Under the pieces are notes generated by a model. That model did not search any database and was not told where the DNA came from. It saw only the letters and a program-made list of their open reading frames with translations. Below are positions 1-64,000 of a stretch of 64,000 nt of DNA, piece after piece; positions within the stretch are counted from its first letter, which is position 1; the number at the start of each line of letters is the position of its first letter. The stretch is from the NCBI GenBank assembly GCA_024276655.1, contig JAJRWU010000039.1, positions 1 to 64,000 of the forward strand. The letters are read 5' to 3'. The DNA comes from Planctomycetota bacterium (GTDB lineage: Bacteria > Planctomycetota > Planctomycetia > Pirellulales > Pirellulaceae). Made by a program: the position numbers and the translations under genes.

Positions 1-1
1 A

Positions 2-115
2 ATTCGCGCCGCCGCGTTATGCGACGACGACCGCCTCGCAAAATTCCTGGCCGCTCGCCCCGGCCGCCCATTCCACCCAAACGTCCAAGCAACTCCGCCA
101 AATATGGCCACCTAA
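2..115 (+). CDS. C-terminal end of a possible gene cut by the window start
   Basis: An open frame enters from the left edge and ends at TAA 113-115. The 37 visible residues have a composition typical of real protein here (for example CDDDRLAKFLAARPGRPF). Nothing identifies a family. It is the only frame at the edge that reads like protein, but the fragment is too short for certainty. Confidence 0.3.
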   Translation: MRAAALCDDDRLAKFLAARPGRPFHPNVQATPPNMAT

Positions 116-354
116 AAAAAGGAGCCGGTTCCTGCACCCTAACAAAAATGCACTATAACCCCTAAGGAAACTTTCAGACAATATCAATCACGGGCAGTAT
201 ATCATGGAAATCGCGATATTTCCGTAATACCGCGTCGTGCATTGCTCAACCAAAATGACGAACGGTTTTCTGAATTACTTCGGCGCGTTATCGGACATAC
301 AGTATCGTGACCGCCAATTGCTAACATGCACGCGGTTGAAAATGTCGCTTTTTT

Positions 355-445
355 CGTTTAACGGCAAGCCGAAGGCGGCTGTGTTTTCTGGTCTGCCCGA
401 ACGCGTGGGCTCAAAACACAGCCGCCTTCGGCTTGCCGTTAAACG
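355..445. repeat. Perfect 33-bp inverted repeat with 25-nt spacer
   Basis: Bases 355-387 are the exact reverse complement of 413-445. The arm begins CGTTTAACGGCAAGCCGAAG. The 25-nt spacer (388-412) can extend the stem through GCCC/GGGC. Such a long perfect stem is larger than an ordinary terminator. The arm end CGGCTTGCCGTTAAACG recurs with one mismatch near 38535-38551, so it may be a dispersed element. Confidence 0.85.
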
Positions 446-577
446 AGCCATTGTTAGCCGCATGAAGTATAACATGCAACGCCGCGTTAACCGAACGCGA
501 CGAACCATGAAATGCACGGGAGATCACCATGACGCGTTTGCCAATGGAGCGTCTTGGAGGAAATCGTTCAGGGAACC

Positions 578-649
578 ACGGATTACACAGATCACACGGA
601 TGAAGAAGAGCCGTGGCAGCCGGCATCCGCGCCCATCCGTGTTATCCGT
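578..649. repeat. Degenerate ACGGAT/ATCCGT inverted repeat
   Basis: Bases 578-601 contain ACGGAT twice within a run built from ACGGATTACACAGATCACAC. Bases 634-649 contain ATCCGTGTTATCCGT, roughly its inverse. Repeats of this type (CACGGATTACACGGAT) are scattered through intergenic DNA of planctomycetes and some other phyla; that is recalled knowledge, not tested here. Confidence 0.5.
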
Positions 650-842
650 CGTTAAAAAACTTTGCCCAGCCCCTGGAGCGACACTAATTTTCCGAGCGGT
701 CTTGAGGCTCGTTCGATCAATTACTGTACAAGCTCGGACAATTAATTTCGTGCGATCGTTAGTGTGTTTTTCCATACAGAAATATGCGCAAGTATGAACT
801 CCAATGGCGTGGTTTTTGTTCAATCATTAGGGAGAATCGGCG

Positions 843-1832
843 ATGGGCGGAAACTTGAATCGAAGACATTTTCTCGCGGCCGCTTCGCTTACACCCGCCT
901 TGGCGCTGGGGACGCATCGCGTTTCTTGGGCGCAAGCGCCGGAGTTCAATCCTCGGGTGGTGATCCGCCGGTCTTTCCCGCCGATCAAATCGCCTCCAGT
1001 CGTCACGGCGGACAAGGCCGACAAAAAACTTCGGCCGACGGAGTTAGTGCTTGGCGTTGTGGTGAACGGCGCGGCGCGGGCGTATCCGATCAATATGCTG
1101 ACCGGTCCGCGTCGTGAAATCATCAACGATACGCTCGGCGGTTCGCACATTGCGGCTACGTGGTGACATCTCTGCCACAACGGCATCGTGTATGCCAGAG
1201 ACGTCCAGAACCGCGAATTGAACTTTGCCGTATCGGGCATGCTGTGGAACCGCAGCCTGGTGATGAAGGATATGGAAACGGAAAGTTTGTGGAGCCACTT
1301 GCTGGGCCTTTGCATGCGAGGGCCGCTGAAGGGCGCTGAACTCACGCTGCTGCCCTCGATGATTACCGATTGGAAAATATGGCTCAGCCGGCATCCTCAA
1401 ACCACGGTGTTGCACCTATCGCGGACTTCAACGAACTACCTCGCCGAGTTTTATAAAGACCCGTCGAGGTTCGTGGTGGCCATGGCGGAGGGCGGCGAAG
1501 CTCGCGCATGGTCGTTTGCCGATTTACAAAAACAACCGGTGGTCAACGACGCCTTCGCCGGCAAAAAAATTGTTGTCTTGTTTCAAAAATCATCCAGCAC
1601 GGCGTCGATTTTTGCACGTACTATTGGCGCGAGAACGCTTGTCTTCCAATGGGTTGATGGCAAACTGCAAGACGAACAAACGCATACGCTCTGGGATATC
1701 GCCAGCGGCGTCGCGATTTCCGGTGAGTTGAAGGGGCAGGCGCTGCAACCGGCGTTGGGAATCGTTTCGTATGCAAAGGCGTGGCGCGTGTTCCATCCCA
1801 ATTCCACCTATTGGAACGCGAACGGTTCGTAA
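843..1832 (+). CDS. DUF3179 family exported protein, candidate selenoprotein with in-frame UGA
   Basis: The N-terminus has a Tat-like signal (NRRHFLAAASLTPALALG). The frame stops at TGA 1164-1166 and continues in the same frame to TAA at 1832, giving 329 residues if the UGA is read. Both halves match DUF3179: RAYPINMLTGPRREIINDTL before the stop, and CHNGIVYAR, FAVSGMLWNRSLVM, GPLKGAELTLLPS and a second IVSYAKAWRVFHP block after it. Family members have a CxxC-type motif (TWCxLC) exactly here. This gene reads TW-UGA-HLC, so the stop sits on the first Cys and leaves U-x-x-C at codons 108-111. A hairpin at the right distance follows. The function of DUF3179 is unknown to me; a redox role is inference. 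The alternative is a nonsense mutation or read error (TGC to TGA). Confidence 0.8.
1167..1203 (+). promoter_or_regulatory. Candidate bacterial SECIS element after UGA 1164-1166
   Basis: Upper stem GGCAT (1182-1186) pairs with ATGCC (1192-1196) around the loop CGTGT (1187-1191). Lower stem TCTCT (1169-1173) pairs with AGAGA (1197-1201), which abuts the upper stem on the 3' side; an 8-nt bulge lies on the 5' side. The loop starts 20 nt after the UGA and has G at its second position, within the usual range for bacterial SECIS hairpins. The same spacing and loop start recur in the second UGA gene. Not folded by computation. Confidence 0.5.
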
Positions 1833-2343
1833 TAGTTAAAGACGGATGTTTTAATTCAGAAGCCCGGCTTTTTGAAAAAGCCGGGCTTCTTGCCTACCTC
1901 GCAACGGTCTTGTTCTTGAGCGTTGCCTTAGTGCGTCTGGTGTAAAAATCATCGCTTGAAACTTGCTCTCAAAAAACTATCTGAAAAAGATTTCAAATGA
2001 TTGCTTGACAAGATGCCAAAGCCGCAGACAATGGTGATTCGTTAAGCAACTTCGCTAATCGCGAGGCCGATATCAATGGCTTCGATTTACCAAACGCTTC
2101 TGTTTGGGTATATGAAAACCGAAGAGTCGCGGCACGTCGGTGGATCTTCCATGGAAGTGACGGCGTGCGTCATTCGGCTTTCCGTTTCCGCGAAGCTGCG
2201 TTGAACATAGTGTCTTTGATGATCATCCATCGCAGCGCGGGTGGCGACGACAGACGGAACGCTGTCGGCGGCCCTGGTCGTGGCTCGGAAGTCCCTCCCG
2301 CGCTGGTTTTTTGATCGTGTGTTGTGGCTAGGCGGGAGTCGTT
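1833..2343. other. Intergenic region with terminator, otherwise no gene seen
   Basis: Apart from the strong hairpin at 1858-1890, I see no gene, RNA or repeat. Open frames here are short and lack protein-like composition. The region upstream of 2344 presumably carries the folK promoter, but I could not recognise one. Confidence 0.5.
1858..1890. terminator. Hairpin terminator, AAGCCCGGC family copy 1
   Basis: AGAAGCCCGGCTTTTT (1858-1873) is followed by one base and its exact reverse complement (1875-1890). This 16-bp perfect stem lies 26 bp after the DUF3179 stop. The T-run inside the stem and the strong GC core fit an intrinsic, bidirectional terminator. It is the reverse complement of copy 5 at 38487-38519 apart from the central base. 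Confidence 0.8.
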
Positions 2344-3288
2344 GTGACTACGTGTCTGATGAGCCTTGGCGCCAATCTGGGTGATCGGTCGCGAACGCTC
2401 AACGCCGCGATTGCAAGCCTGGAGCAAGTCGACGGGATTCACGTCTTGGCCCATAGCCGCTGGAGCGAAACCACGCCGGCGGGCGGTCCTCCGCACCAAG
2501 CCGACTTCCTCAACGGAGCGGCGCGGCTGGAAACGACGCTCTCCCCCACGGCATTGCTCGACCAACTGCACCAAGTGGAAAATGCATTGGGACGGCGGCG
2601 AGAGGTGCGTTGGGGCGCCCGCTCGATTGATCTTGATCTGCTGCTCTACGACGATGTTATCGTGGCCACGCCGCAGCTCACCGTGCCGCATCCTCGCTTG
2701 GCGTTCCGCCGGTTTGTGCTGGCGCCTTGCTTGGAAATCGCCCCGGAGTGGGTGCATCCCTTGATCGGCTGGAGTTTGGAGGAGTGTTTCGAGCACTTGC
2801 AAAAGACACCGCGCTCCATTGCCGTGGCGTGCTGTTCAGCGGAGTCGGCAAACACCGTGGCGCGGCTTGGCGCCCAACAAGCCGGTGCGTTTTTCATCGC
2901 CGACCCCGCAGTTGCCGGGAATTGGCGAGATGCTGAAAATGATCTTGCCTCGGCCCCACGGCGGGCCACCGCGCTGGCCGATGCAGCCGTCGAACAGACC
3001 GAATGGGTGAGTGGGTTTTGGTTGGAGCCGCCGTTCGCCGCCGCGCCCCGGCCCACGTTCGTGGTTTGGCTAGACGAACCCTTCTCCGACGGCAATCCGA
3101 GCACACCGCCGGAAGATACCAGCGTTTCAGGCGTTGATTCGTCGGCGCCGTTGCGGAAATACAATCGCGATTTAGGTCGCCGCGTCATGCAGCGCGGGCG
3201 AGGTCCTTGGCTGCAACTTCCCACCGCCGACCTAACCCAAGCCGCCAACGAAGTGGCCGCCGCATTGCTCGCCATGCGCCCGCAATAG
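2344..3288 (+). CDS. folK: 2-amino-4-hydroxy-6-hydroxymethyldihydropteridine pyrophosphokinase with C-terminal extension
   Basis: FolK transfers pyrophosphate from ATP to 6-hydroxymethyl-7,8-dihydropterin in folate synthesis. Residues 1-150 carry the family motifs: SLGANLGDR near the start, ALGRRREVRWGARSIDLDLLLY (RxGxRxxDLDLL signature) and TVPHPRLAFRRFVLAPCLEIAPEW. A GTG start at 2344 keeps the first beta strand before LGANLGDR; a later ATG at 2359 would cut it. HPPK enzymes are usually about 160 residues, but this one has 314. The extra C-terminal half ends GPWLQLPTADLTQAANEVAAALLAM and matches no domain I recognise. It is followed 119 bp later by the sigma-like gene. Confidence 0.9.
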   Translation: MTTCLMSLGANLGDRSRTLNAAIASLEQVDGIHVLAHSRWSETTPAGGPPHQADFLNGAARLETTLSPTALLDQLHQVENALGRRREVRWGARSIDLDLLLYDDVIVATPQLTVPHPRLAFRRFVLAPCLEIAPEWVHPLIGWSLEECFEHLQKTPRSIAVACCSAESANTVARLGAQQAGAFFIADPAVAGNWRDAENDLASAPRRATALADAAVEQTEWVSGFWLEPPFAAAPRPTFVVWLDEPFSDGNPSTPPEDTSVSGVDSSAPLRKYNRDLGRRVMQRGRGPWLQLPTADLTQAANEVAAALLAMRPQ

Positions 3289-3407
3289 AATCGTTTCCCG
3301 GTGGATAAAGCCGGCAAGTGCGCCACCCGACCACTGGTATTGTCTATACTGAAGCCAGCGCACCATTTGCGTCGATAATGTCACCTCCACTCCCACCTTG
3401 CAGCCAC

Positions 3408-6400
3408 ATGGCGTCGCCGAATTCCCCTCGAAATAACTCGCCCGACGCCGCGGCGCGTCTGGTCGAAGAGCATGAAGTCGCGGTGTATTCATTCCTGCGG
3501 ACGCGTGTCGGTTCGGCGTCGTCGGCGCGCGCCTTGTGCCTCGACGTTCTGGTTGCGGTCGGCGGGCGCGGCGGTCTGCCATCGGACGCCGCAACACTGC
3601 GCGGGCAGGTAATCGAGCAGGCGGAAAAACAGTTGCGGGAACACTCCGCCGGGCAAGGCGGCGTCTCCACGATTTGGCGCCAAGCCTGTCTTGCGGTGGA
3701 TAAAAAACGCGGCCGCCTCCCAAAGCTTCAAGAGCACGAAGCACAGCGCCTTCTGGCCGACCTGCCGCCAAGCCAACGGCAGGCGTTGCAATTTTGCTAC
3801 GGCGCCGGGCTCTCCCATCAAGAGATCGGCCAGCGCATGCGCAGAAGCGAGGCGGCTGTGCGTGCGCTGCTCGACAAGGCGCGCGAGCAGTTCATTCGCT
3901 CCAGCGAGCACTTGCCCCAAGGTCTGCCGCGCCGCGCCGCCCAAAACGAACTAACCGACCAAGACCTCCAACAACTCAACGCGCTGCTACGGCAGGCCGA
4001 TGCAAGCGCCGCGGCAGCGTTGGAAGAACTCGCCGACGCTCTGGATCTGGAGGAGTTTCTCTGGCGAGCAAACAGCCGCTCTCGGCTTTCGTCGATGCTT
4101 GTATTGAAACGCATTCGCCGCCGGCGTTGGACGCCCGCCGCCGTGCTCGCGGTGGCCGCCTGCATCGTACTCGTCGTGGGGCTGTATTGGGTGGTGCGTC
4201 CCAAACAAGACAAGCCCATCGTGCGGGCCGCTTCAAACCAGCCGCGGAATAAAAAAGCGGCGTCTCTCAAAAAAACCGCTTCGCCCGGCCAGGAGGAGAT
4301 CGCCTCCGGCAACCAACCCGCGCCGCCGCCGAGCGCGCCGCGTTTGGAAACACGGCCTGAACAAATATCGTCGGCCGAATCGGGCGCCGTGTCGCCGCCC
4401 AAAACCGAAGATGCTTCAAAAGAGTTGACCGCTACCGATCCTTGGTCGGCGGTTTTGCGAAATGAAACACCGCCCGCGTTCTTGGATGTGTGCTTCAACG
4501 ATTTTTTTCAGAAGGGTGGAAACCCGACACGCGCCGAGTTAATGAAATGGCTTACTCCCGCCGCCGACGCCGACGGCGTGATCACGGAAACGCGCCGTCG
4601 CTACGGCCGAACGTCGTTGATCCGAGGCGTGTTCCGAATCAAGGCGCCCTGGCGCCACGACGCCGGTTTTCGGTTTGCCATCGCCGCCAACGGCGTGTTT
4701 CAAATCCATGCCTTTGAGGGCGAAACGGGGCTGTCGTTGGTGCAATACGAACGCAACGGCGTTACTTGGGCGGCGTACAAAACGCGTCGGGCGAAAGCGG
4801 CCAGCCAACCTTTGTCTGGCGTGCTTGCCGCCACCGACGAAGGCCGAGCCAATCGCACGGGCGCCTTGGGCGGCGGGCCCTACGAATTGCGTTGGCGCCA
4901 GGGGCGGCTGGTTTTATCGCGGGGCGATGTCGTCGTGCTTGCAGCGCCGATGGAGCGCCCGCCCGAAGATGTGTATCTGGCGGGGCAGGCCACCGTTGCC
5001 GGGTTGGAGTTAATCAAGACGGCCGACTTTCCCCTGCTGGAAAAATCGCCAGAGCCGAAGTCGGTCGAAATCTCGCCGGCGCCCCAGTGGCAAAAACATC
5101 TCGCCGATGGCGCCCGTTGGCGGATGCTGAAGCCGGGAGTTTGGAAGTTGGAGCGCCCCGCCGCCGGCGCGAACGTCTGGGCCTGCGCTCCGCTCGAACA
5201 GGCAGGGCCTTACGAAGTCGTGCTCGCCCTTTCGCATTTCACGGCGGGCGGCGGCGTGTGCTTGGGCGCCAGTTCGGCAGAACCGCAGTTGCTCATTCGC
5301 TTCCAGGAGAATGATCGTGGCGGCGGACTGGGCGCCGCGATTGTCAGTCCTCGCGACCGGCGGCTGCACCAAACGTTTCCGCTTACCGAAAAGGCGCCTG
5401 CTCCCTTGGTGGGCCAGCGCGCGTGGCTGCGGCTGGTTTTCGCTTGCGGCGTGATGAAATGCTGGCTGGGAGTCGATGGCCAACATTGGGGGGAGTTGGG
5501 AGCGGCCAAAATATCCGGCCGCATCGGCTGGATCGGGCTGCACTGCTCCCTGGGAAAATCGGGCTGCGGCATCCAGCTCGATCGGCTCGCGCTGCGCGAA
5601 CTGCCGAACCTCAAACGGTTGGTCGGGAAAGACGTACGAGAAAAAGCGAGAAGAGTTGACGCCGACGACTTCCCTCAATGGAAACGCCAAGTGCTCGCGC
5701 AACGGCCGGCGGAAATCGAAGAAACCCAGTGGCTACGCGCTTCCATATTGGCCTCGCTTTCCGGTGGCTGTGAGTCGAGGCTGGGCCACGCGCTGCTCGA
5801 CGCCCTGCTCGAGTCGACCCAACGGAGGCTCGCCGCCGAGCAACGCCTTAAAGTGTTGGCCGAAGCAGCGTTGCTTACCGATTTCAACCAACGAGGCCAA
5901 TTGCAGGCGCTGCTCGACCGTTACCATCGCGTGGGCCGCGGCGTGCTGGAGGCGGGCCAGCCGAAACCTTTTTCGTTCATTCGCCACGCACTCATGACCA
6001 CTCCCCTACTAACTCGGCGCGTCGTCCTGCTGGGCGGTGAAGACCTCATGCGCGCCGAACTGTTGGCCAGCGCCGCGGCCGGCGAATGGGAAGATGTGTC
6101 GGGCTCGAGTCGGCAATTTCGTTTTTTCCACCTGGAGGAGCGCGTCGCGATTCAGTCTTGGGCGGAGGCGGCGTCGCTGCGCGAATTGGGGGCGCGGCGT
6201 GAACAGAATGCGCCCGCCGAAAAAAGTGAAAAACGGTTCCCCGAGCGGTGGCGGCATCCTGGAAATATACCGATCGACCGCCGCGCCTACGATATTGCCG
6301 CCGATCTCGATTCCCTGCTGGCGAGTAAGTCGGTTTTGGCGGCGGCGCGGCGCATCGCGGCGCTCGATTTTTCCCGGCCCTTGGGCCTGGCGCCTCGCGA

Positions 6401-8105
6401 AGAGGGCCTGTTTGTCTCGCCGCTGGTGCTGACGCCCTCTCTGCTGCGGAGCAACGAATCGCTGCGAAAGGCGTTCCAGCGGGAAGCGGCCGACGTGGCC
6501 CTGCTGCAAGTGCGTCAAGCCATGCAAGACAGCGACGCCCGGCGTCTGAACGACCTCGCGGCGCAATTCGAATCGACTCCCGCCGCCAAACGAGCCCAGC
6601 GCTGGTTGGGAGACTACGCCCTCAGCCGCGGCGCGTTCGCGCAAGCGCGTGCTCATTATCGCAGCGCGCTGCCGCGAAACATGGCGACGGGCGTTCCCGC
6701 GGCGGGGTCGGACGATCTTTTGGCGCGTCTTCAATTAGCCGGCGCCTATTTGGAAGCAGAGCCCCCGCGCGATGGCGCCCCACTGGCCCTTTCGGCGCCC
6801 GTTCGTTTTGGCGGGAAGCCGTTTTCCCAGCAACAGTTCGACGCCATCGCGGAGCATGTCAGACGCCGAACTTTTCCCCACTTGGAGAAAACAGAGCCTA
6901 CTCCGCCCACGCGAAAAAAACGCTTCGCCGCACGGCGGTTCAGGCTCCAATCGCTGGGGCCGTTAGCCTTGGCCGCGCCGAAACCAGAGACAAATCAACC
7001 TCGCTCACCTGCCGCGACGCGCCTTCGAGTGACGCAGTTTTTCGATCAAACAGAACGCGGCGCCCTGCTTTCCAGTCCTTACGGATTGGCGGCGTTCAAT
7101 ATTCAAAACAATCGGCTGGTTTGGGCGGACCAAACCTTCGCCGCAGCGGGCGAAAAGTCGGCGGAGAATCTGTTGGCGGCCACGCCGGCGGTATCTGGTT
7201 CGGCGGTGTTCATTCGTCGGCAAGGCCGCCAGGGCGTGTTGCTGGCGGCCTACGAAATGGCGTCGGGGAAAATCGCCTGGGTTTCGGAAAGCTCGCCCGA
7301 CCACCAACTGGTTTCTGATCCTGTCGTGGTGGAAAACCAGGTGATCGGCGTCACGGCGAAATCGGCGCCCGCCGATGGCGTCGAACTGTTCGCCACCCAC
7401 TGGGACCGCGATTCCGGAGCGGTGGTTGCACAACACAAATTGCTCGACCTACGAGCCGCCCCCCTTCGACGACTGGCCGCCGGGCTGGTTCGCACGCCGA
7501 GTGGTTTTTTGGCGGCGGTTGGCGGCTGCCTCATTGGCTGGGAAACCGAAGGGCGGCTGCTGTGGGTTCGTCGGCAGTTCATGGCGCCGCCCGAAGACGC
7601 CGAAAGCTGGCGCCGGGGCGTGGCGATTGTTCCTTACTCCGGCGCGCGGGGGAGCGAGCATTTCATGGTTTCCCAACCCGGCTCGCCTGAGATTTGTTGT
7701 GTTCACCAAAACACCGGCGCCCTGCTGTGGCGACGCGTATTCCCCGAACTATCGGCCGCCCCCAGCAAGCTAGGCCAGACGCTGCTCGTTCGCGAGAGGT
7801 TCTCAATACACGCCCTGAACCAAAACACCGGCGGCGCCCTTTGGCGGCGGCGCGTGGCTGAGCGAGCGATTGTTTTGTTGGCGCCCGCTTGGAGCGCCGT
7901 GGCGATCGTGACGAACACCGGCGAGGAAACTCGCCTCGAATGGTTCGACGCCAACTCCGGCGCCAGCCAGGGCGTGGCCGCCGTGGCGAGGTCGGACGAC
8001 GCGCATCTACAAACGCTGTTCACTCTTTCGGGGCGTCTGTTTGGCGTGCGGGCTTCCGGGAAAAACGCCGGTCTGCTCGAACTGGTTGGTTTGCAGGTCG
8101 ATTGA
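3408..8105 (+). CDS. Large membrane-anchored protein: sigma-70-like N-terminus, laminin-G-like and PQQ-propeller C-terminus
   Basis: From ATG 3408 the product is 1565 residues; an in-frame GTG at 3318 would add 30. Residues 15-165 resemble an ECF sigma factor, with a region-4 helix-turn-helix (PSQRQALQFCYGAGLSHQEI, then RSEAAVRALLDKAREQF, about 121-165). One membrane helix follows near 245-265 (VLAVAACIVLVVGLYWVV). The rest should be outside the cytoplasm: a low-complexity linker, a beta-rich laminin-G/concanavalin-like part (around 600-720), a helical repeat-like middle, and a PQQ-type propeller from about 1205 to the end with W-bearing strand repeats such as YEMASGKIAWVSES. Planctomycetes are known for ECF sigma factors fused to large C-terminal parts. 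A membrane-tethered signalling or regulatory role is inference. DNA binding or core-polymerase binding is unproven, and region 2 is poorly conserved. Confidence 0.75.
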   Translation: MASPNSPRNNSPDAAARLVEEHEVAVYSFLRTRVGSASSARALCLDVLVAVGGRGGLPSDAATLRGQVIEQAEKQLREHSAGQGGVSTIWRQACLAVDKKRGRLPKLQEHEAQRLLADLPPSQRQALQFCYGAGLSHQEIGQRMRRSEAAVRALLDKAREQFIRSSEHLPQGLPRRAAQNELTDQDLQQLNALLRQADASAAAALEELADALDLEEFLWRANSRSRLSSMLVLKRIRRRRWTPAAVLAVAACIVLVVGLYWVVRPKQDKPIVRAASNQPRNKKAASLKKTASPGQEEIASGNQPAPPPSAPRLETRPEQISSAESGAVSPPKTEDASKELTATDPWSAVLRNETPPAFLDVCFNDFFQKGGNPTRAELMKWLTPAADADGVITETRRRYGRTSLIRGVFRIKAPWRHDAGFRFAIAANGVFQIHAFEGETGLSLVQYERNGVTWAAYKTRRAKAASQPLSGVLAATDEGRANRTGALGGGPYELRWRQGRLVLSRGDVVVLAAPMERPPEDVYLAGQATVAGLELIKTADFPLLEKSPEPKSVEISPAPQWQKHLADGARWRMLKPGVWKLERPAAGANVWACAPLEQAGPYEVVLALSHFTAGGGVCLGASSAEPQLLIRFQENDRGGGLGAAIVSPRDRRLHQTFPLTEKAPAPLVGQRAWLRLVFACGVMKCWLGVDGQHWGELGAAKISGRIGWIGLHCSLGKSGCGIQLDRLALRELPNLKRLVGKDVREKARRVDADDFPQWKRQVLAQRPAEIEETQWLRASILASLSGGCESRLGHALLDALLESTQRRLAAEQRLKVLAEAALLTDFNQRGQLQALLDRYHRVGRGVLEAGQPKPFSFIRHALMTTPLLTRRVVLLGGEDLMRAELLASAAAGEWEDVSGSSRQFRFFHLEERVAIQSWAEAASLRELGARREQNAPAEKSEKRFPERWRHPGNIPIDRRAYDIAADLDSLLASKSVLAAARRIAALDFSRPLGLAPREEGLFVSPLVLTPSLLRSNESLRKAFQREAADVALLQVRQAMQDSDARRLNDLAAQFESTPAAKRAQRWLGDYALSRGAFAQARAHYRSALPRNMATGVPAAGSDDLLARLQLAGAYLEAEPPRDGAPLALSAPVRFGGKPFSQQQFDAIAEHVRRRTFPHLEKTEPTPPTRKKRFAARRFRLQSLGPLALAAPKPETNQPRSPAATRLRVTQFFDQTERGALLSSPYGLAAFNIQNNRLVWADQTFAAAGEKSAENLLAATPAVSGSAVFIRRQGRQGVLLAAYEMASGKIAWVSESSPDHQLVSDPVVVENQVIGVTAKSAPADGVELFATHWDRDSGAVVAQHKLLDLRAAPLRRLAAGLVRTPSGFLAAVGGCLIGWETEGRLLWVRRQFMAPPEDAESWRRGVAIVPYSGARGSEHFMVSQPGSPEICCVHQNTGALLWRRVFPELSAAPSKLGQTLLVRERFSIHALNQNTGGALWRRRVAERAIVLLAPAWSAVAIVTNTGEETRLEWFDANSGASQGVAAVARSDDAHLQTLFTLSGRLFGVRASGKNAGLLELVGLQVD

Positions 8106-8230
8106 CAGAAATTGAAAAAGAACGACGCGAGTTTCGCGCCGCCGGTTCTTGATTTCGCGCTGGGAATTTCATATGATGGGCCGGTACGTCGTCTCCACTT
8201 CTTCTTCCTCCCGCAGTTGGCCCTCTCTGG

Positions 8231-9163
8231 ATGAAGCCTCAGCGATTTAACGAGCAGTTTGCGGGAATCTACGATCTTGCCGTCCGGCTGGCTGACGTTA
8301 CCGAAGCCGATGGCTTGCTGGTGTTACTCGATGGCCCTTCCAACTGGGAAGAGCTGCGCCGGCGAGGCGGAGAAAAGAAGATTCTCGTCGTGGCCGACGC
8401 CACCGACGAATTGGACGGCGCCGAAACCCACGGTCTGGCGCCGGTCGTTCTCGACGTGCCCCACATGCCGGTGTTCGATAAACTAGCCCAAGCCCTTCTG
8501 GAGAGCGTGGCTTTGGAGCTACTGGCGCGCGGCTCAACGGTCGTGGCGGTTTACAGCGCCTTTGATGCGGGGAAAATTGATTCGCTGAGTTTCATCCGGC
8601 TCGACGAACACCTCGGCCGTTTGACCGTTCGCGATCTGCGGCAACTCAAAACCATCGTGCCGCTCGATACGCTCAAAACGGTGGTTGATCTGGCGGTCGA
8701 TATCGGCCGCGAAGGCCGCGAAGGCAAGGCGGTTGGCACGTTGTTCGTGGTCGGCGATTCACGAAAAGCACTCACGCTCAGCCACGCCGCCGTGTGGGAT
8801 CCTGTTAAGGGGTACAGCCGCAAGGACCGGAATCTGCGCGATCGACGCGTCCGCGAACAAATTAAGGAAATCGCCCAGATGGACGGGGCCTTTATCGTGG
8901 CCGCCGACGGCACGCTGGAAGCCGCTTGTCGGATTCTTGACTCGCCGCCCGTCGAACTCACTATTTCGCAAGGCTTGGGCTCCCGGCATTGGGCGGCGGC
9001 GGCGATCAGCAAGCACACCAAGGCCGTCGCGATTGCGGTCAGCGAGTCGAACGGAACAGTGAGAATTTTTCAGAACGGCGAGGTCGTTTTGCGCATCGAA
9101 CCTTTGCGGCATGCGCTCAAGTTCAAGGAATTCGATTTTGAGTCGCCGCCGGAAGATGCGTAG
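8231..9163 (+). CDS. Diadenylate cyclase-type (DacZ-like) protein with DisA_N domain
   Basis: DisA_N enzymes condense two ATP into the second messenger c-di-AMP. The C-terminal part (about residues 170-300) shows the DGA motif (MDGAFIVAADG, 218-220) and GLGSRHWAAAAISKHT. The canonical RHR motif therefore reads RHW at 252-254. The first 135 residues resemble the pyruvate-kinase C-terminal fold (LLVLLDGPSN, KILVVADA, TVVAVYSAF), the arrangement of archaeal DacZ-type synthases. No membrane segment is visible, so it should be cytosolic. It is followed 51 bp later by the HisA-like gene. Loss of the second Arg could lower or abolish ATP turnover. Confidence 0.8.
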   Translation: MKPQRFNEQFAGIYDLAVRLADVTEADGLLVLLDGPSNWEELRRRGGEKKILVVADATDELDGAETHGLAPVVLDVPHMPVFDKLAQALLESVALELLARGSTVVAVYSAFDAGKIDSLSFIRLDEHLGRLTVRDLRQLKTIVPLDTLKTVVDLAVDIGREGREGKAVGTLFVVGDSRKALTLSHAAVWDPVKGYSRKDRNLRDRRVREQIKEIAQMDGAFIVAADGTLEAACRILDSPPVELTISQGLGSRHWAAAAISKHTKAVAIAVSESNGTVRIFQNGEVVLRIEPLRHALKFKEFDFESPPEDA

Positions 9164-9214
9164 TCGCCAGACACACTGCCTCCAAACCACCGCTCCCCGC
9201 GAGACTCACGCCTG

Positions 9215-9985
9215 ATGCGCATTGTTGGAGTGCTTGATATACAAAAAGGCGTCGTCGTGCGCGGCGTGGCGGGCGAGCGGGGGGCCTATCGACCTTTGAC
9301 CACTTCCTTGACCAACGCGGTCAGCGTGCGAACGGTCTGCCGGGCGTTTCGCCAGCAATTAGGATTGCGCCATTGTTACATCGCCGACCTGGACGCCATC
9401 GCTGGAAACGAACCGCATTGGAATCTGTTTGAAGAAGCGGCCCAAACCGGGCTCGCCCTCTGGATCGACGCGGGCTTAGCATCGGCGGCGCAAGCTGTGA
9501 AAATGGCGAATTTCCTAAAAGGGCTTTCCGCCTCCCAACAGCAACCGCCGGCCCACCGGTTGGTGGTCGGACTGGAATCGCTGCCCGCCGCCGCCGTGTT
9601 GCCCGACCTGTTCTCTGAAACCGACCCGCAACAGATCGTGTTCAGCCTCGACCTTCGCCATGGCATTCCCCTGACCCAAATCCCACAGTGGCGGGAAGCT
9701 TCGGCCGAAACCATTGCCGACGAAGTGCTTGCCCAGGGACTGCAAAAAATGATCGTTCTCGATTTGGCCGATGTCGGCGTGAACCAGGGTTTTGGAACCG
9801 AGGGGCTGCTCAAACGGCTGATTTCGAAGCATTCCCGCGTCGAGTTCATTGCGGGCGGCGGCGTGCGCGGCGCGGCCGATCTGCAAAAGCTTTCGCGCGT
9901 TGGCTGTGGCGGCGTGTTGGTGGCTTCCGCCTTGCACGATGGCCTGCTGGGCCGCAGCGAATTGGCGGCCTACGTGGAGGCTTGA
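9215..9985 (+). CDS. HisA/HisF-like TIM-barrel protein
   Basis: The 256-residue protein has HisA family marks: an N-terminal MRIVGVLDIQKGVVVRG strand with the catalytic-type Asp, CYIADLDAIAG, and the C-terminal phosphate-binding strand VEFIAGGGVRGAADL. It is too divergent to be the histidine-pathway HisA with confidence. Planctomycetes and methylotrophs carry HisA-like paralogues among genes for tetrahydromethanopterin-linked C1 metabolism, which is the likeliest identity. No other C1 or his genes are nearby. It lies downstream of the DacZ-like gene and converges on gltD. Confidence 0.7.
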   Translation: MRIVGVLDIQKGVVVRGVAGERGAYRPLTTSLTNAVSVRTVCRAFRQQLGLRHCYIADLDAIAGNEPHWNLFEEAAQTGLALWIDAGLASAAQAVKMANFLKGLSASQQQPPAHRLVVGLESLPAAAVLPDLFSETDPQQIVFSLDLRHGIPLTQIPQWREASAETIADEVLAQGLQKMIVLDLADVGVNQGFGTEGLLKRLISKHSRVEFIAGGGVRGAADLQKLSRVGCGGVLVASALHDGLLGRSELAAYVEA

Positions 9986-10052
9986 AGTTGGCGTGTACGC
10001 GAAGAAAACATGCTAAAGCATGAACTCCAACGGCGCGCCGCCTCACTGCCAG

Positions 10053-11555
10053 TCACGCCCCCGCCAGCGCTGTTCCCATGCTGACGCCCGGCGCCGGGAG
10101 CACGCTTTCGCCCATCAGGTATTGATCAACCACACGCGCCGCGCCGCGGCCTTCGTTGATTGCCCAGACGACCAGCGATTGCCCGCGGCGGCAATCGCCG
10201 GCGGCGAACACGCCCTCCACGTTGGTGGCGAAACGGCCGTACTGGGCTTCGTAATTGCCGCGTGCATCGTACGAAATTTCCAGCTTGTCGGAAACGGTTT
10301 GTTCAGGACCCAGAAAACCCATTGAGAGGAAGGCCAGGTCGGCTTTCCAAATTTTCTCAGACCCCGGCTTCTCGGTATTGCTCCAGCGGCCGGTTTCGTC
10401 TTTGGTCCATTCAACCTCCACCGTTCGCACGCCCTGCAAATTACCGGCGCCGTCGTCGAGAAACTCCTTCGAGAGAATGCAATACTGGCGAGGATCTTGG
10501 CCGAACGTGTCGATGCATTCGCGGTGGCTGTAATCGATACGATAAACGCGCGGCCATTGGGGCCAGGGGTTATCGGACGCGCGCTGCGCCGGCGGCTGGG
10601 GCAGAAGTTCAAAGTTGACCACGCTCTTGCAGCCATGCCGTAGCGACGTGCCGATGCAATCGGCGCCGGTGTCGCCGCCGCCAATCACGACGACATCTTT
10701 TCCCTTGGCCGAAATAAAGCGGCCATCGGCCAGCTTGCTATCGAGCAGGCTCTTGGTGTTGGCGGTGAGAAATTCCATGGCGAAATGCACGCCCTTCAAC
10801 TCACGGCCGGGAATCGGCAGGTTCCTCGGAACGGTGGCGCCGGTGGCCAGCAGCAGAGCGTCGTTCTGCTCGCGGAGTTCCAGCGGATCAATATCCTGGC
10901 CGACATTGGCGCCCGTGATGAACTTGACGCCCTCATCACGCAGTAGTTGGACGCGCCGCTCGACAATTGTTTTGTCGAGCTTCATGTTAGGAATGCCATA
11001 CATCAGCAAACCGCCGATGCGGTCGGCCCGCTCGTAAACGGTAATCTGGTGTCCGACCGCGTTGAGCTGCGCGGCCGCCGCCAAACCGGCGGGCCCCGAA
11101 CCGACAATCGCCACGCGTTTTCCGCTGCGCGTGGCCGGCGGGGCGGCTTCCACCCAACCTTCGAGGAAGCCGCGGTCGATGATCGCGTTCTCGATATTTT
11201 TGATCGTCACGGGCGGTTCGGTCACCCCCAACACACAGGCGCCTTCGCACGGCGCCGGGCAAACGCGGCCGGTGAATTCCGGAAAGTTATTCGTTTTGTG
11301 CAGACGGTCGAGCGCTTCGCGCCAACGCCCACGGTAGATGAGGTCGTTCCATTCGGGAATCAGGTTCTCGACCGGGCAGCCCGTGCCCGACTGGCAAAAC
11401 GGAACGCCGCAGTCCATGCAGCGTGCGCCCTGCGTGCGCAGGGGTTCTTCGGCCGAAGGGGTGTAAATTTCGTTGAAATCTTGCAAACGCATTTTGGCGT
11501 TCCGGTAGGGAACTTCCTTGCGTTCGAATTCCTTAAAACCAGTAGGTTTACCCAT
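10053..11555 (-). CDS. gltD: Glutamate synthase [NADPH] small subunit
   Basis: GltD passes electrons from NADPH through FAD and two Fe-S clusters to GltB for glutamate formation. The 500-residue length is normal. The N-terminus has the cysteine clusters [21 protein letters not shown] and [13 protein letters not shown] first Rossmann motif [17 protein letters not shown] binds FAD, and [13 protein letters not shown] binds NADPH. It lies 67 bp downstream of gltB on the same strand, so the two are co-transcribed, with the LysR gene at the head. No hairpin is obvious after its stop. Confidence 0.95.
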
Positions 11556-11622
11556 GAATATTATTGGCTCCTTGGCGGGCGCCGCTCGTGAATGTTTGTC
11601 GGTTATGAATTCCCTCGCGGGC

Positions 11623-14600
11623 TCACTTCTTCAGTTGGCTTTCGCGGGCCTGTTGCTCCGCCAACACGCGTTTGTAGTCGACCGGCATGACCTTGATAAA
11701 TTTCCCCAGCGATTCCGACCAGTCGGCCAGAATATCTTTCGCGACGGTTGAGTTAGTGTGCTTCCGGTGCTGCTCGATCAAATCTTGCAATTCCGCGATA
11801 TCGGCCAAGTCGACCACTTTCTCCAAGGCCACCATGCCCAGATTGCAGCGATCAAGGAATTCATCTTGGGGATCGTAAATATAGGCGACGCCGCCCGACA
11901 TACCCGCCGCGAAGTTGCGGCCGGTGGGGCCCAGTATGACCACGCGGCCGCCGGTCATGTATTCACAGCCGTGATCGCCCACGCCCTCAATCACGGTGCG
12001 GGCGCCGCTATTTCGGACACAAAACCGTTCCGCGGCGCGGCCCCGGAAGAAGGCCTTTCCCCCCGTGGCGCCATACAGCACCACATTGCCGACGAGGATA
12101 TTATCTTCGGGCGTAAACGTACTATTGAGCGGCGGGTAGATCGTGATATTCCCGCCGGAAAGCCCCTTGCCCACATAATCGTTGGCGTCGCCTTCCAACT
12201 CCAGGCTCACGCCCCGGGCCAGAAAGGCGCCGAAACTCTGGCCGGCGGAACCGGTAAAACGGATGTTGATCGTGTCTTCGGGCAGGCCCTCTTCGCCCCA
12301 TTTTTTCACCAAGTGGTGGCTCAACGTGGCGCCAACCGTGCGATCGGTGTTGATGATCGGCAGTTCGATGCTGACGCTTTCACCGTTCTCCAGAGCCGGT
12401 TGGGCCCGCTTGAGCAGTTCGGTGTGGTCGAGCGATTTTTCCAAGCCATGATCTTGCTTTTGCGTGCAACGCACTTCCACATCGGCATGCGGCTTTTGGG
12501 CGGGTGCGAGAATGGGGGAAAGGTCGAGGCCGTCCGACTTCCAGTGTTCGATGGCGTCGTACGTTTCGAAGGCGTCGGCCCGGCCGATCATTTCGTCGAT
12601 CGTGCGGAAGCCCATATCAGCCATGATTTGGCGAGCCTCTTCGGCCACCATGAACAGATAGTTGACCACATGCTCCGGCTTGCCCTTGAATTTCTTCCGC
12701 AGTTCGGGGTCTTGCGTGGCGATGCCCACCGGGCAGGTGTTCAAATGGCATTTCCGCATCATGATGCAGCCCAGCGTGATCAGCGGCGCGGTGGAAAAAC
12801 CGAATTCCTCGGCGCCCAACAGCGCCGCCACCACCACATCGCGCCCGGTTCGCAAACCGCCATCGGTCTGCAACACGACGCGGCTGCGGAGGTTGTTGAG
12901 CACCAGCGTTTGGTGCGTTTCGGCGATCCCCAATTCCCAGGGCAGGCCGGCGTGTTTGATGCTGGTTAAGGGCGAGGCGCCGGTTCCGCCGGTATCGCCG
13001 GAAATGAGGATGTGGTCGGCGTGCGCCTTGGCCACTCCCGAAGCGACGGTTCCCACGCCCACTTCCGAGACAAGTTTCACACTCACCCGGGCCGAGGGAT
13101 TGGCATTTTTCAAATCGTGAATCAACTGCGCCAAATCTTCGATGGAGTAAATGTCGTGGTGCGGCGGCGGGCTGATCAATCCCACGCCCGGCGTGGAGTG
13201 CCGAATGCGGGCGATATTTTCGTCGACCTTGCGGCCCGGCAATTCACCGCCTTCGCCCGGCTTGGCCCCTTGGGAAATTTTGATCTGCAATTCGTCAGCG
13301 TTGGAAAGATACCAAATCGTGACGCCGAACCGCCCAGAGGCCACCTGCTTGATGGCCGAACGTTTGGAATCGCCGTTGGGCAGCGGCGTGAAACGGGCGG
13401 AATCTTCGCCGCCTTCGCCGGTATTGCTCTTGCCACCCATGCGGTTCATGGCGATGGCCAGGGTTTCGTGCGATTCAGCGGATATCGAACCGAAACTCAT
13501 GGCGCCGGTGCAGAACCGTTTGACGATCTCCGCCGCCGGCTCCACTTCCTCGATATCGACCGCAGCGCCGTTGGCGGCGGTGCGAAGTTTCAGCAGGCCG
13601 CGAAGCGTGAAACTCTCGCGAGCGGTAGTGTTCATTTCAGCGGCGAAGCGTTGGTAACTTTCCTGGTTGTTGTTGCGGGCGGCGTCTTGAATTTGAGCAA
13701 TCGCGACAGGGTTCCAAGCATGACGTTCGCCTTCGGCGCGCCAATGGAATTCGCCCAGGTTGGGCAACGACGGCAACTGCTGCGTCGGTTTGGCCGGATA
13801 ACCCAGTGCATGGCGGCGTAAAATTTCTTCCGCCAGAATCTTGAAATCAACACCTTGCACGCGGCTCGGCGCGCCGCAAAAGCAGCGGTCGATGACTTCG
13901 TCTTTCAGGCCGACCGCCTCGAAAATTTGGGCGCCCTTGTACGATTGCAATGTCGAGATGCCCATCTTGGCCATCACCTTGAGAATGCCCTTGGCGCTGC
14001 CCTTGCGATAAGCAGCCACGATTTTGTCGTCGTCGCGCAGTTCCTTGGGCAGACGCCCTTCGAGCCGGGCTTGCCACAACGCCTCGAAGGCCAAGTAAGG
14101 ATTGATGGCGTCGGCGCCGTAACCTATCAGCAGGCAATGATGATGCACCTCGCGGGCTTCGCCGGTTTCGATGACCAACCCCAACCGCGTTCGCTGGGCC
14201 CGTTGCACCAAGTGATGATGCACCGCGCCGCAAGCCAATAGCGCACTAACCGGGGCGCGCTCGGCGCTGATGTTTCGGTCCGACAAAACAACAATGCTGA
14301 AGCCTTCTTCGATCGCCGATTCCGACTCCCGGCAGATGCGGTCGAGCGCGGCGGTGAGTCCGGCGGCGCCCTCCGAAACCGGGAACGTGATGTCAACCGT
14401 TTTCGCGCGCCAGCCGCGATGGTCGACATGCTGCAGCGCCGCCAACTCCTCATTGCACAAAATGGGGTGCGGCACCAACAGGCGGTGGCAGTCGGTCTCG
14501 ACGGTTTCCAACAAGTTGCCTTCCGGCCCAATATAGCACTCCAGCGACATGATCACTTCTTCCCGGATCGAATCGATGGCGGGGTTGGTCACTTGGGCGA

Positions 14601-16206
14601 AGAGTTGCTTGAAGTAGTCGTAGATCAGACGCGGCTTATCCGATAGGCATGCCAGGGCGGAATCGTTGCCCATCGAACCGACCGGATCGCGCAATTGCTC
14701 GACCAGCGGTATCAGCATGAACTGCATGGTTTCCAGCGTGTAGCCGAAAGCTTGCATGCGCGGCAGCAGCGTTTCAGGATAAAAGCCATGCGGCTCCTGG
14801 TTGGGGCTGAGGTCGGAGAGTCGAATGCGCTGGTTGCGCAGCCATTCGCCGTACGGGCGTTGGTCTGAAAACACTTTTTTGACTTCTTCATCGGGAATCA
14901 GCCGCCCCTGTTCAAAGTCGACCAGGAACATACGCCCCGGCTGCAAGCGGCCTTTCTCCTTGACGTTGGCAGGGTCGACCGGCAAGACGCCGACTTCGCT
15001 GGCCATGATCACGCGGTCGTCGTGGGTGATGTAATACCGGCTGGGCCGCAAACCGTTGCGGTCGAGCACGGCGCCAATGTAGTGGCCATCGGTAAAAACG
15101 ACCGAAGCGGGGCCGTCCCAGGGCTCCATGAAGGAGGAATGGTATTCGTAGAACGCCCGCTTGTTTTCGGGCATCGACTCATGTTTTTGCCAGGCTTCGG
15201 GAATCATCATCATGACCGATTCCTGCAACGTGCGGCCACTCATGAGCAAGAATTCCAAGGCGTTGTCGAAACCGCCGGAGTCGGAGGTGTCGGCCTCCAT
15301 GATCGGAAACAGCTTGCTGAGGTCGTCGCCAAAGAGCGGGCTGGCGGCCACGCCTTCACGCGCCCGCATCCAATTGATGTTGCCGCGCAACGTATTGATT
15401 TCGCCGTTATGGCTCATGAAGCGGAACGGCTGCGCACGGTCCCAACTGGGAAAAGTGTTGGTGGAAAAACGTGAATGCACCATGGCCAAATGGCTGGTGT
15501 ACGTGTCATCGTTGAGGTCGGGGAAATAGGGCATTACCTGATCGGGCGTGAGCATCCCCTTGTAGATAATGACCTTGGTCGAGAGGCTGCAAATGTAAAA
15601 CATTTCGGCTTGCCGGAGCGAACTCTCATGCCGCAGCAGGCGGCTGGCCCGTTTGCGAATCATATACAGTTTGCGTTCGAAGGCGTCGCCTTCCAGGTGG
15701 TCGGCGGCGGCGACAAAAAGCTGCTCCATTTTGGGTTCGCAGTCGCGCGCCGTGGGGCCGATATCAGCCGCTTTCGCGCAGGTTGGCACCGTGCGCCAAC
15801 CGAGCAGACGCTGCCCTTCTTCCTGGATCAGTTTTTCGACCGCCGCCTTGCATTGCTGGCGTTCTTCTTCCATCGTGGGCAAAAACACGATGCCCACGCC
15901 GTAATGCCCCGGTTGGGGAAGGTCGGCGTGCAGGTCTTCCTTGGCCACGTTGCGAAGGAACGCGTGCGGCAATGCGGTGAGGATGCCGGAGCCGTCGCCG
16001 GTGTTCTTTTCGCAACCACAGGCGCCGCGGTGGTCCATGCGGCGGAGGATGTGGTCGGCATCGACGATGATCTGATGGCTGCGCTGTCCCTTGATATGCG
16101 CCACAAAGCCCACGCCGCAGCTGTCTTTTTCGTGAGTCGGGTCGTAAAGGCCTTGCCGGCGCGGCCGTCCCCAGGCATCGTGGAGGTCGTTTTTATTCAC
16201 GGTCAT
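11623..16206 (-). CDS. gltB: Glutamate synthase large subunit
   Basis: GltB converts 2-oxoglutarate and glutamine to two glutamates. The 1527-residue length fits the bacterial alpha subunit. The class-II amidotransferase nucleophile is Cys30 in [10 protein letters not shown], so about 29 residues should be removed as propeptide. The central and FMN domains follow, then the 3Fe-4S cluster motif ([18 protein letters not shown]), and a C-terminal beta-helix rich in [21 protein letters not shown] repeats. The start at 16206 is 18 bp after the LysR stop, and gltD follows. Confidence 0.97.
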
Positions 16207-16224
16207 GTACTTCTACTCTCGTCT

Positions 16225-17199
16225 TCAAGTGCTTGTTTTGTCTTGTGGGTGGGGCGATGTGCTTGTCCCGCCAGAAGCCGCGACCGCCGGCGGTAAATCC
16301 CATTCGCACGGGGGCGGCTGGCCCTCAGATTGCAACATGTCAATGAATCGCAGCGCGGTTTCGCCCAGCTCTTTTCCACGCCGAAAAACGATACCCAACG
16401 GCCGCACCAACGCTGTTTCCGCCAACGGAATGGCGCGAATCGCTCCCGATTCCCGCTCGCAAACGACCGTCGGCGCGGGCAGTATGCTGACTCCCGCATT
16501 GATTTCCACGGCCCGCTTGATCGACTCGATATTGTCGAATTCCAAGGCGATTTTCGGCTCCGCCTGTTCGGCCGCCAGCGCGCGGTCAATGGCCCGGCGA
16601 ATCTTCAGGTCGGCGTCGAAGGCCACGAACTTCTGTCCTTGCAGTTCCGCTAGGGAAACGGTTTGACGCTCCGCCAACGCATGTTGCGGCGAACAGACAA
16701 GCAGCATCGCTTCATCGCGCCAGGGCAAGGCGTCTAGACGCCGCGTCGGTTTCGGGTAACTGACCAAGCCGAGATCGACTTGATCGCTTTCAACCCGCTG
16801 CACCACTTTATCAGGGTGCCGGTATTCGACGCGAACATCGGCCTGAGGATACGTCTGCTGGAACCGCTTCACGAATTGATCGATGTGGCTCAGCCCCACC
16901 GAATAAATACAGGCCACGCTCACGCGGCCCACAACTTCCTTGTGGTGCGTTCGAACCACTTCCTCCAGCGCATAATAGCGTTGCACCAGTTTGCGGCAGC
17001 CTTCGTAATAGATTTCACCTTCGGGCGTCAGCACGAAAGGCCGCTTGGAGCGGTCGATCAGTTTCACGCCCAAACACTCTTCCAAATGATGGACCATCTG
17101 GCTGGCGCCCGACTGCGACATACCATTCTCATCGGCGGCGCGCGAAAAGCTTCGCCGGCCAACAATATCGCAGAAGACTTTCAATGATTTTACGTGCAT
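16225..17199 (-). CDS. LysR-family transcriptional regulator, likely controller of gltBD
   Basis: The 324-residue protein has the LysR winged helix at residues 1-60 (VFCDIVGRRSFSRAADENG, SQSGASQMVHHLEECLGVKL) and a periplasmic-binding-like effector domain after about residue 90 (VACIYSVGLSHIDQFVKRF and LGLVSYPKPTRRLDALPW). It lies 18 bp upstream of gltB on the same strand. Unlike the usual divergent LysR arrangement it should be co-transcribed with its target. By analogy with GltC it may sense nitrogen or carbon status, but the effector cannot be read from sequence. A Pro/Ser-rich tail of about 25 residues is extra. Confidence 0.88.
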   Translation of the reverse strand: MHVKSLKVFCDIVGRRSFSRAADENGMSQSGASQMVHHLEECLGVKLIDRSKRPFVLTPEGEIYYEGCRKLVQRYYALEEVVRTHHKEVVGRVSVACIYSVGLSHIDQFVKRFQQTYPQADVRVEYRHPDKVVQRVESDQVDLGLVSYPKPTRRLDALPWRDEAMLLVCSPQHALAERQTVSLAELQGQKFVAFDADLKIRRAIDRALAAEQAEPKIALEFDNIESIKRAVEINAGVSILPAPTVVCERESGAIRAIPLAETALVRPLGIVFRRGKELGETALRFIDMLQSEGQPPPCEWDLPPAVAASGGTSTSPHPQDKTST

Positions 17200-17589
17200 T
17201 GTCTGGGCCTGAACCGGTGGATATCTCTAAACCGGGATGTCTATTTTGTCGCTGCTCTCGCTGGCCGGCGTATGGCGGATTCCTCACGGAATCGGCATGT
17301 TGCCGCTGGCGTTTCGTCAGCACACAATAGACGACGTTATCAAATCGCCTAATACTAACGGCGGAGTAGCATTAGAGATGAGCATACTAGCGTAGGCTCT
17401 GGCCGTCCCCTGGTCAAGCCGGCGGGAGGTCTGGGAGTGTGGGAATGCACTTTGGCGGGGTGGCGGAGTGGATTGAGAAAACCGCTAGTAAACTCGGGTT
17501 TGAAGCAACGTTGCGATTACCTGGCGGGCCAAAGAAGCGTTAAACTGAACTGGCCCCAAACTGACATGTTTCGATTTAAGGAAAGCTCG
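17200..17589. other. Intergenic region upstream of the LysR-glt operon
   Basis: It should hold the LysR-gltBD promoter on the minus strand, but no clear -35/-10 pair is visible. A 32-codon plus-strand frame at 17445-17543 has protein-like content (VAEWIEKTASKLGFEATLRL) and could be a tiny gene or a gene remnant. Nothing else is recognised. Confidence 0.35.
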
Positions 17590-17862
17590 ATGGAACCGAA
17601 TCACTCTCCCAACTCACGGAACACCGAAACGCGGAATGAGAACCGAGCGTTCACTAAAATCGCACATGGGATCTACTTGCAGATATTCCTTGGAGTAGGG
17701 TGCTTATTAGTTTCCAGGCTTAGCAAATCGGTGTCAGCCGTACTTGAGGACCCAGACGTCGCTGGAGTGCTTTTGATTGGACTAGGCCTCAATTCGTTGA
17801 TCTACATTCGACGTTACAAACGGGAGACGAGAGTAGGTAACGCGGGGCGCCCCAACGCCTAG
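17590..17862 (+). CDS. Small membrane protein, function unknown
   Basis: From ATG 17590 the product is 90 residues. An AAGGAAAG ribosome site at 17578-17585 decides this start. A polar, Asn-rich N-terminus precedes two hydrophobic segments (YLQIFLGVGCLLVSRL and VAGVLLIGLGLNSLIYI) and a basic tail. Base composition is more AT-rich than its neighbours. Its stop overlaps the end of the convergent larE gene by 4 bp. No family is recognised. Confidence 0.45.
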   Translation: MEPNHSPNSRNTETRNENRAFTKIAHGIYLQIFLGVGCLLVSRLSKSVSAVLEDPDVAGVLLIGLGLNSLIYIRRYKRETRVGNAGRPNA

Positions 17863-18746
17863 CCAGGTTTGAGTTCGACCAATTCCAGGGTTTCCGGCGA
17901 CAGCAGCGCATTGAGGCTGCCCGACTGGAAGCCCGCTAAATCGAGTGTCACGAAGCGGAAGCCTAGGTTTTGGAACTGGCTGAGAATCTGCTCCCGCACG
18001 CCGGGCGCCGTGACTTTCACCAGCATTTCAGCGGGAATTTCGATCCTGGCCATGTCGCCGGGATGGTATCGGACGCGAACCGGCGAAAAACCGAGCGCGC
18101 GCAGCAACTGCTCCGCGCGGTCGACCATGCTCAGCCGTGCGGGGGTCACTTCCTCGCCATAAGCGATTCGGCTCGAAAGGCAGGGCGACGCCGGCTTATT
18201 CCAAACCGGCAAATTCCAATGCTTCGCCAACCGGCGGACGTCGTCCTTGGTGAATCCACATTCGACCAACGGGCTACGCACGCGGCGCTCGCGGGCGGCT
18301 TTCATTCCGGGGCGATAGTCGTTGTGGTCGTCTTGGTTGGCGCCGTTAACGATGATTTTGGTTGGGTGCTGCTCGCAGAGCGTTTCCAGCAGTGCGTACA
18401 GTTCGCTCTTGCAGTGGTAGCAGCGGTCGGCGGCATTGCGAAGATAGGCCGGTTTGGCGAACTCATTCGTTTCCACGATCACGTGCTGAATGCCGATTTG
18501 GTCGGCCAAACGCCGGGCTTCCTGGAGTTCGCCTTCCGCCAAACTGGGGCTTACTCCCGTAGCCGCCAGCGCACGCTGGCCGAGCGAAATTTGAGCCGCC
18601 TGGGCCACCACGGTGCTATCGACGCCGGCGGAAAACGCCACCACGCAAAACTCGAACGAGCGCATCATCGCCAGCAGTTGCGACGTTTTTTGCTCAAGCG
18701 CGAAATCAAGTTCCGATTCAGCGTGGTTCATCTTGCCGTAACTCAA
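17859..18746 (-). CDS. larE: ATP-dependent sacrificial sulfur transferase LarE
   Basis: LarE donates sulfur from a cysteine side chain to build the nickel-pincer nucleotide cofactor of lactate racemase and its relatives. The PP-loop is VVAFSAGVDSTVVAQAA near residue 40, used to adenylate the substrate. The conserved Cys lies in KPASPCLSSRIAYGEE. An extra CYHC pair sits mid-protein. The 295-residue length is normal; a start at 18731 (MNHAESE) is possible. No larA, larB or larC is adjacent, so the partner enzymes must be elsewhere. Confidence 0.9.
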   Translation of the reverse strand: MSYGKMNHAESELDFALEQKTSQLLAMMRSFEFCVVAFSAGVDSTVVAQAAQISLGQRALAATGVSPSLAEGELQEARRLADQIGIQHVIVETNEFAKPAYLRNAADRCYHCKSELYALLETLCEQHPTKIIVNGANQDDHNDYRPGMKAARERRVRSPLVECGFTKDDVRRLAKHWNLPVWNKPASPCLSSRIAYGEEVTPARLSMVDRAEQLLRALGFSPVRVRYHPGDMARIEIPAEMLVKVTAPGVREQILSQFQNLGFRFVTLDLAGFQSGSLNALLSPETLELVELKPG

Positions 18747-18824
18747 AGTGGGGATCTAATGCCGACGCACCGGCGCTGCGGAATGATAAGGCGCCCGTTG
18801 TTGCAAGGACCCGTTGTTGCACGG

Positions 18825-18857
18825 AAAAGCCCGGCATTTTAGAAATGCCGGGCTTTT
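18825..18857. terminator. Hairpin terminator, AAGCCCGGC family copy 2
   Basis: AAAAGCCCGGCATTT (18825-18839) pairs perfectly with AAATGCCGGGCTTTT (18843-18857) around a 3-nt loop. It sits just after the end of the minus-strand DUF4912 gene and before larE. Confidence 0.8.
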
Positions 18858-18884
18858 AGTTTAGTTTGATAAATCTCGCACATG

Positions 18885-20198
18885 CTAAGCGTTGGGATCG
18901 TGGATCACGGTTTCCATGACCTTGGTATTGCGTTCAACCGCCAACACGGTAGTGCGTTGTTCAATGCCATCGGAACTAGCAGCCACAACGGGAATCACCT
19001 GCCGCTTGTTGGGCAAGGCGACACGCACCGTGAAGCTGCCGTCGGGCCGAACTTTTACCGGTTCGCCAGCCAGGGTAACGCGACCGCTAGGATTGGTGGT
19101 GCCGAAAATGATCATTTCGGCGTCGACTTCAAAACCGAATTTGCGGTCTCGATTGAGTACGCGCTCGGCGCCGACGCCAAAACGCGCGGCCATGGGCGTG
19201 CCCATCGGCCGGCGCAGCCGTTCTTCAAACACATCTTGGAGGTCGCCGCCTTCGCTTTCATGCCCGCCGCTTAACGCATAAATTCTCTCGTAATTGTCGG
19301 CCACGTCCAACCAGTTATGGTCGAGGGCGTGGCAGCTCCCCGGCGGGGGCGTGGTTACGGAGTTGCTTCGCGCCAAGGCTTGAAATTTCCCCGTCGTCGA
19401 CAAATAGCCAATATCGACTCGAAAACCCTGAGGCGGCGAAGGCACGTCAATGAACCAGTCGTTCACGCCGCCATGGATGTCGATATCGCGAATAATCTGC
19501 TCTGAGGCGCCGGTGGCGGTTGAGCGGTCGACCTCAACAACCCGCAATATCGGCCGCGCTGAGTGCCAGTGTTCCGCCATGGCCGCTTGCGCTCGCAAGA
19601 CGCCCTGCCGCGTGATTTCCCAACTGGCCTGAAGCCAGTACGAATCTCGGACCAGCAACACGATGCGGTCTTTTTGCGGATCGAGCTTGCCTTGGCCGGC
19701 TTTGCCGTTCTTGGCGCCGCCGTTCACGCCGGCAATGTCTCGCTGTTGTTCACGAGCTTCGTTCGCTCGGCGAATGCGTCCAGTCACTCTGGCCGACTTC
19801 ACCGTTTTGGTCGACTTGGCCTTGCCTTTGGCCACACTGCCTTTGGCCACACTGCCTTTGGCCATACTCTTACCATTTCTGCGGCGAGCGCCCGCAGGGG
19901 TGGTCGTCCTTCTTGCAACTGCGCCTTTTAGGGAAGAAGCAGCTGTTTTGGACGAACGCGTTTTCGACGCCTTCGCACCGCTCCTCGCCTTCGCACCGCT
20001 CCTCGGCTTTGAACCGTTCAGTTTTGAACTGCGCAGTTTTGAAGTCGCCGACGATTCGGCCTTCTTTTTCGCCAACCGAACCAATGCTCGAACGAGTTGG
20101 TCTTTTCGCATCGAATGCCAGCCGCGAATGCCGCGATCTTTCGCCATTCGGGCAAGATCCTTGCTCGTGTGCGATTTAAGGGAAGCTGCAGTAATCAA
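18885..20198 (-). CDS. DUF4912 domain protein with Rho_N-like N-terminus
   Basis: A TTG start at 20198 is preferred because GGAGGA precedes it; upstream codons give no recognisable protein. Residues 1-45 resemble the Rho N-terminal/SAP-like helical fold (SHTSKDLARMAKDRGIRGWH). A Lys/Ser/Ala-rich basic linker of about 110 residues follows, with a short SVAKG tandem repeat. The DUF4912 part starts at DRIVLLVRDSYWLQASWEIT and runs through NDWFIDVPSPPQGFRVDIGY to the C-terminus. The basic linker suggests nucleic-acid binding, but the role is unknown. It is 437 residues long and is followed by hairpin copy 2. Confidence 0.75.
   Translation of the reverse strand: MITAASLKSHTSKDLARMAKDRGIRGWHSMRKDQLVRALVRLAKKKAESSATSKLRSSKLNGSKPRSGAKARSGAKASKTRSSKTAASSLKGAVARRTTTPAGARRRNGKSMAKGSVAKGSVAKGKAKSTKTVKSARVTGRIRRANEAREQQRDIAGVNGGAKNGKAGQGKLDPQKDRIVLLVRDSYWLQASWEITRQGVLRAQAAMAEHWHSARPILRVVEVDRSTATGASEQIIRDIDIHGGVNDWFIDVPSPPQGFRVDIGYLSTTGKFQALARSNSVTTPPPGSCHALDHNWLDVADNYERIYALSGGHESEGGDLQDVFEERLRRPMGTPMAARFGVGAERVLNRDRKFGFEVDAEMIIFGTTNPSGRVTLAGEPVKVRPDGSFTVRVALPNKRQVIPVVAASSDGIEQRTTVLAVERNTKVMETVIHDPNA
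19824..19868. repeat. Three 15-bp tandem repeats inside the DUF4912 gene
   Basis: The unit GCCTTTGGCCACACT occurs at 19824-19838 and 19839-19853, and with one change at 19854-19868. Being 15 bp it keeps the frame and encodes SVAKG-type repeats in the basic linker. Confidence 0.8.
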
Positions 20199-21300
20199 GG
20201 GCCTATGTCCTCCAACAAAGCAGTTACCAGTATTTACGCGCGAACACTCCCAGATGCAGGCCGCCATCCCTAACGAGGAGCGTCAACTTCGTGCTTACTT
20301 GGCAGTCCTTAGCCTTGTAAGATTCTTAGGTGTGAAAACTGGAGGTTCAGGCTGGACCGCTCTAAAAGCAGATCGAAGCCCAAAAAACGGGCATGATCCC
20401 CCAGAGCGACGAGAACCAACGTGGTGCGTGCGACACAAGCCAGGATAGTCGAGCATCCCATTGAAACACCGACAGGGGCCGCTGTGACTTCTGTAGTATC
20501 ATTACAACCTGTAATGTTCGCACGGCTCGCATCAACACTTTTAAGTCTAATCAAATTGCATCCTAAATGCAATAAGCACCCCCCTCTGAAGGGCTGCTTC
20601 AAAAGTGCGATGTGCGACGCAAACCATTCGCATGACTGGAATTCTCGTCATTAAAAAAACGCGCAAAGTTTTGACGGACATTGGCGAGACGCCAAGTGTC
20701 GGGCGGAGCAATCGATTCGCAGGCGGTGAGCCGATCGCCACGAGAACTTTGTAGTGTTCGTAAGATATGTCATGCCAATAACTTACGGGCTTCCATGACA
20801 TTGTGAAAAAAAACACGAATTTAGGAGCCCGCCTCGGTTGACCGTTCTACTCAGTTCCTATAGATTGACACCCTTCAAAGGCGATTGGCGCTTTTGAACC
20901 CTGTTGGGCGTATCTCACAACCAATTAAATAGCAAGGCCTTACGTTCCCCACAACATACGATCCTTCCTTCTCGTGAGACACTCTCTCCATTCCCCCTCC
21001 CTCAGCGAGTTCGCTGGCAGTGCTGGGGCTAAGGTTTTTGCCGGTCTTGTTCGAGATGGCGGCGCCCCGTTACTGGGCGCTGGCCCAATATGCAGGGCGA
21101 TGGCTAGGCCAAGAGCGGGGTATGGAATTTCTGTTGTTTCCTGGGGTTGTGTTGGGTTTCTCTTTTGGTTTGTGCCATTTGGTTGTGTTTGCGAGGGTTT
21201 CCGCTCGCGACCTCAGCCGTCGGTCCCGCGATGACGACGCAGACACTGGACGACGCAGACACTGGACGACGCAGACACTGGACGACGCAGACACTGGACG
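20199..21300. other. Long gene-free region upstream of the ATP synthase operon
   Basis: About 1.1 kb without a convincing gene on either strand. Open frames here have skewed, non-protein composition. It contains stretches more AT-rich than the surroundings, a weak possible promoter at 20838-20864, and the 16-bp tandem repeat at 21233-21312. It separates two divergent units and presumably carries the promoters of the DUF4912 gene and the atp operon. Confidence 0.55.
20838..20864 (+). promoter_or_regulatory. Possible sigma-70-like promoter
   Basis: TTGACC at 20838-20843 and TATAGA at 20859-20864 are separated by 15 bp, shorter than the optimal 17. It points toward the atp operon but lies about 440 bp upstream. 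Weak evidence. Confidence 0.2.
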
Positions 21301-21312
21301 ATGCAGACACTG
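21233..21312. repeat. Five 16-bp tandem repeats ending in a start codon
   Basis: The unit GACGACGCAGACACTG is exact at 21233-21248, 21249-21264, 21265-21280 and 21281-21296. The fifth copy (21297-21312) differs by one C to T change. That change makes ATG at 21301-21303, the start of the next open frame. A 16-bp unit shifts frame at every copy, so the array is not a protein repeat. Confidence 0.9.
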
Positions 21313-21762
21313 ACTGACCAACCAAAATCCAGTGGAACACCAGTGGCGTCTTCGTCGCTGGCGCCTCTGTCGTTGCCGACTGCCTTGGCCTGCCTTTTTG
21401 CCTCGCTGTTGTTGGCTGCCGTGGCGATGGGCTCCTTCGGCCTTTCGTCGCACGGAAACGTTGGCTTGCTGGCGGCGGCCTTTGCGGTGGGGGCCTGTTC
21501 CGCAGGCGCTGTTCCCGCCTTGTTGGCCGTGGCGCTAACGCGTTCAACGCCAATGGCCTTGGCTGGGCTTCTCTTAAGTATGTTGTTTCGCACCGGCGCC
21601 CCGCTCGCACTGGGACTGATCGCTGATGCTCGCTTTCCCGACCTGGCGGCGGCCGGCGTATTCGGCATGACGGTTGCCTGCTACCTCTGGATACTCGCCG
21701 TGGAAACAGTTTTGTCGGTTCGTATGATTGCCCCCGGGGCTGATTTGGGGAGGGCGCGTTAG
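21301..21762 (+). CDS. Small membrane protein heading the ATP synthase operon (AtpI-like position)
   Basis: The 153-residue product has about four hydrophobic segments (PTALACLFASLLLAAVAMG, VGLLAAAFAVGACSAGAVPA, LAGLLLSMLFRTGAPLALGL and a C-terminal CYLWILAVETVLSV). It overlaps or abuts atpB, starting 2 bp before its end. The position is that of AtpI/AtpR-type helper proteins, which assist c-ring assembly or Mg2+ supply in other bacteria. The sequence itself is not clearly AtpI, so the name rests on position and topology. Its ATG lies inside the last tandem repeat; a later start cannot be excluded. Confidence 0.6.
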   Translation: MQTLTDQPKSSGTPVASSSLAPLSLPTALACLFASLLLAAVAMGSFGLSSHGNVGLLAAAFAVGACSAGAVPALLAVALTRSTPMALAGLLLSMLFRTGAPLALGLIADARFPDLAAAGVFGMTVACYLWILAVETVLSVRMIAPGADLGRAR

Positions 21763-21764
21763 GA

Positions 21765-23003
21765 ATGGCAAACTCCATTCTCCATATCAAGGACAGTTTC
21801 TATTTTGAGGTGCCCAAATCGTTGTGGCGCTCGCAAAGAGAATCAATGTCTGACTTTCCCGATTGGTGGGTCCGGCTTGACGCCGACTATCAGCTCTGGG
21901 AAGCCGAGCAGATTTATCATTCCCTGGAGAAAATTGTGCCGCAAGGCCAGTTACCCCAGTGGAATACACTGAAAAACGAATACGTTCATTGGAAAGACGC
22001 CGACCACGCCAACTTCGGCCGGCCGTTTTCCAGCTTCCTAGTGGAAGACCCGCATCAAGAGTGGTTCGCTTCGCTGATGAAGAGCGAGTCGTTTCAAGAA
22101 TCGTGGGCGGCGGTGAAATCGAATACGGCTCATCGACTGGACGCGTATCCTGGGAAGTGGTCGGCGGAGAAAATTGAAGGTTACAACCACGCCTTGGACG
22201 GCAAAATCTTGATTCCGCAGTTGCCCGGCGCAACATTGCGCAACGCCTATCAGGCCGAGAGCGGTTTCTGTATCTCGAAGTTCATGATTTTGGAACTGTT
22301 GGCGTCGTTGGTGTTGGTGCTGGTGTTTAGCTGGTTAGGTAATAAGATTCGCGGCGGCGCCGCGCCCAAAGGCCGCTTGTGGAATATGCTGGAAGCGATT
22401 GTTGTCTATATTCGTAACGACGTGGTGCGGCCGGCTGTCGGCGAGCACGACGCCCACCGCTTTCTGCCGCTTTTGTGGACGATCTTTTTCTTTGTGCTGG
22501 TCTGTAATCTGTTCGGAATGCTGCCGTGGCTTGGCGCGCCGACCAGTTCCTTCGGCGTGACCTTAACCTTAGCTGGCGCGATTTTCATCACGGTTTGGAT
22601 TTCCGGCATGCGGAAGATGGGGCCACTGGGTTTCTTTAAGAATCTGATGCCCGATATCGATCTGGGCAGCTTCGCCTTGAACATTGCGATCGCGCTCCCG
22701 TTGCGGCTGTTCATTTTGGTGATCGAACTATTCGGACTTTGTGTGAAACATGCGGTGTTGGGAGTGCGTCTGTTGGCGAACATGGTGGCTGGCCACTTGG
22801 TGCTGTTGGGCATCATGGGCATGGCGTTTTCACTGGAAGCCGTCATCGAGATGACCACCGTGCAGTGGAGTGTGACCGCAGCGGTTTCGGTTTTAGCGTC
22901 GGCTGCATTCAGTTGTTTGGAGCTATTTGTCGCCTTTCTACAGGCGTATGTATTTACGTTTTTGTCAGCATTGTTCATCGGGTCGGCGATTCACAAACAT
23001 TAG
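21765..23003 (+). CDS. atpB: ATP synthase F0 subunit a
   Basis: Subunit a forms the proton half-channels against the c-ring. The membrane part begins near residue 170 (ISKFMILELLASLVLVLVFS). It contains the conserved helix with the essential Arg in LGVRLLANMVAGHLVLLG and the C-terminal FVAFLQAYVFTFLSALFIG. The total of 412 residues is far longer than the usual 230-280. The extra 165 or so N-terminal residues are hydrophilic and rich in Trp and acidic residues, with no predicted membrane helix. This extension is an unusual feature, perhaps outside the cytoplasm. atpE follows 68 bp later. Confidence 0.95.
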   Translation: MANSILHIKDSFYFEVPKSLWRSQRESMSDFPDWWVRLDADYQLWEAEQIYHSLEKIVPQGQLPQWNTLKNEYVHWKDADHANFGRPFSSFLVEDPHQEWFASLMKSESFQESWAAVKSNTAHRLDAYPGKWSAEKIEGYNHALDGKILIPQLPGATLRNAYQAESGFCISKFMILELLASLVLVLVFSWLGNKIRGGAAPKGRLWNMLEAIVVYIRNDVVRPAVGEHDAHRFLPLLWTIFFFVLVCNLFGMLPWLGAPTSSFGVTLTLAGAIFITVWISGMRKMGPLGFFKNLMPDIDLGSFALNIAIALPLRLFILVIELFGLCVKHAVLGVRLLANMVAGHLVLLGIMGMAFSLEAVIEMTTVQWSVTAAVSVLASAAFSCLELFVAFLQAYVFTFLSALFIGSAIHKH

Positions 23004-23071
23004 TGAGCCGGCCGAAGCGAACATTGAACCCAAGTCAGTTGTTTAACTAACGTTTCGAGGAGGATGGTTTC

Positions 23072-23365
23072 GTGATCAAGTTTGCAAAATTGGCGGTTTT
23101 CAGTTTCGTGGCCGTGCTGTTGATGGCCGTGCCCGCGATGGCTCAAGGCACGGGCGAAGGCTTCTCTGTCAACTTTACCGGTTATTTTGGCGTTGGCCTG
23201 ACGGTCATCGGCGCCGCGTACGGCATCGGCAAGTTGGCCAGCAGCGCTTTGGAAGGCATGGCTCGCCAGCCCGAGGCTGCGGGCAGTATTCAAGTCGCGA
23301 TGATTATTGCGGCGGCGTTGATCGAAGGTTTCACGTTCTACGCCCTGTACATCTGCTCCAGTTAA
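23072..23365 (+). CDS. atpE: ATP synthase F0 subunit c with signal peptide
   Basis: The c-ring subunit. A cleavable-looking signal (KLAVFSFVAVLLMAVPAMAQG) precedes two membrane helices: GYFGVGLTVIGAAYGIGKLA and AMIIAAALIEGFTFYALYIC. The polar loop is MARQPEAAG. The ion-binding carboxylate is Glu85 followed by Gly rather than Ser or Thr, which favours proton over sodium coupling. GAGGAGG lies close before the GTG start at 23072. Confidence 0.95.
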   Translation: MIKFAKLAVFSFVAVLLMAVPAMAQGTGEGFSVNFTGYFGVGLTVIGAAYGIGKLASSALEGMARQPEAAGSIQVAMIIAAALIEGFTFYALYICSS

Positions 23366-23526
23366 GTTCGCCATGACTGGACGGCGTCTTGCTTGTCGGG
23401 GAAGTGCTTGAGGGTTTCCGTTAGGCTGGAAAGCCTGGCCTCGTGTGAAAACATGAATGGCGGGCTCAAAACACTGCGGCGAGCATCGTTTGCATTTTTC
23501 GTATTTCCGCCAGAGAGGTTGAGGTC

Positions 23527-24345
23527 GTGTACGTGAGAATTTCGCGGAACAAACCGTTTGGGGCGGCTCTTTTTGCCGCTCTCATTATTGCCGCCGCGGT
23601 GTTCACCAGCACGGCGCGCGCCGATGACGAAAAAGAATCGGGCGAAAAAGAAACCGCCGCGACGGTGGAAGCGACAGAGAATCATGACGAATCGCATGAT
23701 GACGAATCGCATGATGGCGAAGCTGAAGGCCACGGCGATGAAGGCCACGGCGGCGACGCTCACGGCGGCGACGCTCACGGCGGCGACGCTCACGGCGGCG
23801 GGCATTCCGATCCTCACGATTTGATGCACGCCAATTCCGATGCCAGCCTGACGGACCCGGCGGAGTTCAAGTCGGATCTGGCTATTTTTTCAGCCGTGGT
23901 GTTTCTGTTGTTGATGGCGATTTTGGGCAAGTTCGCCTGGGGTCCGATTGCCGCCGGGTTGGATGCGCGCGAACAAGGCATCGCCAACCAGATTGCCGAA
24001 GCGAATCGGCTGGCCGAAGAAGCCCAACAAACATTGGTGCGTTACCAGGCCCAAGTGGCTGGCGCGGCGGAGGAAGTGCGGCAAATGTTGGATAAGGGCC
24101 GCCGCGACGCAGACGCCCAGCGACAGGAAATCATCGCCGAAGCGCAGCAGGTCGCGCAGCGAGAAAAAGAACGCGCCATCTCGGAAATCCAGCATGCGAA
24201 AAACGAGGCGCTGCAGGAAGTGGCCCAGCGAAGCGCCGATACCGCCGTTGCCTTGGCCAGCCAAATTGTGCGGCGTGAATTGAATAAAGACGACCACGCT
24301 CGCTTGATCGCCGACGCGATCCAGCAGTTTCCCAGCAAGAACTAA
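23527..24345 (+). CDS. atpF: ATP synthase F0 subunit b with His/Gly/Asp-rich N-terminal region
   Basis: The peripheral stalk subunit. A GTG start at 23527 gives a signal peptide (FGAALFAALIIAAAVFTSTARA). Then comes an acidic, histidine-rich region with EATENHDESHDDES and three HGGDA repeats, then the true membrane helix (LAIFSAVVFLLLMAILGKFAWGP) near residue 125, then a long coiled coil rich in Ala, Glu and Gln, ending near LASQIVRRELN. Total 272 residues against about 160 usual. The His/Asp-rich segment would face outside and might bind metal; that is inference. The spacing to atpE is 161 bp. Confidence 0.92.
   Translation: MYVRISRNKPFGAALFAALIIAAAVFTSTARADDEKESGEKETAATVEATENHDESHDDESHDGEAEGHGDEGHGGDAHGGDAHGGDAHGGGHSDPHDLMHANSDASLTDPAEFKSDLAIFSAVVFLLLMAILGKFAWGPIAAGLDAREQGIANQIAEANRLAEEAQQTLVRYQAQVAGAAEEVRQMLDKGRRDADAQRQEIIAEAQQVAQREKERAISEIQHAKNEALQEVAQRSADTAVALASQIVRRELNKDDHARLIADAIQQFPSKN
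23746..23790 (+). repeat. Three 15-bp tandem repeats encoding HGGDA in atpF
   Basis: The unit CACGGCGGCGACGCT is exact at 23746-23760, 23761-23775 and 23776-23790, followed by a partial copy. It keeps the frame. Confidence 0.85.
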
Positions 24346-24387
24346 AGCTCCCTATTCCCAGTAAGAACTAAAAACTGCATTAGGCCC

Positions 24388-25014
24388 ATGGCGGATAACG
24401 CATCCCAACAAGAATCCTTCGATTCCGAACGCCTCCACCTTGGCGCGGTTTACGCCAAGGCGCTGCTTGGCGCCGCGGCGAAAGCCGGCAACGTGGAAGC
24501 AGTGGTGGAGGAATTGGAGTCGTTGGTGGCCGACGTGCTCGACGCCCTGCCCCGGTTCAACGCCCTGCTGCAAACACCACGGCTGGCCAACGATATCAAG
24601 TTGCAGTTGCTGTAAAAAGCGTTTGCCGGCCGGGCCTCGAACGACCTGCTTACTTTTCTTCGCGTGCTCGGCCGGCATGGCCGGCTCGATTGCATTCGCG
24701 CCGTGGCGCAAGCGGCTCGCGCGCTGCAAAACGAAATACTGGGAAAAACGACCGTTTCGGTCAAAGTGGTGGAGCCAATGTCGGAGTCGACGTTGGCGGA
24801 GCTGGAGCAAAAACTGCAAGCGGCGGTCGGCGGTCAAATTGCGCTCGACGTGCAGCTCGACGACGACATCCTCGGCGGCATGGTGGTCCGCGTCGGCGAC
24901 ACCGTGTTCGATGGCAGCTTGGCCAATCAGTTGGTCCGCCTCCGACAGAACATACTTGAAAATACGCAAAAGCGCATTCGCGATGCGGGCGATCGCTTTA
25001 TTCTCTCAAATTAA
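24388..25014 (+). CDS. atpH: ATP synthase delta subunit, interrupted by an in-frame TAA
   Basis: The delta subunit joins the peripheral stalk to the alpha3beta3 head. Residues 1-75 match the N-terminal helical domain (VYAKALLGAAAKAGNVEAVV, ALPRFNALLQTPRLANDIKL). The frame stops at TAA 24613-24615 and resumes at once in the same frame with KAFAGRASNDLLTFLRVLGR, then the C-terminal domain (DDDILGGMVVRVGDTVFDGS) to TAA at 25014. The full 208 residues are a normal delta length. At the stop, homologues usually have an acidic residue (LLDKAF or LLEKAF), so GAA to TAA is the simplest explanation. Because this subunit is essential, an assembly error or readthrough is likelier than real loss. A GTG at 24664 could restart the C-terminal part. 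Confidence 0.85.
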
Positions 25015-25028
25015 AAATTGCTGAGTGA

Positions 25029-26573
<1,545 letters not shown>

Positions 26574-26649
26574 GGTCGCCCTCCGTTGGCGGCGCCTGAA
26601 GCGCCCGCTTGAAGAAATCGCACCCTGCACCCAAACCCCTTGATCCAGC

Positions 26650-27549
26650 ATGGCAAACGCCAGAGCACTCGATAAACGACGCAAAGCGGTTCGCAACATT
26701 CGCAAGATCACGCGAACGATGGAGCTGATCGCCACGGCCCGCTTCAAAAAAGCGATGGACCGCGCCTCGGCCGCCTCGGCGTACACGCGTCAGATCACGC
26801 AATTGGTGTCGGACCTCGCCAACAGCGGCCTGGAAGTAACGCATCCGTTGCTGGAATATCGCGAGGAAGTTAAGCAGGCGAAGCTGCTCACGCTCACGGC
26901 CAATCGCGGCCTCTGCGGCGGTTACAACGGTTCGGTGCTGCGACTGGCTCGCAAGCATTGGACAAAACTGACCTCGGAAGTGGAATCGGTCGGCTTGGAG
27001 GTTTCCGGCAAACGCGGCATCACCGGCTTTCGGCATACTGGAATCGAGATCGACGCCAGCTTCACCCATTTCGACGACCAACCCACATTCGCCGAAGTTG
27101 AAGTCATTGCCAGCCGTTATCTCGAAGATTACAAACACGGCCGTTTGGACCGGCTCGACGTGGCCTACACGATGTTTGTCAGTAGTTCCAAGCAGGTGGC
27201 GGTGGTGGAAACGCTGCTTCCGCTAGGCGCTCTGGCCATCGATTCAGATCCGGCGGCCGATGCAGATAATAATCAATCGGCCGGCGAATCGATGTACGAA
27301 TTCCTGCCTTCGGCGGAGAGCATTTTGGAGGAAGTCGTGCCGGCCAGTTTCAAGGTCAAACTCTTCAAATGTTTTCTCGACGCGGCGGTGAGCGAGCAAA
27401 TTGCCCGCATGGTGGCGATGAAGTCGGCCACGGAAAATGCAGACGACATGATCCACGACCTTTCGAGCCAATACAACCGGGCTCGGCAATCGCAAATCAC
27501 GGGCGAAATCATGGAGATCATCGGCGGCGTGGAAGCCCTGGAGGCGTAG
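26650..27549 (+). CDS. atpG: ATP synthase F1 subunit gamma
   Basis: The rotating central shaft. It shows the N-terminal helix (RKAVRNIRKITRTMELIATA), the family motif LTANRGLCGGYNGSVLRLAR, and the C-terminal helix with MVAMKSATENADDMIHDLSS and YNRARQSQITGEIMEIIGG. The 299 residues are a normal length. A short acidic, Asn-rich insert (DSDPAADADNNQSAGES) lies near residue 200. Confidence 0.97.
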   Translation: MANARALDKRRKAVRNIRKITRTMELIATARFKKAMDRASAASAYTRQITQLVSDLANSGLEVTHPLLEYREEVKQAKLLTLTANRGLCGGYNGSVLRLARKHWTKLTSEVESVGLEVSGKRGITGFRHTGIEIDASFTHFDDQPTFAEVEVIASRYLEDYKHGRLDRLDVAYTMFVSSSKQVAVVETLLPLGALAIDSDPAADADNNQSAGESMYEFLPSAESILEEVVPASFKVKLFKCFLDAAVSEQIARMVAMKSATENADDMIHDLSSQYNRARQSQITGEIMEIIGGVEALEA

Positions 27550-27631
27550 CGGTTGCAACGGCGGCGGCGGGGTTCGCCCCGGCGCCCGATTCAGCACAAC
27601 ACAAAACAGTATTCCCATACCAACTAAATAG

Positions 27632-29107
<1,476 letters not shown>

Positions 29108-29181
29108 GCTTTGTTTGTTTCGATTTCGTTTCACCCGTCGCGTTGAAACATCTTTATCCAACGCACAAGGTATGAGTTCGC

Positions 29182-29577
29182 ATGGCCAGCATTAAGTGTA
29201 TTGTTGTCACTCCGGAAACGACCGCCCTCGAACAAGAGGCGGATTTCATCGCCTTGCCGTTATTCGACGGCGAATTGGGCGTCGATGTAGGCCATAGCCC
29301 ATTGATTGGCCGCCTTGGTTTGGGGGAGCTGCGTCTGAAAACGGGCGACAATATCTCGCGCTATTACATTGACGGCGGTTTTGTTCAAATAGCGGATGAT
29401 GTTGTCTCGATTCTGACCGAAGCCGCCGTTCCCGCCGCTGAATTAAACGTGGCCGAGGAAGAGCGGCGCCTGGCCGAGGCGCAAGGGCAAGCGGCCGATT
29501 CTCCCGAACGCTTCGAGCAACGCAAACGAGCCGTGAACCAGGCCCGCGCCCGCCTGCGCATTGCGTTCCGCGCCTAA
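29182..29577 (+). CDS. atpC: ATP synthase F1 subunit epsilon
   Basis: The last gene of the operon. The N-terminal beta sandwich is clear (CIVVTPETTALEQEADFIAL, LPLFDGELGVDVGHSPLIGR, YYIDGGFVQIADDVVSILTE). The C-terminal helical hairpin (LNVAEEERRLAEAQ, then RKRAVNQARARLRIAF) provides the inhibitory arm. 131 residues, normal. Confidence 0.96.
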   Translation: MASIKCIVVTPETTALEQEADFIALPLFDGELGVDVGHSPLIGRLGLGELRLKTGDNISRYYIDGGFVQIADDVVSILTEAAVPAAELNVAEEERRLAEAQGQAADSPERFEQRKRAVNQARARLRIAFRA

Positions 29578-29618
29578 ACGGCGTTCGTCATGGAAAAGTG
29601 TGTGCTCCCGCGGCGGCT

Positions 29619-29828
29619 TCATCCCTGTGCGTCGAACTGTCCGCCTTTGCCCACGGCCTTGCTGAGTTGGGCCGCCGTTTCCAAGAGGGCGATCGCAGCT
29701 TGGCCTTGTTGCTTCGTTGCGTCCAACTGTTTTGAGGCCACGGCGTACCCAATTTGGTTGCTGACCGACGCCTGCTTGGCTGAAATAACGCTTTGAATGG
29801 CGCCGTCGACGCTCGGTGTGGCGGACAT
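29619..29828 (-). CDS. YjfB-like putative motility protein
   Basis: From ATG 29828 (AGGAG ribosome site 9 nt before) the product is 69 residues. It resembles the small YjfB family: an N-terminal helix (SVDGAIQSVISAKQASVSNQ) and the conserved stretch LDATKQQGQAAIALLETA. YjfB proteins are linked to flagellar motility in Bacillus, but their function is unclear. It converges on atpC with 41 bp between. Confidence 0.6.
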   Translation of the reverse strand: MSATPSVDGAIQSVISAKQASVSNQIGYAVASKQLDATKQQGQAAIALLETAAQLSKAVGKGGQFDAQG

Positions 29829-30115
29829 CAGCGATGTCTCCTGGGAGTGGTTTTTCCGTGGGAGGGGTTTGCAGCGGGCTTCTATGCGGTATCGACCAAC
29901 GGGAGCCGCCAACTTTGAACATTTCAGACGGAGCAATATTTGACGATTGTGTCACTATTTAGGCCGGCTCGGCTTTCCCCTCAACAAAAACTGAGATACG
30001 TTGTGCTTTGCACGATTCACCGGAATGGAGATTTCCCGCCCTGCTCTTGCCTTTCCTTCTGGTGGCGGCACATTTCGTCCTGTTACATTTCGCCCTCCAG
30101 CGTTGGGAATATACC

Positions 30116-31108
30116 GTGTCGTCTGCTTTCCAGGATGAGTTGCAAACCGCCACGCGCGCTGTTCGCGAAGCCGTGAAGCTTTGCCGCGCCGTGCAAACGT
30201 CGTCTTCGACGCTCTCCCGCGACAAGCAAGATCGGAGTCCGGTTACGGTTGCCGATTTCGGCGCCCAAGCTCTTATCTGCCGGGCAATTCGCTCGCGTTT
30301 TCCCGACGACCCGATCATCGCTGAAGAAGATTCTCAAACGCTCCGCGCCGATGCGGCATTGCTCGAACGCACCACGCAGCATGTGGGCGATATTTTGCCG
30401 GGCGCGTCGTCGGCGGATGTTTGCGATTGGGTCGACGCCGGCGGCCACGAGCATTACGCCGACCGATTCTGGACGCTCGATCCGATCGACGGCACCAAGG
30501 GCTTTTTGCGACAAGAACATTATGCCGTCGCCCTGGCGCTCGTGATCGACGGCCAAGTAGCGGTCGCGGCGCTGGCCTGCCCGAAATTGTCGTTGCCGGA
30601 CGCGTCGGGTCAGGAAGGAATCGTGCTCACGGCAATTCGCGGCCGGGGCTGCCAAGCCGATTGGATCGACGCGCCGCCGAATTCGTCCAGCGGCGTGGCG
30701 GCGGCCACAACGGCAACAACCCATGGCCAGGACGCCCGGTTTTGTGAATCAGTGGAGTCTGGCCATAGCGCGCATTCGGTCTCCGCCCAGATCGCCCAAG
30801 AGTTGGGAATTTCTCGCCCGCCGGTTCGGCTCGACAGCCAGGCAAAGTATGCCGCCGTGGCGTTGGGCATGGCTGATATTTATTTGCGTTTGCCGACGCG
30901 GGCCGATTACCGGGAAAAAATTTGGGATCACGCCGCCGGCTTGTTAACCGTGGAGGAAGCCGGCGGCGCCGTGACCGATATTCACGGCCAACCGCTCGAC
31001 TTCACGCAAGGACGGGAACTCAGCAAAAACCGCGGCGTGATCGTCAGCAACGGCCCATTGCATCACGACCTACTGGCGGCAGTCGCGAAGACCTTACAAA
31101 CCGGTTAA
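30116..31108 (+). CDS. 3'(2'),5'-bisphosphate nucleotidase / inositol monophosphatase family (HAL2/CysQ-like)
   Basis: Enzymes of this family remove the 3'-phosphate of PAP left by sulfate assimilation or sulfotransfer. The metal-site motifs are all visible: SPVTVADFGAQALICRAI, the Glu pair in IIAEED, FWTLDPIDGTKGFL and IWDHAAGLLTVEEAGG. A GTG start at 30116 is chosen because the catalytic fold starts directly after it; an in-frame ATG at 30008 would add 36 mostly hydrophobic residues, which could be a membrane anchor. The eukaryote-like length (330) fits HAL2-type better than CysQ. It ends at the bidirectional hairpin copy 3. Confidence 0.82.
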   Translation: MSSAFQDELQTATRAVREAVKLCRAVQTSSSTLSRDKQDRSPVTVADFGAQALICRAIRSRFPDDPIIAEEDSQTLRADAALLERTTQHVGDILPGASSADVCDWVDAGGHEHYADRFWTLDPIDGTKGFLRQEHYAVALALVIDGQVAVAALACPKLSLPDASGQEGIVLTAIRGRGCQADWIDAPPNSSSGVAAATTATTHGQDARFCESVESGHSAHSVSAQIAQELGISRPPVRLDSQAKYAAVALGMADIYLRLPTRADYREKIWDHAAGLLTVEEAGGAVTDIHGQPLDFTQGRELSKNRGVIVSNGPLHHDLLAAVAKTLQTG

Positions 31109-31115
31109 AACGCGA

Positions 31116-31148
31116 AAAAGCCCGGCATTTTTGAAATGCCGGGCTTTT
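31116..31148. terminator. Hairpin terminator, AAGCCCGGC family copy 3
   Basis: AAAAGCCCGGCATTT (31116-31130) pairs perfectly with AAATGCCGGGCTTTT (31134-31148), loop TTG. It lies between two convergent genes and can serve both. Confidence 0.82.
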
Positions 31149-31176
31149 AGTTCGCACAGGAGTTCCGCGGGCTTGG

Positions 31177-32232
31177 CTAGTAGCGGATGATCCAGTCGGC
31201 GGTGAGTCGGTTGTTGAGAATGTCTTCTCTGTTCGACAACGGCGCCTCCCACGCCACACCGATTTCCATGTCGCGGCAGGCGGGTTTGTATTTGACGCCA
31301 ATCGCACCGGTCACGATATCGTTGCCGGCAATGCCGCGCGAGCCGAAGTTGAACAAGTCGCCGCCGGAAACGCCCTGCAACCCGACTTGGCCTGATTTCA
31401 TCCAGTGGTACCAATTGGCTTCGGCCAACACGTAGAACCCGCCGCCCAGGTAGCGATCAATATGATTCGACCAGTACCACATTTGGCTTTCCGCCGAAGT
31501 GTCGGCCGGCAAACGAAAACCGCTGGCGCTGAGCACATGCCAGTCGTCGCCTAGTTGGGCGCCGCCGGTGGCGAACAAGTGAAATTCACCGTCGCCGTTG
31601 CCTTGCAGCGTACGGGTCGAGCCGACCGGAATGTCGATCGTGGCGCCGACGCTGAGGATTTGCTGTTTGCTATAGTCCTTGTACAGGTTGTATTTCAAAC
31701 CAGCGTTCACATCGAGCCAGCCATCGTCGATCAAAGGATTTGAAGACGTGACGAAACCGTCCTTGGTCGCGATCACTGAAAGTCGATCACTCAAGGCGGC
31801 GCGAATCTGCACGGCAAACACGTTCACCCTGCCGCCGCCGGCCGCCAACGGCACTTTTTGGCGGAGGTAAATCATGCGGGCTTCGGTCAGCGTGCGCGGG
31901 TCTTCAAAATTCACGGGGTTGGTCATCGGGCTGATGAAGTCGCTGAAACCGCGATCGGTTGGCGCCACGATGCCGAACAGATAGTCTTTACAACTATGCG
32001 AACAGTTGTTGTGTGAACAACCTCGCGCGCTGCCGCAGGAAGCAGCGCCGCAGGAACTGCAACCCGCGCCGGGGTCGGAAAACAAACTCGCGGCCGAGTT
32101 GTTCGCTTCCATTTCAAACGAAACGTCTTGTATCGTGTTTTGTGGTTTGGCTGCAGTCAGATCAATCTCCTCGGCCAGCAGCGGCATGCAACACGCCAGC
32201 CAGAGGAAAACACAGGTGAGGGAGCGAACCAT
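31177..32232 (-). CDS. Exported outer-membrane beta-barrel-like protein with Cys-rich N-terminal segment
   Basis: ATG 32232 follows GGAGAG and starts a signal peptide (RSLTCVFLWLACCMPLLAEE). About 25 residues of acidic linker follow, then a cysteine cluster: six Cys within 30 residues (CSSCGAASC and CSHNNCSHSC). The remainder has alternating beta-strand pattern and aromatic girdle residues typical of a barrel, ending in the aromatic C-terminal Tyr (TADWIIRY). Motifs such as GLKYNLYKDYSKQQ and SVGATIDIPVGS resemble transporter-like outer-membrane proteins of planctomycetes. The cysteines may form disulfides or bind metal. Function unknown. Confidence 0.65.
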   Translation of the reverse strand: MVRSLTCVFLWLACCMPLLAEEIDLTAAKPQNTIQDVSFEMEANNSAASLFSDPGAGCSSCGAASCGSARGCSHNNCSHSCKDYLFGIVAPTDRGFSDFISPMTNPVNFEDPRTLTEARMIYLRQKVPLAAGGGRVNVFAVQIRAALSDRLSVIATKDGFVTSSNPLIDDGWLDVNAGLKYNLYKDYSKQQILSVGATIDIPVGSTRTLQGNGDGEFHLFATGGAQLGDDWHVLSASGFRLPADTSAESQMWYWSNHIDRYLGGGFYVLAEANWYHWMKSGQVGLQGVSGGDLFNFGSRGIAGNDIVTGAIGVKYKPACRDMEIGVAWEAPLSNREDILNNRLTADWIIRY

Positions 32233-32660
32233 TCGAATCTCTCCGATGGAGTGAGTGTGGGGTGGATTGTAAGGTAGGCACTCGCTGTATCGGACGAATC
32301 CCTCGTAAGATTTAATCATGCAGTGATGTTTGCGGCATGCACACATCGGCGCGCCGGGCAGACCGAAACAACCGCTATATTTTCGCACGCATGACGACAT
32401 ATTCCCCTACCGAATCCTGGATTGCTGGGAACGGAAGAATTCCGAACACCGGCGGCTGCTTCGCCCGCTTACTCTTGAAACAATTGCATGCGGTTTTAAT
32501 GCGAATACCACATTTTCAGCCGCTTGCGGTATGCCATCAGGACAATCTCGTTTACAACACATTCTCCTGTTTCTAATCACGTGAATTTTTTGGTTGCTAT
32601 TGGAATGCCGCTCCACGACTTGAAACAAGAAATGCCCGGCCATCTTCAGAGGCGCGCGCC
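32233..32660. other. Divergent intergenic region
   Basis: It separates the minus-strand outer-membrane gene and nadE. No gene, clear promoter or repeat was recognised; short open frames here have no protein-like composition. Confidence 0.45.
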
Positions 32661-34655
32661 ATGAAACTCATAAAGGCGGCGGCGGCTTCGCTCAACCAAA
32701 CGCCCATGGCTTGGGAAGCGAACAAAGCCAACATACTCCAGGCAATCAGCGCCGCGCGCCGCGAGGGTGTTTCACTGCTTTGCCTGCCCGAGTTGTGTAT
32801 CAGCGGCTACGGTTGTGAAGATGGCTTTCACTCTGCCGGCGTCGCCGCGACATCGCTCGACGTGTTGCATGAAATTCTGCCTGACACCAAAGGCATGATC
32901 GTCTCGATCGGGTTGCCCGTGCTCCATGAAAGCGGCTTGTTCAACACCGCATGTCTGGCGGCGGACGGACAAATTCTCGGCTTCGTTGGTAAACAAAACC
33001 TGGCCGGAACGGGCATCCATTACGAACCGCGCTGGTTCCAACCCTGGCCGGCGGGCGTGCGCGCGGAATTGCAGATTAATAATGCTCGACACCCCATCGG
33101 AGATCTGATCTTCAATTGCGGGGGCGTGCGCATCGGGTTTGAAATTTGTGAAGACGCCTGGGTGGCCCAGCGGCCTGGCGCGGCGCTCGCGCAGCGCGGC
33201 GTTGATATCATTTTGAACCCCAGCGCCAGCCACTTCGCCTTCGACAAACAAGAAATTCGGCGGCGGTTCGTCCTGGAAGGCTCCCGCGCTTTCAACGTTG
33301 GGTACGTCTATGCCAACTTACTCGGCAACGAAGCCGGACGCGCCATCTACGACGGCGGAACCATGCTCGCTGATTGCGGACTTATGCGCGCCGCCGGCCG
33401 CAGATTTTCCTACCACGACATGCAGCTCGCCACCGCCGTGTTCGATCTTGACGCCATTCGCATGACGCGCGCCCGCAATCAGCCGAAAGCCTCGCCCGCC
33501 AACGATGCCGGCTGTGTCGGGAGCGTGTTTTCCTACCCCGAGGTCAATCCAGCGCCGGCGGCGGACGCTTCCCAAGCCTGGGAGCGAGGGCCGTTTGTAA
33601 AGGAGGAGGAATTCACGCGAGCGGTGTCTTTGGCGTTGTTCGATTACCTGCGGAAAAGTCGGTCAGCCGGCTTTGTGGTTTCACTGAGCGGCGGCGCCGA
33701 TTCCGCCGCCGTGGCGTTGCTTTGTGCGTTGGTGGTCCGCTTCGGCTGGCGGGAGTTGGGGCGAGAACGTCTGCTGGAAAAACTCGCCTATTTGGCGCCT
33801 TGGCCGGAAAAGACGAAAACCGAAATCGTGCGGCGGTTGCTGACCTGCGTTTACCAGTCGACGCGCAACAGCAGCGACGCCACTCGCCAAGCCGCCGCCG
33901 GCGTTGCTGCATCGATCGGGGCTTGCTTCCTGGAGTTTGACGTTGATTCGGTGGTGCAGAAATATGTCGGCATGGTATCGGCCGCCGTTGCGCGGCCGCT
34001 GACGTGGGAGCACGATGATATCGCGTTGCAAAACATCCAGGCTCGGGCGCGGGCGCCGAGTGTTTGGCTGCTGGCGAATTTGAGCGGCGCGCTTCTGCTA
34101 GCCACCAGCAACCGCTCCGAAGCGGCGGTCGGCTACGCCACCATGGACGGCGACACCTCCGGCGGTCTGGCGCCGATTGCCGGAATCGATAAAGCCTTCC
34201 TCCGCCATTGGCTGCGTTGGATGGAAACGGAAGGCCCTCAGGACGTCGGCCCCATTTCGGCTTTGCGGGCGGTCAATGAACAACAACCGACCGCCGAGTT
34301 GCGGCCTTTGGAATTGCACCAGACCGACGAAGCCGACCTCATGCCCTACGAAGTGCTTGACGCCATCGAGCGGGCCGCCATTCGCGATAAACATTCTCCG
34401 TTGGAAGTGTTTCGCTTGCTGGAGGCGGCAGAGAAAGAATATCGTCGAGCCGATTTACTTACCTGGGTCGAGCGTTTCTTTCAGTTGTGGTGTCGCAACC
34501 AATGGAAGCGCGAACGGTACGCGCCTTCGTTTCATCTGGACGACGAAAACCTCGACCCCAAAACATGGTGCCGGTTCCCGATTCTTTCCGGCGGCTTCAC
34601 CCGGGAACTTGCAGAACTCCGTACGTACGCGCATGCCAAAGGCGTTGAATTCTAG
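32661..34655 (+). CDS. nadE: Glutamine-dependent NAD+ synthetase
   Basis: NadE amidates deamido-NAD+ with ammonia from its own glutaminase domain. The N-terminal nitrilase-type half has Glu44 (LPELCISGYG), Lys111 (VGKQNLAGTG) and Cys163 (FEICEDAW) as the catalytic triad. The C-terminal synthetase half has the PP-loop SLSGGADSAAVALL at 343-348 and ATSNRSEAAVGYATMDGD. The 664-residue length fits the long bacterial type. The methyltransferase gene follows after 34 bp and may be co-transcribed. Confidence 0.95.
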   Translation: MKLIKAAAASLNQTPMAWEANKANILQAISAARREGVSLLCLPELCISGYGCEDGFHSAGVAATSLDVLHEILPDTKGMIVSIGLPVLHESGLFNTACLAADGQILGFVGKQNLAGTGIHYEPRWFQPWPAGVRAELQINNARHPIGDLIFNCGGVRIGFEICEDAWVAQRPGAALAQRGVDIILNPSASHFAFDKQEIRRRFVLEGSRAFNVGYVYANLLGNEAGRAIYDGGTMLADCGLMRAAGRRFSYHDMQLATAVFDLDAIRMTRARNQPKASPANDAGCVGSVFSYPEVNPAPAADASQAWERGPFVKEEEFTRAVSLALFDYLRKSRSAGFVVSLSGGADSAAVALLCALVVRFGWRELGRERLLEKLAYLAPWPEKTKTEIVRRLLTCVYQSTRNSSDATRQAAAGVAASIGACFLEFDVDSVVQKYVGMVSAAVARPLTWEHDDIALQNIQARARAPSVWLLANLSGALLLATSNRSEAAVGYATMDGDTSGGLAPIAGIDKAFLRHWLRWMETEGPQDVGPISALRAVNEQQPTAELRPLELHQTDEADLMPYEVLDAIERAAIRDKHSPLEVFRLLEAAEKEYRRADLLTWVERFFQLWCRNQWKRERYAPSFHLDDENLDPKTWCRFPILSGGFTRELAELRTYAHAKGVEF

Positions 34656-34689
34656 ACAGACAACGCACGTAGGGAATGGAAAAGAAAAC

Positions 34690-35607
34690 ATGACCAGCAG
34701 CAATTCGAGTGTGGAAAAGTCGCGGTCGCGGGAGTTGCCGCTCGACCAAATCATTTGTGGCGACGCACGCCAGGTGTTGGCAGAATGGCCGGAAGCATCG
34801 GTCGATATGCTCGTGACCAGCCCTCCGTACTTTCACCAGCGGAATTACAAAAACGACCGGCAAATCGGCCGGGAAAAAACCGAGCGCGAATATGTCGAAC
34901 AATTGGCCAAGGTTTTCCGCGAAGGGCGGCGGTTGCTCAAACCGAGCGGCACGTTTTGGCTCGTCTTGGGCGACAAATACCATAACGGCGAATTGCTCGG
35001 CATACCCTGGCGCGTGGCGCACGCCTTGAAAGACGATGGCTGGATCTTGCGTAGCGAAATCATCTGGCACAAGCCCAACGCCATGCCGTCGGCGGTGAAA
35101 AATCGTCCGACCACCGACCACGAATCGATTTTCTTTTTCACCAAGAATAAACAGTACTACTACGACGCCGACGCCGTTCGCGAACCACACGTCACTTTTT
35201 CCGAACAGTCGAAAATGAAGGGCGGCCGAAAACATTTCTTCCAGCGAGATGGCTCCCCGGAGCAAGGGAAAAACGCCGGGAACTCCAACCTGCACAATGG
35301 CCGTTGGGACCAGGCCTTCAACCCCAAGGGGCGAAACAAACGCACGGTCTGGTCGATCCCGCTCTCCAAATTTCGCCAAGCCCATTTCGCCGTTTTTCCC
35401 GAGCCTTTAGTGCGCACCTGTATCGAAGCCGGCTGCCCGCCCGGCGGCGTGGTGCTTGATCCGTTCATGGGCAGCGGCACTTCGGCGGTGGTCGCGCGGG
35501 AGGCGGGGCGTCGCTTTCTGGGCGTCGATTGCTCGCCAGACTACTGTGAAATGGCCCGCCAGCGGCTGAAAGATACGGCCTCAGACCAACATATGTTATT
35601 TTCGTGA
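34690..35607 (+). CDS. Orphan DNA methyltransferase, beta class (N4-cytosine or N6-adenine)
   Basis: Motif IV is TSPPYFHQRNY at residues 43-47, and the SAM-binding motif I, DPFMGSGTSAVVA, comes late (257-264). This order marks the beta class. TSPPY is most common in N4-cytosine enzymes. Typical flanking features are present (LPLDQIICGDARQVL, WHKPNAMPSAVKNRPTTDHE, KNKQYYYDADAVREPH). The ATG at 34690 is preceded by GGAAAAG. No restriction gene is adjacent, so it may serve regulation or be a solitary defence remnant. Length 305 residues, complete. Confidence 0.85.
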   Translation: MTSSNSSVEKSRSRELPLDQIICGDARQVLAEWPEASVDMLVTSPPYFHQRNYKNDRQIGREKTEREYVEQLAKVFREGRRLLKPSGTFWLVLGDKYHNGELLGIPWRVAHALKDDGWILRSEIIWHKPNAMPSAVKNRPTTDHESIFFFTKNKQYYYDADAVREPHVTFSEQSKMKGGRKHFFQRDGSPEQGKNAGNSNLHNGRWDQAFNPKGRNKRTVWSIPLSKFRQAHFAVFPEPLVRTCIEAGCPPGGVVLDPFMGSGTSAVVAREAGRRFLGVDCSPDYCEMARQRLKDTASDQHMLFS

Positions 35608-35995
35608 ATCTGAGGGCGTCGCCCCAGGGTTTGGAGAAGCGAAGCAAGATCGGCCGCTCGCTCGCCTAAATGACTGTACATCAACAAGTTGCGGTGTTAT
35701 CGCGTCCTGCGGCCGGTTGCACGATCCTGCCGTGACAACGGTTTGCCACCCCCTCTTTTTGGGTGCATCACTTGGCGTGGCCCGATTTTAAGCTGATACT
35801 TGTTTCTCTGGAGCCGTTGCTAGGCCGCTTTCCCAACTGCCAGGGATGCGTCCGGAATTGAGATGCCGAATTAAAAACCCGGCATTTTGAAAATGTCGGG
35901 ATTTTCTGAGCTACACCCGATAACTTATTTACAGACAAGGCTAAGGCGGAGCGTTCCCGCCAGCGAAATCCGCAAGTCCTCGACAATGAAAGCCG
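35608..35995. other. Intergenic region with degenerate hairpin
   Basis: No gene is seen. Contains the degenerate hairpin copy 4 at 35874-35905. The promoter of the APP1-like gene should lie here but was not recognised. Confidence 0.5.
35874..35905. terminator. Degenerate hairpin, AAGCCCGGC family copy 4
   Basis: AAAACCCGGCATTTT (35874-35888) faces AAAATGTCGGGATTTT (35890-35905). One base is missing in the left arm and one G-T pair is present, so it is a decayed family member. It lies 267 bp after the methyltransferase. Confidence 0.6.
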
Positions 35996-37078
35996 ATGCT
36001 TCTCGCTCGCGAGCCCTATTCCAAACTTGAACTCGATGAATCGGTCGTGTTGTATCCTTCCCCGGCGATTTGGCGGCGTAAGGATCAATGCTGGTTGGTC
36101 GCGGTGCGCGGTTCGGTGCATGCATCGGTCGATGTCCCCTTGCGTAAGCGAATCATGCTGCGTTTGCTGCGCCGGGCGATGAACGCGGACACGCATGAAT
36201 TGGAGAGCGATGTATTCCGTGATCGCATATCGGGGTTCATCGTTTCTGGAGAAAAAGGGAAGCGGCTGGCGGTGAACATCGGCGACGAAACGCATCTGCT
36301 GCGGCGCAAGTCGCGCGGGGATGGCCATTTTTCCTGCAATTTACGTTTCACGCGGGAGCAGTTTGCTCGTCTGGCGGAAACCGGCCACCTCAACGATGGC
36401 CGGTTGTCGATTCAAGTTGTGGCGCCGCCCGGCGATTATCGACGATTCGCCGGTTGCGTGCATGTTTTGCAGCCTCGGGGCGTTTCAGTCATTAGCGATA
36501 TCGACGACACGATCAAACACAGCGATGTCGCCAGCCAGCGGAAGCTACTCCAAAACACATTTTTGAACGACTACCGCGCCATCGACGGCATGGCGAAACT
36601 GTTTCGAACCTGGGCCGAGCTGAACACCGACTTTCATTATGTGTCGTCGAGCCCTTGGCAACTTTATCGAAGCCTGGAAGATCTGATTCAATCCCATGAC
36701 TTTCCCGCCGGCACGTTTCACCTGCGGAAGTTCCGCTTGACCACCCACATGTTGCGGCGGCTCTTTATGCGCCGCGGCGCCACCAAACGGCTCGTGATTC
36801 ACTCACTGATGAAAGCCTGCCCCCAACGCAAATTCCTCCTCATCGGCGACTCCGGCGAACACGACCCTGAAATTTACGGCGCCATCGCCCGCAAATTTCC
36901 CGATCAAGTGTTGGGGATTTACATCCGAGAGGTGCGTGAGCGGCCGTTAGACGCGTCGCGTCGGGCTGTCGCCTTCGCCCGGCTGCCCGACGACATGGGG
37001 CGGGTGTACCAAACGGCAAACCAACTGGCGCCGATTACGCGTCTGATCGAACAACACGCCGCATCGGGTCGGTCGTAG
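35996..37078 (+). CDS. DUF2183 (APP1-like) phosphatidate phosphatase-type protein
   Basis: The catalytic half has the DxDxT motif of HAD-like lipid phosphatases: VISDIDDTIKHSDV at residue 168 onward. It also carries FHYVSSSPWQLYRSLEDLI, FRLTTHMLRRLFMR and LLIGDSGEHDPEIY. This fits the APP1/DUF2183 family, which dephosphorylates phosphatidate in yeast; bacterial members are little studied. The N-terminal 150 residues form a separate domain often paired with DUF2183. No signal peptide is visible. It is followed 24 bp later by the DUF1501 gene. Confidence 0.85.
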   Translation: MLLAREPYSKLELDESVVLYPSPAIWRRKDQCWLVAVRGSVHASVDVPLRKRIMLRLLRRAMNADTHELESDVFRDRISGFIVSGEKGKRLAVNIGDETHLLRRKSRGDGHFSCNLRFTREQFARLAETGHLNDGRLSIQVVAPPGDYRRFAGCVHVLQPRGVSVISDIDDTIKHSDVASQRKLLQNTFLNDYRAIDGMAKLFRTWAELNTDFHYVSSSPWQLYRSLEDLIQSHDFPAGTFHLRKFRLTTHMLRRLFMRRGATKRLVIHSLMKACPQRKFLLIGDSGEHDPEIYGAIARKFPDQVLGIYIREVRERPLDASRRAVAFARLPDDMGRVYQTANQLAPITRLIEQHAASGRS

Positions 37079-37102
37079 CGTCCAAGGAAAGTAGCGAATC
37101 AA

Positions 37103-38458
37103 ATGCTGGATTTAATCGGCGGAACAAAACAAGGCGCTTTCCGCGATGGCGTTTCCCGACGCAACTTCCTACGCATCGGCGGGCTGGGTCTGGGAGGCGT
37201 GGCGGGTGGATTAACCCTGCCGCAATTGCTGCAACAAGACGCGGCCGCGGGCCAAGGCGGCTCGCACAAATCAGTCATCATGATCTACCTCTGCGGCGGT
37301 CCGCCCCACCAAGACATGTACGATATCAAGGTCGACGCGCCGGCGGAGGTGCGAGGCGATTTTTCGCCCATCAAAACGAATGTGCCCGGCATCGAAATCT
37401 GCGAGCACCTGCCGAAAATGGCGCGCATCATGGACAAACTCGCGCCGATTCGCACCATGGTCGATTGCCAACCGGGGCACGAAGGCTACCAGTGTTTCAC
37501 CGGGCATACGCGTCGCAACGAACCGGGAGGCGGCTGGCCGGCCTTTGGTTCGGCGGTTGGCCATTACGAAGGGGCGGTGCATCCTGGCGCGCCGCCGTTC
37601 GTCAGTTTATGTTACACGACCAAACACACGCCCTACAACGAACCACACGCCGGTTTTTTAGGATTGGGCGCTTCGTCGTTTCGGCCCACCGGCCCGGCGC
37701 GCGACGACATGCAACTGCAAGGCGTTTCGGCCGCCCGCCTCCAAGGCCGCCAAACCTTGCTCACTCAGTTCGATCAGTTTCGCCGCCATTGGGATTCCTC
37801 CGGCGCCATGCGCGGGATGGACGCCTTCACCGAGCGCGCCATGGGCGTGCTGACGTCGTCGCAAATGTTCGACGCGCTCGATATCTCGAAGGAGAGTCCT
37901 GAAACACGCGCCCGCTACGGCGAAGGGGATTTAAGCCGTCCTCAAGGCGACGCCGCGCCGCACGCGCCGCAAAACTTTCTGATCGCCCGGCGGTTGGTCG
38001 AAGCGGGCGCGCGCGTGGTCACGCTGAACCACAGCTTTTGGGATTTTCACGGCGACAATTTTGGTCGGGCCAAACGCGAACTGCCGATTTTCGACCAAGC
38101 CCTTTCAGCGCTCGTCGAAGACCTGCACCAACGCGGCCTTGCCGACGATGTCACGGTGGTGGCTTGGGGCGAATTCGGCCGCACGCCCACCATCAATAAA
38201 AACGCCGGCCGCGATCATTGGCCGCGCGTGTCTTGTGCGTTGCTGGCCGGCGGCGGCATGCGCACCGGGCAGGTGCTTGGCGAAACCGACCGCCTGGGCG
38301 GAGAGGCCATCGACCGGGGCGTCACTTTTGCGGAAGTTTTCGCCACGCTGTACTATAACTTAGGCATCAACCTCGATTCCCAGCGTCTGTTCGATTTTCG
38401 CGGCCGGCCGAATCGATTGGTCAACGCCAATGTGCGCCCGCTGCATGAACTTGTTTAG
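37103..38458 (+). CDS. DUF1501 exported protein (Tat signal)
   Basis: The 451-residue protein has a twin-arginine signal (SRRNFLRIGGLGLGGVAGG) and DUF1501 landmarks: IMIYLCGGPPHQDMYDIKVD, HLPKMARIMDKLAPIRTM, VVAWGEFGRTPTINKNAGRD and HWPRVSCALLAGGGMRTG. The fold is alkaline-phosphatase/sulfatase-like, and the family is greatly expanded in planctomycetes, usually paired with DUF1549/DUF1553 cytochrome-like genes. Here no such partner is adjacent. Enzymatic activity is unproven. Hairpin copy 5 follows its stop. Confidence 0.92.
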   Translation: MLDLIGGTKQGAFRDGVSRRNFLRIGGLGLGGVAGGLTLPQLLQQDAAAGQGGSHKSVIMIYLCGGPPHQDMYDIKVDAPAEVRGDFSPIKTNVPGIEICEHLPKMARIMDKLAPIRTMVDCQPGHEGYQCFTGHTRRNEPGGGWPAFGSAVGHYEGAVHPGAPPFVSLCYTTKHTPYNEPHAGFLGLGASSFRPTGPARDDMQLQGVSAARLQGRQTLLTQFDQFRRHWDSSGAMRGMDAFTERAMGVLTSSQMFDALDISKESPETRARYGEGDLSRPQGDAAPHAPQNFLIARRLVEAGARVVTLNHSFWDFHGDNFGRAKRELPIFDQALSALVEDLHQRGLADDVTVVAWGEFGRTPTINKNAGRDHWPRVSCALLAGGGMRTGQVLGETDRLGGEAIDRGVTFAEVFATLYYNLGINLDSQRLFDFRGRPNRLVNANVRPLHELV

Positions 38459-38486
38459 GCGATGTGGAAAAACAATACCCGCGTTC

Positions 38487-38519
38487 AGAAGCCCGGCTTT
38501 TTCAAAAAGCCGGGCTTCT
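38487..38519. terminator. Hairpin terminator, AAGCCCGGC family copy 5
   Basis: AGAAGCCCGGCTTTTT (38487-38502) and its exact complement (38504-38519) form a 16-bp stem with one loop base, the same as copy 1. It lies 28 bp after the DUF1501 stop. Confidence 0.82.
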
Positions 38520-38595
38520 CAATCGCCGAGAAATGCAGTCGCCCGCGGCTTGCCGTTCAACGAAACAGGGCGACATTTTCAACTACGAGCGGTAT

Positions 38596-39561
38596 ATGCG
38601 TTTGATTCGACAATTCGAACGGCGAGATTTTTTTGCCGTGGCGGCCATCTTGCTGATCTTCGCGATGCTCGCGGCGCCGTATCTGCTCGGCATGCGCGAG
38701 GCGGCTCGGCGCGCGTTTTGTGAGAAACGACAAACCGACGCCGCCATGGCCGTCCGGGATTACGAGCAAGACTTCGGAGAATTTCCGGGCTACAGAGATT
38801 GGCTGGGGCGTGATCGGCGCAACTCGTCGCCGCACGATGGCCAACCGGCCGACGAGCGATTCGCCTCCACCTGGGCGGCAAAAATATTGCCCTACCTGGG
38901 CCGCGACGTCGATAGCGATGCACTCGCGCCTCGTGCGCTGTTGGCCCACGCCTTGAAGAAACAGGGCGTTGTCGAAAATAGCGAACCGCTTCCTTATTTG
39001 CCGGAAATGATGTGCCCCAACGATCCTCGCACGCACGCCGAAAACCTCGAACCCTGGCTGACCTGGGTCGTCAATACCGGCGCGCCCGACCTGCCCTCGC
39101 CGGTCGACAACCCTCCCGATTGGCCCGCCAACGGCGTCTTTCTCGACTACGTGGCCGATCCCAACGTGCGTCAGTCGCTGGCAACAATCGAGGCCGCCGA
39201 TGGAGCGTCGTACACCTTGCTGCTCAGCGAAAATGTCGACGCCGGCTCCTGGCCGCAAGGCAACGAAGCAGCGTTGGGGGTGGTCTGGTTTCCAAAAGGT
39301 CTATTCCCGAAAGACAGCGCGAATCGCCAGCCGCTCACGATCAACCAACTTGCCGGCAAGGGCGATGGCTCGATCCGCTTCGCCCGCCCGGCGTCGTTTC
39401 ACGCCGGCGGGGTGAACGTCATGCTTTGCGATGGCGCCTCCCGTTTTCTCAATGAAACCATCGATTCCCAAGTGTGGCGAGATTTGCTCACCTCCGACAA
39501 CGCCGCTGCGCGTCCGCCGGGTGTGAACCGCGACCTGCCCGACTTAAACACGATAGAATAA
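38596..39561 (+). CDS. DUF1559-like exported protein with H-x9-DG motif
   Basis: ATG 38596 is chosen because an earlier in-frame start would place hairpin copy 5 inside the gene. The product has 321 residues. An N-terminal membrane helix (FAVAAILLIFAMLAAPYLLG) resembles a pseudopilin anchor, followed by REAARR. The C-terminal FHAGGVNVMLCDGASRFLNE is the H-x9-DG signature of the planctomycete DUF1559 family, and YTLLLSENVDAGSW is also typical. These proteins are very numerous in planctomycetes and of unknown function. The usual type IV N-methylation motif is not evident. Confidence 0.8.
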   Translation: MRLIRQFERRDFFAVAAILLIFAMLAAPYLLGMREAARRAFCEKRQTDAAMAVRDYEQDFGEFPGYRDWLGRDRRNSSPHDGQPADERFASTWAAKILPYLGRDVDSDALAPRALLAHALKKQGVVENSEPLPYLPEMMCPNDPRTHAENLEPWLTWVVNTGAPDLPSPVDNPPDWPANGVFLDYVADPNVRQSLATIEAADGASYTLLLSENVDAGSWPQGNEAALGVVWFPKGLFPKDSANRQPLTINQLAGKGDGSIRFARPASFHAGGVNVMLCDGASRFLNETIDSQVWRDLLTSDNAAARPPGVNRDLPDLNTIE

Positions 39562-39665
39562 GAATAGTCGCCAACGAATGCATTCCCAAAATGACATAGC
39601 CCTCAAAACCACACGCCCCATAAACTGACTTCGGGCCGGCCGTCACTTACCGCGAGTTTTCCGTT

Positions 39666-41222
39666 TTGAAATTTTACCGCACGATATCGGGTTTGCTGCT
39701 GCTGCCGACCTTGGCGTTCGTCGGCTTTTTGCTGATGTACTTGCCAGCGGTGTTGTTGCGGCAATACGAGGTGGTGTCTCAAGCCGGAACCGTATGGGTG
39801 GTAATCTACTTCGGCATTGTCGGACTCGGCGGCTCGCTGTTGCTGGGTTGCACGCTCTGGATTGTCTGGCAATTGTGGCAAACGTCGCGCCGCAAAAAGG
39901 AACGCCGCCAACGTCGCGGCAAGGACCCCAGCCAGCTTTCGCAACAAGAGCAGACGTTTGAAGTTGACGAAAACATCGCGGCCATCGACGAATTGCGGGC
40001 CGACCCGCATCTCGACGCCAACGTGCTCGACGAACTCCAGCCGCTGGTGGCTAAACTGGAAGAAAAACGCGAGGCGCAAACACTCGAGATCGTGGCCTTC
40101 GGCACCATTTCGAGCGGGAAGTCGTCGTTGCTCAACGCCCTGGCCGGTCGCGATGTATTCATGACCGACGCCCGCGGCGGCACGACCGTCCGCCGGAATG
40201 AAGTTCCCTGGCCGGGGGCCGACAAAATCACGCTCGTCGATACGCCGGGCTTGGGCGAAATCGAGGGAGAAATCAACCAGAACTGCGCCGCCGACGCCGC
40301 CCAGGACGCCGACATCGTGCTGGTCGTGGTGGATGGACCGATCCGAAATTCCGAGCACCAGCTACTCGAACAACTCGGCCAGATGGAGAAACGGGTGCTG
40401 CTCTGCCTGAACAAACTCGATTGGTACAGCACCCAAGACCGCGCCGCGCTGCTGGGCCAAATCGTGGAGCAGGTTAAGGCCTTCGTGCAAGCGGAAGATG
40501 TCGTGGCGGTGCAGGCGCGTGAGTCGATCCGGGAGCGGGTGCGGGTGTTGGCCGATGGCTCGGAGCTGCGCGAGCAGGTCGAAACGCCGGCCAGCATCGA
40601 GAGTTTGGCCGATCGTCTGTTGAAAATTTTCAAATCCGACAGCCGCGATTTACTCATGGCGAATCTTCTTTTGCAGTCGCGGGGTCTGGTGGAGCACGCC
40701 CGTGAAAAAGCCCGGGAGTCGCTCAACGAGCGGGCCTGGAAGATCGTCGACCGCTACATGTGGGGCGCGGGCGGTGCGGCGGCGTTGAGCCCCTTCCCGG
40801 TGCTCGACCTAGCCGCCGGCACGGCGATCTCGGTCAAAATGGTGCTCGATTTGGGGCGTGTTTATCGGCAGGACATCGACGTGCAAACCGCCGTGAAGCT
40901 GGTCGGGGAATTGGGGAAAAATCTGTTTTCCATTCTCGGAGCGACCGCCGTCACGCCCTTGATTTCGTCTATGCTGAAAGGTATTCCCGGCATCGGTACG
41001 CTGGCCGGCGGCGCCATGCAAGGCTTGGTGCAAATTCTGATCACGCGTTGGATCGGCGCCGTGTTTATTGAATACTTCAGCCACGAAATGAACTTCGCCG
41101 AAGGCGGCATGACGGCCGTCGCCCGCCGGCAGTGGGAGCACGTGACCAGCATCAGCGAACTGAAAAAACTTGTCGACATGGCTCGCCGGCATTTCGCCCA
41201 TTCCGAAGAACCAGACGCCTAA
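39666..41222 (+). CDS. Membrane-anchored GTPase (dynamin/Era-like)
   Basis: A TTG start at 39666 yields 518 residues. Two membrane helices open the protein (LLLLPTLAFVGFLLMYLPAV and VVIYFGIVGLGGSLLLGCTL), followed by a basic stretch. The GTPase core is clear: G1 GTISSGKSS (146-154), a G2 Thr pair in ARGGTTVRRN, G3 LVDTPGLGE, G4 LNKLDW. The last 180 residues contain hydrophobic, glycine-rich segments (YMWGAGGAAALSPFPVLDLA) like the DUF697 tail. It ends 2 bp before the second GTPase gene, so the pair is translationally linked. Confidence 0.85.
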   Translation: MKFYRTISGLLLLPTLAFVGFLLMYLPAVLLRQYEVVSQAGTVWVVIYFGIVGLGGSLLLGCTLWIVWQLWQTSRRKKERRQRRGKDPSQLSQQEQTFEVDENIAAIDELRADPHLDANVLDELQPLVAKLEEKREAQTLEIVAFGTISSGKSSLLNALAGRDVFMTDARGGTTVRRNEVPWPGADKITLVDTPGLGEIEGEINQNCAADAAQDADIVLVVVDGPIRNSEHQLLEQLGQMEKRVLLCLNKLDWYSTQDRAALLGQIVEQVKAFVQAEDVVAVQARESIRERVRVLADGSELREQVETPASIESLADRLLKIFKSDSRDLLMANLLLQSRGLVEHAREKARESLNERAWKIVDRYMWGAGGAAALSPFPVLDLAAGTAISVKMVLDLGRVYRQDIDVQTAVKLVGELGKNLFSILGATAVTPLISSMLKGIPGIGTLAGGAMQGLVQILITRWIGAVFIEYFSHEMNFAEGGMTAVARRQWEHVTSISELKKLVDMARRHFAHSEEPDA

Positions 41223-41224
41223 CA

Positions 41225-42562
41225 ATGAATCAAACCGTGGCCCAAAGCAGTGCTCGTTATGAAGAGGCGGCCGCCTCGATCGATCATGCTCTGGAAAAAA
41301 TGAAGGGCTGTCGAGACGAAGAAAAACGCGAGCTGCGGCGCGACATCGCCGACCTCCAAGGCATGGCCCAGAAGCTCACGCAGGGGCGAGTCGAGATTGC
41401 CGTGTTTGGAGAAATCAGCACGGGAAAATCCGCCTTGATCAACGCGCTGGTGGGCGAAGCCGTGACCGAAGTCGACGTGCAGGGCGGCTGGACCAAGGAG
41501 GTCTGGGATGTTGACTGGAGCGGCTGCGGCTATTGCGTGCCGGGGCTGGCCGATTCGAAGGTCGTCTTGATCGACACGCCCGGTTTGAATGAAGTCGGCG
41601 GCGGCGACCGCGCCAAGATGGCCCGCGACGCCGCCCAACGCGCCGACCTGATTCTCTTCGTCACCGATTCCGACCTCAACGAAACCGAATTCTCCGCCTT
41701 GGCCGCGCTCACGCTGGTGCATAAGCCGATCATCGTGGTGTTCAACAAGATCGATCTTTACACTCCTGAGGAGCGAGAGCGGTTGCTGCAAGTGCTCCGC
41801 GACGATCGGCTCACCGGCGCCATCCAGCCGGAAAATGTCGTGATGACCGCCGCCCATCCTCGTGAAATGGAGTATGTCGTTGAAGACCAACGCGGCCGCA
41901 CGAAAAGCGAGTGGCGCCGCCCCAAGCCGGTCCTCGAAGATTTGCGAGTCCGAATTCTGGAAGTGCTGGAGCAAGACGGGCTGGCGCTATTGGCGTTGAA
42001 TGCGGCCATGTACGCCGCTGATAAATCAGACCGCGTCGCGGCGCTGCGAATGCGTTTGCGCGAGAAGCAAGCCACGAAGTTGATCTGGAGTTACGCGGCG
42101 GTGAAATCGCTCACGGTGGCCTTCACGCCGCCGGCGGTCGATGTGATCGGCGGCAGCGCGGTTGACCTAGTGATGGTGGCCAACTTGGCCAAAATCTATG
42201 GCCTGGACCTAAGCTGGAAGCACTCTCGCAAGCTCTTCTTTTCCATACTCAAGGCGGGCGGCTGGGTGGCGGTGGCCAATATCGCGACACTCGCCGCCGG
42301 CTCGCTTTTCAAGGCCGTCACGTTTGGATTCGGCGCCGTTTTAACGGCTCTTCCCCAAGGCGCCGCCGCCGGCTACGGCTCCTACATTGTGTGGCGGGCG
42401 GCGAAGTACTTCTTTGAACACGGCTCCACCTGGGGCGGCGAATCGCCCAAGGTCGTGATCAAACGCATCTTGGCCGAGACCGATAAAAACTCCGTGCTGA
42501 ATCATCTCAAAGATGAAATCCGCGGCAAAATTCTTCGCAACCGCCACACAGAGGCCGAATGA
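41225..42562 (+). CDS. GTPase with DUF697-like C-terminus, partner of the preceding GTPase
   Basis: 445 residues from ATG 41225. G1 is GEISTGKSA (62-70), G3 LIDTPGLNE, G4 VFNKIDLY. A helical N-terminus (MKGCRDEEKRELRRDIADLQ) precedes the core. The C-terminal part has glycine-rich hydrophobic runs (TVAFTPPAVDVIGGSAVDLV, WVAVANIATLAAGSLFKAV) that could insert in or peel along the membrane. Adjacent paired dynamin-like GTPases can act together in membrane remodelling; that is an analogy only. Confidence 0.85.
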   Translation: MNQTVAQSSARYEEAAASIDHALEKMKGCRDEEKRELRRDIADLQGMAQKLTQGRVEIAVFGEISTGKSALINALVGEAVTEVDVQGGWTKEVWDVDWSGCGYCVPGLADSKVVLIDTPGLNEVGGGDRAKMARDAAQRADLILFVTDSDLNETEFSALAALTLVHKPIIVVFNKIDLYTPEERERLLQVLRDDRLTGAIQPENVVMTAAHPREMEYVVEDQRGRTKSEWRRPKPVLEDLRVRILEVLEQDGLALLALNAAMYAADKSDRVAALRMRLREKQATKLIWSYAAVKSLTVAFTPPAVDVIGGSAVDLVMVANLAKIYGLDLSWKHSRKLFFSILKAGGWVAVANIATLAAGSLFKAVTFGFGAVLTALPQGAAAGYGSYIVWRAAKYFFEHGSTWGGESPKVVIKRILAETDKNSVLNHLKDEIRGKILRNRHTEAE

Positions 42563-42691
42563 ACCTACCGGCGTGCTGAAACTCCGGGGATCTCCCTCGC
42601 AATAACCGGCGATATATTTTCACGCGGTTCCCGAAGAGGCCAAGCACTTTTTCGGTGCGTGGCGGTATTTTTCCGGTTTCCCGCCAGCGCC

Positions 42692-43333
42692 TTACAAGGG
42701 AAATTCCATTTCGGGAATCTCCGGCGGGAAGGGGTCCATTCCATAGATGAAAATATAAAGATAGACAGCGCCGTGAAAACAGGCGATCGCCAGCGCAAAA
42801 CAGGAAAGCACTGTTCCCGCAATCGCGACCGCCCGCCGGTCGGAGTAGAGACCCCAAACGCCCATGCAAAGCCCTATCATGCCAATCAGGATTCCGCCAA
42901 CGGTAAAGAAAGACGCCGCCAGGGCGATTCCGCCGACAACCACCGAAGCCATGGCCGCGCTGCGGGAGGCGCTGCCAGCAGGGTATTGAGTACGCAACGC
43001 TCGGCGGAGGGCGATGCCTTCACCGGCTCCCGCAAAGGGCGACCCGCGCCGCACCTGAGCCGCAACGACCGCTGCCGAAATAGCGGCGGCTTCGCTGCTG
43101 TCGTTGGTGGTGCTGTCGTTGGTGGTGCTGGTGTTGGTGGTGCTGGTGTTGGCTGCGTTTTCCACGGCAGGTTGCGCAACCACCGCCTCGTCGCTCGGTG
43201 TGAGACAAACCGGCGCGCGGCGAACCGGCGGAGTGGCTTCATTCGCCAAAAGTTCGAATTCGCGTCCGCAATTCCAGCACCGGTTCACGGCGCCGAGCAA
43301 TTTCTCGCCGCACTCGGAACAAAAAACCGCCAT
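42692..43333 (-). CDS. Zinc-ribbon membrane protein
   Basis: ATG 43333, with GAGGA upstream, gives 213 residues. The N-terminus has a zinc ribbon, CSECGEKLLGAVNRCWNCG (CxxC...CxxC). A Thr/Asn/Ser-rich linker with short repeats follows. Two to three membrane helices (MASVVVGGIALAASFFTVGG, ILIGMIGLCMGVWGLY, VLSCFALAIACFHGAVYLYI) fit a DUF4190-like tail. Function unknown. Confidence 0.7.
   Translation of the reverse strand: MAVFCSECGEKLLGAVNRCWNCGREFELLANEATPPVRRAPVCLTPSDEAVVAQPAVENAANTSTTNTSTTNDSTTNDSSEAAAISAAVVAAQVRRGSPFAGAGEGIALRRALRTQYPAGSASRSAAMASVVVGGIALAASFFTVGGILIGMIGLCMGVWGLYSDRRAVAIAGTVLSCFALAIACFHGAVYLYIFIYGMDPFPPEIPEMEFPL
43101..43145 (-). repeat. Three 15-bp tandem repeats encoding a Thr/Asn/Ser linker
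   Basis: The unit TCGTTGGTGGTGCTG occurs at 43101-43115 and 43116-43130, and with one change at 43131-43145. On the minus strand it encodes TSTTN/DSTTN-type repeats in the zinc-ribbon gene. Confidence 0.8.
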
Positions 43334-43556
43334 GTCGTCCTCGTGAAAGAAGGTCGTCCTCGCTGTGGAAACAAGCGCCTGAAAGATGCGGTGAGAAAAC
43401 CGGCCGTTGGTCATTCTCCCCCGCCTCCGCCTGTTGTGTCAAATATCGACCGGCCGCATGCCGGAACGTCTCGCCCCTCTGGTTCGACCGCCGCGCGCGA
43501 ATCTTGTGGACAAACCGGCAACTGCGGCGGCAAGGCGGGGGAGCTTCAAACGGTGG

Positions 43557-44039
43557 TCAGTCCTGCTCTGGCTTTTCATCGTCTGGCGCGTGGTCGACGA
43601 TGTAGGAGTCAATCACGATGGTGCGTTCTGGGTCGGCTGTGCGATCGTTGGCGTTCCCCATGCCGACGGTATGGATTTGCACCCGCGATTTGAACCAACG
43701 CACCAGCCAGCGTTTGTAGGCGTTGCGAAAAAACGGAATGAGCAGCGTCATGCCGAAAACATCGGTCAATACTCCCGGCGTGAGCAAGAGCCCGCCGGCG
43801 AAAAAAATGAGCAGGGCGTCGAGTAGGGAATCGGTGGGCATATTGCCCGTCGCAAGCTCCTGGCGAATGCGGGTGTAGGTTCGCCAGCCTTGCATGCGGG
43901 CTAAAAAGGCGCCCAACGCGCCCGACGCCACCACGATCAGCAGCGTGTATTGCCAGCTAATTGCTTCGGACAGCGCTAGCAAGAGCGTCAGTTCGATCAG
44001 CGGCACAACGATAAATAGAGTGAATAGCTTCAAAAACAC
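43557..44039 (-). CDS. fxsA: FxsA family membrane protein
   Basis: FxsA is an inner-membrane protein that in E. coli overrides phage T7 exclusion by F plasmids; its general role is unclear. The family pattern is visible: LKLFTLFIVVPLIELTLLLA, LIVVASGALGAFLARMQGW, LLIFFAGGLLLTPGVLTDVFG and MTLLIPFFRNAYKRW. The 160-residue length is normal, with a longer hydrophilic tail. Confidence 0.88.
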   Translation of the reverse strand: MFLKLFTLFIVVPLIELTLLLALSEAISWQYTLLIVVASGALGAFLARMQGWRTYTRIRQELATGNMPTDSLLDALLIFFAGGLLLTPGVLTDVFGMTLLIPFFRNAYKRWLVRWFKSRVQIHTVGMGNANDRTADPERTIVIDSYIVDHAPDDEKPEQD

Positions 44040-44177
44040 GTCGAGGTAAATCCGAATGCGATGACAGACTGGGCTGCGCCTTCCGGCGGTTAAAAAAGCG
44101 ACCTTTCTCCCGCGGCGTCTGCCGTTTTCGCGGTGAGGCGCACGCGCGGAGTAGTCTCACCCAACACCTTACCAGAA

Positions 44178-44984
44178 TCACCAGGCGGTCCAACCGCCGT
44201 CGACCAACAGCGTGTGCCCCGTGATATAACTACTGGCCCGGCTGGCGAAAAACACCACGGCGCCCTTGACTTCGTGTGGCAGACCCATTCGACGCATGGG
44301 ACTTTTTTCAACCAGCCGTCCGACCATCTCCGCCGGCGCCTTCTCCGATGGGAAAGGACCGGGGCTCAAACAGTTCACACGCACCTGCTCCGCCGCCCAG
44401 TAAACCGCCAAGTGCCGAGTCATCTGGCCGATGCCGCCCTTCAACGCATGGTACGCAACTGGGCTGGCGGGGCAAACGCCCTCATACGCTTCAGGGTAGG
44501 AACCGACCTGTCCGTACATGGAACCGAGCATGATGATGCTGGCCGGCTTTTTTTGTTCGACGGCATGATCGCGCAATGAGCGGCTGAGAATGAAATAACC
44601 GGCCGCCATCGCCATTTGCAGGTTGAAATTTTCGTAGCTGACGGTTTTCCAATCTTGGCCGACGCCGGCGTTGCCGTTGTTGACCAAAATATCAACGCCG
44701 CCGTTGATTTCCACCGCCTTTTCAAAACCGGGAGCGAGCGTGTCGCCATCCAAATAGTCGAGCGCCGCGCCGCCATGTTGGCCGACCTCCACCGGCGGCA
44801 GTTGCGCGGCCACCGCTTGGGCGCGCGCCAACTCCCGGCTGCTGACCACCACCGCGGCGCCGGCTTCCGCCAAGGCCCGCGCCATGGCCCCGCCTAAATA
44901 CCCCGAAGCGCCGCTAACCAACGCCGTTTGGCCGCGTAGGTCGAACAGTTCGGAAACGGTTGGCTCGGCTGTGTTCGTATTCAT
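44178..44984 (-). CDS. Short-chain dehydrogenase/reductase
   Basis: ATG 44984 overlaps the stop of the upstream oxidoreductase gene (ATGA), so the start is well fixed and translation is coupled. 268 residues. The cofactor loop is TALVSGASGYLGGAMARAL, NNGNAG follows strand 4, and the catalytic YxxxK is YHALK in PVAYHALKGGIGQMTRHLA. The C-terminus ends in SYITGHTLLVDGGW, typical of gluconate 5-dehydrogenase-like SDRs. With the aldolase and Gfo/Idh neighbours it probably acts on a sugar acid. Confidence 0.88.
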   Translation of the reverse strand: MNTNTAEPTVSELFDLRGQTALVSGASGYLGGAMARALAEAGAAVVVSSRELARAQAVAAQLPPVEVGQHGGAALDYLDGDTLAPGFEKAVEINGGVDILVNNGNAGVGQDWKTVSYENFNLQMAMAAGYFILSRSLRDHAVEQKKPASIIMLGSMYGQVGSYPEAYEGVCPASPVAYHALKGGIGQMTRHLAVYWAAEQVRVNCLSPGPFPSEKAPAEMVGRLVEKSPMRRMGLPHEVKGAVVFFASRASSYITGHTLLVDGGWTAW

Positions 44985-46000
44985 TGGAGCACCTCTTCGG
45001 CGGTTTGTACTTCGACCCAACGCTGCTCCTTGGCGGCTTGCAAAATGGCGCGAGCCGTGAGCAAGGTTGTGAGCCCGGCTGCGAAGTCGCATAGCGGCGG
45101 GGCGCCTTTTTCGAGCACGTCGAGAAATGCGTGGGCTTGTCGAACAAAGAGCGAGTCTCGTTCGAGTTCAGTAAAAGATTCGTCTTGCCAGGGCTGGTTG
45201 GGTTCGGTCATCCAACGCCAGCGTTTATTGTGCGATTCAAAACGAGCGGTTCCTCGTTCACAGACCACCGTGAGGACCGATTCGTTCGGGGCCTGATGCT
45301 GGTTCAGCGTGTAGCCGCCGAGCACGTTGCCATGGCGGGCCAGCACGTGGGCGGTGTCTTCCACGTTGACGCCCGGCAGCACTTGGTGGGCGACGTCCGC
45401 CGCGACGCGCTCCGCCGGGCCGACCAGCCACTGCCCGGCATTGAGCACATGGGTGAGGGCGTCTTGCACGGCGCCGCCGCCGGTGGCGTGCGCCGCGTAA
45501 TAGATGTCGCGATAGGCCGGGCGGTACGTGGGAAAATGTTGGCCGCAGGTGGCCACGATTTGCACCGGCTGGCCGAACCGGCCGCTGTCGAGGGCTGCTT
45601 TCATTGCCGCCAACGCAGGATGCGAACGCGTCACATAGGCCACCGCCACCGATAGTTTTCGTGCTTGAATCGTGCGGTGTAGTTCGGCCAGACCGGCGGT
45701 CTCGACGGCCAACGGTTTTTCAATCAACAGATGCACGCCGTGATCGGCCAGTTGTTGGGCGAAGGGCGTGTGCAGATGGGCCGGCGCACAGATAACCGCC
45801 GCGTCGAACCGCTGCGCGAGGGCGGCGTCGAGACTGCTATACGCCTGCGCAACAGCGTACCGCGCCGCGACCTCTTCCAACAGCGCCGCGTTGATATCGC
45901 AAACGGCTAGGTCGGCCCGGCCGGTCGCTTGGAAACAACGCACATGCCGCTCGCCGATGGAGCCCACGCCCACCACCAGCAGCGAAATTTTCTTCGCCAT
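44981..46000 (-). CDS. Gfo/Idh/MocA family oxidoreductase
   Basis: NAD(P)-dependent sugar dehydrogenase family, 339 residues from ATG 46000, which overlaps the aldolase stop (TGATG). The Rossmann motif is LLVVGVGSIGERHVRCF, and the family EKP motif with catalytic Lys is HLLIEKPLAVETAG. GGGAVQDALTHVLNAGQWLV carries the substrate-side His and Asp. The substrate cannot be read from sequence. It is central in the operon between aldolase and SDR. Confidence 0.88.
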   Translation of the reverse strand: MAKKISLLVVGVGSIGERHVRCFQATGRADLAVCDINAALLEEVAARYAVAQAYSSLDAALAQRFDAAVICAPAHLHTPFAQQLADHGVHLLIEKPLAVETAGLAELHRTIQARKLSVAVAYVTRSHPALAAMKAALDSGRFGQPVQIVATCGQHFPTYRPAYRDIYYAAHATGGGAVQDALTHVLNAGQWLVGPAERVAADVAHQVLPGVNVEDTAHVLARHGNVLGGYTLNQHQAPNESVLTVVCERGTARFESHNKRWRWMTEPNQPWQDESFTELERDSLFVRQAHAFLDVLEKGAPPLCDFAAGLTTLLTARAILQAAKEQRWVEVQTAEEVLQ

Positions 46001-46812
46001 CAAACCGATTCTCCGCCAGCGGGAAAGCGGGGCGAAAATGTGAAGCCCAGCGGGGAGAAATCTTGCTGCATTTTTTCCAAGGCCGCTTTCATGGTCGTGA
46101 TATCCGACTGGTGGCAGATGAACCGCGCGCCCATTTCGAGCAACGACTTCGCCATCTCGACACTCCCGCAGGGGCAGCCCCAATGTTTACCGGCATTGGC
46201 GGCTGCTAGCGCGATACGCTCTCGGGCGGCGGCTATGGAAGGGTGGTCGAACTGGCCGGGAACGCCGGAAAGAATGCTGAAATCGCCGGGGCCGAGAAAG
46301 AGCACGTCAACCCCTTCCACGGCCGCTATTTCCTCCGCGTTTTCCACCGCAGACGGTTCCTCCAACTGAATGATCACCACGTTCTGCCGGTTGGCTTCTT
46401 CCAGGTATTCCACCAGCGGTTGCAGCAGGTATGGGTTATCAGGATTGGCGCTATCGACGCCGCGCTCGCCCAGCGGCGCGAACTTCGACCACCGCACCAC
46501 TTCGGCCGCTTCGGCCGCGTCGTTACAACGAGGATACATAATGGCCCGGGCGCCCGCCTCCAGCAAACGGCCCATACGCATGAATTCGCCCTTGGCGGGG
46601 CGCGCCATGACGTCGGCCCCGCCCACCCGCGCGGCGCGAATTAATTGGGCGGCCGTTTAATCGCTGTGCGCATGGTGCTCCAAATCGAGCCAGATGCCGT
46701 CGAAACCCAGCAAGCTCACCAGTTCGTAAAGCGATGGGTCGCAAAAATGCAGCGCCGTGATTAACGCCGGTTCGTTACGATCGAGCTTCGCTCGAATTTT
46801 GCTCTTCCACAT
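46000..46812 (-). pseudogene. HpcH/HpaI-type aldolase interrupted by an in-frame TAA
   Basis: Class II pyruvate aldolases of this family cleave 2-keto-3-deoxy sugar acids. Starting at ATG 46812 the frame gives MWKSKIRAKLDRNEPALITA and LLGFDGIWLDLEHHAHSD, then TAA (46657-46659 on the plus strand, read TTA). It resumes in the same frame with TAAQLIRAARVGGADVMARP, then IIQLEEPSAVENAEEIAAVE and VDVLFLGPGDFSILSGVPGQ. The 270 codons are a normal length and nothing else is damaged. A Glu is expected before TAAQL, so GAA to TAA is the simplest change. It could be a real recent nonsense mutation or an assembly error; labelled pseudogene with that reservation. Confidence 0.7.
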
Positions 46813-46834
46813 GGCGTTGATTATTTCTCGTTGT

Positions 46835-48322
46835 TTATTTTTCGGGCGTGGGTGAATGAAAACGCAGGGAGAATAGGTCGGCATCGCGGAGCACAAACCT
46901 TAGCCGAACCGTGCGGCCGGCCAACTTACCGAGTTCAGGATTCGACTTCCAACTGGCGTTACGGGCGATTTCGTTGCCGATCAATTCTCGCGAGTCGGCC
47001 AAGGAGAAACCGGGAAGAGGTTTGCCGGCCGCATCTTGGATTTCCACGCGCAGGCTTCCAGCGGCCGAGGTGGAAAAATTGAGTTCAAGTTTTTCGCCCG
47101 TGAACGTCAGCGGCGGCGTGACCAGTTCTCCGCCTGCGTATTCGGCATGCAGCGAGGAGAGGCCGTCGAACCGGGAGGAATACCGCCGCAAGTGCGAGGT
47201 TTCCTGGCCGTAGTTTTGGTTGGCGTAGAGCGACATCTCATGCGCGCCGGTCGGCACGATGTTCAACGCCGGGTAGTTCGTGCGAGAAACCCAGTTCTCG
47301 GCGCCAACGCCGGGCCGAATAAGAGCGCTGAGAAAAGTGCGGTCGTAGAGATCTCCGCCGCGCGACGACATCAAAACCGCGTCGGAGGTGTCGCGAAAAT
47401 ATTTAGGATGCACATTGATCGCCTTGGCTTCGGCGTCGGTCAGGACTTGCCGTCCCGGCATGAACCGCGCCGCCGTGGCCAGATAAATATGGGGCGCCCG
47501 AAAATACGGCTGGGTTTGATTCGTATAAAGATGGTGGCTGGGCTTGGTGGCGTGGGTGTCGGAATATCGCATTTGCACCGGCTTCGACCAATGCACGAAA
47601 TCAGGCGAAGTGGCGCGGGCAATCGCCCGCACGCCTTCCGGAGCACGGCGATAATACAGCACGTATTGTTTTTCCGTGGTCGACCAAAAGACCACGTTTT
47701 GTGAATCGAACACCCAGCCTTCGTCGTTATAAACCGGCTGCATCGGCAGCTTCCGCCAATGGACGCCATCGGCCGATACAAAACCCAACAAGCCGCTGCG
47801 GTTCGTGCCGCCCACGGCCTTGAAACGTTCTTCGGCCGGAACGCCGGGGCGGCGATCAAGGAAGGGGCAAAAATTATGCGTGGCCGGCGCCGCGTGGGCC
47901 AGAATAATGTTGTTCTCTTTCGAACCCTTGAATTCGTACAGCCCGAGTTTCGGTTTCACCCAATGGATGCCGTCTTGGCTTTCGGCGTAGCAGGTTTTTT
48001 CGGCGTCGGCCCCGTCGTTCCCGGCGCCTCGCAAACCGCGGTAATAGAGCCGGTATTTCTCGCCATCATAAATGACCGTGGCGTAGCCGCAAAAGTTGCC
48101 TTCCCAGGGTTCGTCGAACTTGAGCACCGGGCCTTCATCGCGGGGTGGGTTCAATTGCAGGCGAATATCGCCCTCAAGCTGGCCGATCAAATATTGGTCG
48201 ACAAACAGTTCGCGGCGTGAACCCAGTTCGAGCGGTTCTTCGGCCAACGCCGAACGTGTTGCACCGGCTATAATCGAAAAACACGAGCAGCCGACGAGCA
48301 GCAGCATCCAGAGACGCGACAT
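46835..48322 (-). CDS. Exported glycoside hydrolase-like beta-propeller protein
   Basis: 495 residues from ATG 48322 with a signal peptide (WMLLLVGCSCFSIIAGATRS). Repeated short blocks fit the five-bladed propeller of GH32/GH43/GH68-type proteins: RELFVDQYLI, YDGEKYRLYYRGLRG, CYAESQDGIHWVKPKLGLYE and LLGFVSADGVHWRKLPMQPV. The C-terminal 120 residues form a second beta-sandwich-like part (PPLTFTGEKLELNFSTSAAG). It heads an operon with aldolase, Gfo/Idh/MocA and SDR. The polysaccharide target is unknown. Confidence 0.75.
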   Translation of the reverse strand: MSRLWMLLLVGCSCFSIIAGATRSALAEEPLELGSRRELFVDQYLIGQLEGDIRLQLNPPRDEGPVLKFDEPWEGNFCGYATVIYDGEKYRLYYRGLRGAGNDGADAEKTCYAESQDGIHWVKPKLGLYEFKGSKENNIILAHAAPATHNFCPFLDRRPGVPAEERFKAVGGTNRSGLLGFVSADGVHWRKLPMQPVYNDEGWVFDSQNVVFWSTTEKQYVLYYRRAPEGVRAIARATSPDFVHWSKPVQMRYSDTHATKPSHHLYTNQTQPYFRAPHIYLATAARFMPGRQVLTDAEAKAINVHPKYFRDTSDAVLMSSRGGDLYDRTFLSALIRPGVGAENWVSRTNYPALNIVPTGAHEMSLYANQNYGQETSHLRRYSSRFDGLSSLHAEYAGGELVTPPLTFTGEKLELNFSTSAAGSLRVEIQDAAGKPLPGFSLADSRELIGNEIARNASWKSNPELGKLAGRTVRLRFVLRDADLFSLRFHSPTPEK

Positions 48323-48546
48323 TATAAAAGCCTCCCAAGGTTTGGAATCGTAATGCGGGTAAGCACGGGCGGGAAACGCCATCGTAAGTTCGCGACCATC
48401 GAATTGCTAGCATCTAGCCTGCCGGCGGCGGGTTTTCTTGAGGCTCTTGCGCCATTCTGGAGTTTTTGGAAGTTCTGCAATACGCTGTTTTTGCTAAGCT
48501 GTTGTTCACCCACGCCCGCCGCTTGCCAGAAAATGAACTCGCCGCC

Positions 48547-49440
48547 ATGACCAAGGACGCCCCCCACGACCTCTTCCACTGCCCGCTGGAGCGGCCTCGC
48601 GTGCTGTTGCTCGGCGCCGGAGAACGACCCAACGTGATGGCCATGGCCGACCAATTGCGTCAGCAAATCGAGCAGCACGCTGAGATCGTGCTGACCGATT
48701 TCGAATTCAAAAAAGATCTCTCTTCCGTAGACGCCGATTTGGCGATTGTGCTCGGCGGCGATGGGTCCATGCTTCATGCCGCCAAGAAAATGGCCGACCG
48801 CCAATTGCCAGCCTTGGGCGTTAACTTGGGGAAACTCGGTTTTCTGGCGGACCTTCAGCCCGAGGAACTTTCCGACGCCCTAGCCGATGTTTGTGCGGGA
48901 CGGGCCAGGATTGTCCGGCATTTGATGTTTCATGCCACGATTTTTCGGGCCGGAAAACCCTGGAAACAGAGCCTCGGCTTGAATGAGGCGTCGATTCTCG
49001 GCGGGCCGCCGTATTCGATTTTGGAAATTGACTTTTATGTCGATGGCGAACTCGCGACGACCTACAGTTGTGACGGGCTGATTGTCAGTACGCCTGTAGG
49101 ATCCACCGCTCACAACCTTTCGGCCGGCGGACCGATTCTGCGAAAAGATCTTCAAGCCTTCGTTATTTCCGCGATTAGCCCACACACCCTCACCGTGCGG
49201 CCCATTGTAGATACGGCCGACCGGATTTACGAAATTACCGTGCAAACGCCGCACCGGTCGACCTCCGTCGTGGTCGATGGCCAGCCGCTCGGCCAGCTTA
49301 CCGCAGACGACCGCGTGCGCATCGAACGCGCGAAGCCCGAATTTCAGCTATTGGAGATTCGGGGGCATACATACTATTCTACGCTTCGTGAGAAATTGGG
49401 CTGGGGCGGCCGCTTCCAAAAGAAACGAGAAAACCGCTAA
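48547..49440 (+). CDS. nadK: NAD kinase
   Basis: NadK phosphorylates NAD+ to NADP+. The signature GGDGSMLHAAKKM gives the catalytic GGDG, the NE motif is LNEASILGG, and the glycine-rich CDGLIVSTPVGSTAHNLSAG binds NAD. ATG 48547 starts 297 residues, a normal length; an in-frame earlier start at 48466 would add 27 residues. It is divergent from the glycosidase-like gene. nadE, also in NAD metabolism, lies about 14 kb away. Confidence 0.93.
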   Translation: MTKDAPHDLFHCPLERPRVLLLGAGERPNVMAMADQLRQQIEQHAEIVLTDFEFKKDLSSVDADLAIVLGGDGSMLHAAKKMADRQLPALGVNLGKLGFLADLQPEELSDALADVCAGRARIVRHLMFHATIFRAGKPWKQSLGLNEASILGGPPYSILEIDFYVDGELATTYSCDGLIVSTPVGSTAHNLSAGGPILRKDLQAFVISAISPHTLTVRPIVDTADRIYEITVQTPHRSTSVVVDGQPLGQLTADDRVRIERAKPEFQLLEIRGHTYYSTLREKLGWGGRFQKKRENR

Positions 49441-49505
49441 ACGAACCACATCCGTATTAACCTTGAACGCTTTTGCCCGCGTTCGCTCGCAAGGATGCCA
49501 AACCG

Positions 49506-50426
49506 ATGAAGAAATTGTTCCTGATATTGCTGGTAATCGCGGTGGTCCAACAAGGCGCCTGGGGCCGGGAAAAAACCGATATTCAACGTCAGTTGGAAAA
49601 ATCGAAACGCCGCGCCACGACCGCCACCTACACCCTGCGCCACAAATTCGCCAAGGGCCAGGAATTGCGTTGGACGGTCACGCATTTGGCCACCGTCAAG
49701 ACAACCATTCGCGGCAACTCGCAGGAGACGAAATCTCGCACGGTTTCGACAAAGGTCTGGAATGTTGAGAGTCTCGACGCCGCTGGCAACGCAGCTATTA
49801 TCCATTCGGTGAACGACGTCGATATGTGGCGAAAACTGACCGACCGCCCCGAAGCCCGCTACAACAGCAAAACCGATAAAAACCCCGGCCAGGATTTTGC
49901 CCCAGTCGCGAAGACGATTGGCGTGCCGCTGACGAAATTTTTGATTTCGCCAACCGGCAAGGTTCTCCGGCGCGAGTCAAAATCGGCCGAGGTGGAAATG
50001 GGCTTTGGCGCGGTCATTATTCCCTTTCCCGAAACTCCCGTTTCGGTGGGCGGCAGTTGGAACTCGCCCTCGGAACTCAAGTTGCGCACCGAAGACGGCC
50101 GCCTCGTAAAATTAAAAACGCGGAAGGTCTATACGCTGCAACGTGTGTCGGCGGGCGTGGCCACGATCAAGGTCAAGACCGAAGTGCTGACGCCGGTCAA
50201 CGACCCGAAGCTGCAAATCAAGATCATGCATTACCTCACGACCGGCGCCATCAAATTTGATGTCGACGCCGGCCACGTGATTTCGAAACAACTCGACTGC
50301 GATCAAACCGTGATCGGATTTTCCGGAGGAGAAAGCCTGCGCCAATACTTAACCCGTTTCTCCGAGCAGTGGATCAAAACGCCCAGCGCGGCAACAGCGC
50401 GAAGAAACAAAGCCACGCAAAAATAG
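49506..50426 (+). CDS. Exported protein of unknown function (DUF6263-like)
   Basis: 306 residues from ATG 49506 with a signal peptide (KKLFLILLVIAVVQQGAWGR). The body is beta-rich: TLRHKFAKGQELRWTVTHLA, FLISPTGKVLRRESKSAEVE, IPFPETPVSVGGSWNSPSEL. The pattern resembles DUF6263-type planctomycete proteins, with a conserved Pro/Gly-rich GGSW step. It follows nadK by 65 bp and could be co-transcribed. Function unknown. Confidence 0.6.
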   Translation: MKKLFLILLVIAVVQQGAWGREKTDIQRQLEKSKRRATTATYTLRHKFAKGQELRWTVTHLATVKTTIRGNSQETKSRTVSTKVWNVESLDAAGNAAIIHSVNDVDMWRKLTDRPEARYNSKTDKNPGQDFAPVAKTIGVPLTKFLISPTGKVLRRESKSAEVEMGFGAVIIPFPETPVSVGGSWNSPSELKLRTEDGRLVKLKTRKVYTLQRVSAGVATIKVKTEVLTPVNDPKLQIKIMHYLTTGAIKFDVDAGHVISKQLDCDQTVIGFSGGESLRQYLTRFSEQWIKTPSAATARRNKATQK

Positions 50427-50498
50427 CAATTGTGTATGAACGACAGCCCTGGAAGACCGTCGTAGAACTTGGGTAGGAACGACAGGCCGCCGCCGACC

Positions 50499-52280
50499 AT
50501 GCCAACACCCACGCGCCACCAGAAAACGCCGGTCCCATCCGCCCAGGCCGGTAGGCGGAGGCCGCTCTCGCGGGGGCGAAAGTGGGTTTTTCGCCTGCTG
50601 GCGTTGGCTCTGGGTTTGCTTCCCTTCCTGCTCTTGGAACTGGCGTTGCGTTTGTGCGGCGTCGGCCACGATACACGCCTCATCGTTCACGCCCCCGCGC
50701 CCGCCGAGGCGAACGTTTTTCGCTTCAACCCCGCCGCCGACCGCGCCTATTACGGAGTGGAAGACCTCTGGGGGCCCGACTCCCGTCCGTTCCATCTTCC
50801 CAAGCCGGCGGGAACGTATCGGGTCGTGGTGATTGGCGGTTCAACGGTCGCGGGCTTCCCGTATCCTTTTGAACTCGCCCTGCCCCGACTGCTTGAAGTG
50901 GTGCTGCAACAGCAACTGCCAGGGCGGCGCATCGAAGTATTGAACACGGGCATGACCGCCATCATGAGTTCGGGCGAGGTCCATGTTTTGCGGCAGGCGG
51001 TGGCCTGCCAGCCCGATTTGATTGTCGTCCATTCCGGACATAACGAATTTTATGGCCCTGGCGGCAGCGCTTCCAACATTGGGAGCCTGACGCCCAGCCT
51101 GGCGCCGCTGACGAATTTCCTCAAACGCCAACGTTCCTACCAAATTCTCTTTTCGCTGATTCACAAGCCGAGCGAACGCCACCTCATCGAGACCCTGCCG
51201 GCCGATATCAACATTCCTCTTAACGGCCCTGTTTTTCAAAACACACTCCAGCGTTTCCGCGATAACCTGAGACGCATGGTCGAGATTGCCGCAAGAGCGG
51301 AAATCCCGATCATGCTTTCGACTGTCCCCTCGAACCTCGCCGATTTGGCGCCGCTGCAACCCACCACCAACCAAGACACTTTGCGGCGCCTCAAGGAAGT
51401 CGCCCGGCTGATGTCGTATCGTGAATACGAGCCGGCCCTGGCAACACTCTCGGAGGCCCGCCGCGCCGACCCCGCCGACCCGCTGCTGGCCTACCGCCAG
51501 GGAGAGTGCCTGGAAAAGCTCGGCCGGGCAAAAGAAGCCGGCCTGCAATACACGCTGGCCGCCAACCTGGACGGCTGCCGCTTTCGCGCCGCGACTCCTT
51601 TTCTCGACGTCGTGGGGGAAGTGGCCTCCGGCGGAGGCGCCTCGTTTTGCGATGCGGCGGCGGAGCTGCGTTTGCGTTCTCGTTTGCCGGCGCCGGGCGA
51701 CGATTTTTTTCTGGAACACGTGCATTACAACCTGGAGGGCGCCTGGCAAGTCGCGAGTATTCTCGGCAAGTGTATCGTGGAAGACGAACTGGGCGGCGTC
51801 TGGCGAGCCGGCCTCCATCCTGATCAGGCGAGCCGGGATAAGCTTCTCGAAGTAGGCATGCTTGATCAACTGGCGGTCGATTCCTTGACGCTCATCGGCC
51901 TGGAGGCTTGGCCGTTTAATTTGTCGCCGGCGCGCGTCCCGGAGGTGAACGCATTGAAGGCCCGCTTGGCGGCGAATTTTCAGCGGGTGGATCCTGAAGA
52001 ACGGGAACTGTTCGCCGACCTCCCACTCGACGCCATGCACCAACATTTGTGGCTGGCCATGGGCGACTCCTGGCTTGCCAAGGGCCGCGCCGATCAGGCG
52101 TTGCGCGCGTTCCAGCGGCATATTCACCGCCACCTGTGGGAGGAAATCGGCTACGAGCGGGCCGCGCAAGCCCTGGAAACACTCGGCCGGTCGGACGAAG
52201 CGCGGCAAATGCTGCGTCGCGCCGCAGAGGTGGCGCGAGGTATCGTTCCGCCATCCCTCGCAACGGAAGTTTCAGATTGA
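50499..52280 (+). CDS. Membrane-anchored SGNH hydrolase-like protein with TPR region
   Basis: 593 residues from ATG 50499. An N-terminal helix (LLALALGLLPFLLLELALRL) anchors or exports it. SGNH blocks are present: VVVIGGSTVAGFPYPFELAL (block I, Ser), LIVVHSGHNEFYGPGG (block III, Asn), and DDFFLEHVHYNLEGAWQVAS (block V, His). Between blocks III and V lies a TPR-like stretch (EYEPALATLSEARRADPADP), and another near the C-terminus (ADQALRAFQRHIHRHLWEEI). Such SGNH/TPR proteins occur near ASPIC/FG-GAP operons, as here. An esterase or acyltransferase role is inference. The stop at 52278-52280 touches hairpin copy 6. Confidence 0.75.
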   Translation: MPTPTRHQKTPVPSAQAGRRRPLSRGRKWVFRLLALALGLLPFLLLELALRLCGVGHDTRLIVHAPAPAEANVFRFNPAADRAYYGVEDLWGPDSRPFHLPKPAGTYRVVVIGGSTVAGFPYPFELALPRLLEVVLQQQLPGRRIEVLNTGMTAIMSSGEVHVLRQAVACQPDLIVVHSGHNEFYGPGGSASNIGSLTPSLAPLTNFLKRQRSYQILFSLIHKPSERHLIETLPADINIPLNGPVFQNTLQRFRDNLRRMVEIAARAEIPIMLSTVPSNLADLAPLQPTTNQDTLRRLKEVARLMSYREYEPALATLSEARRADPADPLLAYRQGECLEKLGRAKEAGLQYTLAANLDGCRFRAATPFLDVVGEVASGGGASFCDAAAELRLRSRLPAPGDDFFLEHVHYNLEGAWQVASILGKCIVEDELGGVWRAGLHPDQASRDKLLEVGMLDQLAVDSLTLIGLEAWPFNLSPARVPEVNALKARLAANFQRVDPEERELFADLPLDAMHQHLWLAMGDSWLAKGRADQALRAFQRHIHRHLWEEIGYERAAQALETLGRSDEARQMLRRAAEVARGIVPPSLATEVSD

Positions 52281-52310
52281 AAGCTGGGCATTTTCAAAAT
52301 GCCGGGCTTT
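52280..52310. terminator. Hairpin terminator, AAGCCCGGC family copy 6
   Basis: AAAGCTGGGCATTTT (52280-52294) faces AAAATGCCGGGCTTT (52296-52310), with two mismatches in the left arm and one loop base. It lies between convergent genes and begins at the last base of the SGNH stop codon. Confidence 0.72.
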
Positions 52311-52341
52311 TTGCGTCCATTGAATTTCGAGCCGAGCCCGT

Positions 52342-55320
52342 TCAATCGTTTTGAAGAAACAAACGCTCATCGCCTTCAATGAGCAGATACGTTTCGCCGA
52401 CGCCGACGTCTTGCCATGCCGCAACACGGCCCGATGGCCAGCACACCTCCAAATGATCGATTTTTTCGGCGGCGCCGCAGCCCACAAGAATTTTGGGATC
52501 GTTGGCGGCGAAATACCCTCCGCACCGCGTGACCTGAAAGTGATGGGTTTGGTCGCCGATGCGCGCCCGAACCAGCGCGCCGATCGCATCTCGGTTCGCG
52601 GCGACGCCCGTCAGCCGTAGCACAATGCGGTTGCCGGCGGCCGATCGGTTCTCCAGCAACGACACATTGCCCGTCTGATAAGTGACGGCCACGTCGGTTT
52701 GTCGATCTCGGTTCCAGTCGACCAGCGCGACGCTTCGCCCCAATCTGGGTTGGCGAAAATCGTCGCCGGCGGTCTGCGACACTTCGCCAAAGCGGCCGTG
52801 TTTCAGGTTGTAAAACAGTTGCGCCCGCTGGGGAATTTCATGCAAAAGGCCGTTTGCCACGAAGAGGTCTAGACGGCCGTTGCAGTCGATATCCAAAAAC
52901 TGGCAGCCAAAACCGAGCCGGTTGCGGCTTGCATCGGCCAACCCGGATTTTTCGGTGGCATCGGCAAATAGGCCGCCGCCGAGATTTTCGTAGAGCGTGT
53001 TGGTTTCACCTTGGAAGTTGGTCACGAACAGATCCAGCAGGCCGTCGCCGTTGATGTCTCCGGTGGCGACGCCCATGCAAGCTTCCGACAACCCACGGCC
53101 GTTCACCGCCGCGCCGGCCGCGCCGGCGTTGTTTTGAAAGCGGACGGTCGACCCATCAACACGCTGGAAGAGAAAATTGGCGGTGGTGTCGTTGCCCACG
53201 AAGATGGAGTCGCGGCCATAGCCGTCAAAATCGCCGCTGTCGAAATTGACGAAGGCCACTCCCAGGCCCTTGCCATCGACGGCGGTCAGCCCATACTCCT
53301 TGGTTTTGTCGACGAAATGTCCTTGCCCGTCGTTTTCCCAGAGCGTGTCTTGCACGGCGGCGAATCCAAACGGGCGGCACGACGTATAAGCGCCGCGTAG
53401 TTTACAAGGCGTGAGGCTCTCGTAATCGGCGTCCAAATAATGCACGACGTACAGATCAAGATCGCCATCGCGGTCGATGTCGCTGAAGGCGGCGCTGGTG
53501 CTCCACTTGGAGCTAGAAACGCCCGCCGCCCGGCTCACGTTTTTGAACGTCCCGTCGCCTTGATTTTTGAACAGCAAACACGCGCCGTAATTGCAAACCA
53601 ACAAATCGGCGAAGCCGTCGTTGTCGTAGTCGCCGACGGCGCAGCCTTGGCCGTAGGCGCTGTCGGATAATCTGGCAGCCGCCGTGACGTCTTGCGCGGC
53701 TTCCCCGCCCACGTTTTTGAACAGCCGATCCTGGGCGGCGGCAGATTGGCGAACCGGCAGCGGCCCGCCTTGCGTAAAATAAAGATCATCCCAGCCATCG
53801 CGGTCGTAGTCCAACACCGCAACGCCGCCGCCAAGCGTTTCCATGAGCCAACGGTAGGGCGAACGCCCTGTATCGTATTGGAACGACAACCCAATTTCCT
53901 GAGCGATATCGACAAACCGCAACGCGCCAACACCGCCGTTGGCAGCGCTGTGCGTGGCGGCGTTTGCGTCTGGAAGCCGATGCTCTGCAATTGCGTTTGC
54001 TGGCGGACGCGTTTGAATACTTTTGAGAGGTATGAAATCGGCCGCGGCCGTTAGCAGCGGCTCTTTCGGCGAGGATTCTGGCGTGGCGATGCTTTGCCCT
54101 TGCGAGAGAATCTTGGCTTCTCGGCCGAACCCCAACTTCGCAAACGCCTCCCGCGCCCGGCGCATTGTCACGGCGACCGGCTCCACTGCCTGAACCGCCG
54201 GGTTGGAAGCCTCCATGAGGCGGCTCATGAATCGCATCAACTCTTTCTGCTGCTGCGATCGCTCGAACAGCGCGTTGGCCTGCTTGGCGTTTACGTCGGC
54301 GGCCAAAATTCGCGACGCCGCGTAACTTGCCGTGGGGTCGTAGGGATCGAGCGTGGCCGCGTTCTTCCAGGCAACCAGCGCTGCGGCGTTGTACCCTAAC
54401 TCCTGCCAGACGCGCGCGCGCACCAGCCAGGTTCGGCTCTCGCCATCGGCCGCGATTGGAAAATCGTTCAGCGTGGCGAGCGCACGATGGAAATCGCCTT
54501 GCTCGACTTCCCGTTCAGCGCGGGCCAGTTGAATCCTCCAAAATTCGGGGGCGTCGGGCGGCGCTCCGGTGATCAGTTTCCGGGCTTCGGCGTTGCGGCC
54601 GTCGTGGCCGTGGTTATGAATGAGCGCGGCGCGCACGATCGTGTTGGCGGGCTCTTCACGCAGACATTGCTCCAGCCACACGATATGTTCGTCGTCGTCC
54701 CATGAAGCGCGATGGGCCACGACGCGCATCGCCAGATCGATCGGCGAGAGCATGTTCTGTTTGTCCATCAGGGCGCTTTGTTCGTAGAGCTTTCGCTGCT
54801 CTAGGAGCACGAAATATTGACGCAGCAACAGCCGCCGCGGCCCAGGCAAGGTGGGAGCTAGGCGAATCGCCTCTTTTGCCAAAACTTCGGTCATTCGCGC
54901 ACGGCCTAGTTGCATGGCCATTTGCGAGGCGCGAAAGCGGGCTGTTGCGGCGGCGCCCTCCGCCGCCGATTCCGGCAAGCGGCGAAGCCATGTGATGGCT
55001 TCAGGGAAGTCGCGTTGGCGCTCCGCGATTTCGCCCAAGGCTTGAATCAGGCCGATGTGTGATTTATTTTCCGCATGGAGTTTGAGCAGTTCGCTCCGTG
55101 CGCCGGCTAGGTCGCCTTCATACACGAGCAGTTTGCAATCGGTGAAGCGTTCCTCAAAGCGGCTGTCGTCGGTAAAGAACACGAACAGCGCGCTGATGAC
55201 AGCCGCAACGGCGAGCAACGAAAAAAGGAAACCCAGTGTTCGCAACAGAGATGAAGCAGCACTATTTCCCATTCCATTGCACCCGCTAAAGATCTGCTCG
55301 AAATATTTATATCGTCGCAT
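52342..55320 (-). CDS. Membrane-anchored TPR plus FG-GAP/ASPIC-UnbV protein
   Basis: 992 residues from ATG 55320, overlapping the previous gene stop (TGATG). A membrane helix (LGFLFSLLAVAAVISALFVF) is followed by about 400 residues of TPR-type helices (LKLHAENKSHIGLIQALGEI, HRALATLNDFPIAADGESRT). The C-terminal half is an FG-GAP/VCBS propeller with calcium-type DxDxDG repeats (VAVLDYDRDGWDDLYFTQGG, FSDIDRDGDLDLYVV, GDINGDGLLDLFVTNFQGE), then an ASPIC/UnbV module at the end (IVLRLTGVAANRDAIGALVR, EVCWPSGRV). It is probably displayed outside the cytoplasm. It is the last gene of a four-gene operon. Confidence 0.85.
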   Translation of the reverse strand: MRRYKYFEQIFSGCNGMGNSAASSLLRTLGFLFSLLAVAAVISALFVFFTDDSRFEERFTDCKLLVYEGDLAGARSELLKLHAENKSHIGLIQALGEIAERQRDFPEAITWLRRLPESAAEGAAATARFRASQMAMQLGRARMTEVLAKEAIRLAPTLPGPRRLLLRQYFVLLEQRKLYEQSALMDKQNMLSPIDLAMRVVAHRASWDDDEHIVWLEQCLREEPANTIVRAALIHNHGHDGRNAEARKLITGAPPDAPEFWRIQLARAEREVEQGDFHRALATLNDFPIAADGESRTWLVRARVWQELGYNAAALVAWKNAATLDPYDPTASYAASRILAADVNAKQANALFERSQQQKELMRFMSRLMEASNPAVQAVEPVAVTMRRAREAFAKLGFGREAKILSQGQSIATPESSPKEPLLTAAADFIPLKSIQTRPPANAIAEHRLPDANAATHSAANGGVGALRFVDIAQEIGLSFQYDTGRSPYRWLMETLGGGVAVLDYDRDGWDDLYFTQGGPLPVRQSAAAQDRLFKNVGGEAAQDVTAAARLSDSAYGQGCAVGDYDNDGFADLLVCNYGACLLFKNQGDGTFKNVSRAAGVSSSKWSTSAAFSDIDRDGDLDLYVVHYLDADYESLTPCKLRGAYTSCRPFGFAAVQDTLWENDGQGHFVDKTKEYGLTAVDGKGLGVAFVNFDSGDFDGYGRDSIFVGNDTTANFLFQRVDGSTVRFQNNAGAAGAAVNGRGLSEACMGVATGDINGDGLLDLFVTNFQGETNTLYENLGGGLFADATEKSGLADASRNRLGFGCQFLDIDCNGRLDLFVANGLLHEIPQRAQLFYNLKHGRFGEVSQTAGDDFRQPRLGRSVALVDWNRDRQTDVAVTYQTGNVSLLENRSAAGNRIVLRLTGVAANRDAIGALVRARIGDQTHHFQVTRCGGYFAANDPKILVGCGAAEKIDHLEVCWPSGRVAAWQDVGVGETYLLIEGDERLFLQND

Positions 55321-56399
55321 CAGGCGGCGAGATCGGCCGCGATAATCTTCCGGTTGCTGTCGCCGGGTTTCATTTTCCAAATGTAGCCGTCCACGATAAA
55401 GTGATGCAGGTTCACCACCGCGATCACGAGCAAAACGCTCTCCGCCGGACCGAACCCCAACCAGATATAAGCCTGCGGCCAACAGTTAAACAAGCCGTAC
55501 CCCAGCAACAGGCTGGCAGCGTAAAACCAAACCACGTGGTACAGCGCGCCGCGGCGGTTTTGGGGCCGCGCCCGCTGCTCCTTGACGTGGAAAATCGTGG
55601 CGATGCACAGGTACTGAATTCCGTGGAAGACCGTCGCCCAAACGAAACCATCGTAGTGCGTGAACACAATGAACCAAATTCCGTTCGCCACCACAACCAA
55701 CAGGCTGATCAGCGGCATCGGACCCGAAGCACTCCGCCAAACACTGAAATAGAGCAACGGCGGCAGTAGAATCGCGGCGACGCCCAGCACAGCAGCCAAA
55801 ATCTGCACCGGCAACGACCACGGCGCGACGGCAATCGCGGTTGCGTTGGGCATGAACCACCAGAAGAAATGTTTGTCGGACGACAGCAGCAGCAAACGTA
55901 CAAACGGAATGATGGCGATCCACCACAGCAGGTTCTTGTGCGCGGGGCTAAGTTGGCAGCCCGAGCGATAGCTGTACATCACCGCTAGGCCGTAGGCTTG
56001 GGCCGCGTAATGAAAGGGCGCCCAACTCAAGTAAATCGCCTGCAAGATGGGGCCTGTTTGGTCGGCCAGCACCAAGCTTGCCGTGAGCACCGCGATACTC
56101 AACAGCGGAAACGCCATCGTCAAAAACGGCAACGCCTCCCGGGCCCCCGGCTTGGTGTACAAGCGGACGGTTGAGGCCGCGAAGTGGGCGCTGTTGCTCA
56201 ATAGAATGAACCACGGCAACAGGCCGAACGAGATCATCGATTGCCCGCCGGAAAAACCGTAGCGCAGCGGAATCACGATCAACGATAAACCGCCGCCGAT
56301 CAACAAGTAGTCGAACACGGGATGCAAGAACGTGCGGCCGAGCAACCGCTCTGATCGCCATCCTGTAATTGCTTCTCTTTCCACGCTTGCTTCCGCCAT
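55320..56399 (-). CDS. Polytopic membrane protein, function unknown
   Basis: 359 residues with about nine membrane helices (FDYLLIGGGLSLIVIPLRYG, LLPWFILLSNSAHFAASTVR, PLLSIAVLTASLVLADQTGP and others). Recurrent His residues at helix edges (NSAHFAAS, WAPFHYAAQAYGLAVMYSY, VFHGIQYLCIATIFHVKEQR, VNLHHFIVDGYIWKMKPGD) look like possible metal or heme ligands. The gene overlaps the next one by one base and follows the small TPR gene by 17 bp, so it belongs to the ASPIC operon. No enzyme family is recognised with confidence. Confidence 0.7.
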   Translation of the reverse strand: MAEASVEREAITGWRSERLLGRTFLHPVFDYLLIGGGLSLIVIPLRYGFSGGQSMISFGLLPWFILLSNSAHFAASTVRLYTKPGAREALPFLTMAFPLLSIAVLTASLVLADQTGPILQAIYLSWAPFHYAAQAYGLAVMYSYRSGCQLSPAHKNLLWWIAIIPFVRLLLLSSDKHFFWWFMPNATAIAVAPWSLPVQILAAVLGVAAILLPPLLYFSVWRSASGPMPLISLLVVVANGIWFIVFTHYDGFVWATVFHGIQYLCIATIFHVKEQRARPQNRRGALYHVVWFYAASLLLGYGLFNCWPQAYIWLGFGPAESVLLVIAVVNLHHFIVDGYIWKMKPGDSNRKIIAADLAA

Positions 56400-56416
56400 G
56401 CCTTAAAATCCTCACC

Positions 56417-57088
56417 TTAAAATCCCCGCAGGGGAAACTCCAACGCACGCCGCGCCGCCGCCGAAGTTGGATCTAGTTCCAGCGATTTTCGATATGCGGC
56501 CGCAGCCTCGCGTTTTCGATTGAGTCCTAACAGCGCCGCGCCAAGATTACCATGCGCCAGCGAGGAGTTGGGGTCTAAATGGACGGCGAATTCACCTTGC
56601 GCCAAGGCCTCCACCAGACGGTTCTGCTGCAAAAGCTCGGTCACCAACTCATTTCGAATCTGGGCGTTCTCGGGCTGCAAACGCACCATGGCCACCAGCG
56701 CCGACACAATAGCGGCGTGGTCTCCGGCTTGGCGCGCACTGGCTAGCAGTTTCGCCACCGCCGAGGCGTTGTCGAAGTCGATGATGGCCGCGGTTCGGAT
56801 CTCGGGCAGCGTCGCGACCTCGCCCCGCCGCTGGATCAGTGCGTTCAAATCGCTGACATATTCCACGCCGACGCGAGGCAACGCCCGAAACGCCGCGAAT
56901 GATCGGAACAAGCCAACGGCCATGAACAACAGAAAACTAGCGGCCCCAATGGCCAATAACGTCCGACCGCCCGGCAAGGGACGGGGTTTTGCGGGCGGCT
57001 GGATTTTGGCCTCCGGCGGAGGGGACGACTCGCCTTGCGCCTTTCGGGATTTCCCCTGCGGCTTTCGCGATTTTGAACGGCGCGACAT
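56417..57088 (-). CDS. Membrane-anchored TPR protein
   Basis: 223 residues from ATG 57088 with GAGGAAGAGGA upstream. A basic Arg/Lys/Pro-rich N-terminus precedes one membrane helix (TLLAIGAASFLLFMAVGLF). The C-terminal 120 residues have TPR consensus: NSSLAHGNLGAALLGLNRKR and EAAAAYRKSLELDPTSAAAR. It is second in the operon, 14 bp after the candidate selenoprotein gene, and may be a scaffold for the FG-GAP proteins. Confidence 0.75.
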   Translation of the reverse strand: MSRRSKSRKPQGKSRKAQGESSPPPEAKIQPPAKPRPLPGGRTLLAIGAASFLLFMAVGLFRSFAAFRALPRVGVEYVSDLNALIQRRGEVATLPEIRTAAIIDFDNASAVAKLLASARQAGDHAAIVSALVAMVRLQPENAQIRNELVTELLQQNRLVEALAQGEFAVHLDPNSSLAHGNLGAALLGLNRKREAAAAYRKSLELDPTSAAARRALEFPLRGF

Positions 57089-57102
57089 AACGTTCCTCTT
57101 CC

Positions 57103-59580
57103 TCAGTGCGCCGCGCCGTGTTCGCCCGGCGTGACACGCTCGAACCGGCCTGTTTTTTCGTCGACGATGATGTGGCCATCGGCCGGAATGTGTTGCAACA
57201 CATGCACGGCGCCGTTGGGCCAACGCACCTCCAACGTGTCTATTTGCGGGCTATCGCCGAGGCCGAAGTGAACAAAACTCGCCGACTGCGAATGAAACGT
57301 GTTTGCCGGAAACAGTTCCCTCACGATGTTGCGTTCGGCCACCGTGGCGGTGATCCTGGCGCCAATTCCCAAGCGGTTACTAACACTTCCCCGCAACGAG
57401 ACCTTCAAATAGCGTCGTTTAGGAAAATGATTCTCGAACAACAACAGCGACCCGCCGCCGGCTTGTCGGACCAAGAGATCCATCTGGCCGTTATTGCGAA
57501 AGTCGGCCGCGACCACCGAACGGCCGTCGCCATCGGAGTCGGCGCCGGTCAGGTAGCTGATATCCGAAAATTGGCGGGCGCCAAGATTGAGGTAGGTCCG
57601 ATTCCGTTCAAACCCGCTCAGATTATGTTTGAAGGCAATCTCCCAGGGGTCGGTTTCCCAAAACTCACCGAGTTTGGAGTCGAGCGTTTTGGGCGCCGCG
57701 ACAGTCGCTCCACGGTCGAAAGGCTGTGACACGACAGCCATCCAGAAGCAATTTCAGCCATCGGGTTTGCGGCGATCATGGCTCATGAAGCCGCATGTGG
57801 AGTGGATATCGAGCAAGCCATCGTTGTTGAGGTCGACCAACACCGGGCCCCAACTCCAGCCCACGTTGGCGATGCCCGCCGCGTCGGCGATCGATTGGAA
57901 GTGAAAGCCGCCTTCGTTCAAATGCAATTCGCTTCCGGCCACCATCCGCCGCAGTTTGCGGAGCGTTTCGGTTTCATAAGAATCCGAGGGAAGGTTATCC
58001 ATCACTCGATTGCCGGCCTTGGAATACATGTTCGAGACGTACATGTCGATTTGGCCGTCGTTGTCGATATCGCCCAGGGCGAGCCCCATGGAGCCGAAAT
58101 CGGCGGAGGCGTCACCCAAGAGGCGTTCGGTGAAGCTCCCGTTTTTCTGGTTCACCAACAGTGCGCCGGCGCCGAATTCGTGAATCACGTACAGGTCGGG
58201 CCAGGCGTCGTTGTTGGCGTCGAGCCAACCGGCGGTGAAGGCGGAACGCCGCCCGCCATCGGCGCCGGCTGTTTGCGTGACATCTTCAAACCGGCCGTTC
58301 CCCAGGTTGCGCAAGAGCTGATTCCCGCGAATGTTGCCGCTCTTTCCGTCGACCCACGATCCTTTCTTGTGTTCGCGCGTGTCGGCCCGCGTGATGTAGA
58401 TGTCGATCAGGCCATCTCGGTCGAAGTCAGCGACGCTGGCGCCGCTGACTCCGTCCATCCCCGCTTCCAGAACGAGTTGCGGCAGGTTGCTGTCTTTGCG
58501 GAGTTGGAAGATCTTGCCTTGCCGATTCAGAAACACGCCCCAACCGATAAAGAACAGGTCTTCCCAGCCATCGTTGTTGATGTCGACAAAAACAGCTTGC
58601 GTGACTCCCGGCAGGTCGGGCAAGCCGATGCGGTAGGTGACGTCTTCAAAACGTCCTGCGGGCAAGCAGCGATAGAACCGAGGGTTGTGCGCGGTGCGTT
58701 CCGCCATGACGAGCACATCGGTGTAGCCGTCGCGGTCGAAGTCACACAAGTACACGCCGCCCGAGGTGATCAGACGCTCCTCTTTTTTGGCCTGCCAGTT
58801 ATCGAAGAGGTCGTCGGTTTTGAAGCCGCGCTGCTCGGAAACTTCTCGCATCAGCGGCTGCGGCGAGCGGCGAACGTCTATCTGGCTGACCACGCATTTC
58901 TCCAGCCAGCCGCCAGCTTGCAGGATTTCCTCGGTCGGCGATAGCGTGCGAAAACTGAGTTGAACCAAAACCTCTAGCATCTGGCCAGCGCTCCCCTGGC
59001 CAGCATTTCCCGTCCCCTGGATTCTCAAGCGGCAGCGCCCTTCCCAACCGCCTTCGAGGTTGTTTCGATCGAGTGGGGCGAGATGCAGCAGTTCGAATTT
59101 TATTGAAGGCGCGCCACGGGAAATATTTTGAGGCAGTTCCAATAGCCAGAGCGCGAATTCGTCTTGATTGAGCAACTGCGGCGTCTCCACGCCGATGACG
59201 CGCGAAGCGGTAATAGAATCTTTTTCCCAGCGAATTTCAGCCGCCTCCGAGGGAACCGAGGCCTGGAAATCAGGCGAACAAAATCTCGCCACTGCTGCGG
59301 GCTCGCCGGCCAGCAAAGCTTTGGAAAGCGCGGAGAAACCTATTTGGCCCAAACGATTTCCATAGTGCTCGCATTCCCAAAGAAACGCACGCTCGGCAGC
59401 CGGCAAGATGGAATCGTCCGACGCGTCGGCGGCCGCGGCGTCAGAGGAATTATTGGCAGCGGAAGAAACCGCGCTGTTGGCGTCGTTTGAGTTGGCGTCA
59501 TCGGTGTTGCCGTGGCAGCCCGCCACCAGAGCAGCGACCGCAAAGCATAAGGCGACCGGAATGAGAACCAGACAACGCAC
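57103..59580 (-). CDS. FG-GAP/ASPIC-UnbV lipoprotein, candidate selenoprotein with in-frame UGA
   Basis: A GTG at 59580, with GGAGG upstream, starts a lipoprotein signal (CFAVAALVAGC, lipobox LVAGC). An FG-GAP propeller follows (YLCDFDRDGYTDVLVMAE, VFVDINNDGWEDLFFIGWGV, ASVADFDRDGLIDIYITRAD, LDANNDAWPDLYVIHEFGAG). The frame stops at TGA (57754-57756) right after GFMSHDRRKPDG and resumes in the same frame with NCFWMAVVSQPFDRG. It then runs through VVAADFRNNGQMDLLVRQAG to an ASPIC/UnbV end (LEVRWPNGAVHVLQHIPADG). Neither half is complete alone. UGA followed by Asn-Cys gives U-x-C at codons 609-611, a redox-like pair. A hairpin in the same geometry as the DUF3179 gene follows. The alternative is a TGC to TGA mutation or read error. 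Confidence 0.75.
57722..57756 (-). promoter_or_regulatory. Candidate bacterial SECIS element after UGA 57754-57756
   Basis: On the minus strand GGCTGT (57739-57734) pairs perfectly with ACAGCC (57727-57722) around the loop CGTGTC (57733-57728). The loop begins 20 nt after the UGA, as in the DUF3179 gene, and also starts CGTGT with G at position 2. Beyond a U-U mismatch, a weak lower stem (TGGA against TTCG, with two wobbles) can extend it. Not folded by computation. Confidence 0.48.
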
Positions 59581-59790
59581 CGAACCAGCGCCTCCAGAAG
59601 TGTCCTGGCCGCAACTTCGCTTTCGACAACCGGAATTGGATTGTTGTGTCGAAATCCCGGGAAAAAGCCGCACGTTTCGTAGTGCGACACACAACTCACG
59701 GTTCGATTGTACTCGCCGAACGACTCATGTTCAATCGACACGCCCGCCCGTGCGGCCCTGGCGAAATCGCCGCGATTTTTGCCGAATTCG

Positions 59791-60543
59791 TTATGCTTTC
59801 GCGTCCTGCTTGCGATGGCCCAAGCCGGCGACGGTTACGCCAATCAGGCCCGACGCAAACGCCGCCCAGAGCAATCGTCCCAAGCCAGGTTCGGGAACCA
59901 AAAAGTCGGTATTCACATCCGGGAAAAAAACACCGGCGGTCAGAGGAAACGCCAACGCCGCCAGCATGCCTCCCAGCAGGCAGCCCACAATACAGGAAAC
60001 CAGCAGCCGGGGCCGCAACAACGAGAGCGCCAGCGCCAAGCCGATTCCCGCTCCCATTACGCCCAGAATAGCACCTTGTACGACCATGGTTTTCAGAAGG
60101 CGTTTGTTCTCGAAGTCTAGGGAGCTTTGCAAGGCGTTTCCCACGGCCACCGCGCCCACGGCAATCAGCCCCGCGACCAACCCCACGAACAAGCCTCCCA
60201 AAACGGCCCCGAGCAAGTTCCGGCGCAGCAGTTGTTCAGCCGCCGCCAGCGACAACCCCAAGGCGAACGCCAGAACCGCCACGGAGAACATCGCGTTCCT
60301 GGTTTGCGTCGTCGCGGTCGCCGCATGGAGCCGACTCAATTGTTCGGCCGGCGCATTGCCGGTCACGGCGCGCAACTCCTCCGGCAACTGAAACACGGAG
60401 GGAATCAACTGCAACGCGCCCCAAGCCGCCAAGCCGGCGAGTAAAGCAACCAGCAAGCCTTGCCACGGCGCGATCACGAGCGACCGTTCGCCTGACGGCT
60501 GACTGACCACCGCCGTTGCTTCTTCGCCCAAGGTTTCATTCAT
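59791..60543 (-). CDS. Polytopic membrane protein, function unknown
   Basis: 250 residues with about six hydrophobic segments (LLVALLAGLAAWGALQLIPS, MFSVAVLAFALGLSLAAAEQ, LGAVLGGLFVGLVAGLIAVG, GAILGVMGAGIGLALALSLL, CIVGCLLGGMLAALAFPLTA). Many are glycine zipper-like. No enzyme motif is visible. It is divergent from nothing obvious and lies between the ASPIC operon and the kelch gene on the same strand. Confidence 0.6.
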   Translation of the reverse strand: MNETLGEEATAVVSQPSGERSLVIAPWQGLLVALLAGLAAWGALQLIPSVFQLPEELRAVTGNAPAEQLSRLHAATATTQTRNAMFSVAVLAFALGLSLAAAEQLLRRNLLGAVLGGLFVGLVAGLIAVGAVAVGNALQSSLDFENKRLLKTMVVQGAILGVMGAGIGLALALSLLRPRLLVSCIVGCLLGGMLAALAFPLTAGVFFPDVNTDFLVPEPGLGRLLWAAFASGLIGVTVAGLGHRKQDAKA

Positions 60544-60634
60544 TCGCTCAGGTTTTCCATTTTTAGTAGCATGAACAATCGAAAAACTCGCAGGAAAAAA
60601 GACAAATCAGGCCGTGCCGAACGCCAGACTGATT

Positions 60635-61675
60635 TCATTGTGTTTTCGAGGTTGAAACCAGAGGCAGTACTTCGATGGCGTCAAACTTACCGACCTCCAT
60701 GCTGGCGCCCCCTACCACCAATAAATGCTCCGCATCGAATGGCAACAGGCGGTGAAAGAAACGAGCGGTGGGCGTCTCGGAAACCATTTCCCAGGCCGAG
60801 CCATCGCTCGACAAACGTTGCAGGCTGCCTTTGATCGTGCTCACATAGAGCCGCCCGCCGGTGGCGAAGGCCGACGCGCCGAAGCCGGTCATGCCGTCGG
60901 GGCCAACAAGCTGAGGACCTCGCGACCACGCTCCCGTTGCCGGGTCAAAAATAGCAACGCGACGCGTGGGGCCGCCCTTCTTTTGCATTCCGCCGATCGC
61001 ATAAATTTTTCCGTCATGCGCCGCTAGCGCCAACGCGCGCCGCTGGAAAGGAGGTTTCGGCAATGCCTTCCAAGTGGGTGTTTTCGCCGACAAGTCGAGC
61101 ACCCAGGCCGTCTGCCGCCAAACCGTTTCAGCCTCGCCGGCCATGGTCCAACCGCCGACCACGAAGATTTTGTCGCCCAGAACGGCCGCATCGTGCGACG
61201 ACCTTGGCTCGGGAAGCGCCGGGAGATTCGCCCAGCGTTTCGTCTGAGGATCGAACGCCGCGACATCAGCCCGCGACCACAAATCGTGCGGTTCGCCTGC
61301 GGCGTTTTTGGCCGTGAAGCCGCCAATCCGATAGAGCTTGCCGCCGTGCGCCACCAGCGCCAAGCCCTGCAAACCGGGCCCTTCGCCTAACGTTTCCCAG
61401 GCCTGGGGGTTCGCCAGATTTAGGCGACGAAGCGTGTGGGCCTGCATCGTACTGGCGTACGAATGGGCGCGGCCGGTGTGGCCGCCATAAACGTAAAGAG
61501 CGCCGTCGGCGATCGCGGCGCCAAAACTGGTAACCTTCTCCGGCAGCAGCGGGTATTGGCTGGCGGCGTCACTCTTGCCCGTATCTTTTGCGAACGCTGA
61601 ATTCGCGGCTGGAAAAGATGTCGTCATGATCAAAATTGCCAACGGAATCAGAATGGCCAACGGAAAAAGTTTCAT
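60635..61675 (-). CDS. Exported kelch-repeat protein
   Basis: 346 residues from ATG 61675 with a signal peptide (LAILIPLAILIMTTSFPAAN). Five to six kelch-type blades are visible with the GG plus Tyr/Trp spacing: GALYVYGGHTGRAHSYASTM, GKLYRIGGFTAKNAAGEPHD, DKIFVVGGWTMAGEAETVWR, GKIYAIGGMQKKGGPTRRVA and HLLVVGGASMEVGKFDAI. It should form a periplasmic or secreted propeller. Members of the N-acetylneuraminate epimerase type share this fold, but the catalytic residues were not verified. Confidence 0.78.
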   Translation of the reverse strand: MKLFPLAILIPLAILIMTTSFPAANSAFAKDTGKSDAASQYPLLPEKVTSFGAAIADGALYVYGGHTGRAHSYASTMQAHTLRRLNLANPQAWETLGEGPGLQGLALVAHGGKLYRIGGFTAKNAAGEPHDLWSRADVAAFDPQTKRWANLPALPEPRSSHDAAVLGDKIFVVGGWTMAGEAETVWRQTAWVLDLSAKTPTWKALPKPPFQRRALALAAHDGKIYAIGGMQKKGGPTRRVAIFDPATGAWSRGPQLVGPDGMTGFGASAFATGGRLYVSTIKGSLQRLSSDGSAWEMVSETPTARFFHRLLPFDAEHLLVVGGASMEVGKFDAIEVLPLVSTSKTQ

Positions 61676-61860
61676 CGGAAATCCCTTTGAAGAAAGGACG
61701 TGTATGTGCGCCGCCATTCTCCGTGGTTTCTCGCGCAGAATCAAGCGCGATCTGAAAGGTATACGCATAATGCGGCCAGGCCCTCAATAGCACGCCTCGG
61801 CCGCTCCGATTACAATTATTGAATTCAGCAGCATCGCGTTCGTTTCTCGGAGTGTTCGGC

Positions 61861-62781
61861 ATGAATTACAAAATTCCCCGCTGCCAAGCGACGCCCTGGT
61901 CGGAACATCAGGCGGTGTTCACTATCGACGGCAGGGAGCGCCTGCGTTGGCATTTTGGTCCGCAGTATCCGCGACCCTTCTTTTTTCCTTTCATCGGACC
62001 TCTCGGCGATTCGCTCACCCGCATGGGGCATCCTGGAGCGCCGAACCACGATCACCACCGCTCCATTTGGTTCGCCCACCATAAGGTGTTGGGCATCGAT
62101 TTTTGGAGCGACAAAACCACGGCCCGCATCGAGCAAAAAGACTGGCTCAGTTACACCGACGGCGAAAAAGAAGCCGCCATGGCCGTAACGCTGGGTTGGT
62201 TCGATGGCCACGACCCGGCGCCTTTGCTGGAGCAGGAGCTTGTGGCGGCGGTGCGTCCTCTGAACGATGACGAACTGCTGCTCGAACTGCAATCGACCTT
62301 CCGCCCGCTGGCCAGCACCTTGGAGTTCCAACAGACGAATTTCGGTTTTCTCGCCGTACGGGTGGCGAAGTCGATTTCAGGAAGGTTCGGCGGCGGCGTG
62401 CTCACCGGCAGCGAAGGCGGCCAAACCGAAGCGAATCTGTTCGGCCTGCCCTCGCGTTGGATGGATTACAGCGGACCGACCCGCCCCGGCGACCAAGGGC
62501 TGACCTATTTCGATCACGCCGCGAATCCTCACTACCCGGCCAAATGGCACGTTCGGGAAGACGGTTGGATGGGCGCCTCCGCCTGTCGCGACGGCGCGTT
62601 GGTCGCCTCGAAGGAGTCGCCCTTGGTGGTGCGTTATTTATTGCACGCGCACCGGGGGCAAGTCGATTCGGGCCGCGCCAATGCACTGGCCGAACAGTTC
62701 AATCAGTCGCCGGCTTTTGTGGTGGCGCGGGCCAAGAGCGGCCACACCACGTACGAGATTCGTCGTCACGCGGCAAGTTAA
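61861..62781 (+). CDS. DUF6807 (PmoA-type) protein
   Basis: ATG 61861, with GGAG upstream, gives 306 residues. The family's histidine block is GHPGAPNHDHHRSIWFAHHK, preceded by YPRPFFFPFIGPLGDSLTRM. Beta-rich blocks follow (WMDYSGPTRPGDQGLTYFDH, YPAKWHVREDGWMGASACRD). Such proteins are common in planctomycete sugar-utilisation loci. Despite the database label methane oxygenase PmoA, they are unrelated to particulate methane monooxygenase. The function is unknown; the His cluster suggests metal binding. No signal peptide. Confidence 0.8.
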   Translation: MNYKIPRCQATPWSEHQAVFTIDGRERLRWHFGPQYPRPFFFPFIGPLGDSLTRMGHPGAPNHDHHRSIWFAHHKVLGIDFWSDKTTARIEQKDWLSYTDGEKEAAMAVTLGWFDGHDPAPLLEQELVAAVRPLNDDELLLELQSTFRPLASTLEFQQTNFGFLAVRVAKSISGRFGGGVLTGSEGGQTEANLFGLPSRWMDYSGPTRPGDQGLTYFDHAANPHYPAKWHVREDGWMGASACRDGALVASKESPLVVRYLLHAHRGQVDSGRANALAEQFNQSPAFVVARAKSGHTTYEIRRHAAS

Positions 62782-62825
62782 AGGGTCGCGGAAAATAAGT
62801 CGCTGGTCGCCAATTGCCGTTCACC

Positions 62826-62860
62826 TAAAAGCCCGGCATTTCAAAAATGTCGGGCTTTTA
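62826..62860. terminator. Hairpin terminator, AAGCCCGGC family copy 7
   Basis: TAAAAGCCCGGCATTT (62826-62841) pairs with AAATGTCGGGCTTTTA (62845-62860), loop CAA, with one G-T wobble. It lies 45 bp after the DUF6807 stop. Confidence 0.78.
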
Positions 62861-62908
62861 ATTCGGTATGTTTCCGCCCGCGAAATTTCATCCTAAAGGA
62901 CGCCAATC

Positions 62909-64000
62909 GTGAACACGTGGGGGCGAACGCCACTGTTGATTCTTTGCGCGGCGGTGGTGGCTTCGGCCGCGCTGCTGGCGTCGCTGGGCCAGTTTTCTCC
63001 GGTCGTCGAACCTGATACGCAGAGCTATCAAAACCTGCCGCTCGATTCGCTCCACGGCGCGCTGGGCGGGTATCGCACGGTCGGATATCCTCTGTTCCTT
63101 CGCCTGACGGAGCCTCTGGCGGCAAACGGCCAGGCGATTCCCTATGCCCAGTTCGCGCTGCACGTATTGGCCGTGTTGGTGTTCTATCGAGGACTTCGCC
63201 CCTGGGTGGCGGCCGACGGTTTACGCGCCGCTGTAGCCGGGGTGTTGCTGTTTTCCCATGTGCTGTTGCGATACAACGCCTCGCTGATTACCGATGCGCC
63301 TGCGTCGTCGTTGGCGATTCTTACCGTTGGTTGGCTCTTGTGGCTGGTCCGCGAACCGAAGCGAATGTTGCTTTGGTTCGCGTTTGGCTGCTCCTTGTTC
63401 GCGACCTGCCAAACACGCGCCGCCTATGTGTTTCTCGTCCCGCTGGCGCCGCTCTTGGGCCTTGCATTGTGGCGGATCGAAGCTCGTTCGCGCGACACCC
63501 GACACGAGCCGCGAACCCGCTTTGCCCTGGCGTTGTGCGCGGTGAGCGCGGCGCCGCTGTTGGCCTTTTGCCTACTGCGGTGGAGCGTGGTTGGCGAGTT
63601 TGGGATTGTCTCCTTCAGCGGCTACGAACTGATGGGCGTGGCCGGCCAATTTCTCGACCACGACTTCGCCGCGCAATTGCCGGCCGATGTCCGGCCCTTG
63701 GCCGAAGCGGGATTAGAGCGACAAAAAAAGTTAGCGCAAACCAAACCGAACATGGCCGTGGGCGTGGTCGGGCATTACCTCGCCATGGAGCAACGCTACG
63801 ATAGTTTGGTCTGGGAAGTGTACGCGCCGGCGGCCGATGCATTGTATGGCTCCAACATCGTGTTGAAGAACCGGCGGTTGCAACACTTGGCCACGACCGT
63901 ACTCGCCGCCCGACCGAAGTTGTACGCCATGTGGCTGGTCAAGGCGGTGCGGCAAGGCTTCCGCATGCTGGCGATTGAATTCGTTGGCCACCCGCTTAAT
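62909..64000 (+). CDS. GT-C type membrane glycosyltransferase-like protein, cut by the window end
   Basis: A GTG start at 62909 follows AAAGGA. The open frame runs 364 codons to the window edge without a stop. A first membrane helix (LLILCAAVVASAALLASLG) leads into an outward acidic loop, VVEPDTQSYQNLPLD, as in dolichyl-phosphate-mannose/ArnT-like GT-C enzymes. Further helices follow (FALHVLAVLVFYRGLRPWVA, SLAILTVGWLLWLV, LLWFAFGCSLFATCQTRAAY, ALCAVSAAPLLAFCLLRWSV). The family assignment rests on topology and the acidic loop, so substrate and donor are unknown. Confidence 0.65.
   Translation, partial: MNTWGRTPLLILCAAVVASAALLASLGQFSPVVEPDTQSYQNLPLDSLHGALGGYRTVGYPLFLRLTEPLAANGQAIPYAQFALHVLAVLVFYRGLRPWVAADGLRAAVAGVLLFSHVLLRYNASLITDAPASSLAILTVGWLLWLVREPKRMLLWFAFGCSLFATCQTRAAYVFLVPLAPLLGLALWRIEARSRDTRHEPRTRFALALCAVSAAPLLAFCLLRWSVVGEFGIVSFSGYELMGVAGQFLDHDFAAQLPADVRPLAEAGLERQKKLAQTKPNMAVGVVGHYLAMEQRYDSLVWEVYAPAADALYGSNIVLKNRRLQHLATTVLAARPKLYAMWLVKAVRQGFRMLAIEFVGHPLN

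Follow-up and report, generated by a model that had tools for sequence, protein, structure and literature searches.

A planctomycete DUF3179 gene with an in-frame TGA: most likely a selenoprotein, with a predicted Rieske-like fold

Introduction

Selenoproteins of the DUF3179 family have been listed before. Tables in two reviews (PMC9312934 and PMC13188914) include DUF3179 as a selenoprotein with a UxxC/T motif. The table row in PMC9312934 credits Zhang and Gladyshev (2007) with a prediction from an Olavius algarvensis symbiont, and the row in PMC13188914 likewise cites earlier work. A complete selenocysteine (Sec) insertion system is also present in two Porphyra-associated planctomycete strains, P1 and P2 (PMC4807772). 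Among the selenoproteins named for these strains are fdhA and fmdB; the term DUF3179 is absent from the accessible text of that paper.

The gene described here was picked out by a sequence-only reading, which took it for a selenoprotein of a family that the reader did not know as one. The last point needs a qualification: since both reviews list DUF3179 as UxxC/T, the kind is known, and our gene is a further member, one of a large clade. Like the known DUF3179 selenoproteins, it belongs to the Pfam family PF11376, and its putative Sec is the leading residue of UxxC. When compared by description with the prediction of Zhang and Gladyshev (2007), the clade differs in its hosts, which are Planctomycetota, Verrucomicrobiota and MAGs labelled Poribacteria. 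Variants with UxxV and UxxE are found beside the known UxxC/T. Cys-type members of the family (TYCPLC and related motifs) have the same domain and the same motif column; they have Cys for Sec, and no hairpin at the corresponding place. In the literature, which was screened mostly by title and start of abstract, we found no published description of a large Planctomycetota and Verrucomicrobiota clade of DUF3179 Sec proteins, or of a Rieske-like fold in this family. A barely described selenoprotein family is thereby extended, and it gains a predicted fold of two Rieske-like domains, one of them with Sec.

The gene and its internal TGA

The window is the whole stretch of DNA that was analyzed, 64,000 nucleotides from a Planctomycetota bacterium (assembly GCA_024276655.1, contig JAJRWU010000039.1). 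The features discussed below are the following:

843-1832, plus strand: coding sequence of the putative DUF3179 selenoprotein, 329 amino acids, in one frame, with PF11376 in both halves and a TAA stop at 1830-1832
843-944, plus strand: Tat-like N-terminal export signal (NRRHFLAAA ... AQA), from the sequence; TIGR01409 match below its cut-off
948-1409, plus strand: first domain, residues 36-189, with a predicted Rieske-like fold, carries UxxC (model m5beb9a3acf03, pLDDT 95.7)
1164-1166, plus strand: putative selenocysteine codon UGA, residue 108, in UHLC; the column has Cys or UGA among relatives
1167-1206, plus strand: putative bSECIS region, core stem GGCAU 1182-1186 / AUGCC 1192-1196, loop CGUGU 1187-1191
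1173-1175, plus strand: second Cys of UxxC (Cys111), presumed resolving Cys, invariant in alignments A2 and A4
1452-1829, plus strand: second domain, approximately residues 204-329, with a predicted Rieske-like fold and no UxxC (PF11376 positions 184-291)
1858-1890, plus strand: perfect 16-bp inverted repeat just past the stop, from the sequence

The frame runs on the plus strand from the ATG at 843 to the TAA at 1830-1832, and TGA 1164-1166 is the sole internal stop. It lies in TW-UGA-HLC, at the first Cys of the DUF3179 CxxC motif. Each half matches PF11376 alone: the upstream half with an E value of 3.2e-14 (53.5 bits, profile positions 3-64) and the downstream half with 9.5e-40 (137.3 bits, profile from position 67). 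The read-through protein reaches 1e-62 and 212.6 bits, with a gathering score of 27, which places it in DUF3179. The two halves do share one frame with this TGA alone between them, as the sequence-only reading had stated.

Cysteine or TGA in related genes

A protein search of the source genome found three DUF3179 places, and in each of them TGA replaces the first Cys codon of CxxC. The motif is TWUHLC in the window copy and in a second one (L002, 46% identity), and SFUAVC in the third (L003). The additional in-frame TGAs (one in L003, three in L002) precede the matched domain, and we did not read them as part of the protein.

We also surveyed 296 genomes of the same order, 56 of which contain DUF3179. 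The motif column is present in 68 of the 72 places examined; 21 of them, in 18 genomes, have TGA and 47 have Cys, in a search whose motif itself requires C or U at this column. This order set leaves out 11 places which start at profile position 92 or later and have no motif column, as well as two weak ones (in G291 and in contig C371 of G282). The four places without the column (L064, L082, L085 and L088) were excluded; three of them have an in-frame TGA elsewhere and were treated as remnants. One further place (L063) was entered as Cys by its pattern; its motif is doubtful, and it was omitted from the tree.

Scanning named genomes yielded 66 loci, which belong to Planctomycetota, Verrucomicrobiota and MAGs labelled Poribacteria. 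The codon is TGA in 64 of them and TGC in the other two (L116 and L138); this is a biased rate, the loci having been found with a profile built from UGA members only (A1). In the 68 motif places of the order set, as in 66 of 66 named loci, the column is thus Cys or UGA, and an in-frame UGA is aligned with a conserved Cys of homologues, as is characteristic of selenoproteins. Both sets overlap (for example, L047 is L091 and L043 is L149, identical in the tree), so that 85 UGA rows correspond to 75 distinct 46-mers.

The closest named relative (L090) comes from the separately assembled MAG SZUA-33. Its protein is 91% identical, with TGA at the same codon, and the locus is syntenic with window positions 812-5732 at about 93% nucleotide identity. 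A second locus of the same MAG (L150) has its TGA too.

Two minor observations concern atypical members of the family. The L064, L082, L085 and L088 places are probably remnants; L064 shares a contig with a Cys copy (L052) and resembles a truncated duplicate. Three loci have the UGA without the second Cys: L059 (1-2274, UPLV), L060 (1-2271, USSE) and L061 (1-2062, USSE), yet they have a strong hairpin of 7-8 bp and would be cases of Sec with no resolving Cys.

The hairpin after the UGA

A hairpin with an NGU loop is found about 18 nt past the UGA in 85 of 85 UGA copies, 84 of them with at least 5 bp and one with 4, and in 0 of 49 Cys copies at that place. The stem corresponds to bases 18-22 and 28-32, counting the U of UGA as 0. 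In the order set, at least five pairs close a five-base loop in all 21 UGA copies, and a stem of five is present in none of the 47 Cys copies. Loop bases 2-3 are GU in 18 of these 21; the three L003-type copies have GGUCU, which also fits, with the loop centre shifted one base downstream. In the named set, 63 of the 64 UGA copies have at least five pairs and one has four; both TGC copies have two.

The sequence of the stem differs among subfamilies, and the hairpin is kept: GGCAU/AUGCC, GUCCGU/ACGGAC, GCUCGU/ACGAGC, CUGAU/AUCAG and GGAGUC/GACUCC are found. The five stem pairs are standard in 99.7% of cells among 72 distinct UGA rows, as against 46.9% in the same columns of the Cys rows. When the partner is slid by 1-3 columns, standard pairing of the UGA rows falls to 14-58%. 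An example is pair 21-29: base 21 opens an Ile/Val codon, and base 29 is the third position of a Tyr codon. UGA rows with Tyr have A-T in 51 cases and G-C in 19, with 0 exceptions in 70, while the Cys rows are mixed (A-C 9, A-T 1, G-C 8, G-T 12). The Fisher value of 1.6e-17 for this pair is overstated, since the rows are related.

Each strand of the window contains 47 TGAs flanked on either side by 60 or more open codons, 94 in all. Within the scanned hairpin distance, TGA 1164-1166 is the only one followed by an NGU-loop hairpin of at least five pairs. Folding energies discriminate less well. The minimum free energy of the window copy (1164-1206) is -14.5 kcal/mol, with a z of -2.44, and it belongs to a longer hairpin over the same stretch, not to the conserved core. 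The core is 2.3 kcal/mol worse when forced, and its pairs have a probability of about 1.5% in the 43-nt fold. Whole-segment folding z values average -0.34 in UGA copies and 0.24 in Cys copies (p 0.01), a weak discriminator. The case for the hairpin therefore rests on conservation and covariation. A downstream hairpin with G/U in a small apical loop, as in a bSECIS, is present, though it is not the minimum free energy structure in the window copy.

Selenocysteine machinery

The source genome is a draft of 5.96 Mb in 328 contigs, 96% complete. SelA, SelB, SelD and tRNA-Sec are all found in it above curated cut-offs: selA with 470 bits (cut-off 268), adjoining selB with 343 bits (cut-off 242), selD with 271 bits (cut-off 125) and tRNA-Sec with 66.4 bits (gathering score 47), which ARAGORN also reports as SeC, anticodon tca. 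An absence of the machinery, which would have spoken against the sequence-only reading, is thus ruled out. At L012 (2-3441), selA and selB are adjacent on the minus strand of contig C296, with tRNA-Sec on a different contig.

The distribution of this machinery among genomes of the order is not even. Every one of the 18 genomes that carry a UGA copy has either selB or tRNA-Sec (at least 62 bits); among the remaining 278 genomes, 63 do (Fisher 1.6e-11). Among the 38 genomes which have DUF3179 and no UGA copy, 21 have one or the other. The tRNA-Sec scores are bimodal (at least 62 bits, or at most 55 bits); only the upper group was used, with a cut chosen after seeing the scores. Single components are missing from a few UGA genomes: G206 has no selB match, and G003 and G282 have no tRNA-Sec match. 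None lacks both. We infer that Sec is very probably inserted at codon 108 of the 843-1832 product. In the mechanism we propose, SelB bound to the hairpin just 3' of the UGA would bring Sec-tRNA(Sec) to this codon.

Predicted fold, export and function

An AlphaFold2 model of the whole protein, from a 40-row alignment, has a pLDDT of 90.6 and shows two beta-rich halves, with low confidence over residues 1-26. A model of the first domain only (52 rows) reaches a pLDDT of 95.7 and is also mostly beta. All 50 structural matches listed for this domain are Rieske-type proteins, with Z from 8.6 (8hn2_A, rmsd 2.5 over 92 residues) down to 6.3, where values below 8 may reflect a common arrangement only. 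The second half of the whole model also matches Rieske-type proteins, the best one listed with a Z of 8.1 (4p1b_H, residues 218-311). Among the structural matches listed, neither thioredoxin nor another fold is named. Foldseek matches are weak, with a best E of 0.1 for the first domain and 0.036 for the whole model, and none at or below 0.001.

The predicted fold of both repeats resembles that of Rieske [2Fe-2S] ferredoxins and domains. By sequence, neither Pfam nor PDB gave a match to Rieske proteins, and the search for solved relatives returned 0 entries with alignment A2 (39 of the 66 named loci) at E 1 and 0 with alignment A4 (51 of the 66) at E 10. The ligands of the Rieske cluster form the pattern CxH ... 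CxxH. None of the 134 DUF3179 copies has this pattern, even when U is accepted in place of C. In view of the weak Foldseek values, the missing sequence match and the absent ligand pattern, we do not class the window protein as a Rieske protein; our proposal is a Rieske-like fold that lacks the cluster and carries a Sec/Cys pair. We also considered UxxC as a replacement of Rieske box II and rejected it: by the aligned ranges, residue 73 of the domain model precedes the expected first ligand, whose position we assume from Rieske ligand numbering, and the ligand pattern is absent.

A selenoprotein whose UxxC is a metal or cluster site of a Rieske-type electron carrier, instead of a catalytic redox pair, is the alternative which survives best. 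It is suggested by the resemblance of both domains to Rieske [2Fe-2S] proteins in the predicted structures. Nevertheless, we consider it unlikely: besides the absence of the ligand pattern, alignment A4 has no invariant His, and the three UGA copies without a second Cys also argue against it.

We favour a redox pair, U-x-x-C (Sec108-Cys111), in the first of the two predicted Rieske-like beta domains. Sec108 would attack the substrate, Cys111 would resolve via a selenenylsulfide, and a partner would reduce the pair again. The window protein would then be an extracytoplasmic selenol/thiol oxidoreductase, which we regard as somewhat better than an even chance. Gene neighbourhoods point to no substrate: no conserved neighbour gene of this kind was found, and the most widespread neighbour cluster is present in 7 of the 66 named loci.

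The sequence-only reading also had this protein exported through Tat. The twin-arginine motif can be recognized by eye as RRHFL in the window copy and TRRSFL (TRRSFLAAA) in L090. On the other hand, the NCBI Tat model TIGR01409 gives 13.3 bits, below its cut-off of 16.7, and most relatives have signals or anchors of other kinds, as judged by eye. An NCBIfam search with the three DUF3179 proteins of the source genome returned no family except this Tat model, below threshold. Export is suggested because the N-terminus is Tat-like in the window copy and L090 and of other kinds in most relatives; the Tat route is plausible for the window protein.

As a broader and tentative suggestion, to which we give slightly less than even chances, DUF3179 proteins may be cluster-less relatives of Rieske domains, duplicated in tandem, in which a Cys/Sec pair took over the redox role. 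The Sec form, common in Planctomycetota and Verrucomicrobiota and sent out to the cell envelope, would then be a class of selenoenzymes on a Rieske-like fold, not a thioredoxin fold. The fold is a prediction only, and it is the part most likely to surprise a specialist. If true, a Sec pair on such a fold would be a testable oddity, because, according to a review, the majority of characterised selenoproteins are built on a thioredoxin-like fold (PMC13188914).

Selection, evolution and other readings of the TGA

The window gene was compared with L090 on both sides of the TGA. After the TGA, dN is 0.049 and dS is 0.24; before it, dN is 0.053 and dS is 0.21. In both cases dN/dS is about 0.2-0.25 (843-1832), which indicates purifying selection. 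The downstream half is therefore conserved in this close relative, not degraded.

These values bear on the possibility of a pseudogene, namely a Cys-type DUF3179 gene cut in two by a nonsense mutation and now decaying in its downstream half. A last-base change to A would be enough to convert TGC or TGT into TGA, and remnant-like DUF3179 places are found in other genomes (L064, L082, L085, L088). However, the same TGA is shared by 64 of 66 named relatives and by all three copies of the genome itself, selection continues past it, and the hairpin is found only with TGA copies. A pseudogene is thus very improbable. We hold an equally low opinion of a UGA read as another residue, either Cys through a near-cognate tRNA or Trp through a changed code. 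Partial misreading would be compatible with a Sec system, and has no direct support; against it we have a bSECIS-type hairpin which is tied to UGA and missing from Cys copies, the co-occurrence of UGA copies with selB or tRNA-Sec, and a tRNA-Sec with a TCA anticodon. A sequencing or assembly error at 1164-1166 might be feared in a draft of 328 contigs, and is the least credible explanation of all, as the TGA is also present in L090 (93% nucleotide identity over the stretch), in 63 more named loci and in two paralogues.

The sequence evidence thus indicates that 843-1832 is most likely a selenoprotein gene, neither a pseudogene nor a read error, because the sel genes are present, the TGA is conserved, a covarying hairpin is linked to it, and purifying selection acts downstream. 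On this central point the sequence-only reading holds, in agreement with the machinery, the Cys/TGA column and the intact downstream halves. Standard annotation would divide this gene in two or label it as broken; it now becomes a well-supported selenoprotein, and the same applies to dozens of DUF3179 genes in Planctomycetota and Verrucomicrobiota.

We built a tree of 78 rows by a quick method; it includes 11 of the 66 named loci and has several long branches. At least six switches between Sec and Cys are required on it, and well-supported branches force at least three of these. The TWUHLC proteins fall into a single clade, which also contains some Cys members. A particular case is L037 (1501-2379), a lone UGA member (VYUTLC) amid a Cys clade (VYCTLC). 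This UGA is likely a separate change from Cys to Sec.

Flanking repeats

Two inverted repeats flank the gene. The 16-bp repeat at 1858-1890 is probably a transcription terminator, although a terminator consensus scan did not list it. Upstream of the gene, window positions 354-446 contain a perfect inverted repeat, with arms of 34 bp separated by 25 nt. This element recurs in the genome: with 40 of the 232 first-look candidates scored, at least 40 places match it at 92% or more, often within about 25 bases of a contig start. It is a REP- or MITE-like palindromic family.

Follow-up and report, generated by a model that had tools for sequence, protein, structure and literature searches.

Two unrelated genes of a planctomycete, one encoding a DUF3179 protein (gene A) and the other an FG-GAP/UnbV_ASPIC propeller (gene B), each contain an in-frame UGA codon followed by a short hairpin. 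We consider both hairpins to be bacterial SECIS elements through which SelB would recognize the two UGAs as selenocysteine (Sec) codons, with a probability of about 0.96. It is also very probable that gene B represents a large, unlisted family of exported FG-GAP/UnbV selenoproteins in Planctomycetota. This family would comprise two branches (Sec-x-Cys, and Sec with a fused CxxC thioredoxin-like domain), reach about 23 type II SECIS sites in single genomes, and have loops that obey an N1-GU-(N)-N2 rule common to unrelated genes and fdhF. The DNA analysed is a 64-kb stretch, hereafter the window, of a Planctomycetota bacterium of the Pirellulaceae (GCA_024276655.1, contig JAJRWU010000039.1, positions 1-64,000, forward strand). 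Its relevant features are as follows.

843-1832, plus strand: gene A, predicted DUF3179 selenoprotein, 329 aa with the UGA read as Sec
1164-1166, plus strand: predicted Sec-UGA of gene A, aligned with the Cys of TWCxLC/TYCPLC homologues
1182-1196 (+16 to +30), plus strand: putative SECIS apical hairpin of gene A, GGCAU-CGUGU-AUGCC, loop 1187-1191
57103-59694, minus strand: gene B, predicted FG-GAP_3/UnbV_ASPIC (CRTAC1-like) propeller selenoprotein (PF13517, PF07593)
57754-57756, minus strand: predicted Sec-UGA of gene B, motif KPDG-U-NCFW
57722-57739 (+15 to +32), minus strand: putative SECIS apical hairpin of gene B, GGCUGU-CGUGUC-ACAGCC, loop 57733-57728

Gene A forms a single open frame if its TGA is read as U. 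It contains the DUF3179 domain (PF11376, E=1e-62), a Tat-like N-terminus (NRRHFLAA) and the motif ATW-U-HLC, in which UHLC aligns with the CxLC of homologues, in agreement with the UxxC/T criterion of DUF3179 selenoproteins. DUF3179 (PF11376, UxxC/T) is an already listed selenoprotein family (PMC9312934, PMC13188914), and gene A shares its domain and UxxC motif with no essential difference. It is a DUF3179 selenoprotein of the U-x-x-C kind, with predicted export and Sec insertion. The host genome holds three UGA-bearing DUF3179 copies (contigs C282, C69 and C265). The copy on C265 (L136, UGA-motif LVSF-U-AVC near position 463 of the locus and near 19706 of G000:C265) has the hairpin GGCGUC-GGUCU-GACGCC, whose loop GGUC is fdhF-like. 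About 400 bases upstream of gene A, at window positions 354-446, there is a 34-nt perfect inverted repeat with a 25-nt spacer.

Gene B is likewise a single open frame if one internal UGA is read through, and it encodes FG-GAP_3 repeats (PF13517, E=6.8e-36) and a UnbV_ASPIC domain (PF07593, E=8.8e-18). The likely start is a GTG near 59580, which would yield the lipobox LVAGC; gene B and its relatives have a lipoprotein-like or membrane-anchored appearance. The propeller repeats and UnbV_ASPIC domain are like those of CRTAC1-like proteins, from which gene B differs by a Sec in the stretch between the FG-GAP repeats, before UnbV. A conserved in-frame UGA, alignment with Cys, a downstream SECIS and Sec machinery in the host were all found for gene B, which is, by prediction of its anchoring, export and Sec insertion, a lipid-anchored FG-GAP/UnbV propeller selenoprotein of the U-x-C kind. 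Neither the gene A nor the gene B protein had a match in the PDB by sequence. Downstream of gene B, on the minus strand, a non-Sec TPR/FG-GAP/UnbV_ASPIC protein occupies 52342-55482, and a small TPR protein (56417-57088) clusters with it.

Gene A reads UGA (1164-1166), catctctgccacaac and then GGCAU CGUGU AUGCC, and gene B, on the minus strand, reads UGA (57756-57754), aattgcttctggat and then GGCUGU CGUGUC ACAGCC. The loop starts at +21 (i.e., 20 nt past the UGA) in both genes and has G as its second base, and both stems are perfect, with 5 bp around a 5-nt loop in gene A and 6 bp around a 6-nt loop in gene B. The first-pass annotation had described this shared geometry (a GGC-starting perfect stem of 5-6 bp with CGUGU 20 nt past the UGA and G at loop position 2) in two genes that it regarded as unrelated; its coordinates are exact. 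Its further suggestion of selection for SelB recognition gains support from homologues, covariation, Sec machinery, Cys counterparts and genome-wide specificity, but the shared CGUGU pentamer is not itself the conserved signal.

RNA folding favors the hairpin of gene B with or without the 11 nt nearest the UGA, at -7.8 to -11.7 kcal/mol (the bSECIS threshold being an MFE <= -7.5), whereas that of gene A is the optimum only when these 11 nt are left out. For the naked 40-mer of gene A the helix probability is about 0.01; when the UGA-proximal 11 nt are omitted, as under the ribosome, the hairpin becomes dominant (0.86-0.99). This hairpin is weak: its energy is -4.2 kcal/mol alone, -5.7 from +12 onward and -7.5 with an outer helix, so that the length of sequence folded decides whether it lies above the published cut-off or at it. 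A competing fold of the gene A stretch reaches -10.4 kcal/mol. No part of the window matched an Rfam family at gathering level, and four SECIS loci searched at E<=10 returned no SECIS-related family.

How often such a structure arises by chance was assessed in 698,841 bases of the host genome, consisting of the window and 40 other stretches that were partly chosen for known matches. All frames together contain 17,710 UGAs. CGUGU stands at +21 after 8 of them, and a Watson-Crick stem of at least 5 bp with a 5- or 6-nt loop stands there after 65; the two coincide after 4, against 0.03 expected from the separate frequencies. All four are predicted Sec-UGAs, namely those of the two window genes and of their paralogues on C69 (DUF3179) and C11 (propeller), and the same combination follows none of about 165,000 sites of nine other triplets. 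A covariance model of the DUF3179 and type I propeller SECIS returned the same four sites from the 6-Mb genome at 43-46 bits, with the next at 19.5 bits; the four belonged to its training set, and the scan is a test of specificity. A generic N-GU-N hairpin, which was also scanned for, is not discriminating: it follows 47 of the 17,710 UGAs (about 0.3%) and is similarly frequent after other triplets. A hairpin alone, which chance supplies at that rate, therefore proves nothing.

The alternative that survives best is coding coincidence, in which the IVY and VVS peptides and common Val codons give rise to both CGUGU and GGC...GCC, so that the UGAs may still encode Sec while the likeness of the loops is meaningless. 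The first-pass annotation had itself cautioned against this, and rightly so for the pentamer: when peptide and codon usage are held fixed, 27% of synonymous versions of gene A and 10% of those of gene B carry CGUGU, and two Cys homologues (L042 and L120) have CGUGU at +21 without a stem. The pentamer by itself is therefore weak evidence. The stem is not, because stem and CGUGU together occur in just 3.3% (gene A) and 0.04% (gene B) of synonymous versions, which refutes coincidence for the stem. Coincidence also fits poorly with third positions that are frozen across dozens of genes and with covariation of loop bases 1 and 4 in DUF3179 and in type I. We consider it improbable as an account of the two hairpins, and the SECIS reading is preferred.

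Comparison of homologues shows the hairpins to be under selection. Between about +15 and +32 there is almost no variation at third codon positions, and on either side of this stretch they change freely. Compensatory changes, which the first-pass annotation had proposed to look for in homologues, are present: across 22 distinct DUF3179 SECIS, 99.2% of cells are paired and five of six pairs show two-sided changes (0/500 shuffles as high). The paired fraction is 97.1% in type II SECIS and 93.8% in DUF3179 and type I pooled, part of the covariation in the latter being due to the pooling of two families. A stem of at least 5 bp at +21 is present in 29/31 DUF3179 and 41/41 type I genes versus 0/13 Cys/Ala homologues.

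The conserved loop is best described as N1-G-U-(N)-N2 with N1 and N2 complementary, and CGUGU as the conserved signal proved too narrow a description. The first and fourth loop bases, each the third base of a codon, are C-G in 28 and A-U in 2 DUF3179 genes, and C-G in 39 and A-U in 1 type I genes. CGUG is the usual solution at register +21 in these two groups, and AGUU, GGUC and others occur. The type II hairpin lies three bases closer to the UGA, with the loop GGUC at register +18; type II has CGUGU at the original place as well, but there it spans the boundary between the loop and the 3' arm of this different hairpin. The +18/+21 pair of type II (n=67) is G-C in 50, A-U in 9 and C-G in 3, and no other pair of the region covaries more strongly. 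All 88 distinct type II loops contain GU, and N1 complements base 4 in 82 of them; if base 5 is allowed as well, every one of the 88 fits (66 on average after shuffling, 0/20,000 shuffles as high). Exceptions to the rule are L090 (type I, G033:C49), which is a long branch in the tree, and L134 (DUF3179, G033:C99).

A second alternative holds that translation truly ends at the UGAs or that they arose by sequencing error, leaving truncated, overlapping or broken genes, with gene A perhaps restarting at GTG 1188. Plain table-11 ORF calling does split both genes at the UGA, but the alignments refute this reading, which is barely credible. Over 130 genes, drawn from dozens of genomes, share the UGA, most of the other homologues having Cys there, and protein-like substitution and homology persist downstream; between the host (G000) and its sister genome (G001), differences beyond both UGAs are concentrated at third positions, the pattern of coding sequence. 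UGA occupies one invariant column in 30/30 DUF3179, 41/41 type I and 67/67 type II genes, counts that express breadth, the three sets having been gathered by motif; one false motif match (L004) was removed. The preceding homology searches had found UGA in nearly all close matches. Homologues without UGA have Cys in its place (TWC/TYCPLC in DUF3179, DYC[ST]xxW in propellers), and the Cys-bearing propellers form one clade beside type II in the tree. Most homologues come from fragmented assemblies.

Equally implausible is genome-wide reassignment of UGA, or a suppressor tRNA acting without a SECIS. It would likewise open the frames across the UGA and found no specific support, and against it gene B ends at a TGA (57105-57103, minus strand) and the internal UGA is confined to a single Cys column, where a hairpin accompanies it, and tracks SelB. 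The roughly 6-Mb host genome encodes tRNA-Sec (66 bits, above cut-off), SelB (340 bits) and SelD (271 bits). Among named genomes its nearest relative is the MAG Planctomycetaceae bacterium SZUA-33, and this sister MAG was the sole match when genome contigs were scanned with P0002. SelB and UGA genes occur together in 43 of 117 relatives, UGA genes alone in 3, SelB alone in 22 and neither in 49 (Fisher p=4e-12, with relatedness ignored). Two of the three UGA-only genomes are 72-82% complete MAGs; the third (G003), rated 99% complete, has a UGA propeller gene (L063, G003:C30) and no SelB above the cut-off. A genome of the same genus (G069) has SelB. Sec looks as though it was lost alongside SelB in another relative (G017), because this genome is without SelB, has Cys at the UGA column of DUF3179 and Ala at that of a propeller gene that the tree places inside type I, and no hairpin was found downstream in either gene.

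The propeller genes fall into two types by motif, PDG-U-x-C-x-W for type I, which matches gene B, and D[LM]-U-S-x-x-W-R for type II. The Cys of U-x-C is present in 41/41 type I genes, where it is part of the collecting motif, and was also seen in unfiltered matches; type II lacks it. Type II has instead a CxxC about 250-295 residues past the Sec in all 29 sequences with enough downstream sequence, 21 of which fit a W..CxxC pattern and 8 of which are variants recognized by eye (e.g., FSxxCxxC). A long type II example carries AhpC-TSA/thioredoxin and TPR domains C-terminal to UnbV. L070, L072, L074, L075 and L244-L273 are type II proteins with a thioredoxin-like CxxC domain in a single chain of 1200-1400 aa. 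Type II SECIS matches number up to 23 per genome (G005, G063), not all of these matches being confirmed as genes. As an independent test, a model of the type II SECIS built on an order-level set (R2) was run on 392 genomes across the phylum and matched 51, from many families. Each of the 30 loci that were inspected sits at a UGA in frame within the same protein motif, and N1 is complementary to base 4 in 29 of them. The Sec form of FG-GAP/UnbV is absent from the 119-family table of 2026 (PMC13188914) and covered by no NCBIfam model, and no such selenoprotein appeared in the deep-Sep main text or in full-text literature searches, supplements and most subscription journals lying outside that search.

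The published bSECIS consensus (PMC13188914, Fig. 2) specifies a 3-9 nt loop, a 4-16 bp stem and a spacing of 16-37 nt, with a G among the first two loop bases, mostly G/U after it, and with the N1:N2 pair included, and G23 and U24 of the apical loop have been named as key in E. coli (PMC8659212). The loop rule is therefore a refinement of the known SECIS model. Genes A and B fall within the consensus in loop size, upper-stem length, G position (CGU) and 20-nt spacing; what differs is that N1/N2 complementarity appears here as third-position covariation within families and that N2 may be loop base 4 or 5. The E. coli fdhF loop G-GU-C, at +19 to +22 (NC_000913), obeys the N1-GU-N2 rule and matches the type II loop GGUCG at +18, whereas in DUF3179 and type I genes the loop is about 2 nt more distant from the UGA than in fdhF. 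E. coli fdnG/fdoG (AGUCU) conform to the rule only if base 5 is taken as N2. In addition, fdhF-type SECIS needs a bulged U17, whereas the stems of genes A and B are perfect and without a bulge.

SelB binding, actual Sec insertion, export and redox chemistry are what we infer from these sequences. A ribosome at the UGA would leave the hairpin exposed 14-15 nt downstream, the loop G-U, held by the complementary N1 and N2, would be bound by the C-terminal domain of SelB, and SelB would bring Sec-tRNA(Sec), the UGA then being decoded as selenocysteine. Genes A and B would have converged on one loop and spacing because a single SelB is common to both, with codon choice adding part of the likeness. 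Type I would pair Sec with its neighboring Cys, and in type II the fused CxxC thioredoxin-like domain could reduce Sec. An economical reading is that the family consists of envelope thiol/selenol redox proteins whose partner thiol lies beside the Sec (type I) or in the fused domain (type II).

Because plain ORF calling breaks each of these genes at its UGA, many planctomycete genomes probably carry faulty annotations of a large protein family. A Sec-bearing beta-propeller with up to 23 copies per genome is unusual; for comparison, the largest bacterial selenoprotein gene set, all families together, was cited as at least 39 in a 2016 survey (PMC5029168). The many natural SECIS with free third positions provide a direct covariation view of what SelB would read, and this view could sharpen SECIS prediction.

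Follow-up and report, generated by a model that had tools for sequence, protein, structure and literature searches.

Does the in-frame TGA at positions 57754–57756 (minus strand) of the window, by which we mean the whole 64,000-nt stretch of DNA analysed, break a gene or encode an amino acid? The codon is the sole internal stop in a frame spanning 57103–59580 (minus strand), where it is flanked by the segments KPDG and NCFWMAVVSQP. Reading through it yields a single chain of 825 residues, with the UGA at residue 609, FG-GAP repeats upstream of the codon and an ASPIC/UnbV domain (Pfam E 8.5e-18) wholly downstream, at 57178–57369 (minus strand; residues 738–801). A Cys codon lies at 57748–57750 (minus strand). 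The original prediction, that a single TGA splits one FG-GAP/ASPIC frame with a Cys two codons on, thus held. We conclude that this TGA very probably encodes selenocysteine (Sec, U), in what is likely a cell-envelope redox enzyme; the evidence is comparative, without protein-level or selenium data. The selenocysteine reading rests on the exclusive conservation of TGA, the existence of Cys homologues, a SECIS-type hairpin and full Sec machinery in the genome.

The gene ends with another TGA (57103–57105, minus strand), which is read as a stop; UGA is therefore not globally reassigned. Near the N-terminus the protein carries a VAGC lipobox, whose Cys (59515–59517, minus strand) is predicted, by motif inference, to attach lipid after export. 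The window protein meets CRTAC1-like criteria, with FG-GAP repeats followed by ASPIC/UnbV and a propeller fold. It contains no WCxxC thioredoxin-like domain, the chain ending 216 residues after Sec. An adjacent gene at 52342–55482 (minus strand) encodes a TPR and FG-GAP/ASPIC protein without a UGA, and the window's genome holds a second TGA copy of the family on another contig (C11).

The codon is conserved far beyond this genome. A separately assembled MAG from this genus carries TGA at the same position (L007/L248, 94% identical). Scanning species genomes gave 80 loci, 48 of which have an aligned in-frame stop; all 48 stops are TGA, and these loci are distributed over Planctomycetota, Verrucomicrobiota and Acidobacteriota. 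Because the 48 loci had been chosen for having a stop, whole genomes were then searched with a profile (A3) that covers 142 positions around the codon. Among 60 relatives, each listed match with an internal stop has exactly one TGA, and the same is true of the listed stop-containing matches when 294 genomes from across the phylum are searched. All fetched loci together provide 178 distinct homologous sites, comprising 133 TGA, no TAA, no TAG, 11 Cys (TGC or TGT) and 34 other sense codons. These counts, like the existence of Cys homologues, are shown by computation, and they uphold the earlier claim that the UGA is not a random nonsense change.

The 11 Cys sites belong to one clade. Ten loci account for thirteen of the 34 other sense sites; these are distant homologues of Bacteroidetes type that align poorly at the column, and all 13 were excluded from the tree and from the Cys counts. 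In diverged paralogues the column is filled by Glu, Gln, Asn, His, Arg or Ala, and none of these paralogues has the strict hairpin described below. We regard these sense-codon paralogues as probable secondary losses, because the strict hairpin is missing and, in one clade, the partner cysteines are lost as well. The original prediction had proposed looking for Cys or UGA at this column in homologues, and both were found; it had also named a residue that is neither as grounds for refutation. That condition is literally met, in diverged paralogues without the strict hairpin.

A SECIS-type hairpin, GGCUGU-CGUGUC-ACAGCC, occupies 57722–57739 (minus strand), with a 6-bp stem, a 6-nt loop and G at loop position 2. 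Published bSECIS rules call for a loop of 3–9 nt, a stem of 4–16 bp, G in the first two loop positions, 16–37 nt from UGA to loop and an MFE of no more than −7.5 kcal/mol (PMC13188914). The window hairpin satisfies all of them, its loop starting 20 nt past the UGA and its energy lying between −7.8 and −11.7 kcal/mol. In the common register a 6-bp stem occupies nucleotides 12–17 and 23–28, and the loop is usually GGUCG; in the window's subfamily the register is 3 nucleotides farther downstream. A strict 6-bp stem in either register is present at 121 of 133 TGA sites and at none of 45 sense sites (0/11 Cys, 0/34 other sense). Under a relaxed test requiring at least 5 bp and G in the first two loop positions, the hairpin is found at 133/133 TGA sites, 0/11 Cys sites and 8/34 other sense sites (8/45 sense overall). 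The 36-nt MFE criterion is satisfied by 130 of the 133 TGA sites.

Stem pairing lies far above a synonymous-codon expectation. The stem averages 5.80 of 6 pairs versus 3.79 (sd 0.15) under a null in which synonymous codons are redrawn from the same gene, and the maximum of 1000 draws was 4.33. The fourth stem pair varies among A-U, G-U, G-C and C-G, including compensatory A-U, G-C and C-G changes, and in some members a codon change swaps Ser for Pro or Ala while the base pair is kept. The hairpin is shown, by computation, at the level of the family. Taken singly, the window hairpin is weak evidence: under the synonymous null its P value is 0.026 at its own register and 0.44 for any 6-bp hairpin, the wider region around the UGA does not fold with unusual stability (z −0.57), and the hairpin matched no SECIS family in Rfam. 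It is the family that carries the argument.

The machinery for Sec insertion is also present, as shown by computation. The window's genome encodes SelA adjoining SelB on one contig (C296), SelD on another (C177) and a tRNA-Sec with anticodon UCA. SelA was detected in 55/60 TGA genomes versus 138/234 others in the phylum sample (p 3e-7), in 20/21 versus 21/39 among the relatives, and in 36 of 41 TGA MAGs across the three phyla; Fisher p-values overstate the significance here, as related sequences are not independent. Eleven TGA genomes lack SelA, and nine of these have a SelB match at E 1e-50 or better, below the family cut-off in two (G120 and G386). The other two, G003 and G352, have TGA members, and at the thresholds applied no SelA or SelB was detected in them. 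G003 (loci L127, L156 and L247) is rated 99% complete and has a perfect hairpin with a TGA member.

The family falls into subfamilies that differ in the apparent partner of Sec. In the window's subfamily the motif is KPDG-U-x-C-x-W-x-AVVSQP, and the Cys at Sec+2 is kept in 13/13 members; only 3/13 have a Cys at the ERN-C position, and the chain stops before any thioredoxin domain. A larger group, subfamily 1, has the motif GDL-U-SFFWRQVVS, lacks U-x-C and mostly continues with S-F after the codon. Here a Cys in an ERN-C motif follows about 48 residues after Sec, at 101 of 120 TGA sites (all TGA sites outside the window's subfamily, pooled) and at none of 32 Cys or sense sites. A WxxxCxxC thioredoxin motif is found in 44 of 48 full-length homologous TGA loci and, in subfamily 1, is mostly followed by further sequence that in some members includes TPRs. 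The U-x-C redox pair proposed in the original prediction is upheld for the window's subfamily, where the motif is invariant, but is not family-wide, and its redox role is inferred.

In seven sense-codon paralogues of subfamily 1, all from one genome family (f50), the column holds Glu, Gln or Ala. The thioredoxin-like domain is retained (E 1e-8 to 9e-21), but a CxxC downstream of the site, ERN-C and the strict hairpin are all missing. This joint loss of redox residues is shown by computation and is the main evidence that Sec, partner Cys and thioredoxin CxxC work together as one redox relay, an arrangement that we consider probable; it is inferred from co-occurrence, with activity untested and no atomic distances. 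Thioredoxin-like domains without CxxC are seen in sense paralogues L158–L163 and L166, for example as WATWDAPS in L162.

In AlphaFold models of the window protein (pLDDT 76, pTM 0.81) and of a fused homologue, L023 (pLDDT 87, pTM 0.88), Sec begins a helix that lies between propeller repeats. An Asp at Sec−2 and a Trp at Sec+4 are invariant in alignment A1. In the mechanism that we propose, the SECIS hairpin immediately downstream of the UGA would direct SelB-bound Sec-tRNA to the codon and so yield an exported lipoprotein of 825 residues that combines an FG-GAP propeller with ASPIC/UnbV; Sec insertion itself is inferred. The product would most likely be a cell-envelope redox enzyme with Sec as the reactive residue, its substrate being unknown. 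Sec and a second Cys may form a selenenylsulfide, to be re-reduced by a thioredoxin-type protein; both the catalysis and the selenenylsulfide are inferences. For the larger subfamily, the resolving residue would be the Cys that follows Sec by about 48 positions, with the fused TlpA/ResA-like domain as reductant. In the window's subfamily, the resolving Cys would be that at Sec+2, and the reductant would necessarily be a separate protein. The neighbourhood of the window gene is not kept outside its genus, so no partner reductant could be identified for the U-x-C subfamily.

Copy number reaches 24 TGA copies plus two Cys copies in one genome (G005). At least five tandem TGA copies lie within about 15 kb in G174 (C253:28861–43718), and similar clusters occur in G204, G290 and G346. 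In a quick tree of 142 columns the window's subfamily and the Cys type each form a group (SH-aLRT 99 and 97, respectively) that also takes in a single long-branched sense row; most deep forks are unresolved. Because the tree is only a quick one, we make no claim about Sec-to-Cys polarity. Near-identical Acidobacteriota members (L016, L030, L032, L034, L036, L039, L042, L049, L052 and L072) nest among Planctomycetota sequences in this tree, suggesting horizontal transfer. No family match was found in the listed f21 genomes, which are mostly near-complete; the family may be concentrated in other lineages.

Could the TGA simply mark a broken gene? A nonsense mutation, a pseudogene or an assembly error might be suspected, since ORF callers divide the gene in two and the assembly, a MAG, is fragmented into 328 contigs. 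However, the TGA is shared with a separate MAG of the genus and recurs at 133 distinct sites, never as TAA or TAG, and the frame is open and conserved on either side. Exclusive TGA conservation over three phyla refutes this explanation for practical purposes, leaving it all but ruled out. A different possibility is that a suppressor tRNA or a reassigned code makes UGA specify a standard residue such as Trp, Gln or Arg. Some paralogues do have Gln, Arg or another residue at the column, which could be taken to favour it, but TGA also serves as this gene's own terminal stop, no sense site has the strict hairpin, some homologues have Cys in place of the UGA and the Sec machinery is present, making reassignment highly improbable.

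Two further alternatives accept Sec insertion. Sec read-through is generally inefficient, and termination at the UGA could be regulated, the main product being the 608-residue N-terminal part and read-through minor or selenium-dependent. Against this, the downstream half is strongly conserved with ASPIC intact, and in subfamily 1 it carries thioredoxin and TPR domains; there is little to recommend this account. Alternatively, Sec may be inserted and yet not act as a thiol-type redox catalyst, serving instead in metal or metalloid binding or in structure. FG-GAP propellers commonly bind metal ions, the substrate of the window protein is not known, and in formate dehydrogenase and NiFeSe hydrogenase Sec coordinates a metal (PMC13188914). 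Yet a partner Cys and a thioredoxin CxxC accompany Sec and are missing in paralogues that lost it, a pattern that fits thiol exchange; we consider a role other than thiol-type redox catalysis unlikely, though less remote than the preceding alternatives. Selenocysteine in a redox enzyme remains the preferred reading. A bolder form of it, which we consider probable, is that these proteins make up a hitherto unreported selenoenzyme family, expanded by lineage and built on a propeller-ASPIC scaffold, spanning at least three phyla with up to 24 Sec copies per genome, in which Sec, resolving Cys and a dedicated thioredoxin reductase reside on one exported chain and the redox parts are lost as a unit.

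Selenoproteins themselves are a known kind; FG-GAP/ASPIC selenoproteins as a family are apparently, and in our judgement probably, unreported. They are absent from the table of 119 prokaryotic selenoprotein families or subfamilies in an inventory of May 2026 (PMC13188914), the window protein has no NCBIfam match above cut-off (June 2026), and a literature search combining selenoprotein with FG-GAP or ASPIC/UnbV returned nothing relevant, preprints and most closed papers being outside its scope. Such genes may have been missed because ORF calling with UGA as a stop cuts them in two, which suggests that the selenium demand of uncultured planctomycetes and their relatives is underestimated. The 24 Sec copies of one family in a single genome can be set against the 57 and 63 selenoprotein genes, all families included, of the largest bacterial selenoproteomes quoted (PMC13188914). 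The fusion of Sec, Cys and thioredoxin is a directly testable one-chain redox relay, for which the Sec-less paralogues are natural controls.

Most characterised selenoproteins have a thioredoxin-like fold (PMC13188914). The window holds a second in-frame UGA, and the original prediction of two such cases in 64 kb held; the other lies at 1164–1166 in a DUF3179 gene (843–1829, plus strand; Pfam E 1e-62), where ATW-U-HLC gives U-x-x-C. DUF3179 is already listed as a selenoprotein family with UxxC/T (PMC13188914); U is first in its UxxC, and its domain is unrelated to that of the window protein. The thioredoxin-like selenoprotein Sec.2 (PF13192) shares UxC with the window's subfamily but has a different domain and no propeller (PMC13188914). 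In overall architecture the closest likeness is to CRTAC1: murine CRTAC1 (PDB 9etn), also propeller-ASPIC, is the top structural match of both the window-protein and L023 models (TM 0.69 and 0.72 by target length). Of the exported, calcium-type propeller in the original prediction, the exported propeller is supported by the lipobox and by CRTAC1 as best solved match, calcium binding remaining a prediction only. CRTAC1-type proteins are not known to contain Sec, and the Sec family differs from CRTAC1 in its Sec-bearing insertion and its extra fused thioredoxin/TPR part. The C-terminal domain of subfamily 1, with WATWCxPC, matches the thiol-disulfide oxidoreductases ResA and TlpA; unlike these, that domain, absent from the window protein, is fused in subfamily 1 behind a Sec-containing propeller.
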